Origin: Capsulimonas corticalis | Lineage (GTDB): Bacteria; Armatimonadota; Armatimonadia; Armatimonadales; Capsulimonadaceae | Direction: 5' to 3' | Length of the DNA: 64,000 bases | NCBI RefSeq assembly: GCF_003574315.2 | Contig: NZ_AP025739.1 | Location: 5,766,001 to 5,830,000 of the forward strand | Shown: piece after piece, positions 1-64,000 of the stretch | Layout of the letters: the number at the start of each line of letters is the position of its first letter | Position numbering within the stretch: the first letter of the stretch is position 1 | Position numbers and translations under genes: made by a program | The notes under the pieces: generated by a model | Told to the model about the DNA's origin: nothing | What the model saw: only the letters and a program-made list of their open reading frames with translations | The model's database searches: none

Positions 1-2618
1 ACGGCGCCGCGACCATCAAAGTCGTGGAGGCCGGCCCGGTCCGCGTGGCGCTCGAAGTGACACGCGAAAAAGATGGGTCCAAGTTCGTCCAGCGAATCCG
101 CCTGTCGAGCGGACCTGCGGGCGACCGGATCGAAGTCGCCAACAAGATCGATTGGCGGACGCACGAGAGCGCCCTCAAAGCCTCCTTTACGCTGCCCGAC
201 GGCAACCCGGAAGCGACATATGATCTGCAGGTCGGCGCGATCGAGCGCGGCAACAACGACCCCAAGAAGTATGAAGTCCCGCAGCATCAATGGTTCGATC
301 TGACCGGCGCGGACGGCAAATATGGCGTCGCCGTCCTGAACGACAGCAAGTTCGGCTCCGACAAGCCCGACGACAACACCGTGCGGCTGACCCTGCTCTA
401 CTCGCCCGGCGTGCGCAGCGGCTACCAGGACCAGGCGACCCAGGACTTCGGCAAGCACGATATCCTCTACGCCATCGCGCCGCACGCCGGCGACTGGCGC
501 AGCGGCGATGTGCCCTGGCGCGCCAAGCGGCTGAACCAGCCGCTACTGGCCTTCCAGAGTGAGCCGCATCCCGGCGCGCTCGGCAAGACCTTCTCCCTGG
601 CCGCCTTGAACACCCCGCAGGTCCAGATCGTCGCGATCAAAAAGGCGGAAGATTCCAATGAGATCGTCGTCCGCCTGCGTGAACTCGAAGGCAAGGACGC
701 GCAAAACGTTCAGCTGCGCTTCGCCGGGCGCATTCTCTCCGCCCGCGAGGTGACTGGGCAGGAAGCGCCGATGCGCGGCGCCGTTAATCTCAAGAACGGC
801 GTGCTCACGACCAGCGTCAAGGGCTATGGCCTGCGCGCATTCGCCGTGACCCTGGCGCCTTCGAAACCCGCGATGGCCTTGCTGATCTCATCGGTCGCCC
901 GCGATTTCTTCTTTCCGCTGCCGCTGCGCTACGATCTGGACGCCGTCAGCGGCAATACCGGCGCGGCCGACGGCGCGTTCGACAGCGAAGGCCGCTCCCT
1001 CCCCGGCGAGCAGCTTCCAAAGACCATCGTCAACGGCGGCGTTCCCTTCAAGCTGGGCCCGACCGGCGCCGGCGCGAAGAACGCCCTCATCGCGCACGGA
1101 CAAACCCTCGCTATTCCCGCCGGCGCCGATCATGTGTATATCCTTGCGGCGGCGACACAGGACACGCCCACGAATTTCGTCATCGGCGGGCATTCCATCC
1201 CGACGACGGTCGAGAACTGGACGGGTTACGTCGGGCAGTGGGACAACCGCGCCTGGGCCGGCGATGTCCCCGAGCTGACCTACGACTGGCGCAACGCCTA
1301 TGCGGGACTCACCCCGGGGTATGTCAAAACGAGCGAAGTCGCCTGGTTCAGCTCACATCGGCATAATGCGAAGGGAGCCAACGATCTTTATCAGTACAGC
1401 TACCTCTTCAAGTACGGCTTCGCCGTACCCAAGGGGGCAAAGACGCTGACGCTGCCAAACGATTCGCACGTCCGCATCTTCGCCGTGACAGCCGCGCACA
1501 ATCCCGCCGACTCGGTGCGCCCCGCGCAGCCGCTCTACGACACGCTGGCCGATCACAAATCGACCGACGGCCCGGAGATTACGCCCAGCGCCGGCAGCTT
1601 CCATGACGCAACTCAGATCTCGCTGAACCCGCCGCTCTACTGGAACGCGAACACCCTGCGCTACACGCTGGACGGCTCGAAGCCTGGCCTGACCTCCCCT
1701 CTCTATGCGGGACCGATCACGCTGAACAAGCCGACGACCGTGACGGCGGCCGAAGTGCAGCCCGATGGCGCCGTCGGCGCCGTGAGCGTCGCGAAGCTGG
1801 ACATTCAGGACACGACCCCGCCCACCATCGCCGCCGCCGAAGCCCTGCAAGGTCTTGGCAAAGCGAATGTCCGCTTCTCCGAGCCGGTCACAAAAGAGTC
1901 CGCGGAAGATGTCAGCCACTACAAGTTCGCCGGCAATGTTCAGGTGCAGTCGGCGGCGCTGAACGCCACCGCGACCGGCGTGGAGTTGACGCTGAACGCC
2001 CCGCTTCCGCTGGGCCAGACGACGGATCTCACCGTCAGCGGCGTGCGCGACGCCTCCCCCGCCGGCAACGCCCTGGCTCCGCAGACCCTGGCGATTGCGC
2101 CCGGCGGAATCGTCTTCACGAGCCCGGCGTTGACGGACCACACGCCGCAGATCTTCAAACCGGCGAACCTGCCGGTCCATGGGTCGGATCCCTGGACGAT
2201 CAACTTGTTCTGCAAAGTGGACAAGCAGCCGGAGAACCGCACGATTATCGCGGGCTTTGGGAACGCGTCGGACGGCGCCAGCGGCACGGGCCGCTACATC
2301 GCCAAGTTCGCCAACGGCCTCCACTTCTGGAGCGCCAATCAGGACGTGGACACCGACGTCCCGCTGGACCTTGGCGCCTGGCAAATGATCACGGCGACTT
2401 ACGACGGCGCCGCGCTGCATCTTTACAAGAACGGCGCGCCGATCGGCGAGAACGATCTGAAGCTCAGCGACGATGTCGCCGAAGTCCATGTCTATCCCAA
2501 GGACGCGTGGGACAAGCAGCGCGTGTTTGACGGCGATATCCGCGACTTCACGATCTGGAAGCGCGCTCTGTCCGCGGACTCGGTGCAGTCGCTCTGGCGC
2601 AGCGGAAAGGGCCAGTAG
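1..2618 (+). CDS. GH38-type alpha-mannosidase, C-terminal part (5' end outside window)
   Basis: The frame is open to the window edge, so the catalytic N-terminal part lies upstream; a GTG at 24 is only an internal codon. What is visible resembles the beta-sandwich C-terminal region of GH38 alpha-mannosidases (roughly the first 500 residues). It is followed by a chitobiase/hexosaminidase-C type module (LRYTLDGSKPGLTSPLY, about residues 535-600), a bacterial Ig-like module beginning DTTPPTIAAAEAL (about 600-700), and a C-terminal concanavalin-like LamG domain (about 715-864) ending a few residues before the stop. Such appended modules are typical of secreted glycan-degrading enzymes, so extracellular or periplasmic mannoside hydrolysis is inferred. 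The catalytic residues cannot be checked here. The next gene starts 3 nt after the stop. Confidence 0.75.
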   Translation, partial: GAATIKVVEAGPVRVALEVTREKDGSKFVQRIRLSSGPAGDRIEVANKIDWRTHESALKASFTLPDGNPEATYDLQVGAIERGNNDPKKYEVPQHQWFDLTGADGKYGVAVLNDSKFGSDKPDDNTVRLTLLYSPGVRSGYQDQATQDFGKHDILYAIAPHAGDWRSGDVPWRAKRLNQPLLAFQSEPHPGALGKTFSLAALNTPQVQIVAIKKAEDSNEIVVRLRELEGKDAQNVQLRFAGRILSAREVTGQEAPMRGAVNLKNGVLTTSVKGYGLRAFAVTLAPSKPAMALLISSVARDFFFPLPLRYDLDAVSGNTGAADGAFDSEGRSLPGEQLPKTIVNGGVPFKLGPTGAGAKNALIAHGQTLAIPAGADHVYILAAATQDTPTNFVIGGHSIPTTVENWTGYVGQWDNRAWAGDVPELTYDWRNAYAGLTPGYVKTSEVAWFSSHRHNAKGANDLYQYSYLFKYGFAVPKGAKTLTLPNDSHVRIFAVTAAHNPADSVRPAQPLYDTLADHKSTDGPEITPSAGSFHDATQISLNPPLYWNANTLRYTLDGSKPGLTSPLYAGPITLNKPTTVTAAEVQPDGAVGAVSVAKLDIQDTTPPTIAAAEALQGLGKANVRFSEPVTKESAEDVSHYKFAGNVQVQSAALNATATGVELTLNAPLPLGQTTDLTVSGVRDASPAGNALAPQTLAIAPGGIVFTSPALTDHTPQIFKPANLPVHGSDPWTINLFCKVDKQPENRTIIAGFGNASDGASGTGRYIAKFANGLHFWSANQDVDTDVPLDLGAWQMITATYDGAALHLYKNGAPIGENDLKLSDDVAEVHVYPKDAWDKQRVFDGDIRDFTIWKRALSADSVQSLWRSGKGQ

Positions 2619-2621
2619 ACC

Positions 2622-4184
2622 ATGACGCCGATTCGCGCGCCGCGCCGGCGCAATGTTCTTCTGCTGGCGCTGGCGCTCATGGCGCTCTGGACCGGGCTGA
2701 GCGGCGCGCGGTGCTCGGCCCATCCCGCGAACTTCGCGTCCGCGACGGCGAAGATTGCGGCGGACCGCACGTTCACGGTGAATGTGCGGTTCGATCTGCT
2801 GGCGTTCACGCTGAACGATACGCCCTTTCGCATCGGCGACGCGCCAATGAACGCCCTCCTCGACGGCCCTCCGGAAGCGCTGCAATCGTCTCTGGCGGAA
2901 GCGGCGGGCCGGTTTCGCAATGATTTCCAAACCAATGGCGGCGTGGTGGACAGCGTGGCGTTTCCCACCCTCGCCGATATCCAGGCGTGGCGGGACTCGG
3001 GCGTCAAACCGCGTCTGCCTGTCTTACAGACGGTCACGGTCGCCGGACATTTGGCTCCCGGCGCCAAAACGATCGCCTTTCGCTTCCCCGAAGTGCTCGG
3101 CATGATCGTGCTGACAAGCGAAGTTCCCTATCAAGAACCCGTCTCCGAGCCTCTGGACGCGGGCGCGATGAGCACGGCGGTCTCCGTCACCCCCGGCGCC
3201 CCGCTGCCAATTATCAGCGCCCCGCCTGCGGCGCCCGCCTCGCCAGTGCAACCCATCGCACCCGGGCGCCCGCAGCCGCCGGAGCCTTCCTTCAAAGCGA
3301 CCGATACTGTCGTCACAACACACGACGGCCCTAAAACGACGCCTTTGACGCAGCGCCGGCAAGTCGCGCCGTCTCATGCGGCGCTCCCAATCGCCGCTCC
3401 CGCTCCCAACAGTCCACAGATCAAACCGGCGCTCACCCCGCCGGCAAGCACGGCCGCCAACGCCGGCAAGACCAAGGCCCCTGAAGACACGACGAAGCGC
3501 ATCGCGCAAAAAAACGCGGCGCCTCCCGCTTCGGCGCCGCCCAATCCTCTGTCCACCCCTCCCTCCATCGCTCCGCCAATGGCGGTCGAGACGCATGTCT
3601 TCGTCGTCACCACAGCTCCCAAACATCGCTGGTCGAAAGAGCTGCTCGGTTTCGTCAAGATGGGCTTCACGCACATTCTGCCGGAAGGGCTGGATCATAT
3701 TCTGTTTGTGCTCGGGCTGTTTCTGCTCAGCACAAAGCTCAAGCCCTTGCTTTGGCAGATCACGGCGTTCACGGTCGCCCACTCGCTCACGCTCGGCCTT
3801 TCGCTCTATGGGATCGTCCGGCTGCCGTCGTCGATCATCGAGCCGGTCATCGCGGCGTCCATCGCCTTTGTCGCCATCGAGAATATCTGCACGACCGAGC
3901 TCAAGCCCTGGCGTCCGTTCGTCGTCTTCGCCTTCGGATTGGTGCACGGCATGGGTTTCGCGGGCGCGCTCAAGGACCTCGGCCTGCAAAAGCATGATTT
4001 TCTGACAGCCCTCGTCGGCTTCAATGTCGGCGTGGAGCTAGGACAGCTTTCCGTCGTGGCCCTCGCGTTTTTGTGCGTCGGCTGGTTCCGAAAACGCGCG
4101 AACTATCGCCGGATCATCGTCGTGCCCGCCTCCGCGATCATCGCCGCCATCGCCGTCTTCTGGACGATCCAGCGGACGATATAA
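2622..4184 (+). CDS. HupE/UreJ-like membrane protein with long N-terminal extracytoplasmic domain
   Basis: 520 residues. A signal peptide or anchor spans about residues 10-33 and is followed by a soluble domain (about 35-190). A Pro/Ala/Thr-rich low-complexity linker (about 195-325) comes next, then a membrane domain (about 345-520). The membrane part carries the HupE/UreJ_2 motifs: GLDHILFVLGLF, FTVAHSLTLGLSL and HGMGFAGAL, whose histidines suggest metal binding. HupE/UreJ relatives are associated with nickel or cobalt handling, but many members of this subfamily are uncharacterised, so no substrate is assigned. It follows the mannosidase gene by 3 nt and is probably cotranscribed with it. 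The 130-residue disordered linker is unusual for the family. Confidence 0.75.
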   Translation: MTPIRAPRRRNVLLLALALMALWTGLSGARCSAHPANFASATAKIAADRTFTVNVRFDLLAFTLNDTPFRIGDAPMNALLDGPPEALQSSLAEAAGRFRNDFQTNGGVVDSVAFPTLADIQAWRDSGVKPRLPVLQTVTVAGHLAPGAKTIAFRFPEVLGMIVLTSEVPYQEPVSEPLDAGAMSTAVSVTPGAPLPIISAPPAAPASPVQPIAPGRPQPPEPSFKATDTVVTTHDGPKTTPLTQRRQVAPSHAALPIAAPAPNSPQIKPALTPPASTAANAGKTKAPEDTTKRIAQKNAAPPASAPPNPLSTPPSIAPPMAVETHVFVVTTAPKHRWSKELLGFVKMGFTHILPEGLDHILFVLGLFLLSTKLKPLLWQITAFTVAHSLTLGLSLYGIVRLPSSIIEPVIAASIAFVAIENICTTELKPWRPFVVFAFGLVHGMGFAGALKDLGLQKHDFLTALVGFNVGVELGQLSVVALAFLCVGWFRKRANYRRIIVVPASAIIAAIAVFWTIQRTI

Positions 4185-4218
4185 TCTTTCCCCATCTCAA
4201 ATTTTCATGATGTGACGG

Positions 4219-4224
4219 TATAAT
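4219..4224 (+). promoter_or_regulatory. candidate -10 box for cysH-ppa
   Basis: TATAAT lies 77 nt upstream of the cysH ATG, in the 116-nt gap after the HupE-like gene. No good -35 is visible at 17-18 nt, so this is a modest prediction. Confidence 0.4.
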
Positions 4225-4300
4225 CTCTGAAAGCCTAGCAAGCGACTAGTCAATCAGCGCGGTCAGGAACTTTGCCCGATCGCGCGTCGTTGGAAGAGAT

Positions 4301-5017
4301 ATGAAACCGACAGAAGAGCAACTGCCCGCGATCTCCGCGGAGATGGAGACAAAGACGCCTCAGGAGATTTTGCGCTGGGGATGGGAAACGTACGGGGATA
4401 AATTGACGATGGCGACGGCGTTCGGAGCCGAAGGCTGCGCCATCATCGCGATGCTTGCGGATATCACGAAGGATATCTACCTGTTCAATTTGAATACGGG
4501 GTATCAGTTTCCAGAAACGCTGGCGACGCGCGATCGCTTGATCGAGAAGTATGGAATCCCGATTCATCTGGTCGGCGCCGTCCAGAGCGTCGCCGACATG
4601 GAAGCCGAGCACGGCGGGCCGATCTACGGATCGAACCCGGACCTCTGCTGCCATAACCGCAAGGTCGTCCCGCTGTCGTCGGCGCTGCACGGATTCGAAT
4701 CGTGGATCTCCGCCATCCGCCGCGATCAGACGCCGGAGCGCGCTCAGACGCCGATTGTCGGCTGGGACCGGAAGTTCCAGTTGGTGAAGATCAATCCGCT
4801 GGCGAACTGGTCCAAGACCGACCTCTGGAATTACATTCTGGACAATGATGTGCCGTACAACCCGATGCACGACCAGGGTTACCCCAGCATCGGCTGCTGG
4901 CCCTGCACGAAAGCCGTCGGCGCCGGCGAGGATGACCGGGCGGGCCGCTGGGCGGGAACGGCGAAGAAGGAATGCGGCTTACACGTGTTGAACAATGAGC
5001 CTGCTGCAGTACGTTAA
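4301..5017 (+). CDS. cysH: phosphoadenylyl/adenylyl-sulfate reductase
   Basis: 238 residues, normal length for the family. It reduces activated sulfate (APS or PAPS) to sulfite in cytoplasmic assimilatory sulfur metabolism. The PAPS-reductase fold is recognisable from MATAFGAEG and NLNTGYQFPET. Cysteine pairs C116-C117 and C199-x2-C202 are the four ligands of a [4Fe-4S] cluster. The C-terminal KKECGLH motif (C225) holds the catalytic cysteine. The cluster cysteines favour an APS-type reductase (EC 1.8.4.10) over the cluster-free E. coli PAPS type. The gene for inorganic pyrophosphatase follows 18 nt later, which fits because sulfate activation by ATP sulfurylase releases pyrophosphate. Confidence 0.93.
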   Translation: MKPTEEQLPAISAEMETKTPQEILRWGWETYGDKLTMATAFGAEGCAIIAMLADITKDIYLFNLNTGYQFPETLATRDRLIEKYGIPIHLVGAVQSVADMEAEHGGPIYGSNPDLCCHNRKVVPLSSALHGFESWISAIRRDQTPERAQTPIVGWDRKFQLVKINPLANWSKTDLWNYILDNDVPYNPMHDQGYPSIGCWPCTKAVGAGEDDRAGRWAGTAKKECGLHVLNNEPAAVR

Positions 5018-5035
5018 GCCGGGAGAAAGCGCGCA

Positions 5036-5557
5036 TTGTCTTATCTAACGATTCCGATCGGCGACCAGTCGCCCAAGATCGTCAACATGATCGTCGAGAT
5101 CCCACAGGGCTCGTCGAACAAGTATGAATACGATCACGACCTGGATGTCTTCAAGCTCGACCGGACTCTTTACTCGCCTTTGTTCTATCCATTCGACTAC
5201 GGCTGGATCTGTGACACGCTGGCCGAGGACGGCGACCCGCTCGACATTCTCGTGATCACGACCCAGCCGACCTTCCCTGGCTGCCTCATCGCCGCCCGCC
5301 CGCTCGGCGTGCTGATGATGCGCGACGAAAAAGGCCCGGACGAGAAGATCCTTTCCGTCGCCGCCGCCGACCCGCGCTTCTCGGACATCGAGAACCTTTC
5401 CGACCTGCCCTCACATATCCTCAAAGAGATCGTCCACTTCTTCGACATTTACAAAGAGCTCGAAGAAAAGCAGACGATCGTGCTGGGCTGGCAGGACGTC
5501 GAGACCGCCCACAGCGTCATCGAAAAATTCCGGCTTCAGCCGGGCGCGGAGCATTAG
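5036..5557 (+). CDS. ppa: inorganic pyrophosphatase
   Basis: 173 residues, a family I soluble pyrophosphatase that hydrolyses PPi to phosphate with Mg2+. The signature EDGDPLDILV (acidic metal ligands) is present, together with YPFDYGWI and the N-terminal VEIPQGSSNKYEYD substrate region. The start is a TTG at 5036, preceded by GGGAGA; no ATG fits the conserved N-terminus better. It is paired with cysH (18 nt gap), so PPi from sulfate activation is a likely local substrate, though the enzyme serves all biosynthesis. Confidence 0.94.
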   Translation: MSYLTIPIGDQSPKIVNMIVEIPQGSSNKYEYDHDLDVFKLDRTLYSPLFYPFDYGWICDTLAEDGDPLDILVITTQPTFPGCLIAARPLGVLMMRDEKGPDEKILSVAAADPRFSDIENLSDLPSHILKEIVHFFDIYKELEEKQTIVLGWQDVETAHSVIEKFRLQPGAEH

Positions 5558-5573
5558 GGGGGAGGCCCTCATC

Positions 5574-5647
5574 CCCCTCCACCCGCAAGCGGGTACCCGG
5601 CTCTCCCAAAATTGGGAGAGGGTGGCCCGAAGGGCCGGGTGAGGGCC
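5574..5647. repeat. interspersed palindromic element R1 (GGCCCTC ... GAGGGCC)
   Basis: A 74-bp element lies between the convergent ppa and MFS genes. Terminal GGCCCTC/GAGGGCC repeats enclose small palindromes: CACCCGCAAGCGGGT, CTCTCCCAAAATTGGGAGAG and GGCCCGAAGGGCC. The last two also occur in the elements at 45837-45975 and 50399-50540. On either strand it would form stem-loops and could also act as a terminator for both genes. Confidence 0.8.
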
Positions 5648-5655
5648 GCCTTCCA

Positions 5656-7110
5656 TCACCCCTTCGCCACTCCAATATCCCGCAGCCCGCCCGGCCGGAA
5701 CGCCACCCAAATTGTCGTGAGCAGCGACAAAACAGCGCAGACGAGGATCGCCGGCGGCGCGCCGATTTTGTTCGCCACCCATCCCGCGAAAAAGCTTCCG
5801 ATCGGCATGGAGCCGATGAACACCAGCGTATAGATGCTCATCACACGACCGCGCAGATGGTCGGGCAGCGTCAATTGGACGAGCGTGTTGCTCGTCGCGA
5901 AGCAGACGACAAAGCCATAGGAGACCAGCGCCATCGTCGCGTAGGCCACCCACATCGAGCGTGTCAGTCCGAAGACCACCAGCAATCCCGTCGACGCTAG
6001 CGCTCCCCAAATCAGCATATTCTTCTGACGCGCCGGGCCGCCGAGGAACGCCACGGTGATCGCTCCCAGCAGCGCGCCCACGCCGCGAATGGTCTCCATA
6101 TACCCGAACGCCTTGACCTGCTCGGCGGCGCCCGCGTGCGGCAGCAGCGTGTAGCGCACAAAAACAGGAATCAGAATGTTGAACGAAAGGGCGAACGTCG
6201 CGAGGGACCCGACAAGCAGCATCAAATTGCGGATCGTGTGGTTGGAGCGGACGTAGCCGAAGCCCTCGCGCATATTGGAAAGGATCTGGCCGACGGAGAC
6301 CGCGCCCGCCTTTTTGGCTTGCGGCGGGAGACGCATCAGAAGCAAGGCCACGATCGCCGCCAATGTCAGGATCGCGTTGCCGACGAATGCGGCGCCGATA
6401 CTCACATGCGCGGCGAGAAGAAGGCCGGCGACGGCGGGACCGACCGCCCGGGCGCCGTTAAAGACACTGGAGTTCAGGGCGACAGCGCTGGGCAAGTCCT
6501 CCTTGCCGACCATCTCCACGATAAACGATTGCCGGGTCGGCATATCGAACGCCGCCGCGATCCCGGACAGAGCGGCGAAGAAGAGCACATGCCAGATCTC
6601 CACGGTCCCGCGCAGACACAGCACGCCCAGCGCGAGCGCGGTAAAGATGAGAACGGTCTGTGTCGCCAGCAGCATGCGGCGCTTATCCACGCGGTCCGCC
6701 ACCACGCCCGCGAAGAGCGTGAAGACCAGGATGGGAATGCCGCCGGCGAAGTTGACCCAGCCGGAATACAAGTTGGCGGCCGCCTCCGCCTGCGGGGTCG
6801 GCGCGGCGGCGTTCGGGCCGCCCACCGCCGCTCCGCCATGACGGAGCAGCGCATGGGCGACAGGATCCACGAGGAGCACGATCAGCCAGCCCTGGGCCAG
6901 GTTCTGCATCCAGGTGCCGATCAGTGAGATCAGCTGCCCAAACCAGAAATATCGAAAATTGCGATGCCGCAGCGCGCGGAACGCCCCGCCGTTTTTCGTC
7001 GCGGCGTCCAGAACCGGACTGGGAGCCGGAACGGATTCGTCCCCGAGAATTTCCGGATAGTCGCTCGCATCATTGTCGAGCTCGCCGATCTCCTGAGTCA
7101 CTTTCGCCAT
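5656..7110 (-). CDS. MFS transporter, MFS_3/EntS-like exporter family
   Basis: 484 residues with about 12 hydrophobic segments. An N-terminal cytoplasmic tail of about 40 residues precedes RALRHRNFRYFWFGQ, the usual opening of MFS_3 (transmembrane secretion effector) proteins. The loop 2-3 motif appears as GVVADRVDKRRMLL. A roughly 35-residue Ala/Pro-rich insertion follows the first helix pair. The family includes enterobactin and macrolide exporters. The substrate is unknown and the neighbours do not reveal it. It is monocistronic and convergent with ppa. Confidence 0.8.
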   Translation of the reverse strand: MAKVTQEIGELDNDASDYPEILGDESVPAPSPVLDAATKNGGAFRALRHRNFRYFWFGQLISLIGTWMQNLAQGWLIVLLVDPVAHALLRHGGAAVGGPNAAAPTPQAEAAANLYSGWVNFAGGIPILVFTLFAGVVADRVDKRRMLLATQTVLIFTALALGVLCLRGTVEIWHVLFFAALSGIAAAFDMPTRQSFIVEMVGKEDLPSAVALNSSVFNGARAVGPAVAGLLLAAHVSIGAAFVGNAILTLAAIVALLLMRLPPQAKKAGAVSVGQILSNMREGFGYVRSNHTIRNLMLLVGSLATFALSFNILIPVFVRYTLLPHAGAAEQVKAFGYMETIRGVGALLGAITVAFLGGPARQKNMLIWGALASTGLLVVFGLTRSMWVAYATMALVSYGFVVCFATSNTLVQLTLPDHLRGRVMSIYTLVFIGSMPIGSFFAGWVANKIGAPPAILVCAVLSLLTTIWVAFRPGGLRDIGVAKG

Positions 7111-7200
7111 CTTACAGATTGCTCATTTCCCTTACGCTACATTAGTTTCTATCCCCCATACTCCAGATCCTCTAAACGATGGATGATGTTTGCTCGGCGA

Positions 7201-8289
7201 TCAGTGTGCTTTCAAGCCGTCCAGATAATTGCCGTATCCGATAATTATCGTGGAGCCGATGAGCAGCGCCAGGCCGAGGGCGATGAGTCCGTGCGTGCGC
7301 TTGCTGGTTCCCGTCCATTCCTTCAGTGCGATGCCCCACAGCATGCTGAAGATCATGATGCTCGCCATGTGCAAAGTCCAGTTGGAGAAGGCGAACGTTT
7401 TGCCCATCTTCGCCTGGCCCATCGTGTAGAAAAAGAACTGCAAATACCAGATGATCCCTGCCACCGCAGCGAAGAGATAGTTGCGCGCCAAAGGAATGGC
7501 CGCACCCGGGGAAGCCGACCGGCCCATATATTCGCCGGCGGACTTATTTCGGACGTTGAGGCCCAGACACCAGACGAAATTCGTGGTAAAGCCGCCGAGC
7601 AGAACGATAATCAGCACCGGCAGTCCCTGCCAGATGTCGGAACCGCCATGCGCCAGCAGGCTTGCCTTGGCCGCTTCGGCGATGGGAGCACCCGCGTCCA
7701 GTCCAAACGCGAAACAGGAACTCATGATTCCCGAGAATGTCGCGATGATCATCCCCTTGCCGAATTGAAACTCGGTGATCGCGGACTGCTTTTGCTCGCC
7801 GGTCAGCTCGCGCTCTTTGGACATGCCCGCCATGCCGCTCACGGCGATGCCCGCCACGCTCGCCAGCACGCCGATCAGCACGTACTTGCCGGAGGCGCTG
7901 CTCAAGGTCTGTCCAAGCATCCCATGGAACAGCGGCGGAATGATCGTGCCGAAGACGGCGGTATAGCCCAGCGCCACCGCCATTCCCAGCGCGATCCCCA
8001 AATATCGCATCGTCAGACCGAAGGTCAGCCCGCCCACGCCCCAGAGCGCGCCGAAGAAATACGCATAAAATAGGACGTGGCCGGGCGCCGCGCGCAGGAT
8101 GTCCGTCGCGCCCGGAACCAGTAAGGACGCCATCAGGGACGGCATGATCAGCCAGCTAAAAACACCGCCGACCAGCCAGTAGGTTTCCCACGACCAGCGG
8201 CGGACTTGCTTGTAAGGAATATAGAAACTGGCGGCGGCCAGTCCGCCGATCCAATGCAGTAAAATGCCGAAAATAGAGGCGGGGGCCAT
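7201..8289 (-). CDS. rhaT: L-rhamnose/proton symporter
   Basis: 362 residues with about ten membrane helices, opening with ILLHWIGGLAAASFYIPYKQ as in RhaT of the drug/metabolite transporter superfamily. E. coli RhaT takes up L-rhamnose with protons across the inner membrane. It is 96 nt downstream of a sugar isomerase gene on the same strand and opposite an AraC regulator, so this is a sugar catabolic operon. An intercistronic hairpin at 8313-8340 separates it from the isomerase, and GAGGGAAA precedes the ATG. The substrate could be rhamnose or another 6-deoxysugar or pentose handled by the isomerase. Confidence 0.85.
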   Translation of the reverse strand: MAPASIFGILLHWIGGLAAASFYIPYKQVRRWSWETYWLVGGVFSWLIMPSLMASLLVPGATDILRAAPGHVLFYAYFFGALWGVGGLTFGLTMRYLGIALGMAVALGYTAVFGTIIPPLFHGMLGQTLSSASGKYVLIGVLASVAGIAVSGMAGMSKERELTGEQKQSAITEFQFGKGMIIATFSGIMSSCFAFGLDAGAPIAEAAKASLLAHGGSDIWQGLPVLIIVLLGGFTTNFVWCLGLNVRNKSAGEYMGRSASPGAAIPLARNYLFAAVAGIIWYLQFFFYTMGQAKMGKTFAFSNWTLHMASIMIFSMLWGIALKEWTGTSKRTHGLIALGLALLIGSTIIIGYGNYLDGLKAH

Positions 8290-8312
8290 GGAAGATTTCC
8301 CTCGATGATTCT

Positions 8313-8340
8313 CCCAGGGATTCGGCCTCGAATCCCTGGG
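8313..8340 (-). promoter_or_regulatory. intercistronic hairpin between isomerase and rhaT
   Basis: A perfect 12-bp inverted repeat, CCCAGGGATTCG / CGAATCCCTGGG, with a 4-nt loop lies 24 nt upstream of the rhaT ATG. No T-run follows, so mRNA stabilisation or processing is more likely than termination. Confidence 0.6.
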
Positions 8341-8385
8341 GTTAAGCGCCGGCGCGCGGAACGCGTTCGCCCCGCATCGACCGTA

Positions 8386-9798
8386 TTAGCCGATGCGGAT
8401 GTGGTCGATCCCGAAGATCGCGGCCACCTTGTCCAGAACAGCGCCGAGATGTCCGACGCCGATGGCGCAATGGTGCGCCGGCCCGGCCTGACACCATCGG
8501 TTCACGAACTCGCGCGCGCCCAGCGAAAAGCGATAGCGGCTATTCGTGTTGCCGATTTGCAGGATCGGCCCCGGCGTCGACTCCCCCTCCGCGCTGAGCA
8601 ATTTCAGCTTGCCCTGCCCATCCTGAACGACGGAGAGCAGCGTCACCGGACCGTTTCTCACCTGCATTTCGATACTGAGCCCTTTGCCGGGCTTGCCATG
8701 GTAAACCGACAGCGGGACGAGCTTGACCGGACCGTCGGCGATCGCGATATGCGCCGGCCCATCATGGCCGAGCAGAACAACATCATCGTCGAAATCCATC
8801 GCGTAAAACTCCGAGAAGGAGCCGCCGGCCCCCAGGAGATCCATGATCTTCATCGCCTGGACGTTTTTGATCTCATACTCTCCCGCCACGGGAACGCCGT
8901 GAGCGGTGAGCAGGGAGTTGCCGGCGATGACGGAGGTGACGATATTTTCGTATTCGTTGCCGTCCCAGCCTTCGTAGTAATAGGCCAGCGAGCCGAGACC
9001 GTGGCGCTCCACCAGCATATCCAGCGCCACCGAAGTTCGGGCGGCGCGCTCCATTTCATCGGCGGCGCACTGCGGCTGCACGTCGAATTCCGCGCAGAAC
9101 TGCGTAAACTTGGCGTCGACTTGGAACGGCGTGACTTCGTCGCGCAGCGCCTTCAGCTCACACATCTCCAGAACCTCGAAGTGACAGCCGAACACGGCGG
9201 ATTGCTGAGTCATATCGCTGTAGACGTCCAGCATCCCGCCATAGTAATGACCGAGCACTCCGACTCGATTTTGCCGCATCCGGGACGCCGTCTGGGCGGC
9301 GGCGACCCAGCCGTCGATCTCCGCCCAGGCGACGGCGTCGTCCAGTGTTCCCGTCACGAGATGAAAGGCGATTCCCGCCCGAAGAAAAACGCCGGCGATC
9401 TCGGGGGCGGAGCACGCCTGGCAGTAGGCAAGCCATTCACCGGTCATTTTGCCCCGATCGCCAAGAGCGTTGAACCGATTGTAATCGATGGCGGCGGCCG
9501 GCTGAAGATTGAGAACCACGACGGGGACGCCCGCTTTTTGCACGACCGGCAGCACCGTCGAGCTCAAGGCGTAGGTCGAAATGTAAAGAAAGATGATCTC
9601 CACATCCTCGCGACGGAACATATCCGCCGCCGCGCGGGCCTTCCGCGGCGAATCGACAAGACCCGCGTCCACCACCTGAACATCGTCACGCATGAGCCGC
9701 TCGTGGACTCGGCGCTGGCAGGCTTCCAGCTTGGGCCGCAGATCCGGGAACTGCGGCCAATAAGTCTCCAGCCCAATTCCAAACAATCCGATTTTCAT
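8386..9798 (-). CDS. L-arabinose isomerase-like sugar isomerase (AraA/FucI superfamily)
   Basis: 470 residues, close to AraA length. An N-terminal Rossmann-like domain (MKIGLFGIGLETYWPQF) is followed by the AraA-type signature GAGGSFSEFYAMDF with an active-site Glu. LLGHDGPAH and a C-terminal GPAHHCAIG correspond to the metal-binding His positions in AraA. These enzymes interconvert aldoses and ketoses using Mn2+. It shares an operon with rhaT and is divergent from an AraC-family regulator. A rhamnose, fucose or arabinose type substrate is therefore likely, but the exact sugar cannot be read from sequence. The divergence from canonical AraA is clear, so no gene symbol is given. Confidence 0.75.
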   Translation of the reverse strand: MKIGLFGIGLETYWPQFPDLRPKLEACQRRVHERLMRDDVQVVDAGLVDSPRKARAAADMFRREDVEIIFLYISTYALSSTVLPVVQKAGVPVVVLNLQPAAAIDYNRFNALGDRGKMTGEWLAYCQACSAPEIAGVFLRAGIAFHLVTGTLDDAVAWAEIDGWVAAAQTASRMRQNRVGVLGHYYGGMLDVYSDMTQQSAVFGCHFEVLEMCELKALRDEVTPFQVDAKFTQFCAEFDVQPQCAADEMERAARTSVALDMLVERHGLGSLAYYYEGWDGNEYENIVTSVIAGNSLLTAHGVPVAGEYEIKNVQAMKIMDLLGAGGSFSEFYAMDFDDDVVLLGHDGPAHIAIADGPVKLVPLSVYHGKPGKGLSIEMQVRNGPVTLLSVVQDGQGKLKLLSAEGESTPGPILQIGNTNSRYRFSLGAREFVNRWCQAGPAHHCAIGVGHLGAVLDKVAAIFGIDHIRIG

Positions 9799-9866
9799 TC
9801 CGAATCCCTTATATGTTTTTTACCGCCATCGCGATCTTAGCGATATTTGGCAAGGAGGATGTCACA

Positions 9867-9895
9867 ATTATATGAGGGTTGAGCCGAGCGGTCAA
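9867..9895 (-). promoter_or_regulatory. promoter of isomerase-rhaT operon
   Basis: On the minus strand TTGACC (9895-9890), a 17-nt spacer and TATAAT (9872-9867) form a near-consensus sigma70-type promoter, about 70 nt upstream of the isomerase start. Confidence 0.75.
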
Positions 9896-9907
9896 TGCAG
9901 AAAATGG

Positions 9908-9930
9908 CATTTTGATAGCACTTTTTGATA
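9908..9930 (+). promoter_or_regulatory. candidate AraC-family operator (direct repeat)
   Basis: CATTTTGATA (9908-9917) and CTTTTTGATA (9921-9930) are direct repeats 13 bp apart. They lie just upstream of the isomerase -35 box and in front of the divergent regulator. Tandem half-sites next to -35 are typical of AraC/XylS activators. Confidence 0.45.
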
Positions 9931-9960
9931 TCCACGAGAACTCTCACGGGAATAAATGAC

Positions 9961-10878
9961 ATGAAATATTTCTCGCGTTATATCCCTCTCACCGACGAAG
10001 CGCGGCGACAAAGCCTTTATGTCCTTGCGAGCGGATACACAATCATTCCGCCGCACACTCCGTATCCGCCCAGCATTCATCCCGCCGATCATCAATTCCG
10101 CTGGGAGCAGGGCCGCATGCTGCGGGAGTATCAACTGGTCTATATCGCGCGCGGCGGCGGCGTGTTTGAATCCCGCTCCGCCGGCCGCCGCCGGATCGAG
10201 GCGGGCACGCTCTTTATGCTCTTTCCGGGCGAGTGGCACCGATATAGTCCCGATGCGGAAATTGGGTGGGACGAATACTGGGTGGCGTTTCAGGGGCCAA
10301 CGGCGGAGACACTGGTGTCGGAATCGTCGCTGACTTGCGCCGAGCCCTTGCTGGGCGCCCCGCTCAGCGATCGGATCCAGTACGAGTTCGTCCAGATCAT
10401 GGAGGAGATGCGCCGGGAAGCCATCGGTTATCAGAAGGTCATCGGCGCTCGGACCATGCTGATCCTCGCCACCGCGACCGCCTCCGTCCTGCGCCATGAA
10501 TTCGAAGGCGCCAGCGTTCTCGGCGCCATCGAGCGCGGAAAAGGCGTGCTCTTCGAGCAAATCGACCGGAATGTCAACATGGAGGAAATGGCCGCCGAAC
10601 TCGGCGTCGGCTACTCTCTTTTCCGCAAAGCCTTCCGGCAATACACCGGCATGTCTCCCGCCCAGTACCATCTGGAGCTTCGCGTCAACGAAGCCAGCCA
10701 CCTCCTGCGCACGACGACGCTCCCGGTGGCGAAAGTCGCCATGCGGCTCGGGTTTGACTCCGCCAGCTACTTCTGCCGCATCTTCAAAAAGAAGACCGGA
10801 CAGACGCCCTGCGAATACCGCATGGGGACGCAAGGGATCGATGATCCGGGATTGTATCTTACGAGATCTCTAACGTGA
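9961..10878 (+). CDS. AraC-family transcriptional regulator
   Basis: 305 residues from the ATG at 9961; an upstream TTG at 9925 would add 12 residues over the operator and is less likely. The N-terminal half is a cupin-like ligand domain (GGGVFESRSAGRRRIEAGTL, about residues 55-90). The C-terminal 100 residues are the double helix-turn-helix: MAAELGVGYSLFRKAFRQYT and VAMRLGFDSASYFCRIFKKK. It is divergent from the isomerase-rhaT operon, which it probably activates in response to the sugar. Its 3' end overlaps the convergent deacetylase gene by 20 bp. Confidence 0.88.
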   Translation: MKYFSRYIPLTDEARRQSLYVLASGYTIIPPHTPYPPSIHPADHQFRWEQGRMLREYQLVYIARGGGVFESRSAGRRRIEAGTLFMLFPGEWHRYSPDAEIGWDEYWVAFQGPTAETLVSESSLTCAEPLLGAPLSDRIQYEFVQIMEEMRREAIGYQKVIGARTMLILATATASVLRHEFEGASVLGAIERGKGVLFEQIDRNVNMEEMAAELGVGYSLFRKAFRQYTGMSPAQYHLELRVNEASHLLRTTTLPVAKVAMRLGFDSASYFCRIFKKKTGQTPCEYRMGTQGIDDPGLYLTRSLT

Positions 10879-11647
10879 CCGGCTGAAAACCGCGTTCCCG
10901 CAGGGCGATGAGGATCACGGGCAGCGCGTCGGCGGTCGCGGTCCTCCCCGCCCCGTCGTGCAGCAGGATGATATCGCCGGACTTGACGCGCTTTAACACG
11001 GCGGCGGAGATTTCGGCGGGACCATGACGGCGGTAGTCGCCGGAGTCCACGCTCCAGGTCACGAGGGTCAAGTGGAGCGTTCGCGCCGCGAGCAGGAGCA
11101 TGGGGGACTTGAATCCGTAGGGAGGGCGCAGCAGGCGCGGTGCGCCGGAGGCGGGGCAGGCGGAAACGATAGCGGCGCGGGCGCTCTGGATTTCACGGAC
11201 GACGGTCCATCGCCTCATCAAAACCATTGCCCGGTGCGTGTCGCCGTGGCAGGCGACAATATGGCCTTCGGCGGCGATCCGCCGGACGAGTTCGGGATAG
11301 AGGCGAGCCTGCTCGCCCAGAATAAAGAACGTCGCCCGCGCATCGTGCGCGGCGAGCGTGTCCAAAATATGCGGCGTGATGTCCGGGGATGGGCCGTCGT
11401 CAAAGGTGAGCGCAATGGAGTCGCCCGGTTGGGCAAGCCGGGTGACAATCGGCAGCCCCCACCGCCACGGCGCCACGAAGATAAAGAGAAAACAAACCGT
11501 CAGCAGCAGCGTCACGACAAGGCCGACCCAGTGAAATGGAACCCCGGTGTCGGGAAGATGAAACAGATACAGCACCCAGTATGTGAGCAGCGTTCCGGCG
11601 AAGGAAAACACGGCGATAATCGGCGCGACAGGTCCCAGGCGTCTCAT
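10859..11647 (-). CDS. polysaccharide deacetylase (NodB-homology domain), membrane-anchored
   Basis: 262 residues from the ATG at 11647, which overlaps the upstream stop as ATGA; a longer frame to 11692 exists but would overlap more. Two N-terminal hydrophobic segments (about residues 8-25 and 35-58) anchor it. The NodB domain follows: ALTFDDGPSPD (catalytic and metal Asp), ACHGDTH (HxxxH metal ligands), RPPYG and ILLHDG. These enzymes remove N- or O-acetyl groups from peptidoglycan, chitin or other polysaccharides outside the membrane. Translational coupling to the CrtC-like hydratase gene is odd functionally and suggests an envelope-related operon. Confidence 0.87.
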   Translation of the reverse strand: MRRLGPVAPIIAVFSFAGTLLTYWVLYLFHLPDTGVPFHWVGLVVTLLLTVCFLFIFVAPWRWGLPIVTRLAQPGDSIALTFDDGPSPDITPHILDTLAAHDARATFFILGEQARLYPELVRRIAAEGHIVACHGDTHRAMVLMRRWTVVREIQSARAAIVSACPASGAPRLLRPPYGFKSPMLLLAARTLHLTLVTWSVDSGDYRRHGPAEISAAVLKRVKSGDIILLHDGAGRTATADALPVILIALRERGFQPVTLEIS

Positions 11648-12675
11648 TGCTCCACGATCCTCGCCTTCATCGCCGAAGCCGTCAGCGCCCACTCCATGCC
11701 GCGCGGCCGGAAATACTCCCCAATTCCAAATCCCGACAGCGATTCCCCGTCTACGGTCACCTCAGCGTCACAGAGCATCCGCAGATAAAATGGGGCGCTG
11801 TCCAGCCGCTCATGGAACCGCACGGTCGCGCGTATCCCCTGCCCCTCCACCGACAGCGCCGTCGCGTACGCCAGTCCGAATGCGTTCACGCGCAGGCCGG
11901 ACATACGTCGCCGGGCGCCGTCCTCGCGGCGTGCGGGAGCGCCGGCCGCGAAGAGGAGGATATCGGATTTCCAGGCGCCGGAGGCAAGCCGAGTCTGGTA
12001 GATCACAAGCGTTCGCTCCTTCGGCAGCGCAATACGCGCCCAGTACCAATCTCGGATCGCCGCCGAAAACGGCAGCGCGCCGCGATTGTGGTCGTGGTAG
12101 CCCGATCCTTGAAACGCGATCTGTTCCCGATCATAATTCATGGCGCTGCTCAGCGCGATCCGCGCCTCGACGCGACATGTCGGAGCCGAAGGACGCCAAA
12201 TGTGCTCGGCGGAATCCGTCTCATCTCCCACCGTCTCCAGAGTGATCGACGCAGAGGCGGCAAAATCGATCGTCGCGCGCAATCGACGACGATTGGCGTT
12301 GGCGTCGTCCAAGCTCAGGCGATATTCCAGCCCGCTTTGTTCGAGTGTGGACGGTCCAAAACGCAGACGCAGCGGCGGGATGGCGGCGGCAATCACGCGT
12401 TCCGGCGCAAAGCGCGAGAAATGGTACGCGTGAAGACTCCCTCGACGATACAAGGCGAAAAAGAGCGCGTTGTGGTCAAAGGGATCCGCGTCGCGGCCCA
12501 GCGCGGCGGCGCGGTAATACGGCGAAAAGGGATTCCCCAAAAACCAGATCGCGCTAAAGGCATACTCGCGATCGTCGGACACGGCGTCGAAGTACCACCA
12601 TTCGTACGCGCCGCGCGTCGCGCGCAGCCACTCGACATGGGGGATTTCCTCGGACGGGTCGAAGGAGACGTGCAT
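11644..12675 (-). CDS. carotenoid 1,2-hydratase-like protein (CrtC/AttH lipocalin-like fold)
   Basis: 343 residues. The N-terminal YEWWYFDAVSDD motif and the central GSGYHDHNRG are hallmarks of the CrtC/AttH family, which adds water to the 1,2 double bond of acyclic carotenoid ends. No signal peptide is seen. Its neighbour across a 52-bp divergent promoter is a membrane glycosyltransferase of the type that glycosylates hydroxylated carotenoids. Together they suggest hydration and then glycosylation of a carotenoid tail. The functional call rests on family resemblance plus context; other AttH-like proteins have no known role in pigments. Confidence 0.72.
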   Translation of the reverse strand: MHVSFDPSEEIPHVEWLRATRGAYEWWYFDAVSDDREYAFSAIWFLGNPFSPYYRAAALGRDADPFDHNALFFALYRRGSLHAYHFSRFAPERVIAAAIPPLRLRFGPSTLEQSGLEYRLSLDDANANRRRLRATIDFAASASITLETVGDETDSAEHIWRPSAPTCRVEARIALSSAMNYDREQIAFQGSGYHDHNRGALPFSAAIRDWYWARIALPKERTLVIYQTRLASGAWKSDILLFAAGAPARREDGARRRMSGLRVNAFGLAYATALSVEGQGIRATVRFHERLDSAPFYLRMLCDAEVTVDGESLSGFGIGEYFRPRGMEWALTASAMKARIVEQ

Positions 12676-12681
12676 AAGGGC

Positions 12682-12718
12682 ATTATACCAGCGCCGTGCG
12701 AGCGGCGCCGGGTATAAT
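12682..12718. promoter_or_regulatory. divergent promoter pair of hydratase and glycosyltransferase genes
   Basis: TATAAT for the minus gene (12687-12682) ends 6 nt before its ATG. TATAAT for the plus gene (12713-12718) ends 9 nt before its ATG. Each -35 region falls near the other -10, and neither -35 matches consensus. The spacing implies leaderless or nearly leaderless mRNAs and mutual occlusion or shared activation. Confidence 0.55.
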
Positions 12719-12727
12719 CGTTCGCAG

Positions 12728-13873
12728 ATGTCCCCTGCAATGATCTATCACTGCGCCGTGCTTCTCGGCTGTCTGGCGATGACCGGGACAGCGGCGCTAA
12801 ACTTTCTCTTTTTTCGCAAGCCACGCGCGCTGGTTGGCGTCGCCGACAGTGATCTGCCGATGGTGTCCGTCCTCGTCCCCGCCCGCAACGAAGAAACGAC
12901 GATCGAAGCCTGCGTTCGCTCGCTGCTGGCGATGAACTATCCGAACTTCGAGGTGATCGTCCTCGACGACCGCTCCACGGACAGCACTTACGAGATCCTT
13001 TGCCGACTGCGGGATCAAGATCATCGTCTGCACGTTCTGGTCGGCGCGGAGATGCCCGAAGGCTGGTACGGTAAGCCGCACGCCTGCTGGCAGCTCGCCA
13101 ACGCCGCCAATGGCGAGTATCTGCTGATGACCGACGCCGACTGCACATTCGCGCCTGACGCCCTTCTGCTGGCCCTGGGAGCGAGGCAAGAGCACCAAGC
13201 CGACGTCGTGTCCATGACGCCCGATCTCCAGTGCCAGGGCTTCTGGGAGCAGATGATCATCCCGCTCCAGTACTTCATCGTCTTCGCCTTCCTTCCGGGG
13301 CCGCTGATCCGCATCACGCCGTTCCCATGGTTCGCCGCCGCCAACGGCGCCTTTATCTTTCTGCGCCGGGACACATACTTTGAAGTCGACGGCCACCGCG
13401 CGGTCCGCCGCCAGCTCGCTGAAGACATCAAATTTTCCCAGCACGTCAAGCGCCGGGGAAAAACGCTCTGGTATGGCGACGGATCTCGGACATACGCCGT
13501 ACGGATGTATCACGGCCTGGCGGAGATCTGGGCGGGCTTCTCCAAAAATATCTTCCCCGCGTTTTCCCGGGATTTGCCGCTGCTCGCCACCGTGCTCGCC
13601 TATCTCTTCTGCGCCCTCGTCTTACCCGCGCCCCTGGCGGTGTGGGGGTGGACGCATCACAAGCCCTGGGCGGCGGCGGCGCTGGCGGCGTACCTGCTGA
13701 CGGCCGGCGTCCGCCTCGCGCTCAGCGCGCGGTTCCTAAGCGCCCCGGCCTGGGCGGCGCCTCTCCTGCCGCTCGGCTGGCTGTGCGTCATCGGCATCGC
13801 CCTCAACTCCATCCGGCAGAGTTACTCCAAGACCGGCAACCTTTGGAAGGGCCGAAGTTACCCCAAAACGTAA
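12728..13873 (+). CDS. family 2 glycosyltransferase, carotenoid-glycosylating type (CruC/CrtQ-like)
   Basis: 381 residues. An N-terminal membrane helix (about 3-25) is followed by a GT-A catalytic domain: VSVLVPARNEE, VLDDRSTDST, LLMTDADCTF with the metal-binding DxD, and QLAEDIKFSQ with the catalytic acidic pair. Several C-terminal membrane helices lie at about 285-360. This architecture matches the chlorobactene and diaponeurosporenoate glycosyltransferases. The gene is divergent from a CrtC-like hydratase, whose tertiary hydroxyl product would be a natural acceptor. Alternative: a lipid or glycan glycosyltransferase unrelated to pigments. Confidence 0.75.
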   Translation: MSPAMIYHCAVLLGCLAMTGTAALNFLFFRKPRALVGVADSDLPMVSVLVPARNEETTIEACVRSLLAMNYPNFEVIVLDDRSTDSTYEILCRLRDQDHRLHVLVGAEMPEGWYGKPHACWQLANAANGEYLLMTDADCTFAPDALLLALGARQEHQADVVSMTPDLQCQGFWEQMIIPLQYFIVFAFLPGPLIRITPFPWFAAANGAFIFLRRDTYFEVDGHRAVRRQLAEDIKFSQHVKRRGKTLWYGDGSRTYAVRMYHGLAEIWAGFSKNIFPAFSRDLPLLATVLAYLFCALVLPAPLAVWGWTHHKPWAAAALAAYLLTAGVRLALSARFLSAPAWAAPLLPLGWLCVIGIALNSIRQSYSKTGNLWKGRSYPKT

Positions 13874-13990
13874 AAAACTCCGCTTGCCTGCCATAACTCG
13901 ATTTTGTCCGGGGAATATAGCCTCAGACGTCAGCATTCATGCGGCGTACGGCTTACAGTCTCTTCAATGAGCTTAGAAGGAAAATCGATC

Positions 13991-14500
13991 ATGGCTGAAG
14001 ATGTGAAGGGGCAGCTGCTCCGCTACTTAAACGATGCGCACGCCGCCGAAGACGGAGGCATCGCTTCTTTGAAGGATATCGCTGCGGAAGCGACCGACTC
14101 GGACCTCAAGACCGCCATCAACGAGCATATCGCCGTTTCGCAGTCGCAGGCGGATCGCCTGAAGGCCCGAATCCTGGCGCTGGGCGGCGACAAAGCCGAA
14201 GGCAAGAGCCTGGTCAACACAATCATCGGCAAGGGCAGCAACCTGCTCAACGCTTTCCACAACAACGAAGATAAGCAGACTCAAGATCTGATCAAGGCGT
14301 ATTCGCTGGAGCATTTTGAGATCGGCATGTACACGTCGCTCAAAACGTTCGCGGACGCCATCGGCGATCATGAGACCGCGCAGCTCGCGGACACGATCCT
14401 GGGCGAAGAGCAGCTCGCGGGCGAGCGCCTGCTGCGCCTGATCCCGCAAGTCGCCAAAGCGGCCATTCCCCAGGGCGCCGTCACCAGCGCGAACATCTAA
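13991..14500 (+). CDS. DUF892/YciF-like ferritin-like protein
   Basis: 169 residues from the ATG at 13991, preceded by AGAAGGAAAA; a GTG-initiated upstream extension is not supported. The protein is entirely helical and fits the DUF892 four-helix ferritin-like fold. Repeated acidic and His positions (YLNDAHAAEDGG, YSLEHFEIGMYTSL, LGEEQLAGERLL) suit a di-iron site. Members are general stress proteins in many bacteria with no settled biochemical role. A strong terminator follows at 14521-14562, so it is monocistronic. Confidence 0.8.
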   Translation: MAEDVKGQLLRYLNDAHAAEDGGIASLKDIAAEATDSDLKTAINEHIAVSQSQADRLKARILALGGDKAEGKSLVNTIIGKGSNLLNAFHNNEDKQTQDLIKAYSLEHFEIGMYTSLKTFADAIGDHETAQLADTILGEEQLAGERLLRLIPQVAKAAIPQGAVTSANI

Positions 14501-14520
14501 TCGCCCAACGTCGTCCAACA

Positions 14521-14562
14521 CGCAGCCGCTTGGCGTTATCGCCATGCGACTGCGTTTTTTTG
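14521..14562 (+). terminator. rho-independent terminator after the ferritin-like gene
   Basis: CGCAGCCGCTTGGCG pairs with CGCCATGCGACTGCG around a TTAT loop, followed by a run of seven T residues. Confidence 0.85.
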
Positions 14563-14609
14563 TTTATTGGGTACACTAGAAACCGACCATCCGGGAAGGA
14601 AAAGGGATT

Positions 14610-15269
14610 TTGATACTACGACGTCACCACTTGTTTTCAGTCCTCGGCGCTGCCGCGCTGATGGCCGCCACCACCGGCGCCCCCGCGGCCACACACGCCG
14701 CCACGCCGCCGCCGATCATTCAGCAGTCCAACGCCGGACCGCAGCTCGATAGCGCGCAAAAGGCGAAGGCGGACGCCCGCCGCGCGAAGATGCAGGCGGA
14801 CTTGCAGGCGCTGAACACCAGCCCGCTGACGCCGGCGCAGAAGCAGGCGAAGTTCCTCAAGCTGAAAACGGCTTACGAAGCCGACATGCTGGCGATCCTA
14901 ACCCCGTCTCAGCGCAAAGTATTCCTCGCGGCCCGCGCAAAAGCGCAGGCGGACGACGCCAAAAAGCGCGCGATCTTCCAGACACGCATGATCGAGAGCC
15001 AGAAGATCGGCAAGCAGATCAATGACTCCATGACCGCGGACCAGAAGAAGCAGCTGCTCACGATCAAGAACGATACGGGAGCGCAGGCGAAGAAGATCTA
15101 CGACGATAAAACAAGCGCTCCGGAAGCGAAGAAAGCCCAGATGGACGCGCTGGAAAAAGGTTACGAGGGGAAAGTTATGGCGATCATGACGCCCGCGCAG
15201 CAGAAACTCTTCCAGAAGCTGCAGGTCATCCAGGCCGAACAGATCAAGCTCGCAAACGGCGCCCGCTAA
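14610..15269 (+). CDS. secreted LTXXQ/Spy-like periplasmic protein
   Basis: 219 residues from a TTG with GGAAGGAAAAGG upstream. A signal peptide (about residues 1-30, ending ATHAAT) is followed by a Lys/Ala/Gln-rich, fully helical region with repeated LTP-Q motifs: SPLTPAQKQ, AILTPSQRK, SMTADQKKQ, AIMTPAQQK. This is the pattern of Spy/CpxP chaperone-like proteins, here with four units in place of two. A role in envelope protein folding is inferred from the family. A second, shorter member of the family lies at 41088-41456. A TACACT -10-like box is at 14571-14576. Confidence 0.7.
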   Translation: MILRRHHLFSVLGAAALMAATTGAPAATHAATPPPIIQQSNAGPQLDSAQKAKADARRAKMQADLQALNTSPLTPAQKQAKFLKLKTAYEADMLAILTPSQRKVFLAARAKAQADDAKKRAIFQTRMIESQKIGKQINDSMTADQKKQLLTIKNDTGAQAKKIYDDKTSAPEAKKAQMDALEKGYEGKVMAIMTPAQQKLFQKLQVIQAEQIKLANGAR

Positions 15270-15289
15270 ACGCATCTTTCAGACACGAA

Positions 15290-15318
15290 AACGCCCGCCG
15301 GCATTGCCGGCGGGCGTT
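15290..15318. terminator. bidirectional terminator between LTXXQ gene and rluD
   Basis: ACGCCCGCCGGC / GCCGGCGGGCGT stem with a short loop. On the minus strand it is followed by TTTTCGT, so it mainly serves the rluD operon end. Confidence 0.75.
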
Positions 15319-15336
15319 CGCATTCTTGGAGGAAGA

Positions 15337-16359
15337 TTAAAACTCGAACGCTTCGTCCAGGCGACGCAGAAGATCCAGAAGCTCGGCGATCTCATCAGGC
15401 AGCGGCGCGTGGAACTGATGGCGGCGCTTTGTGCGAGGATGATCGAAGCTGAGGAAATGCGCGTGCAGCGCCTGGCCGTGCAGTCCGGCGAGCGATGCGT
15501 TGAGCGTTTGCAGCGGCGCGCCGCGCAGCAGGTCGGCGGAGACTTTCCGCAGGCCGCCATAGGTGGAGTCGCCGACGACCGGGTAGCCCGCGAACGCGGA
15601 ATGCACGCGAATTTGGTGCGTGCGTCCCGTCTGCAAAATCGCCTCAATCCACGAGAACTCGACGAGATGCTCAAGCAGGCGCACTTCCGTCACGGCCTGG
15701 CGCACGGCCTTGGGCAGACTGGTCTGCGACGCCGGGCCGACCATGCCGCCCTCTTCATAGACGGTCATCCGCTTGCGGTCCACAGGGTGGCGTGTGATGG
15801 GAGCGTCGATCACGGCGTGCTTGAAGGGCAGACGTCCCCAAAGCAGCGCGTTGTACTTTCGTACGGCGGTGCGCGCCTGAATCTGCTTGGAAAGACTCTC
15901 GTGCGCCAGGTCGTTCTTGGCGACGACGAGCAGTCCCGACGTATCTTTGTCCAGGCGATGCACGATCCCCGGACGCTGCGTGCCGCCGATCCCGGAGAGA
16001 TCCTTGCAGTGCGCGAGGAGCGCGTTCACCAGGGTGCCGGTCTCCGCGCCGGGCGCGGGATGCACGACCAGTCCCTTTTGCTTATTCACAACGATCAGAT
16101 CGTCGTCTTCATAGACGATATCGAGCGGAATGTTTTCGGGCTCGGCGTTCTCCAGCGGACGCGCGGCGGGAACGTCGATCGTGATCTCGTCGCCCATGCG
16201 CGTGCGATAGTTCGACTTCGCCGGCTCCCCGTTGATCTGCACGGAGTGCATGGCGATCAGCTTCTGAATGCGCGCGCGCGAAAAGTGCGGCAGACGGTCG
16301 GCGAGGAACACATCCAGGCGAACGTTGGATTCTTCGGGCGAGATAAGAAGACTTTCCAT
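15337..16359 (-). CDS. rluD: 23S rRNA pseudouridine synthase, RluD family
   Basis: 340 residues. An N-terminal S4 domain (VRLDVFLADRLPHFSRARIQKLI, about 12-60) is followed by the RluA/RluD catalytic domain with GIVHRLDKDTSGLLVV, whose Asp is the catalytic nucleophile, and later LQTGRTHQIRVH. It isomerises uridines of 23S rRNA helix 69 if it is the true RluD orthologue; RluC-type specificity cannot be excluded by eye. Its ATG overlaps the lgt stop by one base (TAATG), so the two are translationally coupled at the end of the lspA-lgt operon, a common arrangement for this family. Confidence 0.9.
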   Translation of the reverse strand: MESLLISPEESNVRLDVFLADRLPHFSRARIQKLIAMHSVQINGEPAKSNYRTRMGDEITIDVPAARPLENAEPENIPLDIVYEDDDLIVVNKQKGLVVHPAPGAETGTLVNALLAHCKDLSGIGGTQRPGIVHRLDKDTSGLLVVAKNDLAHESLSKQIQARTAVRKYNALLWGRLPFKHAVIDAPITRHPVDRKRMTVYEEGGMVGPASQTSLPKAVRQAVTEVRLLEHLVEFSWIEAILQTGRTHQIRVHSAFAGYPVVGDSTYGGLRKVSADLLRGAPLQTLNASLAGLHGQALHAHFLSFDHPRTKRRHQFHAPLPDEIAELLDLLRRLDEAFEF

Positions 16360-17171
16360 TAATGACCCGCGACCTCAAGCGCGGCGGTGTTTCCAGTGGA
16401 CGAAAGGCGTCCGGCGCGGCGAAGCACGACGAGGCCAATCGCGGCGAGAGCCATCATCGAGAGGCATAAGAACTGCACGTCGGTCAATCCCAGCGCGACA
16501 ACGGTCGAAGTGACTCCGCCGCGCCAGATCTCCATGACAAAACGTTCCGTGGCGCCAAGGATAATATACCAGCATAACAGCTGTCCGTCAAACGCCTTGC
16601 GCCGCTCCAGCCACACAAGAATTCCAAAGAAACACAAACTGAGAAGGGTGGAGTACATCTGCGTGGGATGTGAAGGCACAGTCCAATGACCATCGTCATC
16701 GAAGCGGACGCCCCAGGGCAAATTTGTCGGCGCGCCGTAGCAGCATCCATTGAAGAAGCAGCCGATGCGCCCGATCGCATAGCTCAGCATCACGGACGGC
16801 GCCATCAAATCCGTGATCTTGAGGAGGGAGATATGCCGGAGACGGCAGAAGATAATCAAAGCCAGCAGGCCGCCAAAGAGCGCGCCATGGAACGAAAGAC
16901 CGCCCTCCCAGAGCCGAAAACTCGAAAGGATATTACTGCGGTACGTCGACCAATCGACGATGATGAACATCAAGCGCGCGCCAAGAATGCCGGCGAGGAT
17001 CATCCACGTGCCGGCGTCCAGAATAGCTTCCGGCGGGACGTCGCCCGGCTCGCCTTTTTGACGCTTCGCGGCGGAGTGAGCGCGCCAAAGGCCGACGGCG
17101 AACGCCAGCATCATCATGACGCCGAACGTATGGACGGGATACGCACCAATACGAAACAGGATTGGATGCAT
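16359..17171 (-). CDS. lgt: prolipoprotein diacylglyceryl transferase
   Basis: 270 residues, seven membrane helices. The Lgt signature GRIGCFFNGCCYG is present, as are LSFHGALFGG and the SHPTQMY motif near helix 6. It transfers diacylglyceryl from phosphatidylglycerol to the lipobox cysteine of prolipoproteins at the inner membrane. It lies 4 nt downstream of lspA, which performs the next maturation step, so the two-step lipoprotein pathway is one cotranscribed unit. Confidence 0.95.
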   Translation of the reverse strand: MHPILFRIGAYPVHTFGVMMMLAFAVGLWRAHSAAKRQKGEPGDVPPEAILDAGTWMILAGILGARLMFIIVDWSTYRSNILSSFRLWEGGLSFHGALFGGLLALIIFCRLRHISLLKITDLMAPSVMLSYAIGRIGCFFNGCCYGAPTNLPWGVRFDDDGHWTVPSHPTQMYSTLLSLCFFGILVWLERRKAFDGQLLCWYIILGATERFVMEIWRGGVTSTVVALGLTDVQFLCLSMMALAAIGLVVLRRAGRLSSTGNTAALEVAGH

Positions 17172-17175
17172 GGAT

Positions 17176-17670
17176 TTACTTTTCTTTCACGGTCGCGGGC
17201 TGGTCGGGCGCGGCGCTGGGCATCGTCCAGAAACGCCACGCTAACAGCGCGACGCCCGTGCAGATCGCGGCGTCGGCGATATTGAAGACCGGCCAATGGT
17301 GCGAACCGACATAAACATCGAGATAATCGACGACATAACGCAGCCGGACACGATCGATCAGGTTGCCGAGCGAACCGCCAAGCGGCAGGGCAAGCCCAAG
17401 GGCAAGACGCGCGGGATACGGGGGCTTGGAGCGCGCGAGATAGTAAACAATCGCGGCGGCGGCGGCGACCGCGGCGACGGAAAGCGCCTGCGTGCCCTGA
17501 GGCAGAATGCCGAACGCGCCGCCGGTGTTGCGGACGAATGTCAGGTCCAGCAGGCCATGGATTACTGTCCGGCTTTCGCCGACGGAAAACCCATGCAGCA
17601 CGATCTGCTTGGCCCACTGGTCGGCCGCCACGATGGCGGCCGCCAGCAGAAAGATAGCGGGACGGTTCAA
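17176..17670 (-). CDS. lspA: lipoprotein signal peptidase (signal peptidase II)
   Basis: 164 residues with four membrane helices. The catalytic aspartates are in GGSLGNLIDRV and VFNIADAAI, the two conserved LspA blocks, and FVRNTGGAFG is also typical. It cleaves diacylglyceryl-modified prolipoproteins at the cysteine. It starts at a TTG (17670) that overlaps the TGA of the preceding DksA-like gene, so coupling is expected. lgt follows 4 nt later. Confidence 0.95.
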   Translation of the reverse strand: MNRPAIFLLAAAIVAADQWAKQIVLHGFSVGESRTVIHGLLDLTFVRNTGGAFGILPQGTQALSVAAVAAAAAIVYYLARSKPPYPARLALGLALPLGGSLGNLIDRVRLRYVVDYLDVYVGSHHWPVFNIADAAICTGVALLAWRFWTMPSAAPDQPATVKEK

Positions 17671-18032
17671 AGCGCCTCTTCTTGCTCGATCGTCGTCACG
17701 GCGTAGGGCAGCGCTTTCAGACGCTCGATCGGGATCGGTGTTCCATCGACATCAGACTTGCCATAGGTCCCCTCTTCGATCTTCGCCAGGGCGCGGTCGA
17801 TTTTGGCCAAGAGCCGGTCCGAGTTCTCCACGGCGGCGACATCGCGGTCACGATCGAAAAGCTGCGACGCTTCGTCGCCCGGATCGTTGCCGTCCGAGTC
17901 CGAAAGCTCGCCGGACTCATCGGTGATGGAGCCGCCGCGCGTATCCGCCTCATAGGAAGCCCGTTCGTCCTCAATGCGTTTCTTCTCATCCAGGAGAAGA
18001 GTCTTGAAATTCGCGAGCTGTGTCTCATTCAT
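17667..18032 (-). CDS. TraR/DksA-like protein lacking the zinc-finger cysteines
   Basis: 121 residues from the ATG at 18032. It has an N-terminal helical hairpin (LANFKTLLLDEKKRIEDERA), an acidic middle (SGELSDSDGNDPGDEASQ) and a C-terminal IEEGTYGKSDVDGTPIPIER segment that aligns with the DksA/YteA zinc-finger region. The CxxC pairs normally found there are absent. DksA proteins bind RNA polymerase and modulate rRNA and stress transcription; whether this one does is unknown. It sits between ileS and lspA, a position where DksA-like genes often occur in other bacteria. Confidence 0.75.
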   Translation of the reverse strand: MNETQLANFKTLLLDEKKRIEDERASYEADTRGGSITDESGELSDSDGNDPGDEASQLFDRDRDVAAVENSDRLLAKIDRALAKIEEGTYGKSDVDGTPIPIERLKALPYAVTTIEQEEAL

Positions 18033-18052
18033 GTTGGGCGTCCCTTTGTGTG

Positions 18053-20914
18053 TTAAGCGAGCCGGCGCGCGACGATATCGCCGTCCGTAATTGTCTGAGC
18101 CCGCCATGCGCGCACGCAGCCGCTGGCGCAAACCGACGCCGGATCTTCCCCGCCCTCTTTGACGGCGACCCAGCAGCGAGCGCACTTGGCGCCCGGCGCG
18201 GCGCCGTTGTTGATGACGTGGACGCCCGGCGCCGTTCCCTGCCGCAGCGTCACTTCCGAAACGAGCAGCAGCGCGGGAAGCTGATTAGTATACGGACGCA
18301 GCGCTTCAAACGTCTCCGCGTCGATCGTGATTGTCAGCGCCAGCTCCAGCCGCTTCTTGACGCCTTCAAGCGTCTTGTTGACTTCATCGCGCACCGAGAG
18401 CAGCTGGCTCCAGCGGGCGGCAAGCTCGGGCGCTCGGAACTCCGCGCGGTCCGAGGGAAGCGCCGCCAGCTGCACGGAGACAGGTTTGCTGGGCATGCGC
18501 AGCTTTTGCCAGACTTCTTCCGCCGTGAAGGACAGGATCGGCGAAAGCAGACGCGTCAGCGCCGACGCGATCTCAAAGAGTGTCGTCTGCGCCGACCGCC
18601 GCTCCGGAGAGTTGGCGCCGTACGAGTACAGTCTATCCTTAATCACGTCAAAGTAAAACGCCGAAAAGTCCGCCGTACAAAGTCCCAGCACGTTCTGAAT
18701 CACCTTCTGGAACTCATACGCTTCATAAGCCTGAACGGACGAGCGCACGACTTCGTTCAATCGATGCAGCGCCCAGCGGTCGATTTCCGGCAGGTCGGCG
18801 TACGGAACGGCGTGCAGCGCCGGATCGAAGTCATCTGCGGAGTGTACGTAAAGGTTGCTCAGCGCGAAGCGCAGCGCGCCGCGCAGAGTGCGATACGTCG
18901 TCGAGACTTGATCCAGGATCTTTTCGCCGACGCGGACATCGCCGAAGTAGTCCGTGGAGCTTACCCAGAGGCGCAGGACATCGGCGCCGTACTTGTCGCA
19001 GACGGTGCTTGGCGCGACGCCGTTCATCGCCGACTTGGACATCTTGCGTCCGCTCTCGTCCAGCGTCCAGCCATTGGTGACGACCTGCTTGAACGGCGCC
19101 TTACCGGTGACGGCCATGCCGATCATCAGCGATGAGTTAAACCAGCCGCGATGCTGATCGCCGCCTTCCAGATAAACGTCGGCGGGATACGAAAGTTCGG
19201 GCCACTGTCCCAGAACCGTCTGGTTGGTCGCGCCAGAATCAAACCAGACATCGAAGATATCCGTTTCCTTCGTAAACTCGGTCTCGCCGGTCTCTGGATG
19301 CTTGAATCCCGCCGGAAGAATGTCTTTGGCGTCCCGCTCGAACCAGGCGTCCGTGCCGTGCTCGGCGACTAAATCGCGGACGGCGAGAATGCTTTCTTTC
19401 GCCAGCAGCGGCGTCCCCGACGGCTGCGCGTAGAAGACGGGGATACCTACGCCCCACGAACGCTGGCGCGAGATACACCAGTCGGGGCGTCCCGACACCA
19501 TGGGCTTCATCCGGTCGATGGATTCCTTTGGATACCACTTCACGCCTTCGATCGCCTTCAGGCACTTTTCCCGGTGCCCGTTGTGGTCGATGTTCATGAA
19601 CCACTGGACGGTCGCGCGGAAGACCAGCGGATCCTTCGAGCGCCAGCCATGTGGATAAGAGTGCAGGATCTCTTCTAACGCCAATAGCGATCCGGTTTCG
19701 GAAAGCCGATCCAGAACGAGCTGCGACCCTTCTTTTTTGCGCAGGCCGGTAAACGGCGCGCCCGCATCCTCATTGAAGTAGCCGTCGCCGGTTAAGATTT
19801 GCAGTACGGGCAGATTGTACTTCTGTCCCGTCAGGAAGTCGTCCTTACCGTGTCCGGGCGCAGTGTGGACGACGCCCGTGCCATCTCCGGTCGTGACATA
19901 ATCCGCCAGCACCAGCGGCGCGGCGCGGTCGAACAGCGGGTGCTCGAACATCAAGTTCTTCAGGTCCGAGCCTTTATGCGTGCTCAAGACTTGCCAGCCG
20001 GTGAAGTTCGCGGCGGCCACCGTGGCGCCGAGGCGATCGGACGCGACGAGATAGCGCCGATCCTCATGCTCAATCACGGCGTACTCGATATCCGGGCCGG
20101 CGGCGACGGCGACATTCGCGGGGATTGTCCACGGCGTCGTCGTCCAGATCACGGTGTAGCACTTCGTGGCGTCGGCGTCCGCGCCAAAGATCCCATCGGG
20201 GTCGGCGCGCAGGCCGAAGCGAACGTAGATCGACGGATCCTTGACATCCTTGTATTCGATCTCCGCCTCTGCGAGCGCCGTCTCATCCACCAGCGACCAG
20301 TAGACGGGCTTGAGGCCGCGATAGATGTAGCCCTTTTCGACCATCTCCGCGAAGACTTCCAGCTGCTTCGCCGCCATCTGCGGCGTCATGGTCAGATAAG
20401 GACGCGCCCAGTCGCCCCGGATGCCGAGGCGCTGGAACTGCTCGGACTGCTTCCCCACCCACTCGGTCGCGACTTCGCGGCAGCGATTGCGGATCTCCAG
20501 CGGCGTCGGAACGTAGTTCTTCTCCCGAAACTCCTTGGCGACCAGGACTTCAATCGGCAGGCCATTGTTGTCCCAGCCCGGGATGTAGGGGGTGGCGTAC
20601 CCCTGCATCGACCGGAACTTCATGATCACGTCTTTCAGGATCTTATTGAAGGCGTGGCCGATATGGATATTGCCGTTCGAGAAGGGCGGGCCGTCGTGCA
20701 GAATGAACGTCCCGAGCGAAGTCGTCGGCTTGAGCGATTCGTCGTAGACGCGCTGGGTCTTCCAGAAATCCAGAATGGCCGGCTCGCGCTTGGCGAGGTT
20801 GGCGCGCAGGGGAATGCTCAGGGGGTTGGTGTCGACGCCGTCGGGGTTCTTGACATCGGGCTTGGGGACATTCAGCGTCTGGCTGTAGTCGGGCTTCTTC
20901 TCGGGTTCAGTCAT
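18053..20914 (-). CDS. ileS: isoleucyl-tRNA synthetase
   Basis: 953 residues, full length. It attaches isoleucine to tRNA-Ile. The HIGH motif is at residues 84-87 (NGNIHIGH), KMSKS occurs as GRKMSKSAMNG, and the editing domain contains the TTTPWT block (WTTTPWTIPANVAV). The C-terminal KCARCW zinc motif is present. It is downstream of rfbD (18 nt) and upstream of the DksA-like gene (20 nt). The run ileS-dksA-like-lspA-lgt-rluD resembles the ileS-lspA clusters of many bacteria. Confidence 0.97.
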   Translation of the reverse strand: MTEPEKKPDYSQTLNVPKPDVKNPDGVDTNPLSIPLRANLAKREPAILDFWKTQRVYDESLKPTTSLGTFILHDGPPFSNGNIHIGHAFNKILKDVIMKFRSMQGYATPYIPGWDNNGLPIEVLVAKEFREKNYVPTPLEIRNRCREVATEWVGKQSEQFQRLGIRGDWARPYLTMTPQMAAKQLEVFAEMVEKGYIYRGLKPVYWSLVDETALAEAEIEYKDVKDPSIYVRFGLRADPDGIFGADADATKCYTVIWTTTPWTIPANVAVAAGPDIEYAVIEHEDRRYLVASDRLGATVAAANFTGWQVLSTHKGSDLKNLMFEHPLFDRAAPLVLADYVTTGDGTGVVHTAPGHGKDDFLTGQKYNLPVLQILTGDGYFNEDAGAPFTGLRKKEGSQLVLDRLSETGSLLALEEILHSYPHGWRSKDPLVFRATVQWFMNIDHNGHREKCLKAIEGVKWYPKESIDRMKPMVSGRPDWCISRQRSWGVGIPVFYAQPSGTPLLAKESILAVRDLVAEHGTDAWFERDAKDILPAGFKHPETGETEFTKETDIFDVWFDSGATNQTVLGQWPELSYPADVYLEGGDQHRGWFNSSLMIGMAVTGKAPFKQVVTNGWTLDESGRKMSKSAMNGVAPSTVCDKYGADVLRLWVSSTDYFGDVRVGEKILDQVSTTYRTLRGALRFALSNLYVHSADDFDPALHAVPYADLPEIDRWALHRLNEVVRSSVQAYEAYEFQKVIQNVLGLCTADFSAFYFDVIKDRLYSYGANSPERRSAQTTLFEIASALTRLLSPILSFTAEEVWQKLRMPSKPVSVQLAALPSDRAEFRAPELAARWSQLLSVRDEVNKTLEGVKKRLELALTITIDAETFEALRPYTNQLPALLLVSEVTLRQGTAPGVHVINNGAAPGAKCARCWVAVKEGGEDPASVCASGCVRAWRAQTITDGDIVARRLA

Positions 20915-20932
20915 AAGTGTTCCTGGCTTGTC

Positions 20933-21829
20933 TTAAGTCTTGTCGTGTGCGTTCGCCGCCGCGAGGAATTCGCCCAGGGCGTCCTCCCACGGACGGATCA
21001 CATCTTTGTGCTGCAATTCGAGTGCATAGCGCCGCAGGACGCTGTTCTTCGGACGGCGCGTCGGCGTGCCGAACTTCACGGCGCACTCTTCGGAGGTCAG
21101 CGCGTGGACGGGAACGTCGGGCATCCCCGCCATGCGCAAAATCTCGCTCGCAAATCCATGCCAGCTCGTCCGTCCCGCGTTGCAGACATGGTAAACGCCG
21201 TAAAGCGGCGTTTGCATGATCTGATACGCCGTCGCCAGCAGATCGCGCGTGAAGGTCGGCGCGCCAAATTGATCGGCGACGACGAACAGTTCACCCTGGG
21301 TTCTGGCCCGCTCCATAATGGTGTATGGAAAGTTGCGTCCATGTGTCCCATATAGCCACGAAGTGCGCAAAATATAAGTGCGCGCGCACGACTGCATCGC
21401 CATCCGCTCCCCCGCGAGCTTGGAAGCCCCATAGTGGCTCAGCGGATTCGGCGCATCGAACTCGGTGTACGGCCCGTCCTTCGTCCCATCGAACACAAAA
21501 TCCGTGGAGATCGCCACCAGAATGGCGCCGACTTCTTGGGCCGCCGTCGCCACGCACCAGCTCCCCAGCGCATTCGCCGCAAACGCCGCGTCCGGATCGC
21601 GCTCACAGCCATCGACATTGGTCATCGCCGCGCCATGAAACACCAGATCCGGCCGATGCTCCTGCATCACGGCGCGCACCGAGGCGTAATCCTTGATGTT
21701 CAGCGGCTCACTGCCGCTGCCCTCCAAGGGCCGCTGATCGGTCGCAATGACCTGATGCCCATGCCGCGCGAAAAACGCGCGCGCGTCCGTACCCAACATC
21801 CCACCCGCGCCGGTGATTAAAACTCGCAT
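20933..21829 (-). CDS. rfbD: dTDP-4-dehydrorhamnose reductase
   Basis: 298 residues, an extended SDR. The Rossmann motif GAGGMLG is at the N-terminus and the catalytic YGASK (SHYGASKLAGE) is intact. STDFVFDG and WLYG are typical RmlD blocks. It makes dTDP-L-rhamnose with NADPH, the last step of the pathway, for cell-surface glycans. It is first in the apparent operon rfbD-ileS-dksA-like-lspA-lgt-rluD. A -10 box ends only 8 nt before the ATG and no Shine-Dalgarno sequence is present. Confidence 0.9.
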   Translation of the reverse strand: MRVLITGAGGMLGTDARAFFARHGHQVIATDQRPLEGSGSEPLNIKDYASVRAVMQEHRPDLVFHGAAMTNVDGCERDPDAAFAANALGSWCVATAAQEVGAILVAISTDFVFDGTKDGPYTEFDAPNPLSHYGASKLAGERMAMQSCARTYILRTSWLYGTHGRNFPYTIMERARTQGELFVVADQFGAPTFTRDLLATAYQIMQTPLYGVYHVCNAGRTSWHGFASEILRMAGMPDVPVHALTSEECAVKFGTPTRRPKNSVLRRYALELQHKDVIRPWEDALGEFLAAANAHDKT

Positions 21830-21837
21830 TGGCGTAT

Positions 21838-21867
21838 ATTATACAAGAAGACGGAGGGAGGCGTCAA
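21838..21867 (-). promoter_or_regulatory. leaderless promoter of the rfbD-ileS-lspA-lgt-rluD operon
   Basis: TTGACG (21867-21862), an 18-nt spacer and TATAAT (21843-21838) end 8 nt before the rfbD start codon. The transcript would begin at or within a few nucleotides of the ATG. Confidence 0.75.
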
Positions 21868-21896
21868 TGTGGGGCTGGAGGTGTGAGGGATAGTCC

Positions 21897-21931
21897 CTAT
21901 TCCCCCGGCGCTTTAGCGCCGGGGGAATAAG
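21897..21931 (-). terminator. hairpin after the M16 protease gene
   Basis: A near-perfect stem (TATTCCCCCGGCGC / GCGCCGGGGGAATA) with a TTTA loop lies 13 nt past the protease stop. The T-run is missing, so it is a terminator candidate or an RNA-stabilising hairpin. Confidence 0.5.
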
Positions 21932-21943
21932 GATTACAGCGTT

Positions 21944-24766
21944 CTACTTCGCGCTCGCGTACTTGCCCGTGTATGTCCCCGAAATCACCAGTGAGCCGGT
22001 CCCGGGCCGCAGGTATTTCTTCGCGGCGGCGTTCACTTTCTCCACTGTGACCGCTTTGTAGTAGCTGTTGCGCTTCTGGATGTAATCCAAGCCCAGACCG
22101 TAGATCTGCGCCGCGAGCAGCTGATGGCCGACGGCGGCGTTGGTGGAGAGCGTGACGGCGTAGGAGCCGGTCAGGTAGGAGACGGTCTTCGCGACTTCGT
22201 CCTGAGTCACGCCTTTGTCGCGCAGAAGCTGGATCTGGCGCATCGTCTCCGCCGTCGCCTTATCGACATTGGCGGGATTGCTGCCGAACTCCACGACGAA
22301 CGGTCCCTCGCCCAGGCTGGCGTCGTCGGAGGCGTAGATGCCGTAGACGAGGCCCATGTGGTCGCGGACGCTCAGGGCGAGACGCGAGGCGAGGCCGGTG
22401 CCGCCGCCGAGGATCGTATCCAACACGATCGACGTATAGAAGTCCGGATCGCTGCGGCGCAGGCCGCCGGGGAAGCCGTAACGCACATCGACCTGGGCTT
22501 TGTCGGCGATGGGGATGACAATCGTCTTGATCGCCCCATCGGTGGCTGCGACGGTCGGGATCTTGACGTCGGACAGATCGCCCTTCTTGGCCCAGTCGCC
22601 GAAGTACTTCTTGACCTGAGTGACAGCCGTCTGCGTATCGACATCGCCGACAATCGTCAGGATCAGCTTGTCGGGAGCGTAATGGGCGTTGTAAAAGCCG
22701 AGCAGGTCATCGCGCGTTAGTCCTTTGAGCACAGACGCCTGCTCGTCAAGTGTGGGCGAGCTGTAAGGATGGCTTTTTGGATAGAGCGAGTTGTGGAAGG
22801 CGATGTCGGCGAGGGCGCCGGTATCGTCTCGCGCTTCTTCAATTCCGGCCAGCGACTGCGCGCGCGCCTTTTCCAGCTCGTCCGCCGGGAACGCCGGGTG
22901 GCGAAGCTCGTCGGAAAGCACGTCCAGCAGCATATCGAAGTTCTTGGACAGACCGTGCGCGCCCAGCGACGCATACTCATCGCCCCCGCCGATCTCCACG
23001 CTGGACCCGCCGCCTTCGAGAAGTTTGGCGATATCGAGGAGCGAACGGGACTGCGTGCCGCGCGAAAGCTGCGATGCGGTGAAGTCGGCCAGACCGCGCT
23101 TATCCTGCGGATCGAAGACCGATCCGGCGCTCATCAGCGCGCCGCCGATGGAAACGGTCGGCGTCGCGTGATTTTCCTGCACGACCACCGTAATCCCATT
23201 GTCCAGCACCACTTTTGTCGGCAGCGCGCCCTTGGCGCTGGCCGCGAGGAGGGACGCCGGACGAGCCGCGATAGGCCGCGACATATGAAAGTCGCCAAGA
23301 TTGAGCTTGGCGAGCTTCGGAGCGACCGCCCCGGTTGTCGGAGACGCGCCCAGACTGCCGCCGCCCGGGGCAACCGGAGCGCCGGGCGTGCGGATCGGCT
23401 CGAAGTAACCGACGGTGCGGTTGCGCTCGACCAGATACTTTTGGGCGACACGCTGCACGTCCGCCTTGGTCACCTTGCGCAGGTTTTGCAGATAGTACTC
23501 ACCGTAGCGCCAATCGCCCTTCATGGCGTCCTCGCCCAGGCGGCTGCCCTGCGCGGAGACCGACTCCTTACCGAAGACATATCCCGCTTCCGCCTGATTG
23601 ACCGCGCGAGTCAGTTCTTCGTCGGTGATCGGCGTCGCTTTCAGCTTTTCCAGTTCGTCCAGCAGCGCCTTTTCCATTTCAGGGTTCGTATGGCCGGGCT
23701 GCGCGGAGGCGGCGAACATCAGGAGGTCGGGGTCACGCAGGCCGTAATCGTAGGCGTCGGCGCCCGATGTCAGGCCCGTCTGCACGAGGTCCTGGAAGAA
23801 GCGCGATGTGCGGCCGCCGCTCAGCACCGTCTCCAAAACGTCGGTGGCGTAGCGGTCCGGGTTCATCACGCCGGGAACGTGGTAGGCGATCAGCACCTGA
23901 GGCGTCGTTCCCGCGCGGGAGATCGTGACGCGCCGCTCGCCCTCCTGCGCCGGCTCCGGGGTGATGAAGTGCTCGGCGACCGGGTGCGAGGGGATCGATC
24001 CAAAGTACTTGGTCACCATCGCAATCGCCTTCGCGGTGTCGATGTCGCCGACGATCACCACGGTCGCATTATTAGGGGTGTAGTAGTTCTTGTAATACGC
24101 GTACATCTCGTCGCGCGTGAAGTTCTCGATGTCCGACCGAAACCCAATCGTCTCCCACCGGTACGGATGCACCTGATACGCCGACAGCCGCACCGCCTTG
24201 GACAGCGCTCGGCCCGGATCGTTTTCGCCGGCCTCATACTCCGACCGAACGACCGTCATTTCTTTCTGGTGCTGCTTCTCATCGTAGAGCGAGTTGACCA
24301 TGCGGTCCGATTCGATCTGCATCGCCGTTTCCAGACGGTCCGACGCGAGTGTCTCATGGTACTCGGTCCGGTCGAACGCCGTGGAGGCGTTGAAGTCGGC
24401 GCCGTTGGTCTGGAGCGTGGAGCTGATGACGCCGGGGCCGCGCGACTTGGTGCCCTTGAACATCATATGCTCCATCAGGTGGCTCATGCCCGTCTGACCG
24501 ACCTGTTCGTTGATGGAGCCCACGTGATAGAAAACCGAGAAGTAGACGACCGGAGCCGCATGGACTTCCTTGGTCAGGATCGTCAGGCCGTTGGGCAGGG
24601 TCGTCTCACGGATACCGTTGAGCACCGTGGGCTTGCCCTCCGCCCGGTTTGTCTCAGTGGTAGCCGCCGCTGTCGGGGCGACCTTTTTCTGCGCCTGGGC
24701 GGAAAGATGAGGAAACAGTACGTAGCTCAAAAGAGCGAAGGGGATCAGCGCGGTCGATTTCGTCAT
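21944..24766 (-). CDS. secreted M16-family zinc peptidase, duplicated (active plus degenerate half)
   Basis: 940 residues. A signal peptide (about 1-25) is followed by two M16 units. The N-terminal unit has the inverted zinc motif HLMEH (H96, E99, H100) with a downstream acidic VRSEYEAGEND. The C-terminal unit (from about residue 515) aligns around GLADFTASQLSRGT, where the HxxEH motif is lost, as is usual in two-domain M16 proteins that use the second half for substrate binding. A Pro/Gly-rich linker joins the halves. It probably degrades peptides in the periplasm. It is monocistronic, with AAGG before the ATG. Confidence 0.9.
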   Translation of the reverse strand: MTKSTALIPFALLSYVLFPHLSAQAQKKVAPTAAATTETNRAEGKPTVLNGIRETTLPNGLTILTKEVHAAPVVYFSVFYHVGSINEQVGQTGMSHLMEHMMFKGTKSRGPGVISSTLQTNGADFNASTAFDRTEYHETLASDRLETAMQIESDRMVNSLYDEKQHQKEMTVVRSEYEAGENDPGRALSKAVRLSAYQVHPYRWETIGFRSDIENFTRDEMYAYYKNYYTPNNATVVIVGDIDTAKAIAMVTKYFGSIPSHPVAEHFITPEPAQEGERRVTISRAGTTPQVLIAYHVPGVMNPDRYATDVLETVLSGGRTSRFFQDLVQTGLTSGADAYDYGLRDPDLLMFAASAQPGHTNPEMEKALLDELEKLKATPITDEELTRAVNQAEAGYVFGKESVSAQGSRLGEDAMKGDWRYGEYYLQNLRKVTKADVQRVAQKYLVERNRTVGYFEPIRTPGAPVAPGGGSLGASPTTGAVAPKLAKLNLGDFHMSRPIAARPASLLAASAKGALPTKVVLDNGITVVVQENHATPTVSIGGALMSAGSVFDPQDKRGLADFTASQLSRGTQSRSLLDIAKLLEGGGSSVEIGGGDEYASLGAHGLSKNFDMLLDVLSDELRHPAFPADELEKARAQSLAGIEEARDDTGALADIAFHNSLYPKSHPYSSPTLDEQASVLKGLTRDDLLGFYNAHYAPDKLILTIVGDVDTQTAVTQVKKYFGDWAKKGDLSDVKIPTVAATDGAIKTIVIPIADKAQVDVRYGFPGGLRRSDPDFYTSIVLDTILGGGTGLASRLALSVRDHMGLVYGIYASDDASLGEGPFVVEFGSNPANVDKATAETMRQIQLLRDKGVTQDEVAKTVSYLTGSYAVTLSTNAAVGHQLLAAQIYGLGLDYIQKRNSYYKAVTVEKVNAAAKKYLRPGTGSLVISGTYTGKYASAK

Positions 24767-24876
24767 TATGCCTTACGTCCTGTCTTGTAGGATTCGATGT
24801 GTAATAGTACATATCGATCGAAAACACGCAATAGTTCCGAGACTTTGTCCCCGGCGCCACAGCCGCGGAATCGAGG

Positions 24877-25767
24877 CTACTTTACCCCACGGTACTGCTC
24901 AAAGGCAACGGCGAGGTATTCCAGCAGATCGGCGTAATTGATATAGGTAACGCCCGGCGGCGGCGTGATCCCCAGCCGGCGCATCAGCGGCACCGCGAGA
25001 TACATCGCGGAGGTCTGCTGCATCGGCGCGGGCAGCTGCCAGCGCCGGTCGATCGCATGGCGCACCGCCCGGTATTCGGGCACGGTCATCTCATAAACGT
25101 GCTTGCCGACATCCGCCAGGGCGTAGGCGGCCAGATGCTCGGGCAGCACGCGCGGCGGCGGCGCCAGCGCCTCCAAAGTCGGGACACGCGGCGCGCGCTG
25201 CTTGACGACCATCGTCCCCGCGATAAAATCGCCCAGGCGCTGGTACTTGCCCGAAAAGAGAAGGAAGCAAAGAGTCAGGATCAACGAACCCGCGCCGATC
25301 GCCGCGATCTGCGGTTTATTGGCGGCCGCGCCGGCGAACAAAATGCCGACAATGACCACAGGGATGCCGTCCACGACACGCAGCAGATTGCGCACGATCG
25401 CGGCAAAGATGTTGATCGGATAGCCGCCGTCCCGCAGGACGCGCAGACCAACCTGACGCTTGCCCGGCGTCTGCCCGTTCCACACCGTCTCGTAATAAAT
25501 GAAGTATCCCCAAAAAACCACGAATACCGCGATCAGGCCAAGACCGGTCGCCACCTGCTGGAGCGTCTGGAGCAGCTGACGCGCCACGGCGTTTGAGATA
25601 AACCCGAGCACGGCTTCCAGAATGCCGAAAATAATCAGCATGATCAGCAAAATCCCGATCTGCCAGATGGTGTCGATCAGATTCGCGAAGAACCGAGAGC
25701 CGATTCCGGCAAGCTCATATTCGATTTCGATGTTTTCGGGGGTGACGACGAGTATTTCACGTGACAT
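24877..25767 (-). CDS. RDD-family membrane protein
   Basis: 296 residues. The RDD domain covers about residues 20-190: the hallmark Arg in AGIGSRFFANLIDTIW, NGQTPGKRQVGLRVL, and the RxLGDFIAGT-type end (YQRLGDFIAGTMVV). A cytoplasmic C-terminal region (about 195-296) follows. The function is unknown; some RDD proteins are Na+/H+ exchangers. The divergent neighbour is a SpoIIM-family gene, and RDD, SpoIIM and DUF58 genes form a conserved cluster in many bacteria, here partly scattered by the GH5 gene. Confidence 0.85.
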   Translation of the reverse strand: MSREILVVTPENIEIEYELAGIGSRFFANLIDTIWQIGILLIMLIIFGILEAVLGFISNAVARQLLQTLQQVATGLGLIAVFVVFWGYFIYYETVWNGQTPGKRQVGLRVLRDGGYPINIFAAIVRNLLRVVDGIPVVIVGILFAGAAANKPQIAAIGAGSLILTLCFLLFSGKYQRLGDFIAGTMVVKQRAPRVPTLEALAPPPRVLPEHLAAYALADVGKHVYEMTVPEYRAVRHAIDRRWQLPAPMQQTSAMYLAVPLMRRLGITPPPGVTYINYADLLEYLAVAFEQYRGVK

Positions 25768-25790
25768 GACAGGAGCCTCTGCGGTATAAT
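25761..25790 (+). promoter_or_regulatory. leaderless promoter of the SpoIIM-family gene
   Basis: GTGACA (25761-25766), an 18-nt spacer and TATAAT (25785-25790) end 9 nt before the ATG at 25800. The -35 overlaps the start codon of the divergent RDD gene. Confidence 0.7.
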
Positions 25791-25799
25791 TTCGCCATC

Positions 25800-26795
25800 A
25801 TGGCAATCGACGAACGAGCTTTCATCAACAAGAAGCGCGCGAACTGGGAGCGGCTCTCCTCAATCGTGGAGCGCACCAAGAACGGCGGCCTGCGCCGCCT
25901 TTCCAAAGAAGAGCTTCCGGCGCTCGGATCGCTCTATCGCCGAGCGGCTGCGGACCTTGCGTATGTCCGCCAGCAGAACGCCAATCCTAATCTCGTATTG
26001 TACCTGAACGAACTGGTCGGCAATGCGCATGGCGTCATCTATTCCGAGGAAACGGGCGGCTGGCGACGCATCATACAGTTTCTTCGCATCGGACTGCCCG
26101 AAGTCCTGCGCCGCCGCATGGCTTTTACGCTTGTCGCCATCGCCCTGAGCGTCATTGGGGCCTATCTTGCCTACGCGCTCGTCCACAAAAGTGAAAGTTA
26201 CCTCGCGCTGTTCCTTCCGGAACAGTTCCGCGACTCGTTCGACGCCTGGAAGCAGGGATTCGCGGACCATGGCGATATCTCCGCCGGCGAAGGGTTCCAG
26301 TTCTCATCCATGCTGATGACGAACAACACCAAGGTCGGCATTATCACCTTCGCAACCGGCATCACCCTGCTTCTGCCGATCTACCTGCTGCTTCAAAACG
26401 GCGAGACGATGGGCGCCTTGATCGCGGTCGTCCAGCCGACCGGCCATCTTACCTCCATGTGGGCCGGCATTCTGCCGCACGGGATCGCGGAGCTTTCGGC
26501 GATCTTTATCTGCGGCGGCGCCGGCCTATGTATCGGCTGGGCGCTGATCGCGCCAGGCCGTTATAGCCGAAAAGACGCCCTGGTCATCGCCGGACGAGAC
26601 GGCGCGAAGATGATGGTGGGCACGATTCCGCTTTTCATTCTCGCCGGCATCATCGAAGGCAACATCTCCCACTCTTCCCTGCCCCACTGGGCCAAGTTCG
26701 GCATGGCGTTCTTCCAGTTCGCGCTTCTGATCTTCTATATCTACGGCAGCCCACGGCGAAAAACGGCCGGCTCTCACGGATCGATCGCCCGGTAA
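25800..26795 (+). CDS. SpoIIM-family (stage II sporulation protein M-like) membrane protein
   Basis: 331 residues: a cytoplasmic helical N-terminus of about 100 residues, then about six membrane helices. The family blocks KVGIITFATGITLLLPIYLL and ILPHGIAELSAIFICGG (with the conserved HG-E) are present. In Bacillus SpoIIM drives septal peptidoglycan remodelling in sporulation; in non-sporulating bacteria these proteins cluster with RDD, DUF58 and MoxR genes and have an unknown role. Divergent from RDD, with its own promoter. No Shine-Dalgarno sequence is seen. Confidence 0.87.
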   Translation: MAIDERAFINKKRANWERLSSIVERTKNGGLRRLSKEELPALGSLYRRAAADLAYVRQQNANPNLVLYLNELVGNAHGVIYSEETGGWRRIIQFLRIGLPEVLRRRMAFTLVAIALSVIGAYLAYALVHKSESYLALFLPEQFRDSFDAWKQGFADHGDISAGEGFQFSSMLMTNNTKVGIITFATGITLLLPIYLLLQNGETMGALIAVVQPTGHLTSMWAGILPHGIAELSAIFICGGAGLCIGWALIAPGRYSRKDALVIAGRDGAKMMVGTIPLFILAGIIEGNISHSSLPHWAKFGMAFFQFALLIFYIYGSPRRKTAGSHGSIAR

Positions 26796-26819
26796 AAACC
26801 ACGAAACCCACAATAATCC

Positions 26820-26857
26820 GGGTTCCATAATTCTATTTAAAATTGTGGAACCTGGGA
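26820..26857 (+). terminator. hairpin after the SpoIIM-like gene
   Basis: GGGTTCCATAATT and AATTGTGGAACCT form an imperfect inverted repeat around an AT-rich loop, 25 nt after the stop. No T-run follows. The rest of the gap to 27014 shows no other clear element. Confidence 0.4.
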
Positions 26858-27014
26858 ACCTCTCCAGATTCGCCGCTGTTCTATATGTATGCAGGAGTTC
26901 ACAATCCAGCAATTCCGGATTACAATGTCTCCTTGCTTATGCCCCGCAACTGAGACGCGATTTTCGCGGCCTTAAGTTCTCACTCAACTTTCTCGCCACC
27001 AGTAAGGACCAATC

Positions 27015-28193
27015 ATGACGAAACAGTATGACCGCAGGTACTTTTTGCGATCGTTGCTATTGAGTACAGTGATGTTGTGCGCAAGCGCGTTCGGCGTTCG
27101 CGCGCAGAGCTTCTCCGATTCGCCCGATATTTCCGCCCAGGACTCCATCGCCGCGCCCCTCACGGCCGCGCCTGCCGCTGCCGTTGTCGCCAATAGCGGC
27201 GTCATCACTTTGAACGGCAAGAGCTCCTACTGGCTCGGAGCCGATTACGCCTGGTACAACTACAGCACGGACTTTGGAACCGGCGCATGGGGAAAGTTCA
27301 CCGACTGGAGCGCAGTTTCGGCGGATTTCGGCGCCATGCACGCCAACGGCGTCCATGTCGTCCGCTGGTGGGTGTTCGGAGACGGGCGATACTCGCCGGA
27401 GTTCAGCAGCACGGGCGCCGTCACGGGGCTCGACTCTTACGTTCTCTCGGATATCGATCACGCCCTGCAAATCGCGGCGGCAAACCATGTGGCGATTCTG
27501 TTCACGCTGATCGACAGCTCGATCTGGGCGGCGGCGTCCAACAGCAGCGGCCTGCAAACGGGCGGCCATGCGGCGCTGGTGACAAGCTCGACGGTGCAGA
27601 AATCCTATCTGGATAAGGCGCTCAAGCCGCTGCTCCAGCATATCGCCGCCGGCTCTTACCGCGCCGAGGTGGCCGGATACGATCTGGTGAACGAGCCGGA
27701 GGCGCAGATGTCCGGCTACTGGGGAGGATCCAATCTTTCCTCGACATCGGTCAAGGCGTTCGTGAAGCAGTGCGCGACGTATGTCCATACGTATGGCGGC
27801 AGCGGCAGCCTCGCCACCGTTGGGAGCGCGACGCCCTATTATGTGAGCACGTGGAAGAGCCTTGGACTGGACTTCTACCAGATCCACTACTATCCCTGGA
27901 TGGACTTCAGCAACGGCGCGGGGAGCGGACTGCCGACCTATGCGTCGCAGGCCCTGGATAAACCCTGCATTGTGGGCGAGTTTCCGACGGCGGATTCCTC
28001 TTACGGTCTGACCGATACAAACGTGCAGAGCGCGAACTGGTATCTGAACTCGATCGAGACGAAGGGTTACGCCGGAGCGATTGCATGGAGCTACCGTGTT
28101 TCGGACAGCGCGACCAAATGGACATCGTTCCAGCCGGTCTACACAAACTGGAACACGCTGCACAGCGCCATCACTGGTCCCGTCTTGCCTTAA
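27015..28193 (+). CDS. secreted GH5-like glycoside hydrolase (cellulase/mannanase fold)
   Basis: 392 residues. A Tat-type signal peptide begins with DRRYFLRS and ends near residue 31 (VRAQS). The catalytic TIM barrel shows GYDLVNEPEA, where Glu of NEP is the acid/base, and CIVGEFPTAD, where Glu is the likely nucleophile. HVVRWWVFGDG and FYQIHYYPW are barrel segments. The family cleaves beta-glucans or mannans; the substrate is not determinable by eye. It interrupts the RDD/SpoIIM/DUF58 neighbourhood and is flanked by its own terminator (28211-28254). AAGGA precedes the ATG. Confidence 0.8.
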   Translation: MTKQYDRRYFLRSLLLSTVMLCASAFGVRAQSFSDSPDISAQDSIAAPLTAAPAAAVVANSGVITLNGKSSYWLGADYAWYNYSTDFGTGAWGKFTDWSAVSADFGAMHANGVHVVRWWVFGDGRYSPEFSSTGAVTGLDSYVLSDIDHALQIAAANHVAILFTLIDSSIWAAASNSSGLQTGGHAALVTSSTVQKSYLDKALKPLLQHIAAGSYRAEVAGYDLVNEPEAQMSGYWGGSNLSSTSVKAFVKQCATYVHTYGGSGSLATVGSATPYYVSTWKSLGLDFYQIHYYPWMDFSNGAGSGLPTYASQALDKPCIVGEFPTADSSYGLTDTNVQSANWYLNSIETKGYAGAIAWSYRVSDSATKWTSFQPVYTNWNTLHSAITGPVLP

Positions 28194-28210
28194 CCGCGGG
28201 CAACCACTCA

Positions 28211-28254
28211 CAAAGATCGGCCCGCAAACTTTCGTTTGCGGGCCGATCTTTTGA
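28211..28254. terminator. strong bidirectional terminator
   Basis: AAAGATCGGCCCGCAAAC pairs with GTTTGCGGGCCGATCTTTT, about 17 bp, between the convergent GH5-like and DUF58 genes. Confidence 0.9.
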
Positions 28255-28282
28255 CTGTCATTACTGAACTGAGGCGGCGAAA

Positions 28283-29602
28283 CTAAATCAACGATTTGGC
28301 TTTTAACTCCAAATAGCGATTGATCAAATCGGCGCTCAAGTTCTCCGGCGTGCTGTCCACAGTCCAGACGCCGCGGCGTTTGAGCGCCTGGATCGCCTGA
28401 CGGCGCTCGTGCAGCACCTGAGTCGCGACGGCCTTGGTGTAGACCTGATGCGATTCTTCGGGCACGGCGGCGGCCGCTGCGATGATGTTGGGGTCGCTTA
28501 CGGTGACGCACACCACGCGATGCCGCTCCTCCAAAATCGAAACTGCGTTGAGGATCTGCGACGAAGAATCGGGATCGACGAGGTCCGAGAATAAGACGAT
28601 CAGTGAACGCCGGCGCCAGCGTGTCGCCAGTTCCTGAAAGGCCGCCTGATAATCCGTCTCGACCAGACGCGCCTCCAGATTGTAAAGGCGCTCCATGATC
28701 TGATAGACCTGGGCGTTGCTCTTGGCCGGCGGCAAAAACGTGCGCACTTCGGCGTCAAACGCCATCAAGCCCACTTTGTCGTCCGACGAAACAGCGACAT
28801 AGGCCAGCATCAGCGCCGTATTGACGACGAAGTCCAGCTTCGCCATCTTCTGAATCGGCTGGAGCATCGTTCGCCCGGTATCCAGAAGCAGCACGACATT
28901 CTGGCTGCGCTCGGCTTCGTATTGCCGGGAGATCAGCTTGCCGCGCCGCGCCGTCGCGCTCCAGTCGATCTTCTTATATTCATCGCCCGTGACATACTCG
29001 CGCAGGCTTTCGAACTCCGAGCCGCCGCCGCGCACTTTGGCCGATCGGATCCCCAGTTGCATCAACCGCCCACGGCGCGCGAGCATCTCGTACTTCGCCA
29101 TCTCCAGCATATTGGGATAGACTTTGACGCTCTGCGGCGCCGGCAGCCGCGACATCCGCGCCACGAGGCCCAGCGCGCCCAGGTACTGGACAAAGACATC
29201 GCCAAAGACGTAATCGCCCTTCGCATGCGCCTGGACATAGTAGGAGAACTGTGCGGGAATGTTGCCGGGAGGGACGACGACGTTTTGCTGCGTCTGGCCC
29301 TCCAGCGTGAATCGGTCCGGCGGCTCATCGCGCGCAATGACCTCAACCGCGCGGTTTCCACGGCTGCGCAACTCCACGACGACCGGCTGGCGCAGGCCAA
29401 GCGAAAGCTTCTCATCCACGCGCCGCTCCACGCTGAGAAACGTCTCGGGACGCGGCGACGTCAGAAAGTCGGCGATGGCGGCGGCCGCCAGCAGCGCATC
29501 GTACGCCAGCACCACGGCGAGCAGCCAGGGCGCAAAATAAACGAACAGCATCGGAACGGCTCCGATAGCCGCGAGCACAGCCAGGCGAGGGGTGAGGCGC
29601 AT
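28283..29602 (-). CDS. DUF58 domain-containing membrane protein
   Basis: 439 residues. Two N-terminal membrane helices (about 8-45) are followed by a beta-rich region, then the DUF58 block containing LREYVTGDEYKKIDWSATAR (about 205-225). A von Willebrand A-like fold follows (VVLLLDTGRTM, LIVLFSDLVDPDSS) with partial metal-ion-dependent adhesion residues. DUF58 proteins usually pair with a MoxR-type AAA ATPase in envelope-stress or metal-insertion systems; no MoxR gene is in this window. Its promoter abuts the ATG. Confidence 0.88.
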   Translation of the reverse strand: MRLTPRLAVLAAIGAVPMLFVYFAPWLLAVVLAYDALLAAAAIADFLTSPRPETFLSVERRVDEKLSLGLRQPVVVELRSRGNRAVEVIARDEPPDRFTLEGQTQQNVVVPPGNIPAQFSYYVQAHAKGDYVFGDVFVQYLGALGLVARMSRLPAPQSVKVYPNMLEMAKYEMLARRGRLMQLGIRSAKVRGGGSEFESLREYVTGDEYKKIDWSATARRGKLISRQYEAERSQNVVLLLDTGRTMLQPIQKMAKLDFVVNTALMLAYVAVSSDDKVGLMAFDAEVRTFLPPAKSNAQVYQIMERLYNLEARLVETDYQAAFQELATRWRRRSLIVLFSDLVDPDSSSQILNAVSILEERHRVVCVTVSDPNIIAAAAAVPEESHQVYTKAVATQVLHERRQAIQALKRRGVWTVDSTPENLSADLINRYLELKAKSLI

Positions 29603-29607
29603 AGCCT

Positions 29608-29637
29608 ATTATAGCGGACGCTCGCGAGGAGCGTCAA
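29608..29637 (-). promoter_or_regulatory. leaderless promoter of the DUF58 gene
   Basis: TTGACG (29637-29632), 18-nt spacer, TATAAT (29613-29608) ending 5 nt before the ATG. A CGCTCGCGAGGAGCG partial palindrome lies inside the spacer and -35 region. Confidence 0.7.
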
Positions 29638-29688
29638 TGGAAGGCGACGCCTTTCTTGGCGAGGAGACGCATCGCTCCACCCGCGCCC

Positions 29689-30879
29689 TCACACGCGAAG
29701 AAACACACCCCGGCGATAGAGATAGGTCAGGACCAGCCAGCAGACGGCGATGTAGCCCGCCGTGTAGGCGACGCCGCCGCCCACCGGTCCCAGCTCAGCG
29801 ACCGCCGAATGGAGCATCGCCTGCTGCAGCGGAACGCGCGTCCCATCGGCGAGCGTCCACATCCAGCTTTGCAGGATGTAGACTTTAAAGAGGATCGGCG
29901 CCACATACGCCGTGATAGCGTTCGCGCCCAGCACCGTGAGCGGCAGCGCGATCCGGCTCCAGCCCCGCGCATCCAGCAGCGCATAAAAGAACGCCAGCGT
30001 TACCACCCCGAGACCGCCGGTATACAGGATATAGGAGCCGGACCAGACGGCCTTGTTCATCGGCAGCCAGTAGCCCCACAGCCAGCCCATGGCGGCGAGC
30101 GCCACTCCACAGCCGATCAGCCAGACCACTTTTCGCGCGGGAGTGAGCCGGTCGCGCCTCAGCAAATCGCCAATCCCGGCGCCGATGAGCGCGAGCGCGG
30201 CCGTCGGGATCGCCGACAAGAGGCCGCTCAAATGAAACTGCTGAAGCGAGTGCTGGTTGATATAGTCGACGACGTTGCAGGTCTGGGCCTGGATTCCCGG
30301 CCCGCATCCTGGAACCGGCGCGAATTGCAGGAATGCGCCATGCCCGCCCAGCAGCACGGCCACGAGCAGCGCGCGCCCGATCAGCGGCAGCGAATAAGCA
30401 AGGGCCGCCAGCAAATACGCCAGGCCGATGATTTGCAGCACGCCCAGATCGAGAATGGGCTGATGGGCGATGCTGGAGTCGATCAAGCAGCCCAGCAGGA
30501 CCAGCGCGATCGTGCGCCGCAGGATTTTTCCGGCGCGCGCCCACCACGACCATCCCTTGGCGCGCGAAGACGCGTCCGCGAACGGGATCGCGACTCCGAC
30601 GATCAGCAAGAACCACGGAAAAACCAGATCGGCGAACTGCACGCCCTGATTCCAATCGGCGTGTGTCAGCTGTTTCGGCGTCGCGGTGTCCAGGGCGATA
30701 TTATTGACAAGCAGCATCCCAAAGATCGTCAGACCCCGAAAGGCGTCCAGCGAGACCAATCGAGAAGACGCGGCCCGCGCTCCCACGGTCGCTGTCTTTG
30801 CTTCGGCGTCCGGCGCGGCTTCGGAGATCCGAAGCCGCTTTGGAGCAGGGCTATCGTTTGAACTATCTATCATTTCCAA
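29689..30879 (-). CDS. heparan-alpha-glucosaminide N-acetyltransferase-like membrane protein (COG4299)
   Basis: 396 residues, about ten membrane helices. The opening SRLVSLDAFRGLTIFGMLLVNN matches the DUF1624/COG4299 family, related to the human HGSNAT acetyltransferase and bacterial NagX. LIVGVAIPFADAS and LGVLQIIGLAYLL are further family blocks. These proteins move acetyl groups to sugars across membranes or support aminosugar use; the bacterial substrate is not settled. The first 35 residues are cytoplasmic and poorly conserved, so a later start is possible. No partner gene is adjacent. Confidence 0.83.
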   Translation of the reverse strand: MEMIDSSNDSPAPKRLRISEAAPDAEAKTATVGARAASSRLVSLDAFRGLTIFGMLLVNNIALDTATPKQLTHADWNQGVQFADLVFPWFLLIVGVAIPFADASSRAKGWSWWARAGKILRRTIALVLLGCLIDSSIAHQPILDLGVLQIIGLAYLLAALAYSLPLIGRALLVAVLLGGHGAFLQFAPVPGCGPGIQAQTCNVVDYINQHSLQQFHLSGLLSAIPTAALALIGAGIGDLLRRDRLTPARKVVWLIGCGVALAAMGWLWGYWLPMNKAVWSGSYILYTGGLGVVTLAFFYALLDARGWSRIALPLTVLGANAITAYVAPILFKVYILQSWMWTLADGTRVPLQQAMLHSAVAELGPVGGGVAYTAGYIAVCWLVLTYLYRRGVFLRV

Positions 30880-31080
30880 GGAAGTGTTCTTTCGTGCTCA
30901 GCGCATGGCGTTTTGCTCGTTCTACTATCGCAAGCGAGCTCGCCAGAGTTCCCGGCGGACGCTTTGCCGGTCGGTGTCCCCCTTACCAGACGTGGGTTTA
31001 TACCCGTGGTTCAGGGTTAATTTAAAACTGGAACAAATACTTGATGAAAATAATTTCACCGTTTGGCGCAATTGCGTAAA

Positions 31081-31135
31081 AATATTAACAAAATCAATAT
31101 CAATATTAACTTTATCAATATTATTGTGCTATACT
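31081..31135 (+). promoter_or_regulatory. AT-rich promoter with tandem TCAATATTAAC-like repeats upstream of DUF2089 gene
   Basis: AATATTAAC occurs at 31081-31089 and 31102-31110 (21 bp apart), and TCAATAT recurs at 31094, 31100 and 31115. An extended -10, TGCTATACT, is at 31127-31135, so transcription would begin about 15 nt before the GTG. The repeats overlap the -35 region and look like a regulator-binding array. The rest of the 30880-31080 gap shows nothing clear. Confidence 0.6.
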
Positions 31136-31155
31136 CAGCTCGGAGGAACGCCGAC

Positions 31156-31548
31156 GTGAGCCTTACCATCAATGCCTGCCCCGTCTGTCAGGGCGAGGTG
31201 GAGATTACCGAAGTGAGCTGCGTGAACTGCGACGTGCAGGTGCGCGGCCACTTTACGCCCAGCCGTTACGACCGTCTGTCACAGGACCAGACGCATTTTT
31301 TGGAGACGTTTTTGCGCTGCCGAGGCGTGATCAAGGATGTCGAAGCGGCCCTCGGGATCTCGTACCCAACGGTCAAGGGGCGCCTGGACGCGCTGGTGAA
31401 CGCGCTGCGCTTGGATGACGGCGCATCGGCGCCGCCGGCTGCTGAGACCAAAGATCCAGCGACGCGCCGGAAAGAGATTTTACAGGCGGTGAATTCGGGA
31501 GAGCTGGACGCCGACGCGGCGCTGCTGGCGCTCAAAGATATCTCGTAA
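31156..31548 (+). CDS. DUF2089 family zinc-ribbon/HTH protein
   Basis: 130 residues from the GTG at 31156, which has CGGAGG 9 nt upstream; the frame extends back to 31063 across the promoter and is rejected there. An N-terminal zinc ribbon has CPVC and CVNC pairs. The helix-turn-helix-like DUF2089 core contains FLRCRGVIKDVEAALGISYPTVKGRLD, followed by a C-terminal helix with GELDADAALLALK similar to a SHOCT module. It is probably a small DNA-binding regulator. It lies 28 nt before the DUF4097 gene, the usual partner of such regulators, and may control both genes through the repeats in front of it. Confidence 0.82.
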   Translation: MSLTINACPVCQGEVEITEVSCVNCDVQVRGHFTPSRYDRLSQDQTHFLETFLRCRGVIKDVEAALGISYPTVKGRLDALVNALRLDDGASAPPAAETKDPATRRKEILQAVNSGELDADAALLALKDIS

Positions 31549-31576
31549 ACGTCCGCTCATCGCAAAGGAACATACC

Positions 31577-33226
31577 ATGAGTGAAGAAAGCCTTTTGATT
31601 CTCAATATGCTGCGCGAAGGGAAGATCACGGCCGATCAAGCCGACTCCCTCCTGCGCGTGGTGCGCCCAGCCGCCGAAGCGCCTCCGCCGCCCCCTCCCC
31701 CGCCGCCCGCCGCTCCGCCCCCTCCTCCGCCGCCGGCGGGACCTTCGCTTTCCGACATTCAGCATCGTTTGGGCGAGCTGCAGGGCAAGCTTGGCGAACT
31801 GCACGGCAAGCAGATCGCGGGACAGGCGGCCCGGGCCGCCGGGCAGGCCGCGATATTCGCCGGCAAGATGCTCGATCATCTGCCCCGCCCCGACCTGGAT
31901 CTGAGCAAAGTCGTGGACGAAGCGATGCGCGGACTGAACTCGCTGAAGGCTGACGCCGTGCGCACCGCGAAGACGGCGGCGCGCGACGCCGCCCGGGAAG
32001 CGCGGCGGGTGGCCCGCGAAAGCCGGCACGCGATCGACCAGAACGGTCTCGGCGCGTTTGTGGATAACAGCCGCGGCTCGGGCCGCCCCCGCAACCGCGA
32101 AGGTCTGCCCCAGGTTTCGGAGCGCCAGGAGATTCCCGTCCCGGATCTCATTGCGGACGCGGTGGATATCAACAACCCCTTCGGCGATGTCAAAGCGTGG
32201 GGCGAGTCCGATGGCGGCGCCGTGCGCGTGACCGCAACCAAGACGGTATGGGCGGCCAGCGACGCCGACGCGCGCGTCCTGATGCAGCAGGTCTTCGTGA
32301 CCAGCCGCATCGAAGGAGGTCGATACAAAGTTACGGTGGTCGCGCCCTCCGACGCCATGGACCGTGTTGCGATCGACCTGGAAGTTCATCTGCCCGCCAC
32401 GAAGCCGCTCGGCGTCGAAACGACCTACGGGTCGATTGAAGTGGAGGGCGTCTCCGCCGCCGTCAGCTTCCGGTCCGCCAGCGGCTCCGTTTCCGGACGG
32501 TCGCCGCATACCGGAGTCCCTGGCGATGCGGGAGTGCGGACACAAAGCGGCCGCGTCAGCCTTCAGGGCTGGAGCACCGACGGCGGCCGCCTGATCGTGG
32601 AAACCGCCAGCGGCGACGTGCGGCTGGAAGGGCTGCACGGCTCCAAAGAAGTCGAGGCGCGCAGCCATAGCGGAGTGATCGCGATCACCGGCGTCAACCT
32701 GATGGCGTCGCTGCTGGCGGAATCGGCCAGCGGCGACATCAAGATGGAAGGCGGCTCGGTAAGCACGCAGGTGACGGGCAAGTCCCAGAGCGGCGATGTC
32801 GTGGTGACGGCGCTGCGCGCCGGACAGATCCACGCCGAATCCGTCAGCGGCGACGTCGCGGTCAGCGACGCCGGAGGCGCCCTGACCCTGAAAACCGTCA
32901 GCGGCGATATCGACGCCCACACCGTCAACAGCTACGCGGTGGCGCTGAGCACCGTGAGCGGCGACGCCAGCGTGGCCTTCTCCGGTCCCAGCACCGGATC
33001 GCTCGCCGGCACAACCGTCAGCGGCGACCTGTCTTTGACCGTCTGGAACAACTCGGACACGCGGATCGAGCTGACGACCGCGACAGGCTCGCTGCACAGC
33101 GATCTGACGCTGCAAGAGCAAAGCGGCGACGGAGACCGCCGCATCGCCGGCAAGCTCGGCGAGGGCGCCGGCAGCATCCGGCTGCAGGCGATCTCCGGCG
33201 ACATCGTCGTTCGCGAGCAAAAATAA
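31577..33226 (+). CDS. SHOCT-like/DUF4097 beta-helix protein with polyproline linker
   Basis: 549 residues. The N-terminal LLILNMLREGKITADQADSL resembles the SHOCT-like YvlB N-terminal module. A polyproline stretch (about 34-58) and a helical, Arg/Ala-rich middle follow. The C-terminal half is a DUF4097 right-handed beta-helix with at least nine SGD turns (ASGDVRLEG, ASGDIKMEG, QSGDVVVTA, VSGDVAVSD and others). Such proteins accompany LiaG/PspC-type envelope-stress genes; the function is unknown. It is cotranscribed with the DUF2089 gene and the small membrane protein downstream. No signal peptide is evident. Confidence 0.83.
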   Translation: MSEESLLILNMLREGKITADQADSLLRVVRPAAEAPPPPPPPPPAAPPPPPPPAGPSLSDIQHRLGELQGKLGELHGKQIAGQAARAAGQAAIFAGKMLDHLPRPDLDLSKVVDEAMRGLNSLKADAVRTAKTAARDAAREARRVARESRHAIDQNGLGAFVDNSRGSGRPRNREGLPQVSERQEIPVPDLIADAVDINNPFGDVKAWGESDGGAVRVTATKTVWAASDADARVLMQQVFVTSRIEGGRYKVTVVAPSDAMDRVAIDLEVHLPATKPLGVETTYGSIEVEGVSAAVSFRSASGSVSGRSPHTGVPGDAGVRTQSGRVSLQGWSTDGGRLIVETASGDVRLEGLHGSKEVEARSHSGVIAITGVNLMASLLAESASGDIKMEGGSVSTQVTGKSQSGDVVVTALRAGQIHAESVSGDVAVSDAGGALTLKTVSGDIDAHTVNSYAVALSTVSGDASVAFSGPSTGSLAGTTVSGDLSLTVWNNSDTRIELTTATGSLHSDLTLQEQSGDGDRRIAGKLGEGAGSIRLQAISGDIVVREQK

Positions 33227-33230
33227 CACT

Positions 33231-33264
33231 GGCGCGAGAGGAATGAGGCCATTCCTCTCGCGCC
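33231..33264 (+). terminator. hairpin between the DUF4097 gene and the small membrane protein gene
   Basis: A perfect 15-bp stem, GGCGCGAGAGGAATG / CATTCCTCTCGCGCC, with a 4-nt loop. There is no T-run, so partial termination or mRNA processing inside the operon is likely. Confidence 0.55.
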
Positions 33265-33290
33265 CAACAACACCTTTGGGGACGTATCCT

Positions 33291-33632
33291 ATGACTCCTG
33301 ATATACTGGCGATGTTGATTCCGATCTTTGGAATCCTCGGATTTTCCTCGATCGCTATCGTCCGTATCATCTTGAGGGCCGACGAGCGCAAGCTGGAGCT
33401 CAGACTTCGCTTGAAACAAAACGGTGACGCCGATATCGCCAAAGTTATTGACGATCTGCGTGCGGAAATCGCCAGCATCCGTGACAACGGCTCTCAATAT
33501 GACCTTTCCTTGGACAACACGATGCATCGTTTGGAGCGACGAATCGAGCATTTAGAAGGCAATCTGAGAGTGCAGATCCGCCCGGCGCCCCCGGAAGCGG
33601 AGACAGTTCAGCAAGTGGGACAGAATCTCTGA
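33291..33632 (+). CDS. small membrane protein with C-terminal coiled coil
   Basis: 113 residues from the ATG at 33291 (GGGGACG upstream). One N-terminal membrane helix (ILAMLIPIFGILGFSSIAIV) is followed by a charged coiled-coil segment to the C-terminus. The layout resembles PspB/LiaI-like partners of DUF4097 envelope proteins, but there is no sequence signature. Followed by a terminator at 33631-33660. Confidence 0.65.
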   Translation: MTPDILAMLIPIFGILGFSSIAIVRIILRADERKLELRLRLKQNGDADIAKVIDDLRAEIASIRDNGSQYDLSLDNTMHRLERRIEHLEGNLRVQIRPAPPEAETVQQVGQNL

Positions 33633-33660
33633 CGCCGGGCATCGGTCCTGCCCGGCGTTT
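33631..33660 (+). terminator. terminator after small membrane protein gene
   Basis: ACGCCGGGC / GCCCGGCGT stem followed by TTT, overlapping the stop codon region and immediately before the next promoter. Confidence 0.65.
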
Positions 33661-33664
33661 GGGG

Positions 33665-33670
33665 TATAAT
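33665..33670 (+). promoter_or_regulatory. -10 box of carB C-half, leaderless
   Basis: TATAAT ends 8 nt before the ATG at 33679. No consensus -35 is visible and there is no Shine-Dalgarno sequence. Confidence 0.55.
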
Positions 33671-33678
33671 ATCGGGCA

Positions 33679-35274
33679 ATGAGTGGGATAATTAAGAAGA
33701 AAGCCATTGTGCTTGGCAGCGGACCGATCCGCATTGGACAGGGCATCGAATTCGACTACGCCAGCGTGCACGCCGTGCGCGCCCTGCGCGAGGCCGGTTA
33801 CGAAGCCATCATCATCAACAACAACCCCGAAACAGTTTCCACCGACTTCGATACTTCGGACCGACTGTACTTCGAGCCATTGACGATCGAGGATGTGCTG
33901 CACATCATCGATCGCGAGTCGCCGATCGAGGGTGTCGTCTGTCAATTCGGCGGACAGACGGCCATCAATCTCGCGAAGCCGCTGACCGACGCCGGAATCC
34001 CGATCCTCGGATCCTCCTGCGACAGCATCGACCTCGCCGAGGACCGCAACCGTTTTGAAGAGCTACTGAGCCGTCTCAATATTCCCAAGCCCGCCGGCCG
34101 CGCCGTGATGTCCACCGAAGCCGCCGTCGAAGTGGCGAACGAGATCGGCTATCCGGTTCTGGTGCGCCCATCCTACGTTCTGGGCGGACGCGCGATGGAG
34201 ATCGTCTACGACGAGCCCGATCTGCGCCGCTATATGAAGAACGCCGCCGATATCTCCGAAGGCGCTCCCATCCTCGTCGACCGCTACATCACCGGCAAGG
34301 AAGCCGAAGTCGACGTGATCGCCGACGGCCAGGGCGGCTGCATCCTGCCCGGCATTATGGAGCACATCGAGCGCGCCGGCGTCCACAGCGGCGACTCGAT
34401 GGCCGTGTACCCGCCGCAGACGATCAAGCAAAGCACGATCGATCAGATGGTGGAGTACGCCACTCGCCTTTCCGAAGCCTTGAATGTCGTCGGCCTGATG
34501 AACATCCAGTTCGTCATCGAAAACGATCAGGCGTACGTGATCGAGGTCAACCCGCGCGCCTCGCGCACCGTCCCCTATCTCAGCAAGATCACCGGCATCC
34601 CAATGGTCAGGGCCGCGATGTGGGCGTCGCTGGGCCGAAGTCTCGCCGATCAGGGTTACAAGAACGGTCTGCATCCGAACCAGCCGAACATCGCCGTCAA
34701 AGCGCCGGTCTTCTCCTTCTCCAAACTGACCGGCGTGGATATCAATCTCGGACCCGAGATGAAATCCACCGGTGAGATCCTGGGAATCGACACGGACTTC
34801 TCACGCGCGCTCTACAAAGCCATGGTCGCCAGCGGGATCGACGTTCCGCTCAAGCCCAACGAAACCGCGCTGCTGGTCACCCTCGCCGACCAGGACAAAG
34901 CCGAGGGTCTGCCGATCATTCGGGACTTCGCCGCGCTGGGCTTCCGCCTGATCGCCACCTCCGGCACCGCGCGCTTCCTGAGCGAAAACGGCCTGGAAGT
35001 CACCTCCGCGCTCAAGATCAGCGAAGGCTCCCCCAACCTGATCGACCTGATCCGCAGCCGAGAAGTCGCTTTGCTGATCAACACGATCTCCAAAGACAAA
35101 AAGATCGAAAAGGAAGCCTCCCTCATCCGGCGCGCCTCCGTCGAGCACTCGATCCCCTGTCTGACTTCCCTGGACACCGCCCGCGCGCTCCACACCGCCC
35201 TCGCCACCCGCAACGCCGGCGAAGCGTTCGATGTGGTGACGATCGACAAGTATGTCGAGTATCAGCACGCGTAA
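33679..35274 (+). CDS. carB: carbamoyl-phosphate synthase large subunit, C-terminal half (split carB)
   Basis: 531 residues matching the second half of CarB (E. coli residues about 554-1073). An ATP-grasp domain opens with LGSGPIRIGQGIEFDY and contains VRPSYVLGGRAMEIVY and VIEVNPRASRTVPYLSK. An MGS-like allosteric domain follows from about residue 390 (FAALGFRLIATSGTARFL). This half phosphorylates carbamate to carbamoyl phosphate. The first half is a separate gene at 44123-45811 on the other strand. The gene starts exactly where the half-repeat begins, has its own promoter, and shows no frameshift or decay, so this is a genuine split subunit. It lies outside the PyrR-controlled operon. Confidence 0.95.
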   Translation: MSGIIKKKAIVLGSGPIRIGQGIEFDYASVHAVRALREAGYEAIIINNNPETVSTDFDTSDRLYFEPLTIEDVLHIIDRESPIEGVVCQFGGQTAINLAKPLTDAGIPILGSSCDSIDLAEDRNRFEELLSRLNIPKPAGRAVMSTEAAVEVANEIGYPVLVRPSYVLGGRAMEIVYDEPDLRRYMKNAADISEGAPILVDRYITGKEAEVDVIADGQGGCILPGIMEHIERAGVHSGDSMAVYPPQTIKQSTIDQMVEYATRLSEALNVVGLMNIQFVIENDQAYVIEVNPRASRTVPYLSKITGIPMVRAAMWASLGRSLADQGYKNGLHPNQPNIAVKAPVFSFSKLTGVDINLGPEMKSTGEILGIDTDFSRALYKAMVASGIDVPLKPNETALLVTLADQDKAEGLPIIRDFAALGFRLIATSGTARFLSENGLEVTSALKISEGSPNLIDLIRSREVALLINTISKDKKIEKEASLIRRASVEHSIPCLTSLDTARALHTALATRNAGEAFDVVTIDKYVEYQHA

Positions 35275-35276
35275 CG

Positions 35277-35314
35277 ACCGATCCCCGCGCTTCGCCCGAA
35301 GCGCGGGGATCGGT
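35277..35314. terminator. bidirectional terminator
   Basis: ACCGATCCCCGCGCTTCG and CGAAGCGCGGGGATCGGT form an 18-bp stem with a 2-nt centre, placed between the convergent carB C-half and the sensor/phosphatase gene. Confidence 0.8.
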
Positions 35315-38300
35315 CACTTCCTCCGCTTCACCAGCCGCACGCAAGACCCACTCTCCATCTCCGGAAACTGAACCTCATCGCTCAATACCCGCATTAGCGG
35401 CAGGCCGCGGCCGCCGGTTGCTTCGGGCTCGGGCATATCGGGGAGCCGCTTTTTGCCGCGCAGGCCTGGGCCGTTGTCGATCACGTCGACCGCCATTTCG
35501 TTTGGGCCGATTTGAAATCCGCGCACCTGGAATTGATCCTGAGGGCCGCGCGGGGATCCGTGACGTACGGCGTTGGTGACGGCTTCCGTCACGGCGGTTT
35601 GGAAATCCTCGATTTCGGTCAGCGAGAATTGCAGCGTCTCCATCCAGTGCGCGAGCGCCTGGCGGACCTCGGCGGCGCAGTCGGGGGTGCTGGCGAATGT
35701 GAAATCGAAGAGGGTTTCCGCAGGTGAGACCGCTTCCCCGTCCAGGCGCAGAGAGGCTTGCGATGTCGCGCTGCGGACGTCGTCGCTGGGGAGATCGCCG
35801 CTGGGTAGTTCCTCCTGGCGGCGAATCACCATGAGCGCCATGTCGTCATGCGGTTTGTTCTCCGCCCACTGCATCGCCAGATTCTCCAGCATCGCGACCA
35901 GGGCGGCCGGATCCGCATCCATGGGAGCGCGGTCCACGGCCTCGATAACGCGTGAGAGATCGAGCAGCTCGCGGGTCGCCGCGCGCGCTTCGGTTAAGCC
36001 GTCGGTGAACATGACGATCGAGTCGCCGGGCTGGAGATACACGACCGCTTGTTCATAGCGATGGTTCATGATCCCCAGGATCGGGCCATTGGGCGGCAGG
36101 ATCTCCGTTCCCCCGCTCGCGCGCTTAAGGATCTGCGCCTCGTGCCCGCCGTTGGTGTAGGAGAACCGGCCTGAGGCGGGATCGAAGACGCCATAGAACA
36201 GGGTCACGAAGTGCTCGCCAAGGCCGGTCGATTCGCCGCGCAGCGCCCGGTTAAGTCGGCTGAGAACGAGGCTGGGCGCGGCGGCCTCGGTGGCGAAGGC
36301 GCGGAGAGAGTATTTGACGGTCGCCGTCTGCACCGCCGCCTTCAGTCCCTTCCCCGAGACATCGGCCATGACCAGCGCGATCCTGCCGTCGGGCAGCGTC
36401 ACGGCGTCGTAGAAGTCTCCGCCCACATGCGCTTCATCCAGGCCGGCTTTGTAAGTCGCCGCGAGCCGAAGCCCGGAAAGCTCAGCGGGGATATTGGTGA
36501 GAAACGCCGTCTGGAGCATGTCCGCCACACGGTGCTCGCGCGCATAAAGACGCGCGTTTTCCAGCGCTAACCCCAGCAGGTCCGAGATAGCGCTGACCAG
36601 CGCTTCTTCGTCCGGAGTCCACCGGCGCGGCTCGCCGCACTGCTGCACGGATAACACGCCGGCCCATTCCCCGCGCTGAACGATCGGGCAGGCGATAAAC
36701 GCGCGCGCCGTCAGCGTGCGCGGCGACTGCTCTCGGTAAGAGCGCAATCTCGGATCGTCGAAACAATCGTGGACGATGACCGTATCGCCGGCGGTCCATG
36801 CATCCAGAAAATCCGGATGGACCAGAGAAAGCGGATAGGAAATGGCGACGCGATCGATCCCGGGAGCCTGATATTGGTGCTGTGAGACCTCCAGGACGCT
36901 TTGCCCGGCGTCTAAGCTTGACCAGACGACCCGGCTCGCGCCCAGAGCGCGGCCGACTTCGGTCGTCGCGATATTCAAAATATCCGCCGCGTCCAAGGAT
37001 GTCCGGAGCTTGCGGCCAACGGCGTTCACAAGCACTTCCCGCGCGGTCTGCGCCTTCGCCTCCAGATACAGGTGGGAGTTATCGACCGAAAGCGCGACGC
37101 GGCGCGCGACCTCTTCCGCCAGCGCCAGATCGGCCTCGCCGAAACGAATGCCGGACTCCGCGCCGACAAACGTGATGGCCCCGATCACTCGCCCCCGAGC
37201 GATCAAAGGCGCGCAAAGGAAGGAGGAGACGCCCAGTTCTTGCAGCATGGAAAAATGCCGGTCATCCACGGCGTAACGCCGCCGCATCTCGTCCGTGATA
37301 TGCGACGTCAGCATCGGCTTGCCGCTTTGTATGACGGCGTAGATGCCGTCATCGCGCCCCCGCGCGTGCGGGTACTGCGCGTCGATCTCATTCGTCAGCG
37401 TCACCTTCGTGGGGTCGGAGTGTGCGAGGGCTACCCGCCGGAGGCCGCCGTCTTCTTCCAGGACATCGATCGCGCACCAGTCCGCGAAGCGGGGCGTCAC
37501 CAGGTCCGCCACTCGCGCCAGCGTCTGCTCATAGTCGAGAGAAACGCTGACCACGCCGCCGACCTCATCGAGGAACTGCTGCGTGCGCTCGGCGCGCTGC
37601 TGATCGTCGATATCGGTGCATGTGCCGAACCACTTGACGATGGTCCCATCATCGGCGTGCAGCGGGACCGCGCGGGCCAGATGCCAGCGAAATTCGCCAT
37701 CGAAGCGGCGCAGACGATATTTGGTTTCGTAGGGTGTTCCCTTTGTCAGCGCCGCCGTCCAGTCGGCGATCGTATGCTCCAGATCGTCCGGATGCATCAC
37801 CGGGCGCCAGTTCCAGCCTTTGGTTTCATCCAGAGTGTAGCCGGAATAGTCGGTCCATTTTTGATTGAAGTAGTCGATATCGCCGTTAGCCTGCGCCGTC
37901 CATACGATCTGCGGAATGGCTTCGGCCAGGAACCGATAGCGACGTTCACTCGCCTCCAGCTGCACGCGCTCATTCTGTGTCGCTTCGAAAAGCCAGGCGT
38001 TGTCGATCGCCATCGAGGCGCGCCGGGCCAGCTCCTGCACGACCACCTGGTCGGAGGGACGGTAGTGCAGATGATCGCGGGAGAGAACAAGCGACACGGC
38101 GCCGATCACCACGTTTCGCACACGCAGCGGGACGATCAGATAAGAGTGGAATTGCAGGTCATGAAGCAGCGCGCGGTGTTCGTCGCTGCGCGCCACGGCC
38201 TCGGCGAATCCGTCCGCCACGGTTTCCGTCAGCACCGGGTTTCCAGTGCGCAGCGCCTGACTGACGGGATGATCGCTCGCCAGATCGGGCGGGTTCTGTG

Positions 38301-39288
38301 TGAGGATTTCACGGACGATCGGTTCGGTGATCGGATCCATGTAGGCGACGGACGCGCGGCGGATCACGCCGTCCTCCAGCATATCGACCACGCAAAGGTC
38401 CGCGACGGCCGGCACCGCGAGTTTGGCGAGAGTTTGGAGCGTGCTTTCGTATTGCAGCGAAGCGGCGAGGGTCACGCCGGCTTCCGCGAGAAACTGAATG
38501 GCGTTTTCCGCGCGCTTGCGCTCGGTGACATCGAGGACAAACGACAGGGCTTGAAAGGTGGGTTCGTCGAGCAGCGAGGCGCTGACGATCACCGACACGC
38601 GGCTGCCGTCTTTGCGGAAATACTCTTTTTCCACCGATGTCGACGCCCGGTCAGTGCGCAGGTCCAACACCGCTTGCCGGCTGATATCCTGGTACTCCGG
38701 CGGCGTCATCGCCAGCCAGTTAAGCCGGCCCGCTTCTAAGTCTTCGCGCGTATAGCCGACCATCTCCAGAAAAGCATCGTTCGCTTCGGTAATCGCGGCG
38801 TTCTCGTCCCAGAAAACAATTCCCAGGACATTGGTTTCGGCGACGCGCCGAAACCGCGCCTCGCTGGCGCCGAGCGCCGCCCCCATCTCCTTCTCACGAA
38901 GCTCCGCCCGGCGAATTCGAAGGACGTTCTGGAGAGTCTGCCCAAGCCCTTCGGGGGTCATGAGCGCCTTGGCGAGGTAGTCCGACGCGCCCGCCTTCAT
39001 CAGCTCCACGGCGACAAGTTCGTCGCCGTGACCGGTCAGAACGATGATCGGCACGTCGTTTCCCAATGCGCGAACCGCGTGGATCACATCGAGACCGTCG
39101 CCGTCCGGGAATTGAAAGTCCAGGATCACGCAATCGATCGTGGAAGCGGACAGCGCCGCCAAAACTTGCGCGCAGCTGTCCGCCTCCACGATCTCGACCT
39201 CCCGCAGAGTCGAACGCAGATCGCGACGAACCGCCATCCGGTCCACAAGGTCATCGTCTGCAACCAGGATATGCAAACGTTCGGTCAT
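35314..39288 (-). CDS. hybrid receiver-PAS-GAF-PP2C phosphatase-HATPase regulator
   Basis: 1324 residues. Order of domains: receiver (about 1-120; phospho-acceptor D57 in CVILDFQFPDGDG, conserved ITVLTGHG-like block, Lys at YLAKAL), PAS (about 140-265), GAF (about 275-440), PAS (about 447-575), GAF (about 580-745), GAF (about 750-925), SpoIIE-type PP2C phosphatase (about 945-1140; VGGDFYDAVTL, MADVSGKG, KPHDDMALMV) and a C-terminal RsbW-type ATPase (about 1195-1320; EAVTNAVRHGSP, DVIDNGPGL). It combines stress sensing with both a phosphatase and an anti-sigma-type kinase module. The start overlaps the histidine kinase stop as ATGA, so the kinase is the probable phosphodonor. Confidence 0.9.
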   Translation of the reverse strand: MTERLHILVADDDLVDRMAVRRDLRSTLREVEIVEADSCAQVLAALSASTIDCVILDFQFPDGDGLDVIHAVRALGNDVPIIVLTGHGDELVAVELMKAGASDYLAKALMTPEGLGQTLQNVLRIRRAELREKEMGAALGASEARFRRVAETNVLGIVFWDENAAITEANDAFLEMVGYTREDLEAGRLNWLAMTPPEYQDISRQAVLDLRTDRASTSVEKEYFRKDGSRVSVIVSASLLDEPTFQALSFVLDVTERKRAENAIQFLAEAGVTLAASLQYESTLQTLAKLAVPAVADLCVVDMLEDGVIRRASVAYMDPITEPIVREILTQNPPDLASDHPVSQALRTGNPVLTETVADGFAEAVARSDEHRALLHDLQFHSYLIVPLRVRNVVIGAVSLVLSRDHLHYRPSDQVVVQELARRASMAIDNAWLFEATQNERVQLEASERRYRFLAEAIPQIVWTAQANGDIDYFNQKWTDYSGYTLDETKGWNWRPVMHPDDLEHTIADWTAALTKGTPYETKYRLRRFDGEFRWHLARAVPLHADDGTIVKWFGTCTDIDDQQRAERTQQFLDEVGGVVSVSLDYEQTLARVADLVTPRFADWCAIDVLEEDGGLRRVALAHSDPTKVTLTNEIDAQYPHARGRDDGIYAVIQSGKPMLTSHITDEMRRRYAVDDRHFSMLQELGVSSFLCAPLIARGRVIGAITFVGAESGIRFGEADLALAEEVARRVALSVDNSHLYLEAKAQTAREVLVNAVGRKLRTSLDAADILNIATTEVGRALGASRVVWSSLDAGQSVLEVSQHQYQAPGIDRVAISYPLSLVHPDFLDAWTAGDTVIVHDCFDDPRLRSYREQSPRTLTARAFIACPIVQRGEWAGVLSVQQCGEPRRWTPDEEALVSAISDLLGLALENARLYAREHRVADMLQTAFLTNIPAELSGLRLAATYKAGLDEAHVGGDFYDAVTLPDGRIALVMADVSGKGLKAAVQTATVKYSLRAFATEAAAPSLVLSRLNRALRGESTGLGEHFVTLFYGVFDPASGRFSYTNGGHEAQILKRASGGTEILPPNGPILGIMNHRYEQAVVYLQPGDSIVMFTDGLTEARAATRELLDLSRVIEAVDRAPMDADPAALVAMLENLAMQWAENKPHDDMALMVIRRQEELPSGDLPSDDVRSATSQASLRLDGEAVSPAETLFDFTFASTPDCAAEVRQALAHWMETLQFSLTEIEDFQTAVTEAVTNAVRHGSPRGPQDQFQVRGFQIGPNEMAVDVIDNGPGLRGKKRLPDMPEPEATGGRGLPLMRVLSDEVQFPEMESGSCVRLVKRRK

Positions 39289-40070
39289 TCAAGGTTCCCA
39301 TTTCTCACACCGACGTTTTCGAAGTCTGGGGAAAGCTTCGGCCAGGTAAAGCCGAAATCGGCCCCCTGCCCTTCGTCCGATTCCAGGGAAACAGCGCCGC
39401 CCTGGCGCTCGACAATCTTTTTGACCAGCGCCAGCCCCAAACCGGCGCCGTCCACTTTATCGAGCGACTCCAGCGTTTGAAATATCTGAAAGATGCGTTC
39501 GTGATAGCGCGGCGATATCCCGGGGCCGTTGTCAATGACATGGAACTCGTAGTCGCACTCCTGCTCCCGGCAGGCGACGCGAATTTGTCTGGACGCGCCG
39601 TTCCCATGCTTGATTGCGTTACCGATCAAATTGAGAAAGACCTGCTCCAGCTGCGTCAGGTTCGTCGAGAGCGTGGGGAAATTTCCTTCAACACGGATCT
39701 CGATTTCCGGAGGCGGGGCGAGCAAATCGATCGTCTCATCGACGAGATTGCGCACATCCACCGTTTCGATCTGCGTGTCGGCGCGCCCCACGCGCGAGTA
39801 CTGCAAGATCCCCTGGATCATGGCGTCCATCCGGTGGACACGGCTGCGCAGAAGGGCCAGCTGGCTGGCGGTTTCTTCCGGGACCTGGTCGCCCAGATCC
39901 TCTTCGATCCATTTGGCGAGGTTCGCGATCCCGCGCAGCGGCGCGCGCAGGTCGTGAGAAACGACATAAGCGAACTGGTCGAGCTCGGCGTTCCGCTGCG
40001 CCAGCATTCGCGCCAGCGCGCTGTCGGAGTTGCCGTCCATCGGCTCTTGTGAAGAAGGGAATGATTGCAT
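39285..40070 (-). CDS. sensor histidine kinase (short, no sensor domain)
   Basis: 261 residues from the ATG at 40070; the frame extends to 40151 without support. A short N-terminus is followed by HisKA with the phospho-acceptor in VVSHDLRAPLRGIANL (H39) and a HATPase_c domain: LNLIGNAIKHG (N box), DNGPGISPRYHERIFQIFQ and GAGLGLALVKKIVERQGG. The style matches bacteriophytochrome-type kinases, but there is no photosensor or membrane helix, so it is soluble. Translationally coupled (ATGA) to the receiver-containing regulator next to it. Confidence 0.88.
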   Translation of the reverse strand: MQSFPSSQEPMDGNSDSALARMLAQRNAELDQFAYVVSHDLRAPLRGIANLAKWIEEDLGDQVPEETASQLALLRSRVHRMDAMIQGILQYSRVGRADTQIETVDVRNLVDETIDLLAPPPEIEIRVEGNFPTLSTNLTQLEQVFLNLIGNAIKHGNGASRQIRVACREQECDYEFHVIDNGPGISPRYHERIFQIFQTLESLDKVDGAGLGLALVKKIVERQGGAVSLESDEGQGADFGFTWPKLSPDFENVGVRNGNLE

Positions 40071-40211
40071 AACGATACTGCCAGGCGTGCGCGATCCCGT
40101 GAATCTGCCGGATAATTGTAGCATACCGACAATCCAAATGCGCATTTGCATGGCGAGGGGTAAGGCGGCGGCGCGTTCCTGCCGATAATCTCAGTTGGGA
40201 GGAATTGACAC

Positions 40212-40985
40212 ATGGCCAGAATGACCCAGGAACCGGCAATGGAAGGTAAGGTGGTGATCGTCACCGGCGCTTCCAGCGGCGTTGGCTACGCCACGGTGCG
40301 CCGGCTCATTCATAGCGAGGGAGCGACCGTGATCGCGGTGGCGCGGCGGCGTATGTTCCGCATCGAGGCGCTGGCGAACCAGGCCGCGAAGGGACAGTTG
40401 ACGGCGATTACCGCCGATATGGCGGATCGCGGACAGGCCGACGCCCTCATGGCGCAGGTCTTCGAGAAGTACGGTCACGTGGACGCCTTCGTGCACGCCG
40501 TTAACCGTGTCTTGAAGCTGAGCGCGCTCGACGTAACCGACCAGGAGTTCGACTTGACGATGCAGGTCAATGTCAAAAGCGCCCTCTACGCCGTGCAGGC
40601 CCTGACGCCGCACTTGCGCCGGCAACGCTGCGGCGGCATTGTGATCTACAACCCCACCCCTTTGGAAACCGAGGCGTTCGTCGCCTCGGAAGCCGTGTAT
40701 GCGGCCTCCGCCAACGCCCTTTCCGCGCTCGCCAGCGGCTGGCGGCGCCAACTGTCGTCGTTCGGCATCCCCGTCGTCGAGGTGGCTCCCTGCCCCGCGA
40801 AGGAAGCCCTGCTCGCGACGCAAACGCCACACGACCAGCAGATCGTGGAAACCCTGCGCGACACGATGTTTATGACGCCGCGCGCCGGCCTGACCGCCAT
40901 TCCGGAGCCGCTGCCGCCGCACGCGAACTTCTCGGCGCCGACCGTGATCTCCGAGCGAGGCGGACTGCGACTGATGACGTTCTAA
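40212..40985 (+). CDS. SDR-family oxidoreductase-like protein with altered active site
   Basis: 257 residues. The classical SDR nucleotide motif TGASSGVG (residues 18-25) is intact, with VNVKSALYAVQALTPHL in helix 5. The catalytic tetrad is not: Tyr163 is present in VYAASANAL but the Lys of YxxxK is Ala167, the usual Ser block is replaced by IVIYNPTPL, and the NNAG stretch reads HAVN. The fold is therefore kept while standard reductase chemistry is unlikely. GGGAGGAATTG precedes the start. It is divergent from the histidine kinase operon. The substrate is unknown. Confidence 0.8.
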   Translation: MARMTQEPAMEGKVVIVTGASSGVGYATVRRLIHSEGATVIAVARRRMFRIEALANQAAKGQLTAITADMADRGQADALMAQVFEKYGHVDAFVHAVNRVLKLSALDVTDQEFDLTMQVNVKSALYAVQALTPHLRRQRCGGIVIYNPTPLETEAFVASEAVYAASANALSALASGWRRQLSSFGIPVVEVAPCPAKEALLATQTPHDQQIVETLRDTMFMTPRAGLTAIPEPLPPHANFSAPTVISERGGLRLMTF

Positions 40986-41087
40986 AGCGCCGAACATCTC
41001 AGAGAAAACTTCGGATTGAACTAATGAGCTCTCCTCCGCGTCAGTAACCCCGACGCACACATTTACCGCCGAGGAGGAGACTTATCC

Positions 41088-41456
41088 ATGAAACCCGTCA
41101 TTTTCGCCGCCGTTGTTCTGACGCTCGCCAGCGTCTTCGCCACGTCCCAGCCGACCTTCGCCAAAGGCGCGCACGCCGGAAAAGCGGAAGCAAAGAAGCT
41201 CGACAAGCTTTCCACCGAGCTTGGCCTCACCGACGCGCAAAAGTCGCAGATCAAAACGATTTACATGGGCGAAATGCCCAAGATCAAAGCCATCCGCACG
41301 GACGCCAATCTCACCGACGACCAGAAAAAAGAACAGATGAAGCCGATCCGCAAGGATATCCGCATCCAGATCGAAGCGATCCTGACGCCGGATCAAAAGA
41401 TCAAATGGGCGCAAATCCGCAAAGATCACAAAAAAGGCGCGAACGCACCCGCCTGA
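41088..41456 (+). CDS. secreted LTXXQ/Spy-like protein (short)
   Basis: 122 residues. A signal peptide (about 1-25, ending TFAKG) is followed by a helical protein with two LT-Q units: LGLTDAQKSQIKTIY and AILTPDQKIKWAQIR. A typical Spy/CpxP-like periplasmic chaperone candidate. It is related in style to the longer protein at 14610-15269. GAGGAGGAG lies upstream of the ATG and a terminator follows at 41466-41507. Confidence 0.78.
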   Translation: MKPVIFAAVVLTLASVFATSQPTFAKGAHAGKAEAKKLDKLSTELGLTDAQKSQIKTIYMGEMPKIKAIRTDANLTDDQKKEQMKPIRKDIRIQIEAILTPDQKIKWAQIRKDHKKGANAPA

Positions 41457-41465
41457 CGCCCACGC

Positions 41466-41507
41466 CAAAACGGCCGCCGCCCCAGATCGGGACGGCGGCC
41501 GTTTCGT
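41466..41507. terminator. terminator between LTXXQ gene and ThuA gene
   Basis: AAACGGCCGCCG pairs with CGGCGGCCGTTT, followed by CGTTTT on the plus strand; it serves the convergent pair. Confidence 0.85.
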
Positions 41508-41523
41508 TTTGCGATCGGCCGGA

Positions 41524-42216
41524 TTACGCGGCGTCTTCCGCGTGCGCCGCCCAGAGCAGGCCGCGCACCATCAGCGGCAGGACTTCCGCCTGCGTGACGA
41601 TGTTCGCCTGATGTCCCAGCGCGTTGTACGACACGCGGCCCTCTCCATAGTAACGCGTCCAGATCTGCGGCATATCGAACTTACCGTTCTTGACATGCGG
41701 CCCATCGGCGACCGGGAACTGCGTGACGGCCAGGACGTGGTTCGCAGGATCGGTGTGCAGATAGTACTGCTCAGACTTCACGGCGAACTCGGCGGGGCTG
41801 CCCTGCGTGATAAAGTGATCGCCGTCCGTGATGCGCACGGTGTATTCGGTTCCATCGTTGCCGGGGTGCGAAATCCACTGTCCGCCGGTCATGAACTGCC
41901 ATTCCGTTTCATTGCGGAAGGAGTCGCACATGCCGCCATGACAGCCCGCGATGCCGACGCCGCTCTTGACGGCTTCCAGCACCGGATTGAGCTGTTCGCC
42001 GGTGATTGTCCCCATCGTCCACACGGGCACGATCAGATCGAGCGCCTTCAGCTTGTCGGCGTCGAGAAACGCATCAAGCGTATCGGAGACTTCGACTTGA
42101 AAGCCCCGCTTTTGCAGTTCAGTCGCAAAGATCTCGGCAACTTCTTTGGGCTGGTGTCCGTCCCAGCCGCCCCATACGATCAGCGCGGAGCGCGCGGCTC
42201 CATTGTTCTGTGACAC
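41524..42216 (-). CDS. ThuA domain-containing protein
   Basis: 230 residues from the GTG at 42216 with AAGGAGAAA upstream; the longer frame to 42414 runs through the repeat element and is rejected. The glutamine-amidotransferase-like ThuA fold is seen in ALIVWGGWDGHQPKEVA (residues about 9-25), GIAGCHGGMCDSF and ISHPGNDG. ThuA relatives are linked to trehalose or sugar use in rhizobia and occur widely in Armatimonadota and Planctomycetes; biochemistry is unclear. It sits downstream of purK but is separated by a 53-bp inverted repeat. Confidence 0.85.
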   Translation of the reverse strand: MSQNNGAARSALIVWGGWDGHQPKEVAEIFATELQKRGFQVEVSDTLDAFLDADKLKALDLIVPVWTMGTITGEQLNPVLEAVKSGVGIAGCHGGMCDSFRNETEWQFMTGGQWISHPGNDGTEYTVRITDGDHFITQGSPAEFAVKSEQYYLHTDPANHVLAVTQFPVADGPHVKNGKFDMPQIWTRYYGEGRVSYNALGHQANIVTQAEVLPLMVRGLLWAAHAEDAA

Positions 42217-42320
42217 GGTCGATTTCTCCTTGGTCGTCGGACGGATATTACTACGGCGATCACTACTGAAACATTTCAAGTTGGCCAGGATGCCCCATCC
42301 CGGCGCTGCGGGCGCACCCT

Positions 42321-42479
42321 CCTGGCAAACCCACCCCGGCCCTTCGGGCCACCCCTCCCGCCGACGGGAAGGGTTTGGAAGATTGCCTCTGACGAAAGCT
42401 GACTGCGATAACACACTCTGAAATCACCCTTCCCGTCGGCGGGAGGGGTGGCCCGAAGGGCCGGGGTGGGTTTGCCAGG
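42321..42479. repeat. 53-bp perfect inverted repeat (element R4)
   Basis: Left arm 42321-42373 and right arm 42427-42479 are perfect reverse complements of 53 bp, separated by a 53-bp loop. The arms contain GGCCCTTCGGGCC, the palindromic core shared with elements R1-R3. The right arm ends 11 bp from the purK stop. This covers most of the 42217-42489 gap; the remaining 42283-42320 resembles the outer part of the 46461 element (AGGATGCCCC). Confidence 0.9.
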
Positions 42480-42489
42480 GAGGGGGCGG

Positions 42490-43629
42490 TCACCCCAGCG
42501 CCGCGCGCGCGCGCCGCACAAGCTCCGCGGCCGCTTCCGGTGTTTCGGCGGCGGCGTTCAAGTGTCCCATCTTGCGGCCTGGTCGCGCCTCGGCTTTGCC
42601 GTACAAGTGCAGCTTGACGCCGGGAATGGCGCAGGAGGCGGCCCAGTTGGGTGATCCCGATTCCGGCCATACGTCGCCGAGCAGATTCGCCATCGCGGCG
42701 CCGGGGCGCAGCATCTCCGTGGAGCCGAGGGGCAGGCCGCAGACGGCGCGCAGCTGCTGCTCGAACTGGCTGGTGACGCATCCGTCGATGGTCCAGTGTC
42801 CGGAGTTGTGCGTGCGCGGGGCGATCTCGTTGACCAGCAAATTGCCGTTACGGCCGAGAAAGAACTCGACGCAGAGGACGCCAACGACTTCCAGCTCCTG
42901 AAATATGGTCCGCGCAATCTCTTCCGCTTCGCGCAGAACCGCTTCGGGAACGGTCGCCGGGGCGAGGGTCACGTCCAAAATATGCTTCGCGTGGGTGTTC
43001 TCGACGAGACCGAAGTGCGCGAACTCGCCGTCCACGCCGCGCGCGCCGACCAGGGACAGTTCGCGCTCGAAGTCGATAAATCCTTCGAGTACGGCGGGCT
43101 GGCGGTCGATGCTATCCCAGGCTGCGATGGCGTCTTCGGGATGCAGGATCTTCGCCTGGCCTTTACCGTCGTATCCAAAGCCGGCCGTCTTCAGGACGCA
43201 GGGCGCGCCCAGTTCTTCGACGGCGCGCGCCAGGTCTTCGGCCGTATCGATGGCTCGAAACGGCGCGCAGGGAATGCCGGCGGCGTGCAGAAAGGTCTTT
43301 TCACGCAGCCGGTGCTGCGCGGTGTGCAGCGCCGCGCGTCCGGGCCGCACGGAGACGATCTCGCCCACCGCGTCCAGCGCCGCCACGGGCACGTTCTCGA
43401 ACTCCTGGGTAACCACATCCACCTGATGCGCGAAGGCCCGCAGGGCGTCCAGATCGTCATAGGCGCCGACGACTTCAATATCGGCGATCTGCCCGGTCGG
43501 TGAGTTGGCTTCCGGGGAATACACCGCAACGCCGTACCCCATCTCGCGCGCCGCGAGGGCGAGCATACGGCCCAGCTGGCCGCTGCCGAGGATACCGATC
43601 GTGGCGCCGGGCAAAATCGCTTCGGACAT
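42490..43629 (-). CDS. purK: N5-carboxyaminoimidazole ribonucleotide synthase
   Basis: 379 residues, ATP-grasp fold. Opens with IGILGSGQLGRMLALAAREM; VLKTAGFGYDGKGQ, CVEFFLGRNGNLLVNEIAPRTHNSGHWTIDGC are diagnostic. It makes N5-CAIR from AIR, ATP and bicarbonate in purine synthesis. Its ATG overlaps the purE stop by one base, so the pair is coupled. It is the last gene of the long pyr/pur operon. Confidence 0.96.
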   Translation of the reverse strand: MSEAILPGATIGILGSGQLGRMLALAAREMGYGVAVYSPEANSPTGQIADIEVVGAYDDLDALRAFAHQVDVVTQEFENVPVAALDAVGEIVSVRPGRAALHTAQHRLREKTFLHAAGIPCAPFRAIDTAEDLARAVEELGAPCVLKTAGFGYDGKGQAKILHPEDAIAAWDSIDRQPAVLEGFIDFERELSLVGARGVDGEFAHFGLVENTHAKHILDVTLAPATVPEAVLREAEEIARTIFQELEVVGVLCVEFFLGRNGNLLVNEIAPRTHNSGHWTIDGCVTSQFEQQLRAVCGLPLGSTEMLRPGAAMANLLGDVWPESGSPNWAASCAIPGVKLHLYGKAEARPGRKMGHLNAAAETPEAAAELVRRARAALG

Positions 43630-44126
43630 TAGGGCAAGGTCTCCGCCAGCACTTTTTCCGTCTGCTCGGCCCGGAAGGCGCGCAGCTTCTCACGCAGCGC
43701 GGGACGCGTGTTTGAAAGCATCGCGACGGCGAGCAAGCCCGCGTTGATCGCTCCGGCTTTGCCGATTGCGAGCGTCCCGACGGGGATCCCGCCGGGCATC
43801 TGCGCGATCGACAGCAGCGAATCCATTCCGCTGAGCGCCGCGCTCTGGACGGGAACGCCCAGCACGGGCAGCAGCGTCTGCGCCGCCACCATGCCCGGCA
43901 GGTGCGCCGCGCCGCCGGCGCCGGCGATGATCACTTCGAGGCCGCGCCCTTCGGCGCTCGCGGAGAACTCATTCAAAAGATCCGGCGTGCGGTGCGCCGA
44001 GACGATCCCGAATTCATGCGGCACATCGAACTTCGCCAGAATTTCGACGGCGTGGCGCATGGTGTCCCAATCGGACTTGCTGCCCATAATCACGGCGACC
44101 AGAGGCGCGCGCTGCGGTTCGCTCAT
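43629..44126 (-). CDS. purE: N5-carboxyaminoimidazole ribonucleotide mutase
   Basis: 165 residues from the ATG at 44126, which overlaps the carB N-half stop as [20 protein letters not shown] and [11 protein letters not shown] are the class I PurE motifs. Converts N5-CAIR to CAIR, the product step after PurK. Overlap with carB on one side and purK on the other places these purine genes inside a pyrimidine transcript. Confidence 0.96.
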
Positions 44127-45811
44127 ACCGACACCCCTTCCGTCTCCCCGCCATAGCACGAGTAGAAGTACGGGGTCTCCGCTTCAAACTCGGCGGCGCA
44201 GGTGTCCACCATCTTGTAGATCGGCGCGCAGTGCGCCGTTTTGCGCCAGGCGCGAAGCTGGGTCTCTTTCACACCGAGGACATCGGCCAGATGCCGGTCG
44301 GCAAAGCCCTTGTTCTTGGCGGCCACCAGCAGCGCCTGCGCCTCTTCGTCGAGCGTCTCCACGTGATGGAAACGCGCGGACTGTTCGCGCAGCTTGGCCT
44401 CAAACTGGACGAGCCGCTGGATCTTGGTCAGGAACCAGGGATCGACGCCGCTCAGGTCCGCGACTTCCTCTACCAACAGCCCACGGTGGAAGGCTTCAGC
44501 GATCAGGAAGAGGCGCTGGTCGGTCGCGCTTTGCAGGCCGGCCTCAATCTCCATGTCCGTCAGCAAGTCGCCGTTCTTGGGACGCAGCCCGACCTGTCCG
44601 ATTTCCAGACTTCGGATGGCCTTGAACAAGCCGCCCTCAAAGGTGCGGTCGATCGCCATGACTTCGCCCGTCGCCTTCATCTGCGTGGTGATCCGGCGGT
44701 CGGCGGCGGTGAACTTATCGAATGGCCAGCGTGGGATCTTGACGATGATGTAGTCCAGAGCCGGCTCGAAGCACGCCAGCGTCTTCTTGGTGACGGCGTT
44801 CTGGATCTCGTCCAGCCGCAACCCGATGGCGATCTTGGAGGCCACGCGGGCGATGGGATAACCCGTCGCCTTACTCGCCAGCGCCGACGAGCGCGAGACG
44901 CGCGGGTTCACTTCGATGATGTAGTAGTTGAAGGAGTCGGGATCGAGCGCCATCTGCACGTTGCAGCCGCCTTCGATGCCGAGCGCCCGGATGATCTTGA
45001 GCGACGCCGTGCGCATCATCTGATACTCTTTGTCCGAGAGCGTCTGCGACGGCGCCACAACGATCGAGTCGCCCGTGTGCATGCCCATGGGATCGAAGTT
45101 CTCCATGTTGCAGACGGTGATGCAGGTGTCGGCGGCGTCGCGCATCACCTCATACTCGATCTCTTTCCAGCCGGTCAGATAGCGCTCGACCATAACCTGA
45201 TGGCTCGGCGACAGCTTCAAACCGCGCGACCCGATCTCGACCAACTGCTCGGGCGTGCGGGCGATCCCGCCGCCGGTGCCGCCGAGCGTATAGGCGGGGC
45301 GAACGATCAGCGGCCATGGGTTGCCTTCGGCCTTCGACAGTTCGACCAGCGCGCCCTCATCTTCAATAATCCAGGATTCGGGGACCGGCTCGCCGATTTC
45401 GCGCATCAGCGACCGGAAGATCTCGCGATCTTCCGCCTTGCGAATGGTGGCGAGCGGCGTGCCGAGAAGCTTGACATTGTACTTCTCCAGAATGCCCGCC
45501 TCGGCCAGCGCGATCGCCATATTCAAGCCCGTCTGGCCGCCCAGCGTCGGCAGCAGTCCGTCGGGACGCTCCTTGGCGATGATCCGCTCGATAAACTCCA
45601 CGGTCAGCGGCTCGATATAAACGGCGTCGGCGGTCTCGGGATCCGTCATGATCGTCGCCGGATTCGAGTTGACGAGGACGACCGAAACGCCCTCTTCGCG
45701 CAGCGACTGGCACGCCTGCGTGCCGGCATAGTCAAACTCGGCCGCCTGGCCGATAATGATCGGCCCGCTGCCGATCACAAGCACTTTCTTCACATCTGGG
45801 TTCTTTGGCAT
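44123..45811 (-). CDS. carB: carbamoyl-phosphate synthase large subunit, N-terminal half (split carB)
   Basis: 562 residues matching E. coli CarB residues 1 to about 553. The carboxyphosphate ATP-grasp domain (about 1-400) opens with [19 protein letters not shown] and has [13 protein letters not shown] and [16 protein letters not shown]. The oligomerisation domain (about 400-550) ends [19 protein letters not shown]. It then stops, where a fused CarB would continue into the second half. It phosphorylates bicarbonate and receives ammonia from CarA. The second half is at 33679-35274. A repeat element (45837-45975) occupies its upstream region. purE overlaps its stop. Confidence 0.95.
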
Positions 45812-45836
45812 AATAGTCTTTCCGTCAGGGGAGCGA

Positions 45837-45975
45837 GGCCCTCACCCCCCGGCCCCCTCTCCCAATTTTTGGGAGAGGGGGAGTCAGAGTTTTAAGTTAA
45901 GATCTTTGGATCTTTGATCCAACTCTTAACCCTCTCCCCGAATGAAGAGAGTTGGCGAAGGGCCGGGTGAGGGCC
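45837..45975. repeat. interspersed palindromic element R2
   Basis: 139 bp beginning GGCCCTCACCCCCCGGCC and ending GAAGGGCCGGGTGAGGGCC. It contains CCTCTCCCAATTTTTGGGAGAGG and a central TTGGATCTTTGATCCAA palindrome. Homologous in order to R3 at 50399-50540. It fills the gap between the DinB gene and carB N-half. Confidence 0.85.
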
Positions 45976-45985
45976 TTCCTCGCCT

Positions 45986-46459
45986 TCAATTCAAATGTCC
46001 GTTCCAAGCTCCGCGCGCGCCGTCCTGGATTCGCTGTCGGATACGGCCGTAGTGGTAGATCTCGCGCTCCATCGCATGCCAGATCAGCCACGCGACCGTC
46101 ATATTCGTTTCCGGCCGATTTTCCTTCGGGTCGGCGGGAACGGTCCGCACCGCCCGCAGGCCCTCGCGTGAGAAGGGCTCCATGATCAGTTCTTCCAGCT
46201 CACGCGTCGCCTCCAGCAGCTCCACGAGCGCGCGCGACGTCCCGTAATCCGCGCGCCTTGGAACTTCGTATTCGTTGCCGCCAATGAGGCGCCCCACGAA
46301 GAAACGCGCCTCGGTCACAAACTCCAGCACAATCTCGGCGACCGACGGCAGCGGCGGCGCGGGCCGCATGAGGATCTGCGGCTCGGTCAGCGATTCAATC
46401 GCGTCGATCAGCTCTTGATGGATATCTCCCCAAAAGGGGTAGAGTTCGTTGAGTTGCAT
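45986..46459 (-). CDS. DinB-family protein
   Basis: 157 residues from the ATG at 46459, directly against the end of the 37-bp inverted repeat. A four-helix bundle with the DinB/YfiT pattern: an N-terminal ELYPFWGDIHQELIDAI helix and a C-terminal WLIWHAMEREIYHYGRI block with metal-ligand histidines. DinB proteins are metal-dependent thiol transferases or hydrolases of mixed function; no specific role is assigned. It sits in the pyr/pur operon between a glycosyltransferase and carB and has no evident link to nucleotide synthesis. Confidence 0.75.
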   Translation of the reverse strand: MQLNELYPFWGDIHQELIDAIESLTEPQILMRPAPPLPSVAEIVLEFVTEARFFVGRLIGGNEYEVPRRADYGTSRALVELLEATRELEELIMEPFSREGLRAVRTVPADPKENRPETNMTVAWLIWHAMEREIYHYGRIRQRIQDGARGAWNGHLN

Positions 46460-46460
46460 T

Positions 46461-46580
46461 AGGATGCCCCCCGGCCCCCACAGGGGTTGCAAACCATGTT
46501 TTCGAAAACGTGTCGTCCGAATCTTTATTGCGCCAGCATCTTTATGGTTTGCAACCCCTGTGGGGGCCGGGGGGCATCCT
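46461..46580. repeat. 37-bp perfect inverted repeat element (R5)
   Basis: Arms 46461-46497 and 46544-46580 are exact reverse complements over 37 bp, with a 46-bp centre that contains the palindrome GTTTTCGAAAAC. The element fills the whole gap between two genes. One outer end forms part of the upstream gene's TAG stop and the other is 1 nt from the next ATG. The size and structure suit a miniature non-autonomous transposable element. Confidence 0.9.
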
Positions 46581-47991
46581 ACCGAACCCGATAAATATCC
46601 ACCACATAACGCCCGTCGCCGCCCAGTTCCACCGCCCCCACAAAGTGCTCCGGCGTCACCAGCTTCGGATAGTGCGCAATCCACCATCCTCGCCACTTCG
46701 GCGCGCGCGTCACGGCGATATGGGTCGCATTCAAACGCTCGACGGGATGGTCGTCGTTCGACAACCCCGGCTGCACCGGCGCCGCCGTATACTTTGTATC
46801 CAGACAAATCTCCGGAGCAAAATCTCCCACCATACGGACATCGGACGATATTCCCAGCATGCGGACGATATCGGAAGGCATGGAAAAGATTGTCACGCTT
46901 CGCTCCGTCTCTTGCTTTACGATCCAGGCGCCGCTGACGGCGAGGAATACGCAGACGCAAGCGATGCGCGGCAATCGTCCAATCGATTGCGCCCCCATCG
47001 CGGCCAGGGCGCAGAGCGCCGGCAGGAACAGCACATAATAACGGCTCGGCGCGTAATTCGAGAGCAGACAGAAGGCGACGCCGCCAGCGATCCAACCCCA
47101 CATCAGCCATGACGCCCGACTGCGCACACGTCGCGCGGCGATAGCGGCCAGCACAATCACGGATGGCAGGAACGCGCAGAGATATGGCAACAGACCGCGC
47201 TCACCGTCCCAGAATGCGCGCCGGATATTCAGCCACACAGAGAGCAACGTGCGCGGAAGGATCTGATGCGATACGAAGTATGCGTTCATGCGCCGCAACT
47301 CACGGCCATGCGGGATCGTCCAGACAATGGCTTCGATCCCAAGCACAACGCCTAATCCTGCAAGGCTCCAGAAGCCAGCGCGGTGTTCAGCAGGATTCCC
47401 TCGCCAGCAACAAGCAATCAGAATGGCGGGCGCGGCGATCCCGGCGAGCGATTTAAAGACAATCGCAACGCCTAAACTCATTCCCGCCGCCGCAAACCAT
47501 ATGGCGCGCTTTCGCCCATCGGCGCTTTCGCCGTACGCCCAGCTCGTGAAGGCCGCCACCAACCAAAAGGTCGTCGGAGTTTCCTGCAAGGCCATTCGGT
47601 TATAAAGCAGATACGGCGCCGCGAACGCGAGAAACAGCAGGCCGAGATCCGCCACAGAGCGCCCCACGCTGCGGCGCAGGCCCAGCCATAACAGCAACAG
47701 CGTTAATAGGCTGAACGCGAGGGAAACGCCGCGCGCGATCAGAACATCCACACCGAAGCCAGACTGTCGGAACGCCGCTTCCTGAATGAAGCTGAGCAGC
47801 GGCGAAAGCAGACGGTCGTGAAAGTTGCCCGGCGCCAGCGTTCCGAAGAGCGCGCGATGGCGCGCATCCAGGGTGTAAAACCCCTCGTCGGTGAAGATCC
47901 CGCTGCTCCACGAAAGCCACATCGGTGGATCGTCGGCGACGCCGATGACCCGCACGACGATCGCCGTGAGGACAATCAGCGCCAGGAGCAA
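46579..47991 (-). CDS. GT39/GT83-like membrane glycosyltransferase
   Basis: 470 residues with about 11 membrane helices. Following the first helix, FTDEGFYTLDARH carries the acidic DE motif typical of ArnT/PMT-type dolichyl- or undecaprenyl-phosphate-sugar transferases. A C-terminal soluble region (from about 385) ends VVDIYRVR. Start at TTG 47991 is uncertain; the frame is open further upstream over the carA end. The acceptor is unknown. It is an unexpected member of the pyrimidine operon and lies between carA and the 37-bp repeat. Confidence 0.75.
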   Translation of the reverse strand: MLLALIVLTAIVVRVIGVADDPPMWLSWSSGIFTDEGFYTLDARHRALFGTLAPGNFHDRLLSPLLSFIQEAAFRQSGFGVDVLIARGVSLAFSLLTLLLLWLGLRRSVGRSVADLGLLFLAFAAPYLLYNRMALQETPTTFWLVAAFTSWAYGESADGRKRAIWFAAAGMSLGVAIVFKSLAGIAAPAILIACCWRGNPAEHRAGFWSLAGLGVVLGIEAIVWTIPHGRELRRMNAYFVSHQILPRTLLSVWLNIRRAFWDGERGLLPYLCAFLPSVIVLAAIAARRVRSRASWLMWGWIAGGVAFCLLSNYAPSRYYVLFLPALCALAAMGAQSIGRLPRIACVCVFLAVSGAWIVKQETERSVTIFSMPSDIVRMLGISSDVRMVGDFAPEICLDTKYTAAPVQPGLSNDDHPVERLNATHIAVTRAPKWRGWWIAHYPKLVTPEHFVGAVELGGDGRYVVDIYRVR

Positions 47992-48011
47992 ATTTCGCGC
48001 GCGGGACGCCT

Positions 48012-49106
48012 TTATTTGGCCCTCTGCTCGTCGATCATTTCCAAGAAGCGGCCAAAGTAGCCCCGACTGTCCGTCGGGCCGGGCGACGCTTCCGGATGGT
48101 ACTGGATCGAGAACACCGGCAGCGTCTTGTGGCGCAGGCCCTCGACGGTGCCGTCGTTCAGATTGATCTGCCAGACCTCCACATCGGGATCCTCAAAGCC
48201 GTCGGGCGCCAGCGCGTATCCGTGGTTTTGCGACGTAATGACGACGCGGCCCGTTTCTAAGTCCTTCACCGGATGGTTCGCGCCGCGATGGCCGAAGGGC
48301 AGCTTGAAGGTGTGGCCGCCAAAGGCGCACCCGAGCAGCTGGTTGCCGAGGCAGATCCCCATGGTCGGCTTGGCGTGCGACAGGATCTTCACCTGCTGGA
48401 CGATATCACCGAGCAGATGGGGATCGCCGGGACCGGGGCTCAGGAAAACGCCGTCCGGGTCGGTCGCCAGGATCGTCTCGGCGGACGTGTTCGACGGATA
48501 GACCGTGACCTCCGCGCCGAGCGACGCCAGCGAGCGGAGGATGTTGAACTTGACGCCGCAATCCAAAAGCGAGATTTTATACTTCGTCTCGCCCGTCGAA
48601 GAAGGCCAGACGAACGGCTCGTCGGTCGAGACCCGAGAGACAAAGTCGACGTCTTCGTAGCTCGCCGCGCTGTCCAGCAGCGCTTTCAGCTCTTCGGGCG
48701 TCTTGTCGCTGGAGATCGCGCCCATCATGACGCCGACCGAACGCAGCTTCTGGGCCAGAACGCGCGTGTCGAGTCCGCGGACGCCGACGACGTTGTGGGT
48801 TTTGAGAAATTCGTCCAGCGTTCCCTGCGAGCGCCAGTTGCTCGGAGCGTCGTCCAGCTCTTTGATGATAAACCCGGCGACCTGCACCTGACGCGACTCG
48901 AAATCGTCGGGCGTGACCCCGTAGTTGCCGATCAGCGGATACGTCAGCGTGACCAGCTGTCCGGCGTAAGACGGGTCGGTCAGGATCTCTTGATAGCCGG
49001 TCATGCCGGTGTTGAACACGACTTCGCCGATGCTCGTTCCGATGGCGCCGAAGGCGGTTCCCGTGTATGTCGTTCCGTCCGCGAGGACAAGGTATGCGTT
49101 GCTCAT
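48012..49106 (-). CDS. carA: carbamoyl-phosphate synthase small subunit
   Basis: 364 residues from the ATG at 49106 (MSNAYLVLADG); a TTG at 49130 inside pyrC would add eight residues. The N-terminal CarA domain (FNTGMTGYQEILTDPSY) and C-terminal class I glutamine amidotransferase are complete: LLDCGVKF, MGICLGNQLLG with the catalytic Cys, and QYHPEASPGP with the catalytic His. It hydrolyses glutamine and passes ammonia to CarB. It lies 10 nt after pyrC in the PyrR-led operon. Confidence 0.96.
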   Translation of the reverse strand: MSNAYLVLADGTTYTGTAFGAIGTSIGEVVFNTGMTGYQEILTDPSYAGQLVTLTYPLIGNYGVTPDDFESRQVQVAGFIIKELDDAPSNWRSQGTLDEFLKTHNVVGVRGLDTRVLAQKLRSVGVMMGAISSDKTPEELKALLDSAASYEDVDFVSRVSTDEPFVWPSSTGETKYKISLLDCGVKFNILRSLASLGAEVTVYPSNTSAETILATDPDGVFLSPGPGDPHLLGDIVQQVKILSHAKPTMGICLGNQLLGCAFGGHTFKLPFGHRGANHPVKDLETGRVVITSQNHGYALAPDGFEDPDVEVWQINLNDGTVEGLRHKTLPVFSIQYHPEASPGPTDSRGYFGRFLEMIDEQRAK

Positions 49107-49116
49107 AGTCTTAAAA

Positions 49117-50394
49117 TTATCGTCCGCCAACCAGAGTGGCGATCGGCTTGCCGGTCAGCGTCACTCCGTGCAGCACGGAATTGCGGGATTTGGACTTGAA
49201 GGCGTTCACATCCACCGTCCACTCCGCATCCGGGTCAAAAATCGTAATGTCGGCCGGCGCGCCGATGGTCAGCGAGCCGCCGGGGAGCTTGAAGATCTTG
49301 GCGGGCGCCACGGACATCTTCTCGATCACCTGCGACAGCGTCAGAATGCCCGGCTTCACCAGATGCGTGATCACCAATCCCAGGCTCGTCTCCAATCCCA
49401 GCATGCCGAAGGGAGCGCGGGCGAACTCCTGCTCCTTCTCATGCGGCGCGTGCGGCGCATGATCGGTGGCGATCAAATCCAGCGTACCGTCGATCAAGCC
49501 GGCGACAATCGCCTCCTGATCTTCCTTGGTGCGCAGCGAAGGCGACATCTTCGCGTTGGTGTTATAACCATAGCAGGCTTCATCCGTCAGCGCAAAGTAC
49601 TGCGGGCAGGTCTCCGCCGTGACGGGCGCGCCGAGCGACTTCGCGTGCCTAACGATCTCCACGCTTTCTTTCGTGCTGACATGCAGCACATGCAGATGGC
49701 AGCCCGTGGTCTCCGCCAGAATGATATTGCGCGCGGTGCCGATATTCTCCGCCGCCCGGTTGATCCCCTTGAGGCCAAGCACGGTAGAGACATAGCCCTC
49801 GTTCATCACGCCGTCGGTGGTGATGTCCTTGTCCTCGCAGTGCGCGACATAGGGCAGGTCCAGCATCTTGCAATATTCCATCGCGCGGCGCAGGAACCCG
49901 CTCTCGTAGACGGGATACGCGTCGTCGCCGATTCCGATTACCCCGGCGTCCTTCAGTTCGGACATCTCGGCAAGTTCTTCGTTCTTCAGCCCTTTGCTCA
50001 CCGCGCCGACGACATACACGCGGGCGTCCGCGCCCTCGGCCTGCGCCAGAATATCCTTGACGATGGAGGAGTGATCGATCGGCGGAGACGTATTCGGCTG
50101 GCAAGCGATGGCCGTAAAGCCGCCGTTCTTGGCCGCCGCCGTTCCCGTCGCCATATCTTCTTTATATTCTTGGCCCGGCACGCGCAGATGAACGTGGATA
50201 TCGATCAGTCCCGGCGAGACAACATAGCCCGCGCAGTCAATCACTTCCGTGTCCGCCGCCGTCAGATTCGCGCCGATCGCCTTGATCGTCCCGTCGTCGC
50301 CGACCAGCAAATCCGCGATCTCATCCCGCCCATTCGCCGGATCGATCACCCGGCCGCCTTTTAATAACTTCTCCAACATCGCTCCCATCATCAA
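49117..50394 (-). CDS. pyrC: dihydroorotase
   Basis: 425 residues, class I dihydroorotase. The metal motif DIHVHLRVPG, the AVSKGLKNEELAEM region, HCEDKDI, LHVLHVSTKESVE and ATDHAPH are present. Cyclises N-carbamoyl-L-aspartate to dihydroorotate, the third pyrimidine step. Start: several ATG codons (50394, 50391, 50388, 50379); the first is kept. A repeat element (50399-50540) sits directly upstream, between pyrC and the preceding membrane-protein gene. Confidence 0.94.
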   Translation of the reverse strand: MMMGAMLEKLLKGGRVIDPANGRDEIADLLVGDDGTIKAIGANLTAADTEVIDCAGYVVSPGLIDIHVHLRVPGQEYKEDMATGTAAAKNGGFTAIACQPNTSPPIDHSSIVKDILAQAEGADARVYVVGAVSKGLKNEELAEMSELKDAGVIGIGDDAYPVYESGFLRRAMEYCKMLDLPYVAHCEDKDITTDGVMNEGYVSTVLGLKGINRAAENIGTARNIILAETTGCHLHVLHVSTKESVEIVRHAKSLGAPVTAETCPQYFALTDEACYGYNTNAKMSPSLRTKEDQEAIVAGLIDGTLDLIATDHAPHAPHEKEQEFARAPFGMLGLETSLGLVITHLVKPGILTLSQVIEKMSVAPAKIFKLPGGSLTIGAPADITIFDPDAEWTVDVNAFKSKSRNSVLHGVTLTGKPIATLVGGR

Positions 50395-50398
50395 GATT

Positions 50399-50540
50399 GG
50401 CCCTCACCCCCCGGCCCCCTCTCCCAAAATTGGGAGAGGGGAGTCAGAGGGAGTTTTTTGATATGGATCAAAGATCCAAATCTTACTCCTAATCCTCTCC
50501 TAAGATTGGGAGAGGGTGGCCCGAAGGGCCGGGTGAGGGC
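50399..50540. repeat. interspersed palindromic element R3
   Basis: 142 bp with the same plan as R2: GGCCCTCACCCCCCGGCC start, CTCTCCCAAAATTGGGAGAG, a central TGGATCAAAGATCCA palindrome, then GTGGCCCGAAGGGCCGGGTG and GAGGGC at the end. It occupies the gap before pyrC. Confidence 0.85.
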
Positions 50541-50550
50541 TCTCTCCGCT

Positions 50551-51063
50551 CTAATAATCTTCCTGAACGCCGTACTTCCCTAAAATCTGTCCGATAATAT
50601 ACGCCATCACAATTGAAACCAAGACCCAGATCAGCCAGCCGCTCAGGATGTTGCTGCCTTCGCCGCAGCCCAGCCCCGCATCCGCGACGTCCACGCCATT
50701 GATCCACGGATAGGTCTTCTCGTACCGGACCGGAACACTCTCATCGACTTTCGATGTCTGGTACAGCTCCTGCGTCAGCCGAACCGTGCCGTTGTAGGTT
50801 TGCTTGGCCCCGGTGACCGGATCCGGAGCCTGGAACACATAGTCGATAAAGTACATGTGCTCGCCGACCTTGAACGGATCATTCGTGACCGGGTTATAGA
50901 CTTTGACGATCCGGCCGCCCGTCACTTTTTCCGCTTTGGCGTACACCCAGCTCGGCGGCAGGAAATGGCTCTTTGGGATGCCGATCAGCGGCAGCACCAG
51001 GCCGAGAAGAACGATCGCGATCACCAGACCGATGATAAATCGGCCGATACGGCGCAGGGTCAC
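50551..51063 (-). CDS. membrane protein of unknown function in the pyr operon
   Basis: 170 residues with membrane helices at about 10-29 and 144-165 and an extracytoplasmic domain between them (YAKAEKVTGGRIVKVYNPVTNDPF and further). No family was recognised; the plan is similar to DUF3592-like proteins. It lies 29 nt after pyrB, so it is part of the operon, but no link to pyrimidine synthesis is visible. Confidence 0.65.
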   Translation of the reverse strand: MTLRRIGRFIIGLVIAIVLLGLVLPLIGIPKSHFLPPSWVYAKAEKVTGGRIVKVYNPVTNDPFKVGEHMYFIDYVFQAPDPVTGAKQTYNGTVRLTQELYQTSKVDESVPVRYEKTYPWINGVDVADAGLGCGEGSNILSGWLIWVLVSIVMAYIIGQILGKYGVQEDY

Positions 51064-51092
51064 AAGGTCCTCCTGATCTCTGGACGCAACAG

Positions 51093-52031
51093 CTATCCGC
51101 CCGAGATCGTATTTGTCGCACTCATCAGCCAGAACAGGACGGCCATTCGCATCGCCACTCCGTTCGTTACCTGTTCGTTGATCACCGAAATCGTCGCATC
51201 ATCCGCCAGCGCGGACGAAATCTCCACGCCACGGTTCATCGGTCCCGGATGCAGCACCGTCACATCGGACGCCGCGTGCTTCAATTTGTCGTGACTGACG
51301 CCAAAGAGCTTCGCATATTCGCGTACGGACGGGAAGAACGCCGCGTCCTGACGCTCCAGCTGGATCCGAAGCACGTTCACGACATCGGCCCCGCGCAGCC
51401 CTTCGGTCAAATCCGTATAGACCTTCACCGGCAGCCGGTCCGCGTCGGCGGGCATCAGCGTCGACGGCCCCACCAATCGGATCTTGGCGCCCATGGTGTG
51501 CAGGCCCCAGATATTCGAGCGCGCCACTCGGCTGTGCGCGATGTCGCCGACAATCGCCACTTCCAGCCCTTCGATCTGGCCCTTCTTCTCACGGATCGTC
51601 ATGAGATCGAGCAGACCCTGCGTCGGGTGCTCATGCGTCCCGTCACCGGCGTTGATCACGGATTTGTTCGGCACGTACTTCGACGCGAGCGCCGCCGCGC
51701 CGCTGAAGGAATGGCGAATGACGAACACGTCGATTCCCATGGCGTCGAGCGTCAGCATTGTGTCCTTGAGCGACTCGCCCTTGGTGGCGCTGCTCGTGGC
51801 GGCGGCAAGGCTATAGGTGTCGGCGGACATGATCTTCGCCGCGTGCTCGAACGAAGTGCGGGTGCGCGTGCTGGGCTCGAAGAACACCGTCGCCACGCTC
51901 TTGCCGCGCAGCGTCGGGGCCTTCTTCACGGGGCGCGTGACGATTTCTTTGAACGACGCCGCCGTCTCCAGCAGGTACACAATCTCGTCGGCCGTCAGGC
52001 TTTGCAGGTCCAGTAAGTCTTTTCGTCTCAT
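51093..52031 (-). CDS. pyrB: aspartate carbamoyltransferase, catalytic subunit
   Basis: 312 residues. FFEPSTRTRTSFE carries the carbamoyl-phosphate site, and VINAGDGTHEHPTQGLLDL and VLHPGPMNRGVEI are diagnostic of ATCase. Joins carbamoyl phosphate to aspartate. No pyrI regulatory gene follows, as is usual when PyrR controls the operon. Starts 10 nt after pyrR. Confidence 0.97.
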   Translation of the reverse strand: MRRKDLLDLQSLTADEIVYLLETAASFKEIVTRPVKKAPTLRGKSVATVFFEPSTRTRTSFEHAAKIMSADTYSLAAATSSATKGESLKDTMLTLDAMGIDVFVIRHSFSGAAALASKYVPNKSVINAGDGTHEHPTQGLLDLMTIREKKGQIEGLEVAIVGDIAHSRVARSNIWGLHTMGAKIRLVGPSTLMPADADRLPVKVYTDLTEGLRGADVVNVLRIQLERQDAAFFPSVREYAKLFGVSHDKLKHAASDVTVLHPGPMNRGVEISSALADDATISVINEQVTNGVAMRMAVLFWLMSATNTISGG

Positions 52032-52041
52032 ACAGGCTTGG

Positions 52042-52596
52042 TTACGCGTCCTTCGCGATCACGACTTTGTCTTCGCCGTCCATTTCGGTCATAAAGACCT
52101 TGACGAACTCCTGGCGGCTGGTGGGAATATTTTTGCCGACATAATCCGGCCGGATCGGCAGCTCCCGATGCCCGCGATCGATCAAGACGGCGAGCTGCGT
52201 GACGCTGGGGCGCCCCAGATCCACAAGCGCGCCGAGCGCCGCGCGCACGGTGCGGCCCGTGTACACCACCTCGTCCACGAGCACAAGGGTCTTGCCCTCG
52301 ATGTCGAACGGGATCTGGGTGGTGCCGACGCGCGGCTGATAGGTGCGGAAATCGTCGCGGTACAGCGAGATATCGAGTTGTCCGACGGGAACGGGCTTGC
52401 CTTCGATGCGCTCGATGGCGTCGGCGAGACGCTGGGCGAGCGGCGCGCCCCGGCGCAGGATGCCGATCACGGCGAGACCTTCCACGCCTTTGTTGCGCTC
52501 CAGGATCTCATGCGCGACACGAGTCCAAGCGCGGCGCATCTCATCGGCGTCCATGACGACGGAGCCGGACTTCAATTTTTCGGTTTCATCGGACAT
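52042..52596 (-). CDS. pyrR: bifunctional pyr operon regulator/uracil phosphoribosyltransferase
   Basis: 184 residues from the ATG at 52596. The PRPP-binding loop [19 protein letters not shown] is intact, and [13 protein letters not shown] and DISLYRDDF are typical PyrR blocks. PyrR binds UMP/UTP and a hairpin in nascent pyr mRNA and promotes termination, and it also makes UMP from uracil. The operator hairpin, antiterminator and terminator are all in its own leader (52597-52735), which shows direct autoregulation. The ATG lies one nucleotide after the terminator T-run. Confidence 0.97.
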
Positions 52597-52597
52597 T

Positions 52598-52735
52598 AAA
52601 AAAGCGCCTTTAGGGCGCGAGGGGGGAAATGACGCGGCGCAGACGCTGGGCGCGTATGGGATACGGCGCAAAATCAGCATCTATGCAGGCAGCGACCTTC
52701 CCCGCCTCGCGGGACGGGATTAAAGGAAACGACTG
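52598..52735 (-). promoter_or_regulatory. PyrR-type transcription attenuator in the pyr operon leader
   Basis: Three competing structures are readable on the minus strand. The PyrR-binding hairpin carries UCCCGCGAGGC at 52714-52704, which fits the known UCCNGNGAGGY consensus, flanked by a CCCG/CGGG stem. The antiterminator pairs 52710-52698 with 52629-52617 (12 of 13 bases). The terminator is GCGCC-CTAAA-GGCGC (52618-52604) followed by six T (52603-52598), immediately before the pyrR ATG. PyrR-UMP would hold the first hairpin and free the terminator. Confidence 0.88.
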
Positions 52736-52740
52736 CGATT

Positions 52741-52770
52741 ATTATAGCGCAGGAGGCGGGCTTTTGTCAA
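52741..52770 (-). promoter_or_regulatory. consensus sigma70 promoter of the pyr operon
   Basis: TTGACA (52770-52765), 18-nt spacer, TATAAT (52746-52741): both hexamers match the housekeeping consensus fully. The start site would be near 52735, leaving a leader of about 140 nt that contains the attenuator. The remaining gap to 52882 shows no further element. Confidence 0.88.
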
Positions 52771-52882
52771 GACGGGGACGACCATGCCATGCAATCCCCA
52801 GTGGTTCGCTCCCATTGGCGCCGAACGGCGAGTTAGGGTATACGTTTGCAGGGGGATGGATTTTTTGAGGCGATGGGGCCAA

Positions 52883-54448
52883 CTACCGCGCCGCCACCGC
52901 GTCGCCCGTCCGGTCCACTTCCACACCACGGAACCCTGTCTTGTCAATCGTCATTCGGGCGAACTGTGTCTCGGCGGCCAGGTTGAGCGTGAAGGGCGCG
53001 TGGCCGGCTTCGGGATCGACGACAGACAGCGGCAGGGAGACTTCCAACTGGTTGCCGCGCCAGGCGTAAAACGCCTGGTCGACGCCTGGGACTGGCTGTT
53101 TTTGGCCCTCGGCGAGCATCTGGCAGTTCAGGCGGATCGACTGCGGCGGGGTTGCGGAGGCGGTTACCGGCCGCAAAATCACGGTGTAGCCGACGGATTT
53201 GGAAAGGCGCTTGTGGACATCCATGCGCACGTAAAGCGTGCGGCTGTCGCGGGCGGCGAAGATACGGGTGATATCGGCGCTTGCCTGGAACGCGCGGACG
53301 ACGCTGTCGCCGACAGGGTCCATCGCGACGGGGGCCAGACCGGTCCATTCCGAGGCTTCGCCGTCGAGACGGATCTGGCCATCGGGGACAACCGGGAGAC
53401 GGTCGGCGGTGGCGCCGTTCAGCGTCCCGAAAAGCTCGTTCTTGCGCACGAAGGAATACAGGAATCGGCCGGTCAGCTCGGTCTGAGTGCGATATCGCTT
53501 GATGGCGGCGTACTTCTTCTGCGTGTCGCGCTTGCTGAGCGGCAGTTCTTCCCAGTGCGTATCCAGCGAGACCATCTGCGCCGGCGGCGGCAGGCCGACA
53601 TCCTCATGAAGACCTTGCGGGACGGGCCAGTCGCCTCGATGCACGAGATAGTAATGCAAGTGCGCGTTCTGCGCCCATGCGACGCCCTGCGAACGCAGCT
53701 GCTCCAGCGCCGTGCGTACGAAGACGCTCGCCGCCGCGTGATCGGGATGGTCGTCGTTGGGATGCGTCACATAAATGTCGGTCGGCTTGACCTCGTTCAT
53801 CTCCGCTTCGATATCCTTCAGCAGCGATTCGCCGCTGTAGGGAGCGTTGGGAGTGAATGAATTATTATAGGGGCAATGGTCCGCTTGCGTGAACGCCGAC
53901 GTGAATGGCTTATCCGCCGTCCAGTTGGTCGTCCACATCGGCATGAGGCCGCGGTCGGGATATCCGAAGAATTTGATGTTGTCTTTCGGCACGCCCAGCA
54001 CGGCCAGCGCCGTCTGCGTTTCTTTCTGGCGGATGTAGGCGTATCGGATGAAATCCTTGGTCGGCACGCTGAATTCCCGGAATTCCCGCGCGACGCTCAC
54101 CCGGAAGCCGTCGCCATTCGTGATGATCGCCACATGCACATCGCATTTGTTCAGGCGCGCCTGACGCATGAGGCCGGCGGCGCCGAGCGTCTCGTCATCA
54201 CAGTGCGGGGCAAACACCAGGAACGACTGCGATGCGTCCGGAGAGGCCATTTTGTGGAATTGGCTTGTGTCCGCGACGGCTTTGTTGCCGGCGTAGATGT
54301 TGTAGCCAATGGTGAGACCAAACAAGCCGGCGGCGCACGGGGGGAACATCACGACGCACGCCACCGTGCGGCGGCGCTTGCGGCGCTGCATCTGCTGGGC
54401 GTCCGTCAGGACTGTGGACTCGGCTCGGCGGCGTTTCAATAAGCTCAT
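52883..54448 (-). CDS. PIG-L/LmbE-family deacetylase with C-terminal beta-sandwich
   Basis: 521 residues. A cytoplasmic Arg-rich start and one membrane helix (about 29-52) are followed by the PIG-L zinc deacetylase domain: FAPHCDDETLGAAG (metal HxxDD) and THPNDDHPDHAAA with further His ligands. From about residue 345 a different, beta-rich domain follows (IRLDGEASEWTGLAPV), like the carbohydrate-binding/DOMON-like modules of secreted glycan enzymes. N-acetylglucosaminyl or similar sugars are the likely substrate. It faces outward, anchored by the N-terminus. Confidence 0.82.
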   Translation of the reverse strand: MSLLKRRRAESTVLTDAQQMQRRKRRRTVACVVMFPPCAAGLFGLTIGYNIYAGNKAVADTSQFHKMASPDASQSFLVFAPHCDDETLGAAGLMRQARLNKCDVHVAIITNGDGFRVSVAREFREFSVPTKDFIRYAYIRQKETQTALAVLGVPKDNIKFFGYPDRGLMPMWTTNWTADKPFTSAFTQADHCPYNNSFTPNAPYSGESLLKDIEAEMNEVKPTDIYVTHPNDDHPDHAAASVFVRTALEQLRSQGVAWAQNAHLHYYLVHRGDWPVPQGLHEDVGLPPPAQMVSLDTHWEELPLSKRDTQKKYAAIKRYRTQTELTGRFLYSFVRKNELFGTLNGATADRLPVVPDGQIRLDGEASEWTGLAPVAMDPVGDSVVRAFQASADITRIFAARDSRTLYVRMDVHKRLSKSVGYTVILRPVTASATPPQSIRLNCQMLAEGQKQPVPGVDQAFYAWRGNQLEVSLPLSVVDPEAGHAPFTLNLAAETQFARMTIDKTGFRGVEVDRTGDAVAAR

Positions 54449-54481
54449 AGTGGGTACGATTATTTCACGCGCGAAACACGG

Positions 54482-55174
54482 CTATTTCGCGCTTAAAAGC
54501 GGCATGACTTCCGCGTATGCCGCCGTAATCAACGGTTCCCAGCGCATCAGCCAGGCAATCGGATTATGCAGAAGCTGCTGCGCCGCGATATCAAGTTCCG
54601 GCCACTCGTTGATCGCCTTGGCCGCCGACGCCAACCCTTCCGCTTCTAAAATGAGCGCGGCGCGTCCGATATCGCGCGGGCGCTCCTTGCGCAGCAGCCA
54701 GCAGACATCCAATGTGGCGTATTTGAAACTCTTCAAATTCCACCAGACCTGCCTCGCCCAGTCGTCGCCGGCGATCCAGTCACGGCGCTTGAACTGCTGA
54801 CGCATGGTCCGCAGCGTGTCCGTATAGCCATGGCGGATCGCTTCTTCCGCGTCGCGGCGGGTCGCCGCCGGAAGAGCCAGATCTCCGCGCAAGGGCTTTG
54901 CAAAAGCGAACTGGAATCGGTAGAACGCGGGAAGCAGTTCGTACTCCCGGGTGTTCATGACAAAGAATTGGACGTTGGGAAAGAGAGTTCGGCAATCGCG
55001 GGTGGCGTACGTGACGCAGTTTTCCACGGCGTCCACGACAAGAAGGAAATCCAGATCATGCGCCGCTTGAGGATTGTCGGCGGCGGAGCCATAGAGCGCA
55101 AGCAGCTTCAAGTTGCCGCCCAATCGACGCGCGGCGATATCCACCAGTTGATCGATGAGCGTTGCGCTTGGCAT
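54482..55174 (-). CDS. nucleotidyltransferase-domain protein with HEPN-like helical C-terminus
   Basis: 230 residues. The N-terminal half is a Pol-beta-type nucleotidyltransferase: LLALYGSAADNPQAAHDLDF has the GS motif (29-30) and D40-x-D42 metal residues. The C-terminal half (about 115-230) is helical (AIRHGYTDTLRTMRQQFKRRD) and looks like a HEPN-type or substrate-binding helical domain; the RxxxxH motif of HEPN RNases is not evident. It could be a fused MNT-HEPN-like protein or an antibiotic/nucleotide-modifying enzyme. It lies next to tRNA-Ser. Confidence 0.65.
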   Translation of the reverse strand: MPSATLIDQLVDIAARRLGGNLKLLALYGSAADNPQAAHDLDFLLVVDAVENCVTYATRDCRTLFPNVQFFVMNTREYELLPAFYRFQFAFAKPLRGDLALPAATRRDAEEAIRHGYTDTLRTMRQQFKRRDWIAGDDWARQVWWNLKSFKYATLDVCWLLRKERPRDIGRAALILEAEGLASAAKAINEWPELDIAAQQLLHNPIAWLMRWEPLITAAYAEVMPLLSAK

Positions 55175-55239
55175 ACGCGATGACTATCACCTTCAGCGGA
55201 TGTGGCCGCTACCGTGAGAATTGTCGGAAAAAGAGGAAA

Positions 55240-55333
55240 TGGCGGAACGGGTGGGATTCGAACCCACGAATGAGAGTTAACCCCATTACACGATTTCCAG
55301 TCGTGCTCCTTCGACCAACTCGGACACCGTTCC
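55240..55333 (-). tRNA. tRNA-Ser (anticodon GGA)
   Basis: 94 nt with an encoded 3' CCA. Acceptor GGAACGG/CCGTTCC with discriminator G, anticodon loop CTGGAAA, a long variable arm typical of class II tRNA-Ser, and the T loop GGGTTCGAATCCC. Reads UCC/UCU codons. Confidence 0.95.
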
Positions 55334-55350
55334 TTGGTGACGTGAAGATT

Positions 55351-55380
55351 ATTCTGGCACAACTGCCGGGCCAATGTCAA
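55351..55380 (-). promoter_or_regulatory. tRNA-Ser promoter
   Basis: TTGACA (55380-55375), 18-nt spacer, CAGAAT (55356-55351), 17 nt before the mature tRNA 5' end. Confidence 0.6.
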
Positions 55381-55408
55381 GACCGCGCCACGCCAAAACC
55401 CAAAATTC

Positions 55409-55437
55409 TTGACAAATTCATCTCCGCACGCTATCCT
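55409..55437 (+). promoter_or_regulatory. promoter upstream of the fadD-like gene
   Basis: TTGACA (55409-55414), 17-nt spacer, TATCCT (55432-55437). A second -10-like TACAAT is at 55512-55517, closer to the ATG at 55561. Between them is a CCCATGGAACATGGG palindrome near 55487. Confidence 0.5.
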
Positions 55438-55560
55438 TAGATGCTGTTAATTCTCCCAGGACGCCATCAAATTTAGGCCTTTCGTCCCATGGAACATGGG
55501 CGGACGAACGGTACAATAATCTCGTCAACACCGCGATACTGCCGAGGAGACCAGAGCGCA

Positions 55561-57359
55561 ATGTCTACAACTATAAAAACCGTCACTGAGCGCTTCGCCG
55601 AAGCTGCACGGAAATACCCGGAACTGCCCGCGCTGACCGCGAAGTCTCCGGAAACCAAAGATTGGGTCACGCTCACCTACAAAGATGTCGCTGAGCGCGC
55701 CCGCCGATTTTCTCTGGGGCTGCGCGCCCTGGGCGTGGAGCGTGGAGACCGCGTCGCGATGCTCTCGGAGAACCGCCCGGAATGGGCCATCGCCGATCTC
55801 GCCATTCTCTCGGCCGGCGCCGTGACCGTTCCGATCTACAGCACCCTCCCCCCTCCCAGGTGGCTCATATCCTGGCGGACAGCGGCGCAAAGGCGATCAT
55901 CGTTTCGGACGGCAAACAGCTGCAAAAAGCGGTCGCCTCGCGTGAGGAGATTCCGAATCTCGCAATCTTCGTCACGATGGAAGAGAGCTCGGCCAAGGGC
56001 GATGTGCTGTCGTTCAGCGCCGTCATGGCGGAAGGCGACCGGGCGACGCTTCCAGAGAGCTTCGAGCAGCGGCGCGATTCCGTAAAACTCGACGACTTGA
56101 TGAGCCTGGTCTATACGTCCGGCACCACGGGCAACCCGAAGGGCGCGATGCTCACTCACGGCAACATGGGAACGGCGGTTGACGGCGCCCAGAAAGCCTT
56201 TCCCGTCGTCCCGCCGGATGAAGCCTTTCTTTCCTTCCTCCCCCTCTGCCACGTCTTCGAGCGCGTCACTCACTTTCTGTCGCTGGCGATGGGCTCGCAC
56301 ACCTACTACAACGACAGTATTTTCAAGCTGATCGACAATTTAGCGTTCGCGAAACCGACCGTCATGCAGTGCGTGCCTCGCGTCTTCGAGAGCATCCACG
56401 AGCGTGTTCTGGATACGGTCAGCAAGGAGCCGGAACAAAAGCAGAAGGCCTTTGCGTGGGCGCTGGAGGTCGGAAGCGCCTTCGCCGAGCGCCGGAACGC
56501 CGGGCGCTCCGTATCCCCAATCCTGGCGATCAAGCACGCGATCGCCGATAAGCTCGTCCTGTCCACCCTGCGCGAAAAGTTCGGCGGCAAGCTCAAGTTC
56601 TTCGTCAGCGGCGGAGCGCCTCTCAACGCCAAGACTGCCCAGTTCTTCAACGGGATCGGCATCCCCATTCTGGAAGGCTGGGGATTGACCGAGACCACGG
56701 CGGCGTCCGCCACGAACCCTTATGGCCGGGCGAAGATCGGCTCCGTGGGGATTGCGGGCTTTGGCGCGACGATCAAAGTTGCGCCGGACGGCGAACTGCT
56801 GGTGCGCGGCGCGAACGTCATGCGCGGCTACTGGAACAACCCGGAGGCGACGGCGGACGCGATTGACGCCGACGGATGGTTCCACACCGGCGATATCGGC
56901 GTGATCGACTCCGAAGGATATGTGAAGATCACGGACCGCAAGAAAGATATCCTGGTTCTGGCGAACGGCAAAAACGTGGCGCCGCAGCCGATTGAGATTC
57001 ATCTGAAGCAAAGTCCCTATATCAGCGAGATCGTGCTGCTTGGCGACCAATCCGGCGGCGTCAGCGCGCTTGTCCTGCCCAGCTTCGACAAGCTCAAGAC
57101 GTGGGCGCAGGAACAGGGCAAAGAAAAGATGAGCCCGAGCGAGCTCGCGGCGGACCCGGCGACGCGCAAACTGATCAAGACCGAGATCGACAAGCTCTCC
57201 GGCAACCTGGCCGATTACGAAAAGATCAAACGCGTGGCGCTGCTGGAAAAACCGCTGACCATCGAAAATGGCGAGCTGACGCCGACCATGAAGATCAAGC
57301 GCAAGGTCGTGAGCGAGAAGTACGGCCGGCTGCTGGAGCGTGAAGCGTCGACTCCATAA
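55561..57359 (+). pseudogene. fadD: long-chain fatty acid-CoA ligase, frameshifted in a C6 run
   Basis: Two overlapping frames encode one AMP-forming ligase. Frame A from the ATG at 55561 (GAGGAG upstream) gives the N-terminus up to VPIYSTLPP; frame B continues with PSQVAHILADSGAKAII to the stop at 57359. Restoring one C in the C6 run at 55848-55853 gives an uninterrupted frame of 600 codons, the normal size. AMP-binding motifs YTSGTTGNPKGA and FHTGDIGV and ITDRKKDILVLANGK are intact in frame B. It would activate fatty acids as acyl-CoA. The lesion could be a real null, a slippage-controlled frame or an assembly error. plsC follows two genes later. Confidence 0.8.
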
Positions 57360-57416
57360 ATCAAGACACGTGACAGTAATCATAAGATCTACCAATGCTG
57401 ATTAAGAAAGATCGAC

Positions 57417-58730
57417 ATGAGCGCAACGCTGGAAAATCAGAAGACGACTGCGGAGGCGCCGCCGCTCTCGCTGCGAGCAATTATCGCCTACAGTCTCGCG
57501 AACATCGGCGCCGGCGCCTTCTACGCCTTCAATAACTACATTCTGCCGCTGTGGCTGGGTGATTACACGCACAACGCGATGCTGAAGGGAATTCTCGCCG
57601 AAACCCATTCCTTCGAAGGCGCCATTTTGCAGCCGCTGATCGGTTCGGCGAGCGACCGCCTCCGCACCCGCTGGGGCCGCCGCCGCCCGTTCATGATATT
57701 GTTCGCGCCGCTCTCGGCGCTTTTACTGCTGCTGACGCCCGTGGCGGCGACGCTTCCGGTCGCGCTGCGTCTGGGCGGTATCGTCGCCTGCATCTTCTTT
57801 TCGACGCTGATCTTCAACTTTTTTATCGATCCGTACCAATCGCTGCTTGCGGATATCACGCCCGCCAAACAGCGCGGACGCGTTTCGGGAATCTGGTATC
57901 TCATCGGCGCGCTGGGTCAGGTCGTCATTCTGCTTCTGCCCCTGGCGATCGTGTACCGCTTCGTGCTCACGGGCGTTTTGATGATCGTCTTGACGGCGGT
58001 CACGTGTATGACAACGCGCGAAACGGCGACGACCGATTTGGACCTTCACGGGGAAGCGGCGATCCATCGGCTTAGTTACTGGGGAGAGATGGCGGCGGCG
58101 GTCAAGGGCCTCAAAACGCTGCGTCAGGCTCGCCTTTATTTGATCATGTACTTCTGCTATGGGGCGGGAACCAGCGCCGTGGTGCCGCAGCTAACGACGT
58201 TCATCAAGGACATCACGCACTGCTCCAATGACAGCGCGCTCCAGATGGTGCTGATCCTGATGGTGGCGACAGCCATTGGCGGCGTGCCCTGCGGCTGGTT
58301 CACCGACCGGATCGGACCGAAGGCGATGACAACAGTCGGGATCGCAATGATCGGCCTCTCGGCCATCAACGGCCTCTGGGTGAACAACCTCGCCTCCGTC
58401 GCGATTGTCCTGATCTTCGCGGGCCTCGGCACGGCGGCTCAAAACGCGTCCTCCTACGCGCTGCTCACGCGGCTGATTCCCTGTGAGGAGATCGGTTTCT
58501 TCACGGGGTTACAGACAACCGCGCTCAGCATCGTCGGCCCCGCCTCCGTGCTCATCACGGGCTATTTGATCAATCACTACGGCGAGCGTGTGATCTTCGG
58601 CGTCTGCTTCGTCTGCATTCTCGTCGCGCTGGCCTTTATCAATCGTCTCCAGCCGGAAAACGCCGCCGCGGAAATCGAGCAGCACGCGCGAAACAACGGC
58701 AAGACCATCGGCGCGGCGGCCAACAACTAA
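57417..58730 (+). CDS. MFS transporter, GPH/SLC45-like
   Basis: 437 residues, about 12 membrane helices. The loop motif GSASDRLRTRWGRRRPFM is typical of the glycoside-pentoside-hexuronide and SLC45-like sugar transporters; FFIDPYQSLLADITP is another block. The predicted cargo is a sugar or glycoside, uncertain. It starts 57 nt after the ligase gene and 2 nt before plsC, so it is in an operon with lipid genes, which leaves open a lipid-related cargo. Confidence 0.8.
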   Translation: MSATLENQKTTAEAPPLSLRAIIAYSLANIGAGAFYAFNNYILPLWLGDYTHNAMLKGILAETHSFEGAILQPLIGSASDRLRTRWGRRRPFMILFAPLSALLLLLTPVAATLPVALRLGGIVACIFFSTLIFNFFIDPYQSLLADITPAKQRGRVSGIWYLIGALGQVVILLLPLAIVYRFVLTGVLMIVLTAVTCMTTRETATTDLDLHGEAAIHRLSYWGEMAAAVKGLKTLRQARLYLIMYFCYGAGTSAVVPQLTTFIKDITHCSNDSALQMVLILMVATAIGGVPCGWFTDRIGPKAMTTVGIAMIGLSAINGLWVNNLASVAIVLIFAGLGTAAQNASSYALLTRLIPCEEIGFFTGLQTTALSIVGPASVLITGYLINHYGERVIFGVCFVCILVALAFINRLQPENAAAEIEQHARNNGKTIGAAANN

Positions 58731-58732
58731 CC

Positions 58733-59464
58733 ATGATTTACTTTTTGTTTTACCCCATCTTTTTCGTCGTCCTGAGAACCCTGATCCGTGTTCTCGGGCG
58801 GCTGCGCTCCAGCGGCGAGCACCATGTGCCGCGCACCGGCGGTCTGATCTACTGCCCAAACCACACCTCGGACGCCGATCCGCCCACGATGTTTGTGACC
58901 CTGCCCCGCCGCGCCTGGTTTATCGGCAAATCCGAACTGTTCGAGGCCCCGGTGTTTGGCTGGTTCTTCCATCACTTCCACGCCTTCCCCATCAAGCGGG
59001 ACAGCGCGGACCGCGCGGCGCTGCGCCGCGCGGAGGCGTGTCTGAAGCGCGGCGAGCCGATCATTATCTTCCCCGAGGGCCGGTGCGCGCAGCAGGGCAA
59101 GCTGCTGCGCCTGCAGCCGGGCGCGGCGATGCTCGCGGTTCGGGCCGGCGCGCCGATCGTCCCGATCGGCATCCGTCACACCAACGAAATGCTGCCCTAC
59201 GGATCTCAGCGTCCCCGGTTCAGCAAGCATCCCGTGACAGTGACGTTCGGCGCTCCCATCGATCCCGCCAAATTCGCCGATCTGCCGCGCGGCAAAGCGA
59301 TTGAAGCGATCACCTACGAACTGGGTCTCGCGCTCGCCGCACTGACGGATCAGGCTCCGCCTCCGGTCGATGCGCCGCGCGAACGCAGGCCCAAACGGGC
59401 CTCGTCCGACGCGCCGGTCGCTCTCCATGAAGATCAGATCCCCGATGAGGCCGCTGCTTCTTGA
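58733..59464 (+). CDS. plsC: 1-acyl-sn-glycerol-3-phosphate acyltransferase
   Basis: 243 residues. N-terminal membrane-associated segment, then the acyltransferase motifs NHTSDADPP (catalytic His/Asp) and FPEGRCAQQG (glycerophosphate binding). Transfers an acyl chain to lysophosphatidate, giving phosphatidate. Starts 2 nt after the MFS gene. With fadD-like upstream it forms a lipid-synthesis set; the C-terminal 40 residues are Arg/Ala-rich and not conserved. Confidence 0.88.
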   Translation: MIYFLFYPIFFVVLRTLIRVLGRLRSSGEHHVPRTGGLIYCPNHTSDADPPTMFVTLPRRAWFIGKSELFEAPVFGWFFHHFHAFPIKRDSADRAALRRAEACLKRGEPIIIFPEGRCAQQGKLLRLQPGAAMLAVRAGAPIVPIGIRHTNEMLPYGSQRPRFSKHPVTVTFGAPIDPAKFADLPRGKAIEAITYELGLALAALTDQAPPPVDAPRERRPKRASSDAPVALHEDQIPDEAAAS

Positions 59465-59496
59465 CAACGGCGGCGAGAAAAACACACAATAGCCCT

Positions 59497-60474
59497 ATGA
59501 CACGACTTAACGGTTCCTTCCTCTGCGCGGCCACCCTCGCCGCCGTCCTTTTGACAGGCCAAGCCGCCATCGCGCAGGCCGGTAACGACAATACTCCCGT
59601 GGACGCCCCCCCCGCGCCCCAGCAGCCCGCTCCGGTCACTCTTCCAGGAGCGCCCGTAACGACGGGAGGGGCGACGGCGGTGACGGCGGATGTCAATATC
59701 GCCGCCCGCGATCCGCGCACGCTGCACCCAATGTTGATCCCAACGGACCGCGAGATGCTGGCCAATCTGGACGCCGGCCGCGCCATCGGCAAGTCCAAAC
59801 AGGATTTTATCGACCTCCTCGATATGTCACGCCGCGCCTATCAGTTCCGCTCTGGAGGCATCCTGGGAGAAACACGACGCGAAACCGGGATCGTGACGTG
59901 GCTGACGCCGGGGACCGAAGCGCGCTGGCGCGGTTTCCTGGAGCAGCGCGATTTCGCCGACTCCGCAGGCCGCGACGCGGACTTTAAAGCCCTGGAGCAA
60001 TCTGTCACGGCGCCGCAGCGCACGCTGACGTTTATCGTCGAGATCACGGACCTGTTCCCGCGTCAAAAAGGCAAAAAGAAAAAGGACGAAACGCCGATCG
60101 ATCCCGCGACGGCGTTCAACAAATTGGACGGGATCCAGTTTGTCCTCAGCGACGACCGTGAGAATAATTTCAAGCCGCTTCAGGTGTATGCGCCCACGCA
60201 GCTCATCGCCCGCCAGCAGTTTTACGATAATATCGCCGGCGATCCCACGCATGTTCTGGGAAGCAACCCATTCGAGATCGCCAACACCGTCAGTCCCCGT
60301 CTGGTGAAGCGCCGCGACAGCTACAACGACCTCGCCGGCTTCTTCGTGGTGGTCTTCGACGCCTTCAACGCCGATGGAACCGCGCGCATCAACCGCGATA
60401 CGAAATCCGTCTCCCTGCGCGTCATCACCAGCGATCCTAAGTTCGCGTCATTCCCGCTCGACAAGCTTCCCTAA
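59497..60474 (+). CDS. secreted protein of unknown function
   Basis: 325 residues from the ATG at 59497. A signal peptide (about 1-27, ending IAQAG) is followed by a Pro/Ala-rich stretch and a folded region with LDMSRRAYQFRSGG, FIVEITDLFPRQKGKKKKDET and VLGSNPFEIANTV. No family was recognised. It follows plsC by 32 nt and could be cotranscribed. Possibly lipid- or envelope-associated, from context only. Confidence 0.6.
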   Translation: MTRLNGSFLCAATLAAVLLTGQAAIAQAGNDNTPVDAPPAPQQPAPVTLPGAPVTTGGATAVTADVNIAARDPRTLHPMLIPTDREMLANLDAGRAIGKSKQDFIDLLDMSRRAYQFRSGGILGETRRETGIVTWLTPGTEARWRGFLEQRDFADSAGRDADFKALEQSVTAPQRTLTFIVEITDLFPRQKGKKKKDETPIDPATAFNKLDGIQFVLSDDRENNFKPLQVYAPTQLIARQQFYDNIAGDPTHVLGSNPFEIANTVSPRLVKRRDSYNDLAGFFVVVFDAFNADGTARINRDTKSVSLRVITSDPKFASFPLDKLP

Positions 60475-60785
60475 CCCAAAGCTTTGCGCCGCTCGTCCCA
60501 TCGCGCTCCTGTCCGTTCAAAGCAGGAGCGCAAAATTATCAAATCCCCTTGCCTGCTTTTTTTCATAATTTAATAATTTCTTAACGAAAATTTGGGAGTA
60601 TTGCTGTTATACTCTCACCGTAAGCGTTGAAGGTAATACGCAACGACGTGCTCTAAGCCAGTGACAGCAATCGATCCAGACTGCTAAAATTGCGCTGAAA
60701 TGGCACACAAGCAACATTGAGAATAGACAAGCTAGGAAACGGCGCTCACGCACGACCTGAGCGACAAGATGGAGAAATGGCTGCT
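60475..60785. other. intergenic region, AT-rich, with an extended -10
   Basis: A GCGCTCCTG/CAGGAGCGC hairpin (about 60504-60531) lies after the secreted-protein gene, and an extended -10 (TGTTATACT, 60605-60613) probably serves the repeat-protein gene. No coding capacity was recognised in between. The 5' leader of the next gene would be about 165 nt. Confidence 0.5.
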
Positions 60786-61430
60786 ATGTATCGAAAATGG
60801 AACAAAGAAGCGATCGCGATGGAAATCGTCAGCATGTATGAGTCCGGGGAAAACCTGAACTACTCCAGCGTCGCTACAAATAATCTGACCCTCCTGCGCG
60901 CCGCGACACGATACTTCGGCACCTGGGAGGCGGCCGTCAACTTCTCCGGTCTCGATTACGAACAGATCCGCCGTTACAAATCCTGGAACCGCGAGCGCAT
61001 TATCGCCCGCGTTCAAGAGCTGCACGCACAGGGCGTCGACCTATCCTGGCGCAATGTTTGTCTGAATGTCGATCCGCAGCTTGCCGCCGCCGCGACCAAG
61101 AAGAGCCACTTCGGCTCCTGGCGCGAAGCGCTGGAGAGTTCCGGTCTTAACTACGACGACATCCGCCGCTACCGCGAGTGGGATGACGAGCGGGTTCTGG
61201 CCATGGTGCGCGAGTTCCACAAGAACGGCGCGGGCCTGAACGCCAAGAATATGGAATCGGAAGATATCACCCTGATCACGGCGGCCCGCCGCCGGTTCGA
61301 CTCCTGGCACCAGGCGCTCACCGCCGCCGGTCTCGATTACCGTGAGATCGTCCAGCGCGCTCCGTTCAAGCGGGGCCTCGGACGCGGACAAAGCAAGCGT
61401 GTGACACAGCAGACAACCACCAAGAACTAG
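60786..61430 (+). CDS. three-repeat HNH-associated DNA-binding-like protein, no nuclease
   Basis: 214 residues from the ATG at 60786 (GGAG 11 nt upstream; ATG 60777 is an alternative). It is almost entirely three tandem repeats of about 60 residues. Each has W-[ND]-[KRD]-E-[ARV] at its start and F-G/D-[ST]-W-x2-A[LV]-x3-[GA]-L-[DN]-Y at its end: FGTWEAAVNFSGLDY, FGSWREALESSGLNY, FDSWHQALTAAGLDY. These match the homing-endonuclease-associated repeat (HNH_repeat) family, a helical DNA-binding unit normally found beside a nuclease. The nuclease domain is absent, and a basic tail follows. It is probably a stand-alone DNA-binding protein of unknown role. Confidence 0.72.
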   Translation: MYRKWNKEAIAMEIVSMYESGENLNYSSVATNNLTLLRAATRYFGTWEAAVNFSGLDYEQIRRYKSWNRERIIARVQELHAQGVDLSWRNVCLNVDPQLAAAATKKSHFGSWREALESSGLNYDDIRRYREWDDERVLAMVREFHKNGAGLNAKNMESEDITLITAARRRFDSWHQALTAAGLDYREIVQRAPFKRGLGRGQSKRVTQQTTTKN

Positions 61431-61462
61431 CAAGCCCCTCAAACTCTCCTCAATTCCCCTCC

Positions 61463-61500
61463 AAAGCGCCTGATTCTCCCAGAATCAGGCGCTTTATTTG
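61463..61500 (+). terminator. terminator after the three-repeat protein
   Basis: AAAGCGCCTGATTC / GAATCAGGCGCTTT stem, loop TCCCA, followed by ATTTG. Confidence 0.85.
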
Positions 61501-61544
61501 CGTTAATTAACGCCCGTAATATATTTCATATGTTAATCAATAAA

Positions 61545-61610
61545 GTTAACACAAACTTAACATTGTCTTAACATTCCCTTAACATGACTTGCCGATTTCC
61601 ACGGTACAAT
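61545..61610 (+). promoter_or_regulatory. Pho-box-like array and promoter of the pilin-like gene
   Basis: Four direct repeats of G/CTTAACA start at 61545, 61556, 61567 and 61578, exactly 11 bp apart. This matches the helical repeat spacing of PhoP/PhoB binding sites (TTAACA-type in Bacillus, CTTAACCT-type in cyanobacteria). A TACAAT -10 is at 61605-61610, 20 nt after the last repeat, so the array replaces the -35 region, as at PhoB-activated promoters. The start site would be near 61617, leaving a leader of about 85 nt. Confidence 0.7.
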
Positions 61611-61701
61611 AACCGCGTACCCAAGAGAGACCGGATCCAAACAGTAAACTGTAAGGCCGGCTTATATATTGCGTCTGATACATTCTTAGGAGAATTGATC
61701 C

Positions 61702-62673
61702 ATGAAACTGTCCATGAAAGCAGTCAAGGGTTTCACCTTGATTGAGTTGCTCGTCGTCATCGCCATTATCGCGATTCTTGCCGCTATCCTCTTCCCCGTC
61801 TTCGCCAAGGCTCGTGAGAAGGCCCGCCAGATTACTTGTATTTCGAACCTGAAGCAAATTGGTCTCGCCACTCTTCAGTACAACCAGGATTACGATGAGG
61901 CGTTCTACGCTCATCGCTACAACAACTCACCGAACCTTTTGCTCAAGAGCAATGGCGGCCCTTTCGCGGATGTTTCTGGCGATGTTACGAACAAAGTATT
62001 CTGGATTTCCTTGCTCCAGCCGTATACAAAGAGCTACGATGTTTTCAAGTGTCCATCTAACCCGAACGCGTGGGTCGGTGTCAACACCGATGGTGTCAGC
62101 TGTGGTAATGCGGCAGGCGCCGCCTCAGGATGTTCCGGCGTCGGCTATGGCGGCGAAAATAGTTATGGACACAATGATGTCTTTTTAAGCCCAGCGGGTC
62201 AGTTTAACGATCCGACGAGCGGTGCTCCAGCATTGGTCAGCTTGGCTGCTATTCAGCGCCCGGCATCAACGATTATGGTCACCGACGCTACGTACTATGG
62301 CGTCGCATTTGACGTGAACAATGAGAGCGGCATGCAAGATTCGCACAATGGCTCTTACGATCCTACGGGTGACAAGGCTGTTTACGCGAAAGAAAGCAAC
62401 GCTAATGCCGGCCAGTACGAGAGCTACTGGAAGAACCTCGGCAACAGCAAGTGGGGCTGGGACACTGGCGCCGGTGCAGTCGGCTCCCCGAACATTGGTG
62501 CTGGCGGAACTTCTCCGGCTTCCAAATTGCTTGGAGCTCGCCACACCGACTTCATCAACTGCCAGTTCGTTGACGGACACTGCAAATCTATTCGCTTCTC
62601 GAAGGTCGTTGGCGACGTTTGCCTCTGGTCCACCGACAGTCTGGGTGGCAGCGACCACTCTTTCTGCAACTAA
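61702..62673 (+). CDS. DUF1559 prepilin-like protein with H-X9-DG motif
   Basis: 323 residues. The leader [10 protein letters not shown] ends at the prepilin peptidase site G/F, followed by [20 protein letters not shown] with Glu at +5, then [16 protein letters not shown]. The large C-terminal domain is DUF1559 and has near its end the [14 protein letters not shown] block (H-X9-DG). These are type II secretion/type IV pilus pseudopilin-like surface proteins, expanded in Armatimonadota and Planctomycetes. TAGGAGAATTG precedes the ATG. The gene is T-richer at third positions than its neighbours, as highly expressed genes often are. Monocistronic with its own terminator. Confidence 0.88.
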
Positions 62674-62691
62674 TCTGTTCCGACAGAATTT

Positions 62692-62738
62692 AACGATCAG
62701 CCTGCGACCATTTCCGGTCACAGGCTGATTTTGTTTGA
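62692..62738 (+). terminator. terminator after pilin-like gene
   Basis: ATCAGCCTGCGACC / GGTCACAGGCTGAT stem followed by TTTGTTT. Confidence 0.85.
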
Positions 62739-62806
62739 TGTCACACCACTGTAATGATCAATCACAAGCTATGGCACAGCAAACACAGAAGTCTGATTTC
62801 AGAAAA

Positions 62807-62953
62807 ATGATATCCGGCACCGTTGCTCTTGAGAAGTAAGGAACTCAGGTAATTCCTAAGGTGATTCGGGATGAATGTGGAATTGATGAGGGATCAAACG
62901 TCGATATCTCTGTCGAGAAAATACCATCATCATTACTCCTATCGTGCACATAA
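62807..62953 (+). pseudogene. MazE/AbrB-type antitoxin remnant
   Basis: The frame from ATG 62807 encodes a SpoVT/AbrB swapped-hairpin pattern: SGTVALEK, then GTQVIPKVIRDECG and IDEGSNVDISVEK. An in-frame TAA at 62837 interrupts it at the position where MazE proteins have Trp or Tyr (K-W/Y-G). No other start restores the domain. It lies directly upstream of a PIN-domain gene, the standard toxin partner, in a locally AT-richer stretch, so the pair is probably an acquired and decaying VapBC/MazE-PIN module. Confidence 0.65.
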
Positions 62954-63405
62954 GAAATCGGCTAGACGATAATTTCGATGCAACGCACATAATGCCGGAA
63001 AGCAAAAGCTTCACATTGGAAATGGCGATGGTTAAGCTGAGGGAGCTTAAAAACAGGCAGGTGAATGATTTTTCTCCTCCTAAATTATTTCTGGATGCCT
63101 CTTTAGTCATTGCAGCACTGTTCTCGCATAAATCGGATTCGCCAGCGTGTGGATTATTTAACCTGGGAGAAAATAGGTTATTGATTTACAAGAGCGATGA
63201 TGCGCTTCGAAAGCCCAATGGCGTGTTACAAGGACTGCTGGATGAAGATTACGAGATCATCAAATTCATACTCGCAGAAAATTTTGAGATGGCGAATATC
63301 GTAACAGCCGCCGCAAAGCGTGTTTGCGAGAAACTCTTGCTATACGACACACGGCATTTGCTGAGCACCCCTAGATTGGTACGAAGAATACTCAACAGGT
63401 TGTGA
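62944..63405 (+). CDS. PIN-domain (VapC-like) toxin candidate, possibly degenerate
   Basis: 153 residues from GTG 62944; ATG 62992 is the likelier start. After an N-terminal charged stretch, PKLFLDASLVIAALFSH carries the first PIN Asp. The C-terminal CEKLLLYDTRHLLSTPRLVRR matches the PIN end, but the usual acidic residue before the TAAA helix (here FEMANIVTAAA) is missing. PIN toxins cleave RNA; loss of this acid could inactivate it. The coding sequence is clearly AT-richer than its neighbours, a sign of transfer. The antitoxin upstream is interrupted. Confidence 0.55.
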   Translation: MHIRNRLDDNFDATHIMPESKSFTLEMAMVKLRELKNRQVNDFSPPKLFLDASLVIAALFSHKSDSPACGLFNLGENRLLIYKSDDALRKPNGVLQGLLDEDYEIIKFILAENFEMANIVTAAAKRVCEKLLLYDTRHLLSTPRLVRRILNRL

Positions 63406-63537
63406 TGTCTGGTGGTGAGGCTCTACAGTGGGCTACACATTGAATCATCGTTCGGGCGCGGCTTCGGCAGGAAGAGAATAGACGAAAACGGTAGCCGTGC
63501 TCAGAACCCTGCATTGTTGATATGAGGTTTTCTCATA

Positions 63538-63969
63538 TTACGCGCGCATGTACTTTGCGAGAATGGCGTCTTCTTCGGAGATCCGTGGCTTGTTGGTGAT
63601 TTGCAGCAGGATCGACGTCCCCTTCTCGCTGGTGCTGAGGGTGAGTGCGTCGGTGGCTTCGAGCATAAGGTGGAAGCCCATGCCGAGGGAGATGCGGGTG
63701 GAGTAGCCTTTTTCGAGGGTGGCGCGGGCGAGATGGACGGGGGCAATGCCGGTTCCGTTGTCTTCGATCAAGACGCAGACGAGGGTGTCTTCGATCCAGA
63801 CGCGGGCGGCGCCGCCGCCGCCGTGCTTGATCGCGTTGGTCGCGGCCTCGCTGACACTGGTGAGAAGATCGGCGGTGCGCTCGACATCCATGTGCAGATC
63901 CACGGCGACCTGGTGCAGGTCTTGCCGCAAGCGAGAGGCGTCAAGCGGAGTCTTGAGCGGCTGATCCAT
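63538..63969 (-). CDS. anti-sigma-factor-type serine kinase/HATPase (RsbW-like), possibly partial
   Basis: 143 residues from ATG 63969. The GHKL ATPase N box is VSEAATNAIKHGGGG and the G1 box is EDNGTGIAP; the glycine-rich lid LGMGFHLMLEATD follows. This is the RsbW/SpoIIAB-type fold, which phosphorylates anti-anti-sigma factors or sequesters sigma. The frame stays open to the window edge, so it may be the end of a longer regulator. It resembles the C-terminal domain of the 1324-residue protein at 35314-39288. Confidence 0.7.
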   Translation of the reverse strand: MDQPLKTPLDASRLRQDLHQVAVDLHMDVERTADLLTSVSEAATNAIKHGGGGAARVWIEDTLVCVLIEDNGTGIAPVHLARATLEKGYSTRISLGMGFHLMLEATDALTLSTSEKGTSILLQITNKPRISEEDAILAKYMRA

Positions 63970-64000
63970 GGACGGCGCGCGTTCGGTGAGTTCTTGCGGC

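Follow-up and report, generated by a model that had tools for sequence, protein, structure and literature searches.

A four-repeat 11-bp array in front of a DUF1559 pilin-like gene of Capsulimonas corticalis appears, with high likelihood, to be an operator bound by a response regulator of the PhoB family, which would couple this gene to phosphate limitation; among the arrays of this type sampled across the Armatimonadota, more stand before DUF1559 pilin-like genes than before any other kind of gene. Operators of this kind are already known, and what is new is how far the link to DUF1559 reaches: it is the scale on which pseudopilins are paired with phosphate in Armatimonadota that was unexpected. 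The array lies in a 64-kb stretch of DNA (hereafter the window; C1:5766001-5830000 of a genome made of one contig of 7.65 Mb), and its features are listed in Table 1 together with related sites elsewhere in the genome.

The array is genuine and not due to chance. Reading of the sequence bore out the preliminary description of G/CTTAACA repeats every 11 bp that end 20 nt before a TACAAT box with no -35: spacers of 16-19 bp before TACAAT hold no canonical -35 (0-1 of 6 matches to TTGACA), and at a 15-bp spacer ATGACT matches TTGACA at four of six positions. The four boxes together scored 27 out of 28, whereas none of 200 Markov-1 random sequences scored above 21, and the three-box pattern matched twice in the 64-kb window, where shuffles led us to expect no match. 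Although the intergenic region is A+T-rich, it is hardly credible that these repeats arose by chance from that composition and regulate nothing, in view of the shuffle and whole-genome controls, the conserved promoter geometry, and the conservation of the array ahead of orthologues. Immediately upstream of the array, the window encodes an HNH_repeat protein (homing-endonuclease-associated repeat, PF18780; 60717-61430).

Table 1. Features of the window (plain positions) and related sites elsewhere on the contig (positions preceded by C1).
Feature	Position	Strand	Basis or remark
Pho-type box 1, GTTAACA	61545..61551	+	read in sequence; 11-bp register with boxes 2-4
Pho-type box 2, CTTAACA	61556..61562	+	sequence and exact three-box pattern match
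Pho-type box 3, CTTAACA	61567..61573	+	sequence and pattern match
Pho-type box 4, CTTAACA	61578..61584	+	sequence and pattern match
Degenerate fifth 11-bp slot, TTGCCGA	61589..61595	+	occupies -35 place; empty slot typical of 20-21-bp class arrays
-10 element TACAAT	61605..61610	+	exactly 20 nt past box 4
Ribosome binding site AGGAGA	61688..61693	+	sequence; 8 nt 5' of ATG
DUF1559 (PF07596) pseudopilin-like gene, 323 aa, ATG 61702	61702..62673	+	profile scores
Class III prepilin motif and hydrophobic helix	61729..61803	+	profile match; alignment
H-x9-DG motif near C-terminus	62542..62577	+	read in sequence; alignment
C-terminal cysteines C307 and C322	62620..62667	+	conserved within window clade (alignment)
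Array, alkaline phosphatase phoA (PF00245, E 6e-73), small gene ahead of phoA	C1:3298268		CTTAACA x3 search
Array, PF04185 phosphoesterase	C1:2138783		CTTAACA x3 search
Array, gene weakly PstS-like (23 bits, cut-off 206.6)	C1:6113167		CTTAACA x3 search
Array, HAF-repeat gene	C1:6111873		CTTAACA x3 search
Array, DUF1559 gene	C1:2142705		CTTAACA x3 search
Array, second PF04185 gene	C1:2139928		further searches
Array, further DUF1559 gene, cluster of 2142705	C1:2144258		further searches
Array, DUF1559 then calcineurin-type phosphoesterase (Metallophos)	C1:2729574		further searches
Array, DUF1559 gene	C1:7351192		further searches
Array, phytase-like gene (PF13449)	C1:2536758		further searches
Array, another calcineurin-type phosphoesterase	C1:2427057		further searches
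Array, pst operon (SLH/Porin_O_P porin-PstS-PstC-PstA-PstB), starting just downstream	C1:5031511		further searches
PhoB-like regulator gene	C1:4497383-4498300	-	43% identity to E. coli PhoB
PhoR-like PAS-HisKA-HATPase kinase gene	C1:4496240-4497376	-	domains; directly downstream of PhoB-like gene

Across the whole genome, CTTAACA x3 with up to three mismatches returned eight matches, against none for the reversed control pattern. The preliminary description had read the array as a PhoP/PhoB operator and proposed a scan of this genome for 11-bp CTTAACA repeats near pst, pho and phosphatase genes. They were found there, so absence of the repeat from pst/pho genes cannot be held against that reading, which is supported by arrays ahead of the pst operon, phoA, PF04185 phosphoesterases and a phytase-like gene, and by the PhoB-like/PhoR-like pair that the genome encodes. 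As far as sequence can tell, both the observation and its interpretation were right. The array-headed pst operon contains the only PstB of the genome above the family cut-off (at 5036532), whereas PhoU was rejected as a marker of this operon, both phoU-type genes sitting away from it. A looser pattern (TTAAYA x3, 3 mismatches) gave 38 matches against 14 in the control, and its weakest sites were therefore left uncounted. A weak candidate at 4689413, ahead of a DUF1559 gene, was excluded on account of its own TTGACA -35. The region C1:2130000-2145264 (L026 1725-16264) forms a phosphate island with three PF04185 phosphoesterases and three DUF1559 genes, two of each headed by an array. The HAF-repeat secreted protein (C1:6111862 on; L028 8863-10101) has a five-box array upstream and adjoins the weakly PstS-like gene; we know of no phosphate role for it.

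When the arrays of this genome and its relatives were combined, 74 distinct ones in all, the box consensus was C/T-T-T-A-A-C/T-A/C, and 50 of the 74 had exactly four boxes. A TANNNT -10 follows the last box at 9 bp in 25 arrays and at 20-21 bp in 19, the window array belonging to the latter class, and because the two distances differ by one 11-bp step the -10 stays on the same face of the helix. Pho operators are marked by direct repeats of a 7-8-bp half-site with an 11-bp period, by boxes that take the place of the -35 and keep a constant spacing to the -10, and by the same boxes ahead of pst and phosphatase genes of their own genome. The window array has each of these properties, and is very probably a PhoB-type operator, if a putative one.

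The PhoP box of Bacillus consists of TTAACA-type repeats with an 11-bp period, and the window array is near-identical to it in core (TTAACA), spacing and number of repeats (four); it belongs, however, to another phylum, and here the regulator is PhoB-like and the genome carries porin and secretin genes. The Pho box of SphR, the cyanobacterial PhoB orthologue, is CTTAACCT, with at least three 8-bp repeats separated by 3-bp linkers (PMC1906773). The Armatimonadota arrays are like it in the core CTTAAC, the 11-bp period and the gene classes pst and phoA, but they usually have four boxes, with A or C as the seventh base and the -10 at 9 or 20-21 bp, and their targets, in contrast to the SphR regulon, are dominated by DUF1559 genes. 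The Pho boxes of E. coli are likewise 11-bp direct repeats in the -35 place, with the -10 about 10 bp downstream (PMC1906773); replacement of the -35 by such repeats is shared with the Armatimonadota arrays, whereas the E. coli half-site differs (CTGTCAT; PMC2225411).

Among the ten OmpR-type regulators encoded in the genome, one shares 43% of its residues, along its length, with E. coli PhoB, against 30-39% for the remainder, and its recognition helix is near-identical to that of E. coli PhoB. Together with the PhoR-like kinase it would, judging by similarity, constitute a PhoB-PhoR pair; no Pho array was found upstream of the PhoB-like gene itself. From these sequences we infer regulator binding, activation and a phosphate signal, in a scheme where phosphate limitation would cause the PhoR-like kinase to phosphorylate the PhoB-like regulator encoded next door. 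The regulator would then occupy the four 11-bp repeats in a head-to-tail arrangement and bring RNA polymerase to the TACAAT -10 in the absence of a proper -35, and the DUF1559 gene would be switched on jointly with the pst, phoA, phosphoesterase and phytase genes.

A few arrays stand ahead of genes that have no obvious connection with phosphate (HAF repeat protein, DinB-like), which speaks against a PhoB operator. A different regulator of the OmpR/PhoB subfamily, responding to some other signal (general nutrient limitation, for instance), might instead bind these repeats and coordinate surface and exoenzyme genes, the phosphate genes being only part of the set. This subfamily commonly binds 11-bp direct repeats, ten candidates are encoded, and outside the family more arrays belong to DUF1559 genes than to phosphate genes. 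We nevertheless give such a regulator a slim chance, since nearly all identifiable targets other than DUF1559 are phosphate uptake or phosphatase genes, and this in several families of the phylum, the box resembles that of SphR (PMC1906773), and the best PhoB match combines a PhoB recognition helix with a PhoR-like neighbour.

Among the relatives, arrays were present in five of the seven family genomes, where the control pattern matched nowhere, and in 45 of the 151 genomes of the phylum, with one control match across the 151; the other 106 genomes sampled had no array at the search stringency. Within the family, the targets are DUF1559 genes, PstC-PstA-PstB, PstS accompanied by PhoU_div, phoA, and genes for phosphoesterases and phosphodiesterases. 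Outside it, 26 of 44 arrays with a readable neighbourhood lie directly ahead of a DUF1559-type prepilin gene (at most 450 nt), a figure that pools two samples (12/25 and 14/19), both drawn without knowledge of the neighbouring genes. The ten genomes counted have 27-88 DUF1559 genes each, which we estimate as 1-2% of genes; the PF07596 profile search found none in the control genomes, E. coli included. At a 2% background, the binomial probability is 1.7e-14 for 12/25 and 1.7e-20 for 14/19, values that are too small owing to the relatedness of the genomes, though not enough to matter. The other identified targets outside the family are two PstS, phosphate-type porins (porin O/P), an OprD porin, a phosphoesterase, a phytase and two PhoX, the exceptions being one DinB-like gene and a few genes without identification. 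These arrays define a predicted Pho regulon for the Armatimonadota, whose box and promoter geometry can be used for prediction, and suggest that phosphate starvation in this phylum reshapes the cell surface, beyond uptake. At G144:C499 (L164 about 585-681), PhoX and DUF1559 genes are divergent, and a separate three-box Pho-type array precedes each of them. In two families far apart in the phylum, SLH-domain Porin_O_P porins follow Pho-type arrays (L168, L169 and L170 of family f24; C1:5031601-5033298).

The downstream gene had been described as encoding a DUF1559 pilin-like protein, and the profiles agree: besides a class III prepilin motif, the product scores 32.2 bits against PF07596 (cut-off 23.3), which places it in DUF1559, and 32.7 bits against the prepilin profile TIGR02532 (cut-off 16.3). 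The prepilin motif and helix are invariant across 11 of 11 aligned sequences, G10 excepted, and the predicted N-terminal helix covers residues 13-63 (pLDDT about 90). H281 and D291-G292-H293 of the H-x9-DG motif are also invariant in the 11 sequences aligned; TIGR04294 was not among the profile matches reported for the protein, though the motif is readable. A disulfide between C307 and C322 is possible. The scores against GspG, the T2SS major pseudopilin (34.4 bits, equivalog cut-off 88.85), and PilA, the type IV pilin (36.2 bits, equivalog cut-off 400), fall short of either assignment, and both similarities are confined to the N-terminal helix, the region across which the PDB profile matches, pilins and GspG only, also extend. 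Structure prediction gave a mean pLDDT of 42 in a first model (11 sequences) and 62 in a second (48 sequences), and Foldseek found nothing in the PDB at E < 0.001, its best match (E 1.3) being a type IV pilin. Given this low pLDDT and the absence of a significant PDB match, we assign no fold to the C-terminal domain.

Since the protein is of prepilin type and the genome contains a PilM-to-secretin gene cluster (secretin and PilM genes), it may be inserted in, or polymerised by, a type IV pilus or T2SS-like machine. That it serves the secretion or surface display of phosphate-scavenging enzymes by this route has, in our judgement, about an even chance. Alternatively, Pho control could be real while the Pho-linked DUF1559 proteins are solute- or phosphoester-binding surface proteins and not parts of a pilus or secretion system. 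The Pfam name of PF07596 is SBP_bac_10, and the family was early described as solute-binding proteins (PMC2754498); moreover, the C-terminal domains are large and diverse, and several separate DUF1559 subfamilies are Pho-linked. A binding function of this kind seems to us rather unlikely, as the prepilin cleavage motif and pilin helix are invariant and the PDB profile matches are solely to pilins and GspG at the N-terminal helix, although both observations say nothing on the C-terminal domain.

A role of the DUF1559 product in a pilus or T2SS-like machine would also have functional precedent. The pairing of a surface pseudopilin with phosphate starvation, not an obvious one according to the preliminary description, is less odd given that in Pseudomonas the level of type II secretion proteins goes up when phosphate is limiting (Hxc/LapA; PMC9769906) and that phosphate starvation triggers T2SS-dependent release of a lipoprotein, ElpS, in Caulobacter (PMC2996285). 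The likeness lies in the raising of secretion machinery or cargo (phosphatases, lipoprotein) by phosphate starvation. However, Pseudomonas and Caulobacter have a dedicated secretion operon, whereas here the DUF1559 genes are single and scattered, several per genome, with no adjoining secretion operon. HxcT is itself a pseudopilin. More tentatively, and with somewhat less than even confidence, we suggest that the DUF1559 proteins (tens to more than 100 per Armatimonadota genome) are nutrient-specific pseudopilins, and that the Pho-controlled set, recruited several times, would be the main phosphate-starvation output of the phylum, exporting or displaying phosphate-scavenging enzymes through a secretin machine used in common. 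The DUF1559 family is uncharacterised in spite of its huge expansion, and a subset tied to a known signal provides a condition under which to seek its function.

The DUF1559 protein of the window groups with those of G004, G005, G028 and CAIVZM010000075 (L009) (SH-aLRT 99). Four-box arrays stand at the same place in G004, G005 and G028, the last of which belongs to another family, so that the array of this clade is kept in two families; the array of CAIVZM010000075 (L009) is weak. The MFS-acyltransferase-DUF1559 gene order of the window is preserved in G004, and an array-headed DUF1559-metallophosphoesterase pair occurs both in this genome and in G005. On a quick tree, not a final careful one and with background rows mostly from one genome, the Pho-linked DUF1559 genes cluster (11 changes versus 24 in shuffles) but do not form one clade, at least five changes being forced. 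This scatter beyond one clade suggests repeated recruitment or loss of the Pho link.

Finally, a candidate phosphate-regulated small RNA is probably encoded at C1:5023470-5023600 on the minus strand (L092 5950-6100), with counterparts at L141 405-548, L149 5924-6063, L154 6033-6172 and L250 around 1400-1560; an Rfam search with the candidate gave no match. Its layout is a Pho-type array and -10 followed by about 80 nt with a hairpin GAGGUUG...GACCUC, and its exact core is found in five genomes of the family. The invariant stretch CCAUUGCUCAUC contains CCUCC, which could pair with ribosome binding sites. Five of 16 pairs are changed on both sides, and the terminator displays compensatory changes and a T-run, with a TrmH/SpoU methylase-type gene downstream.
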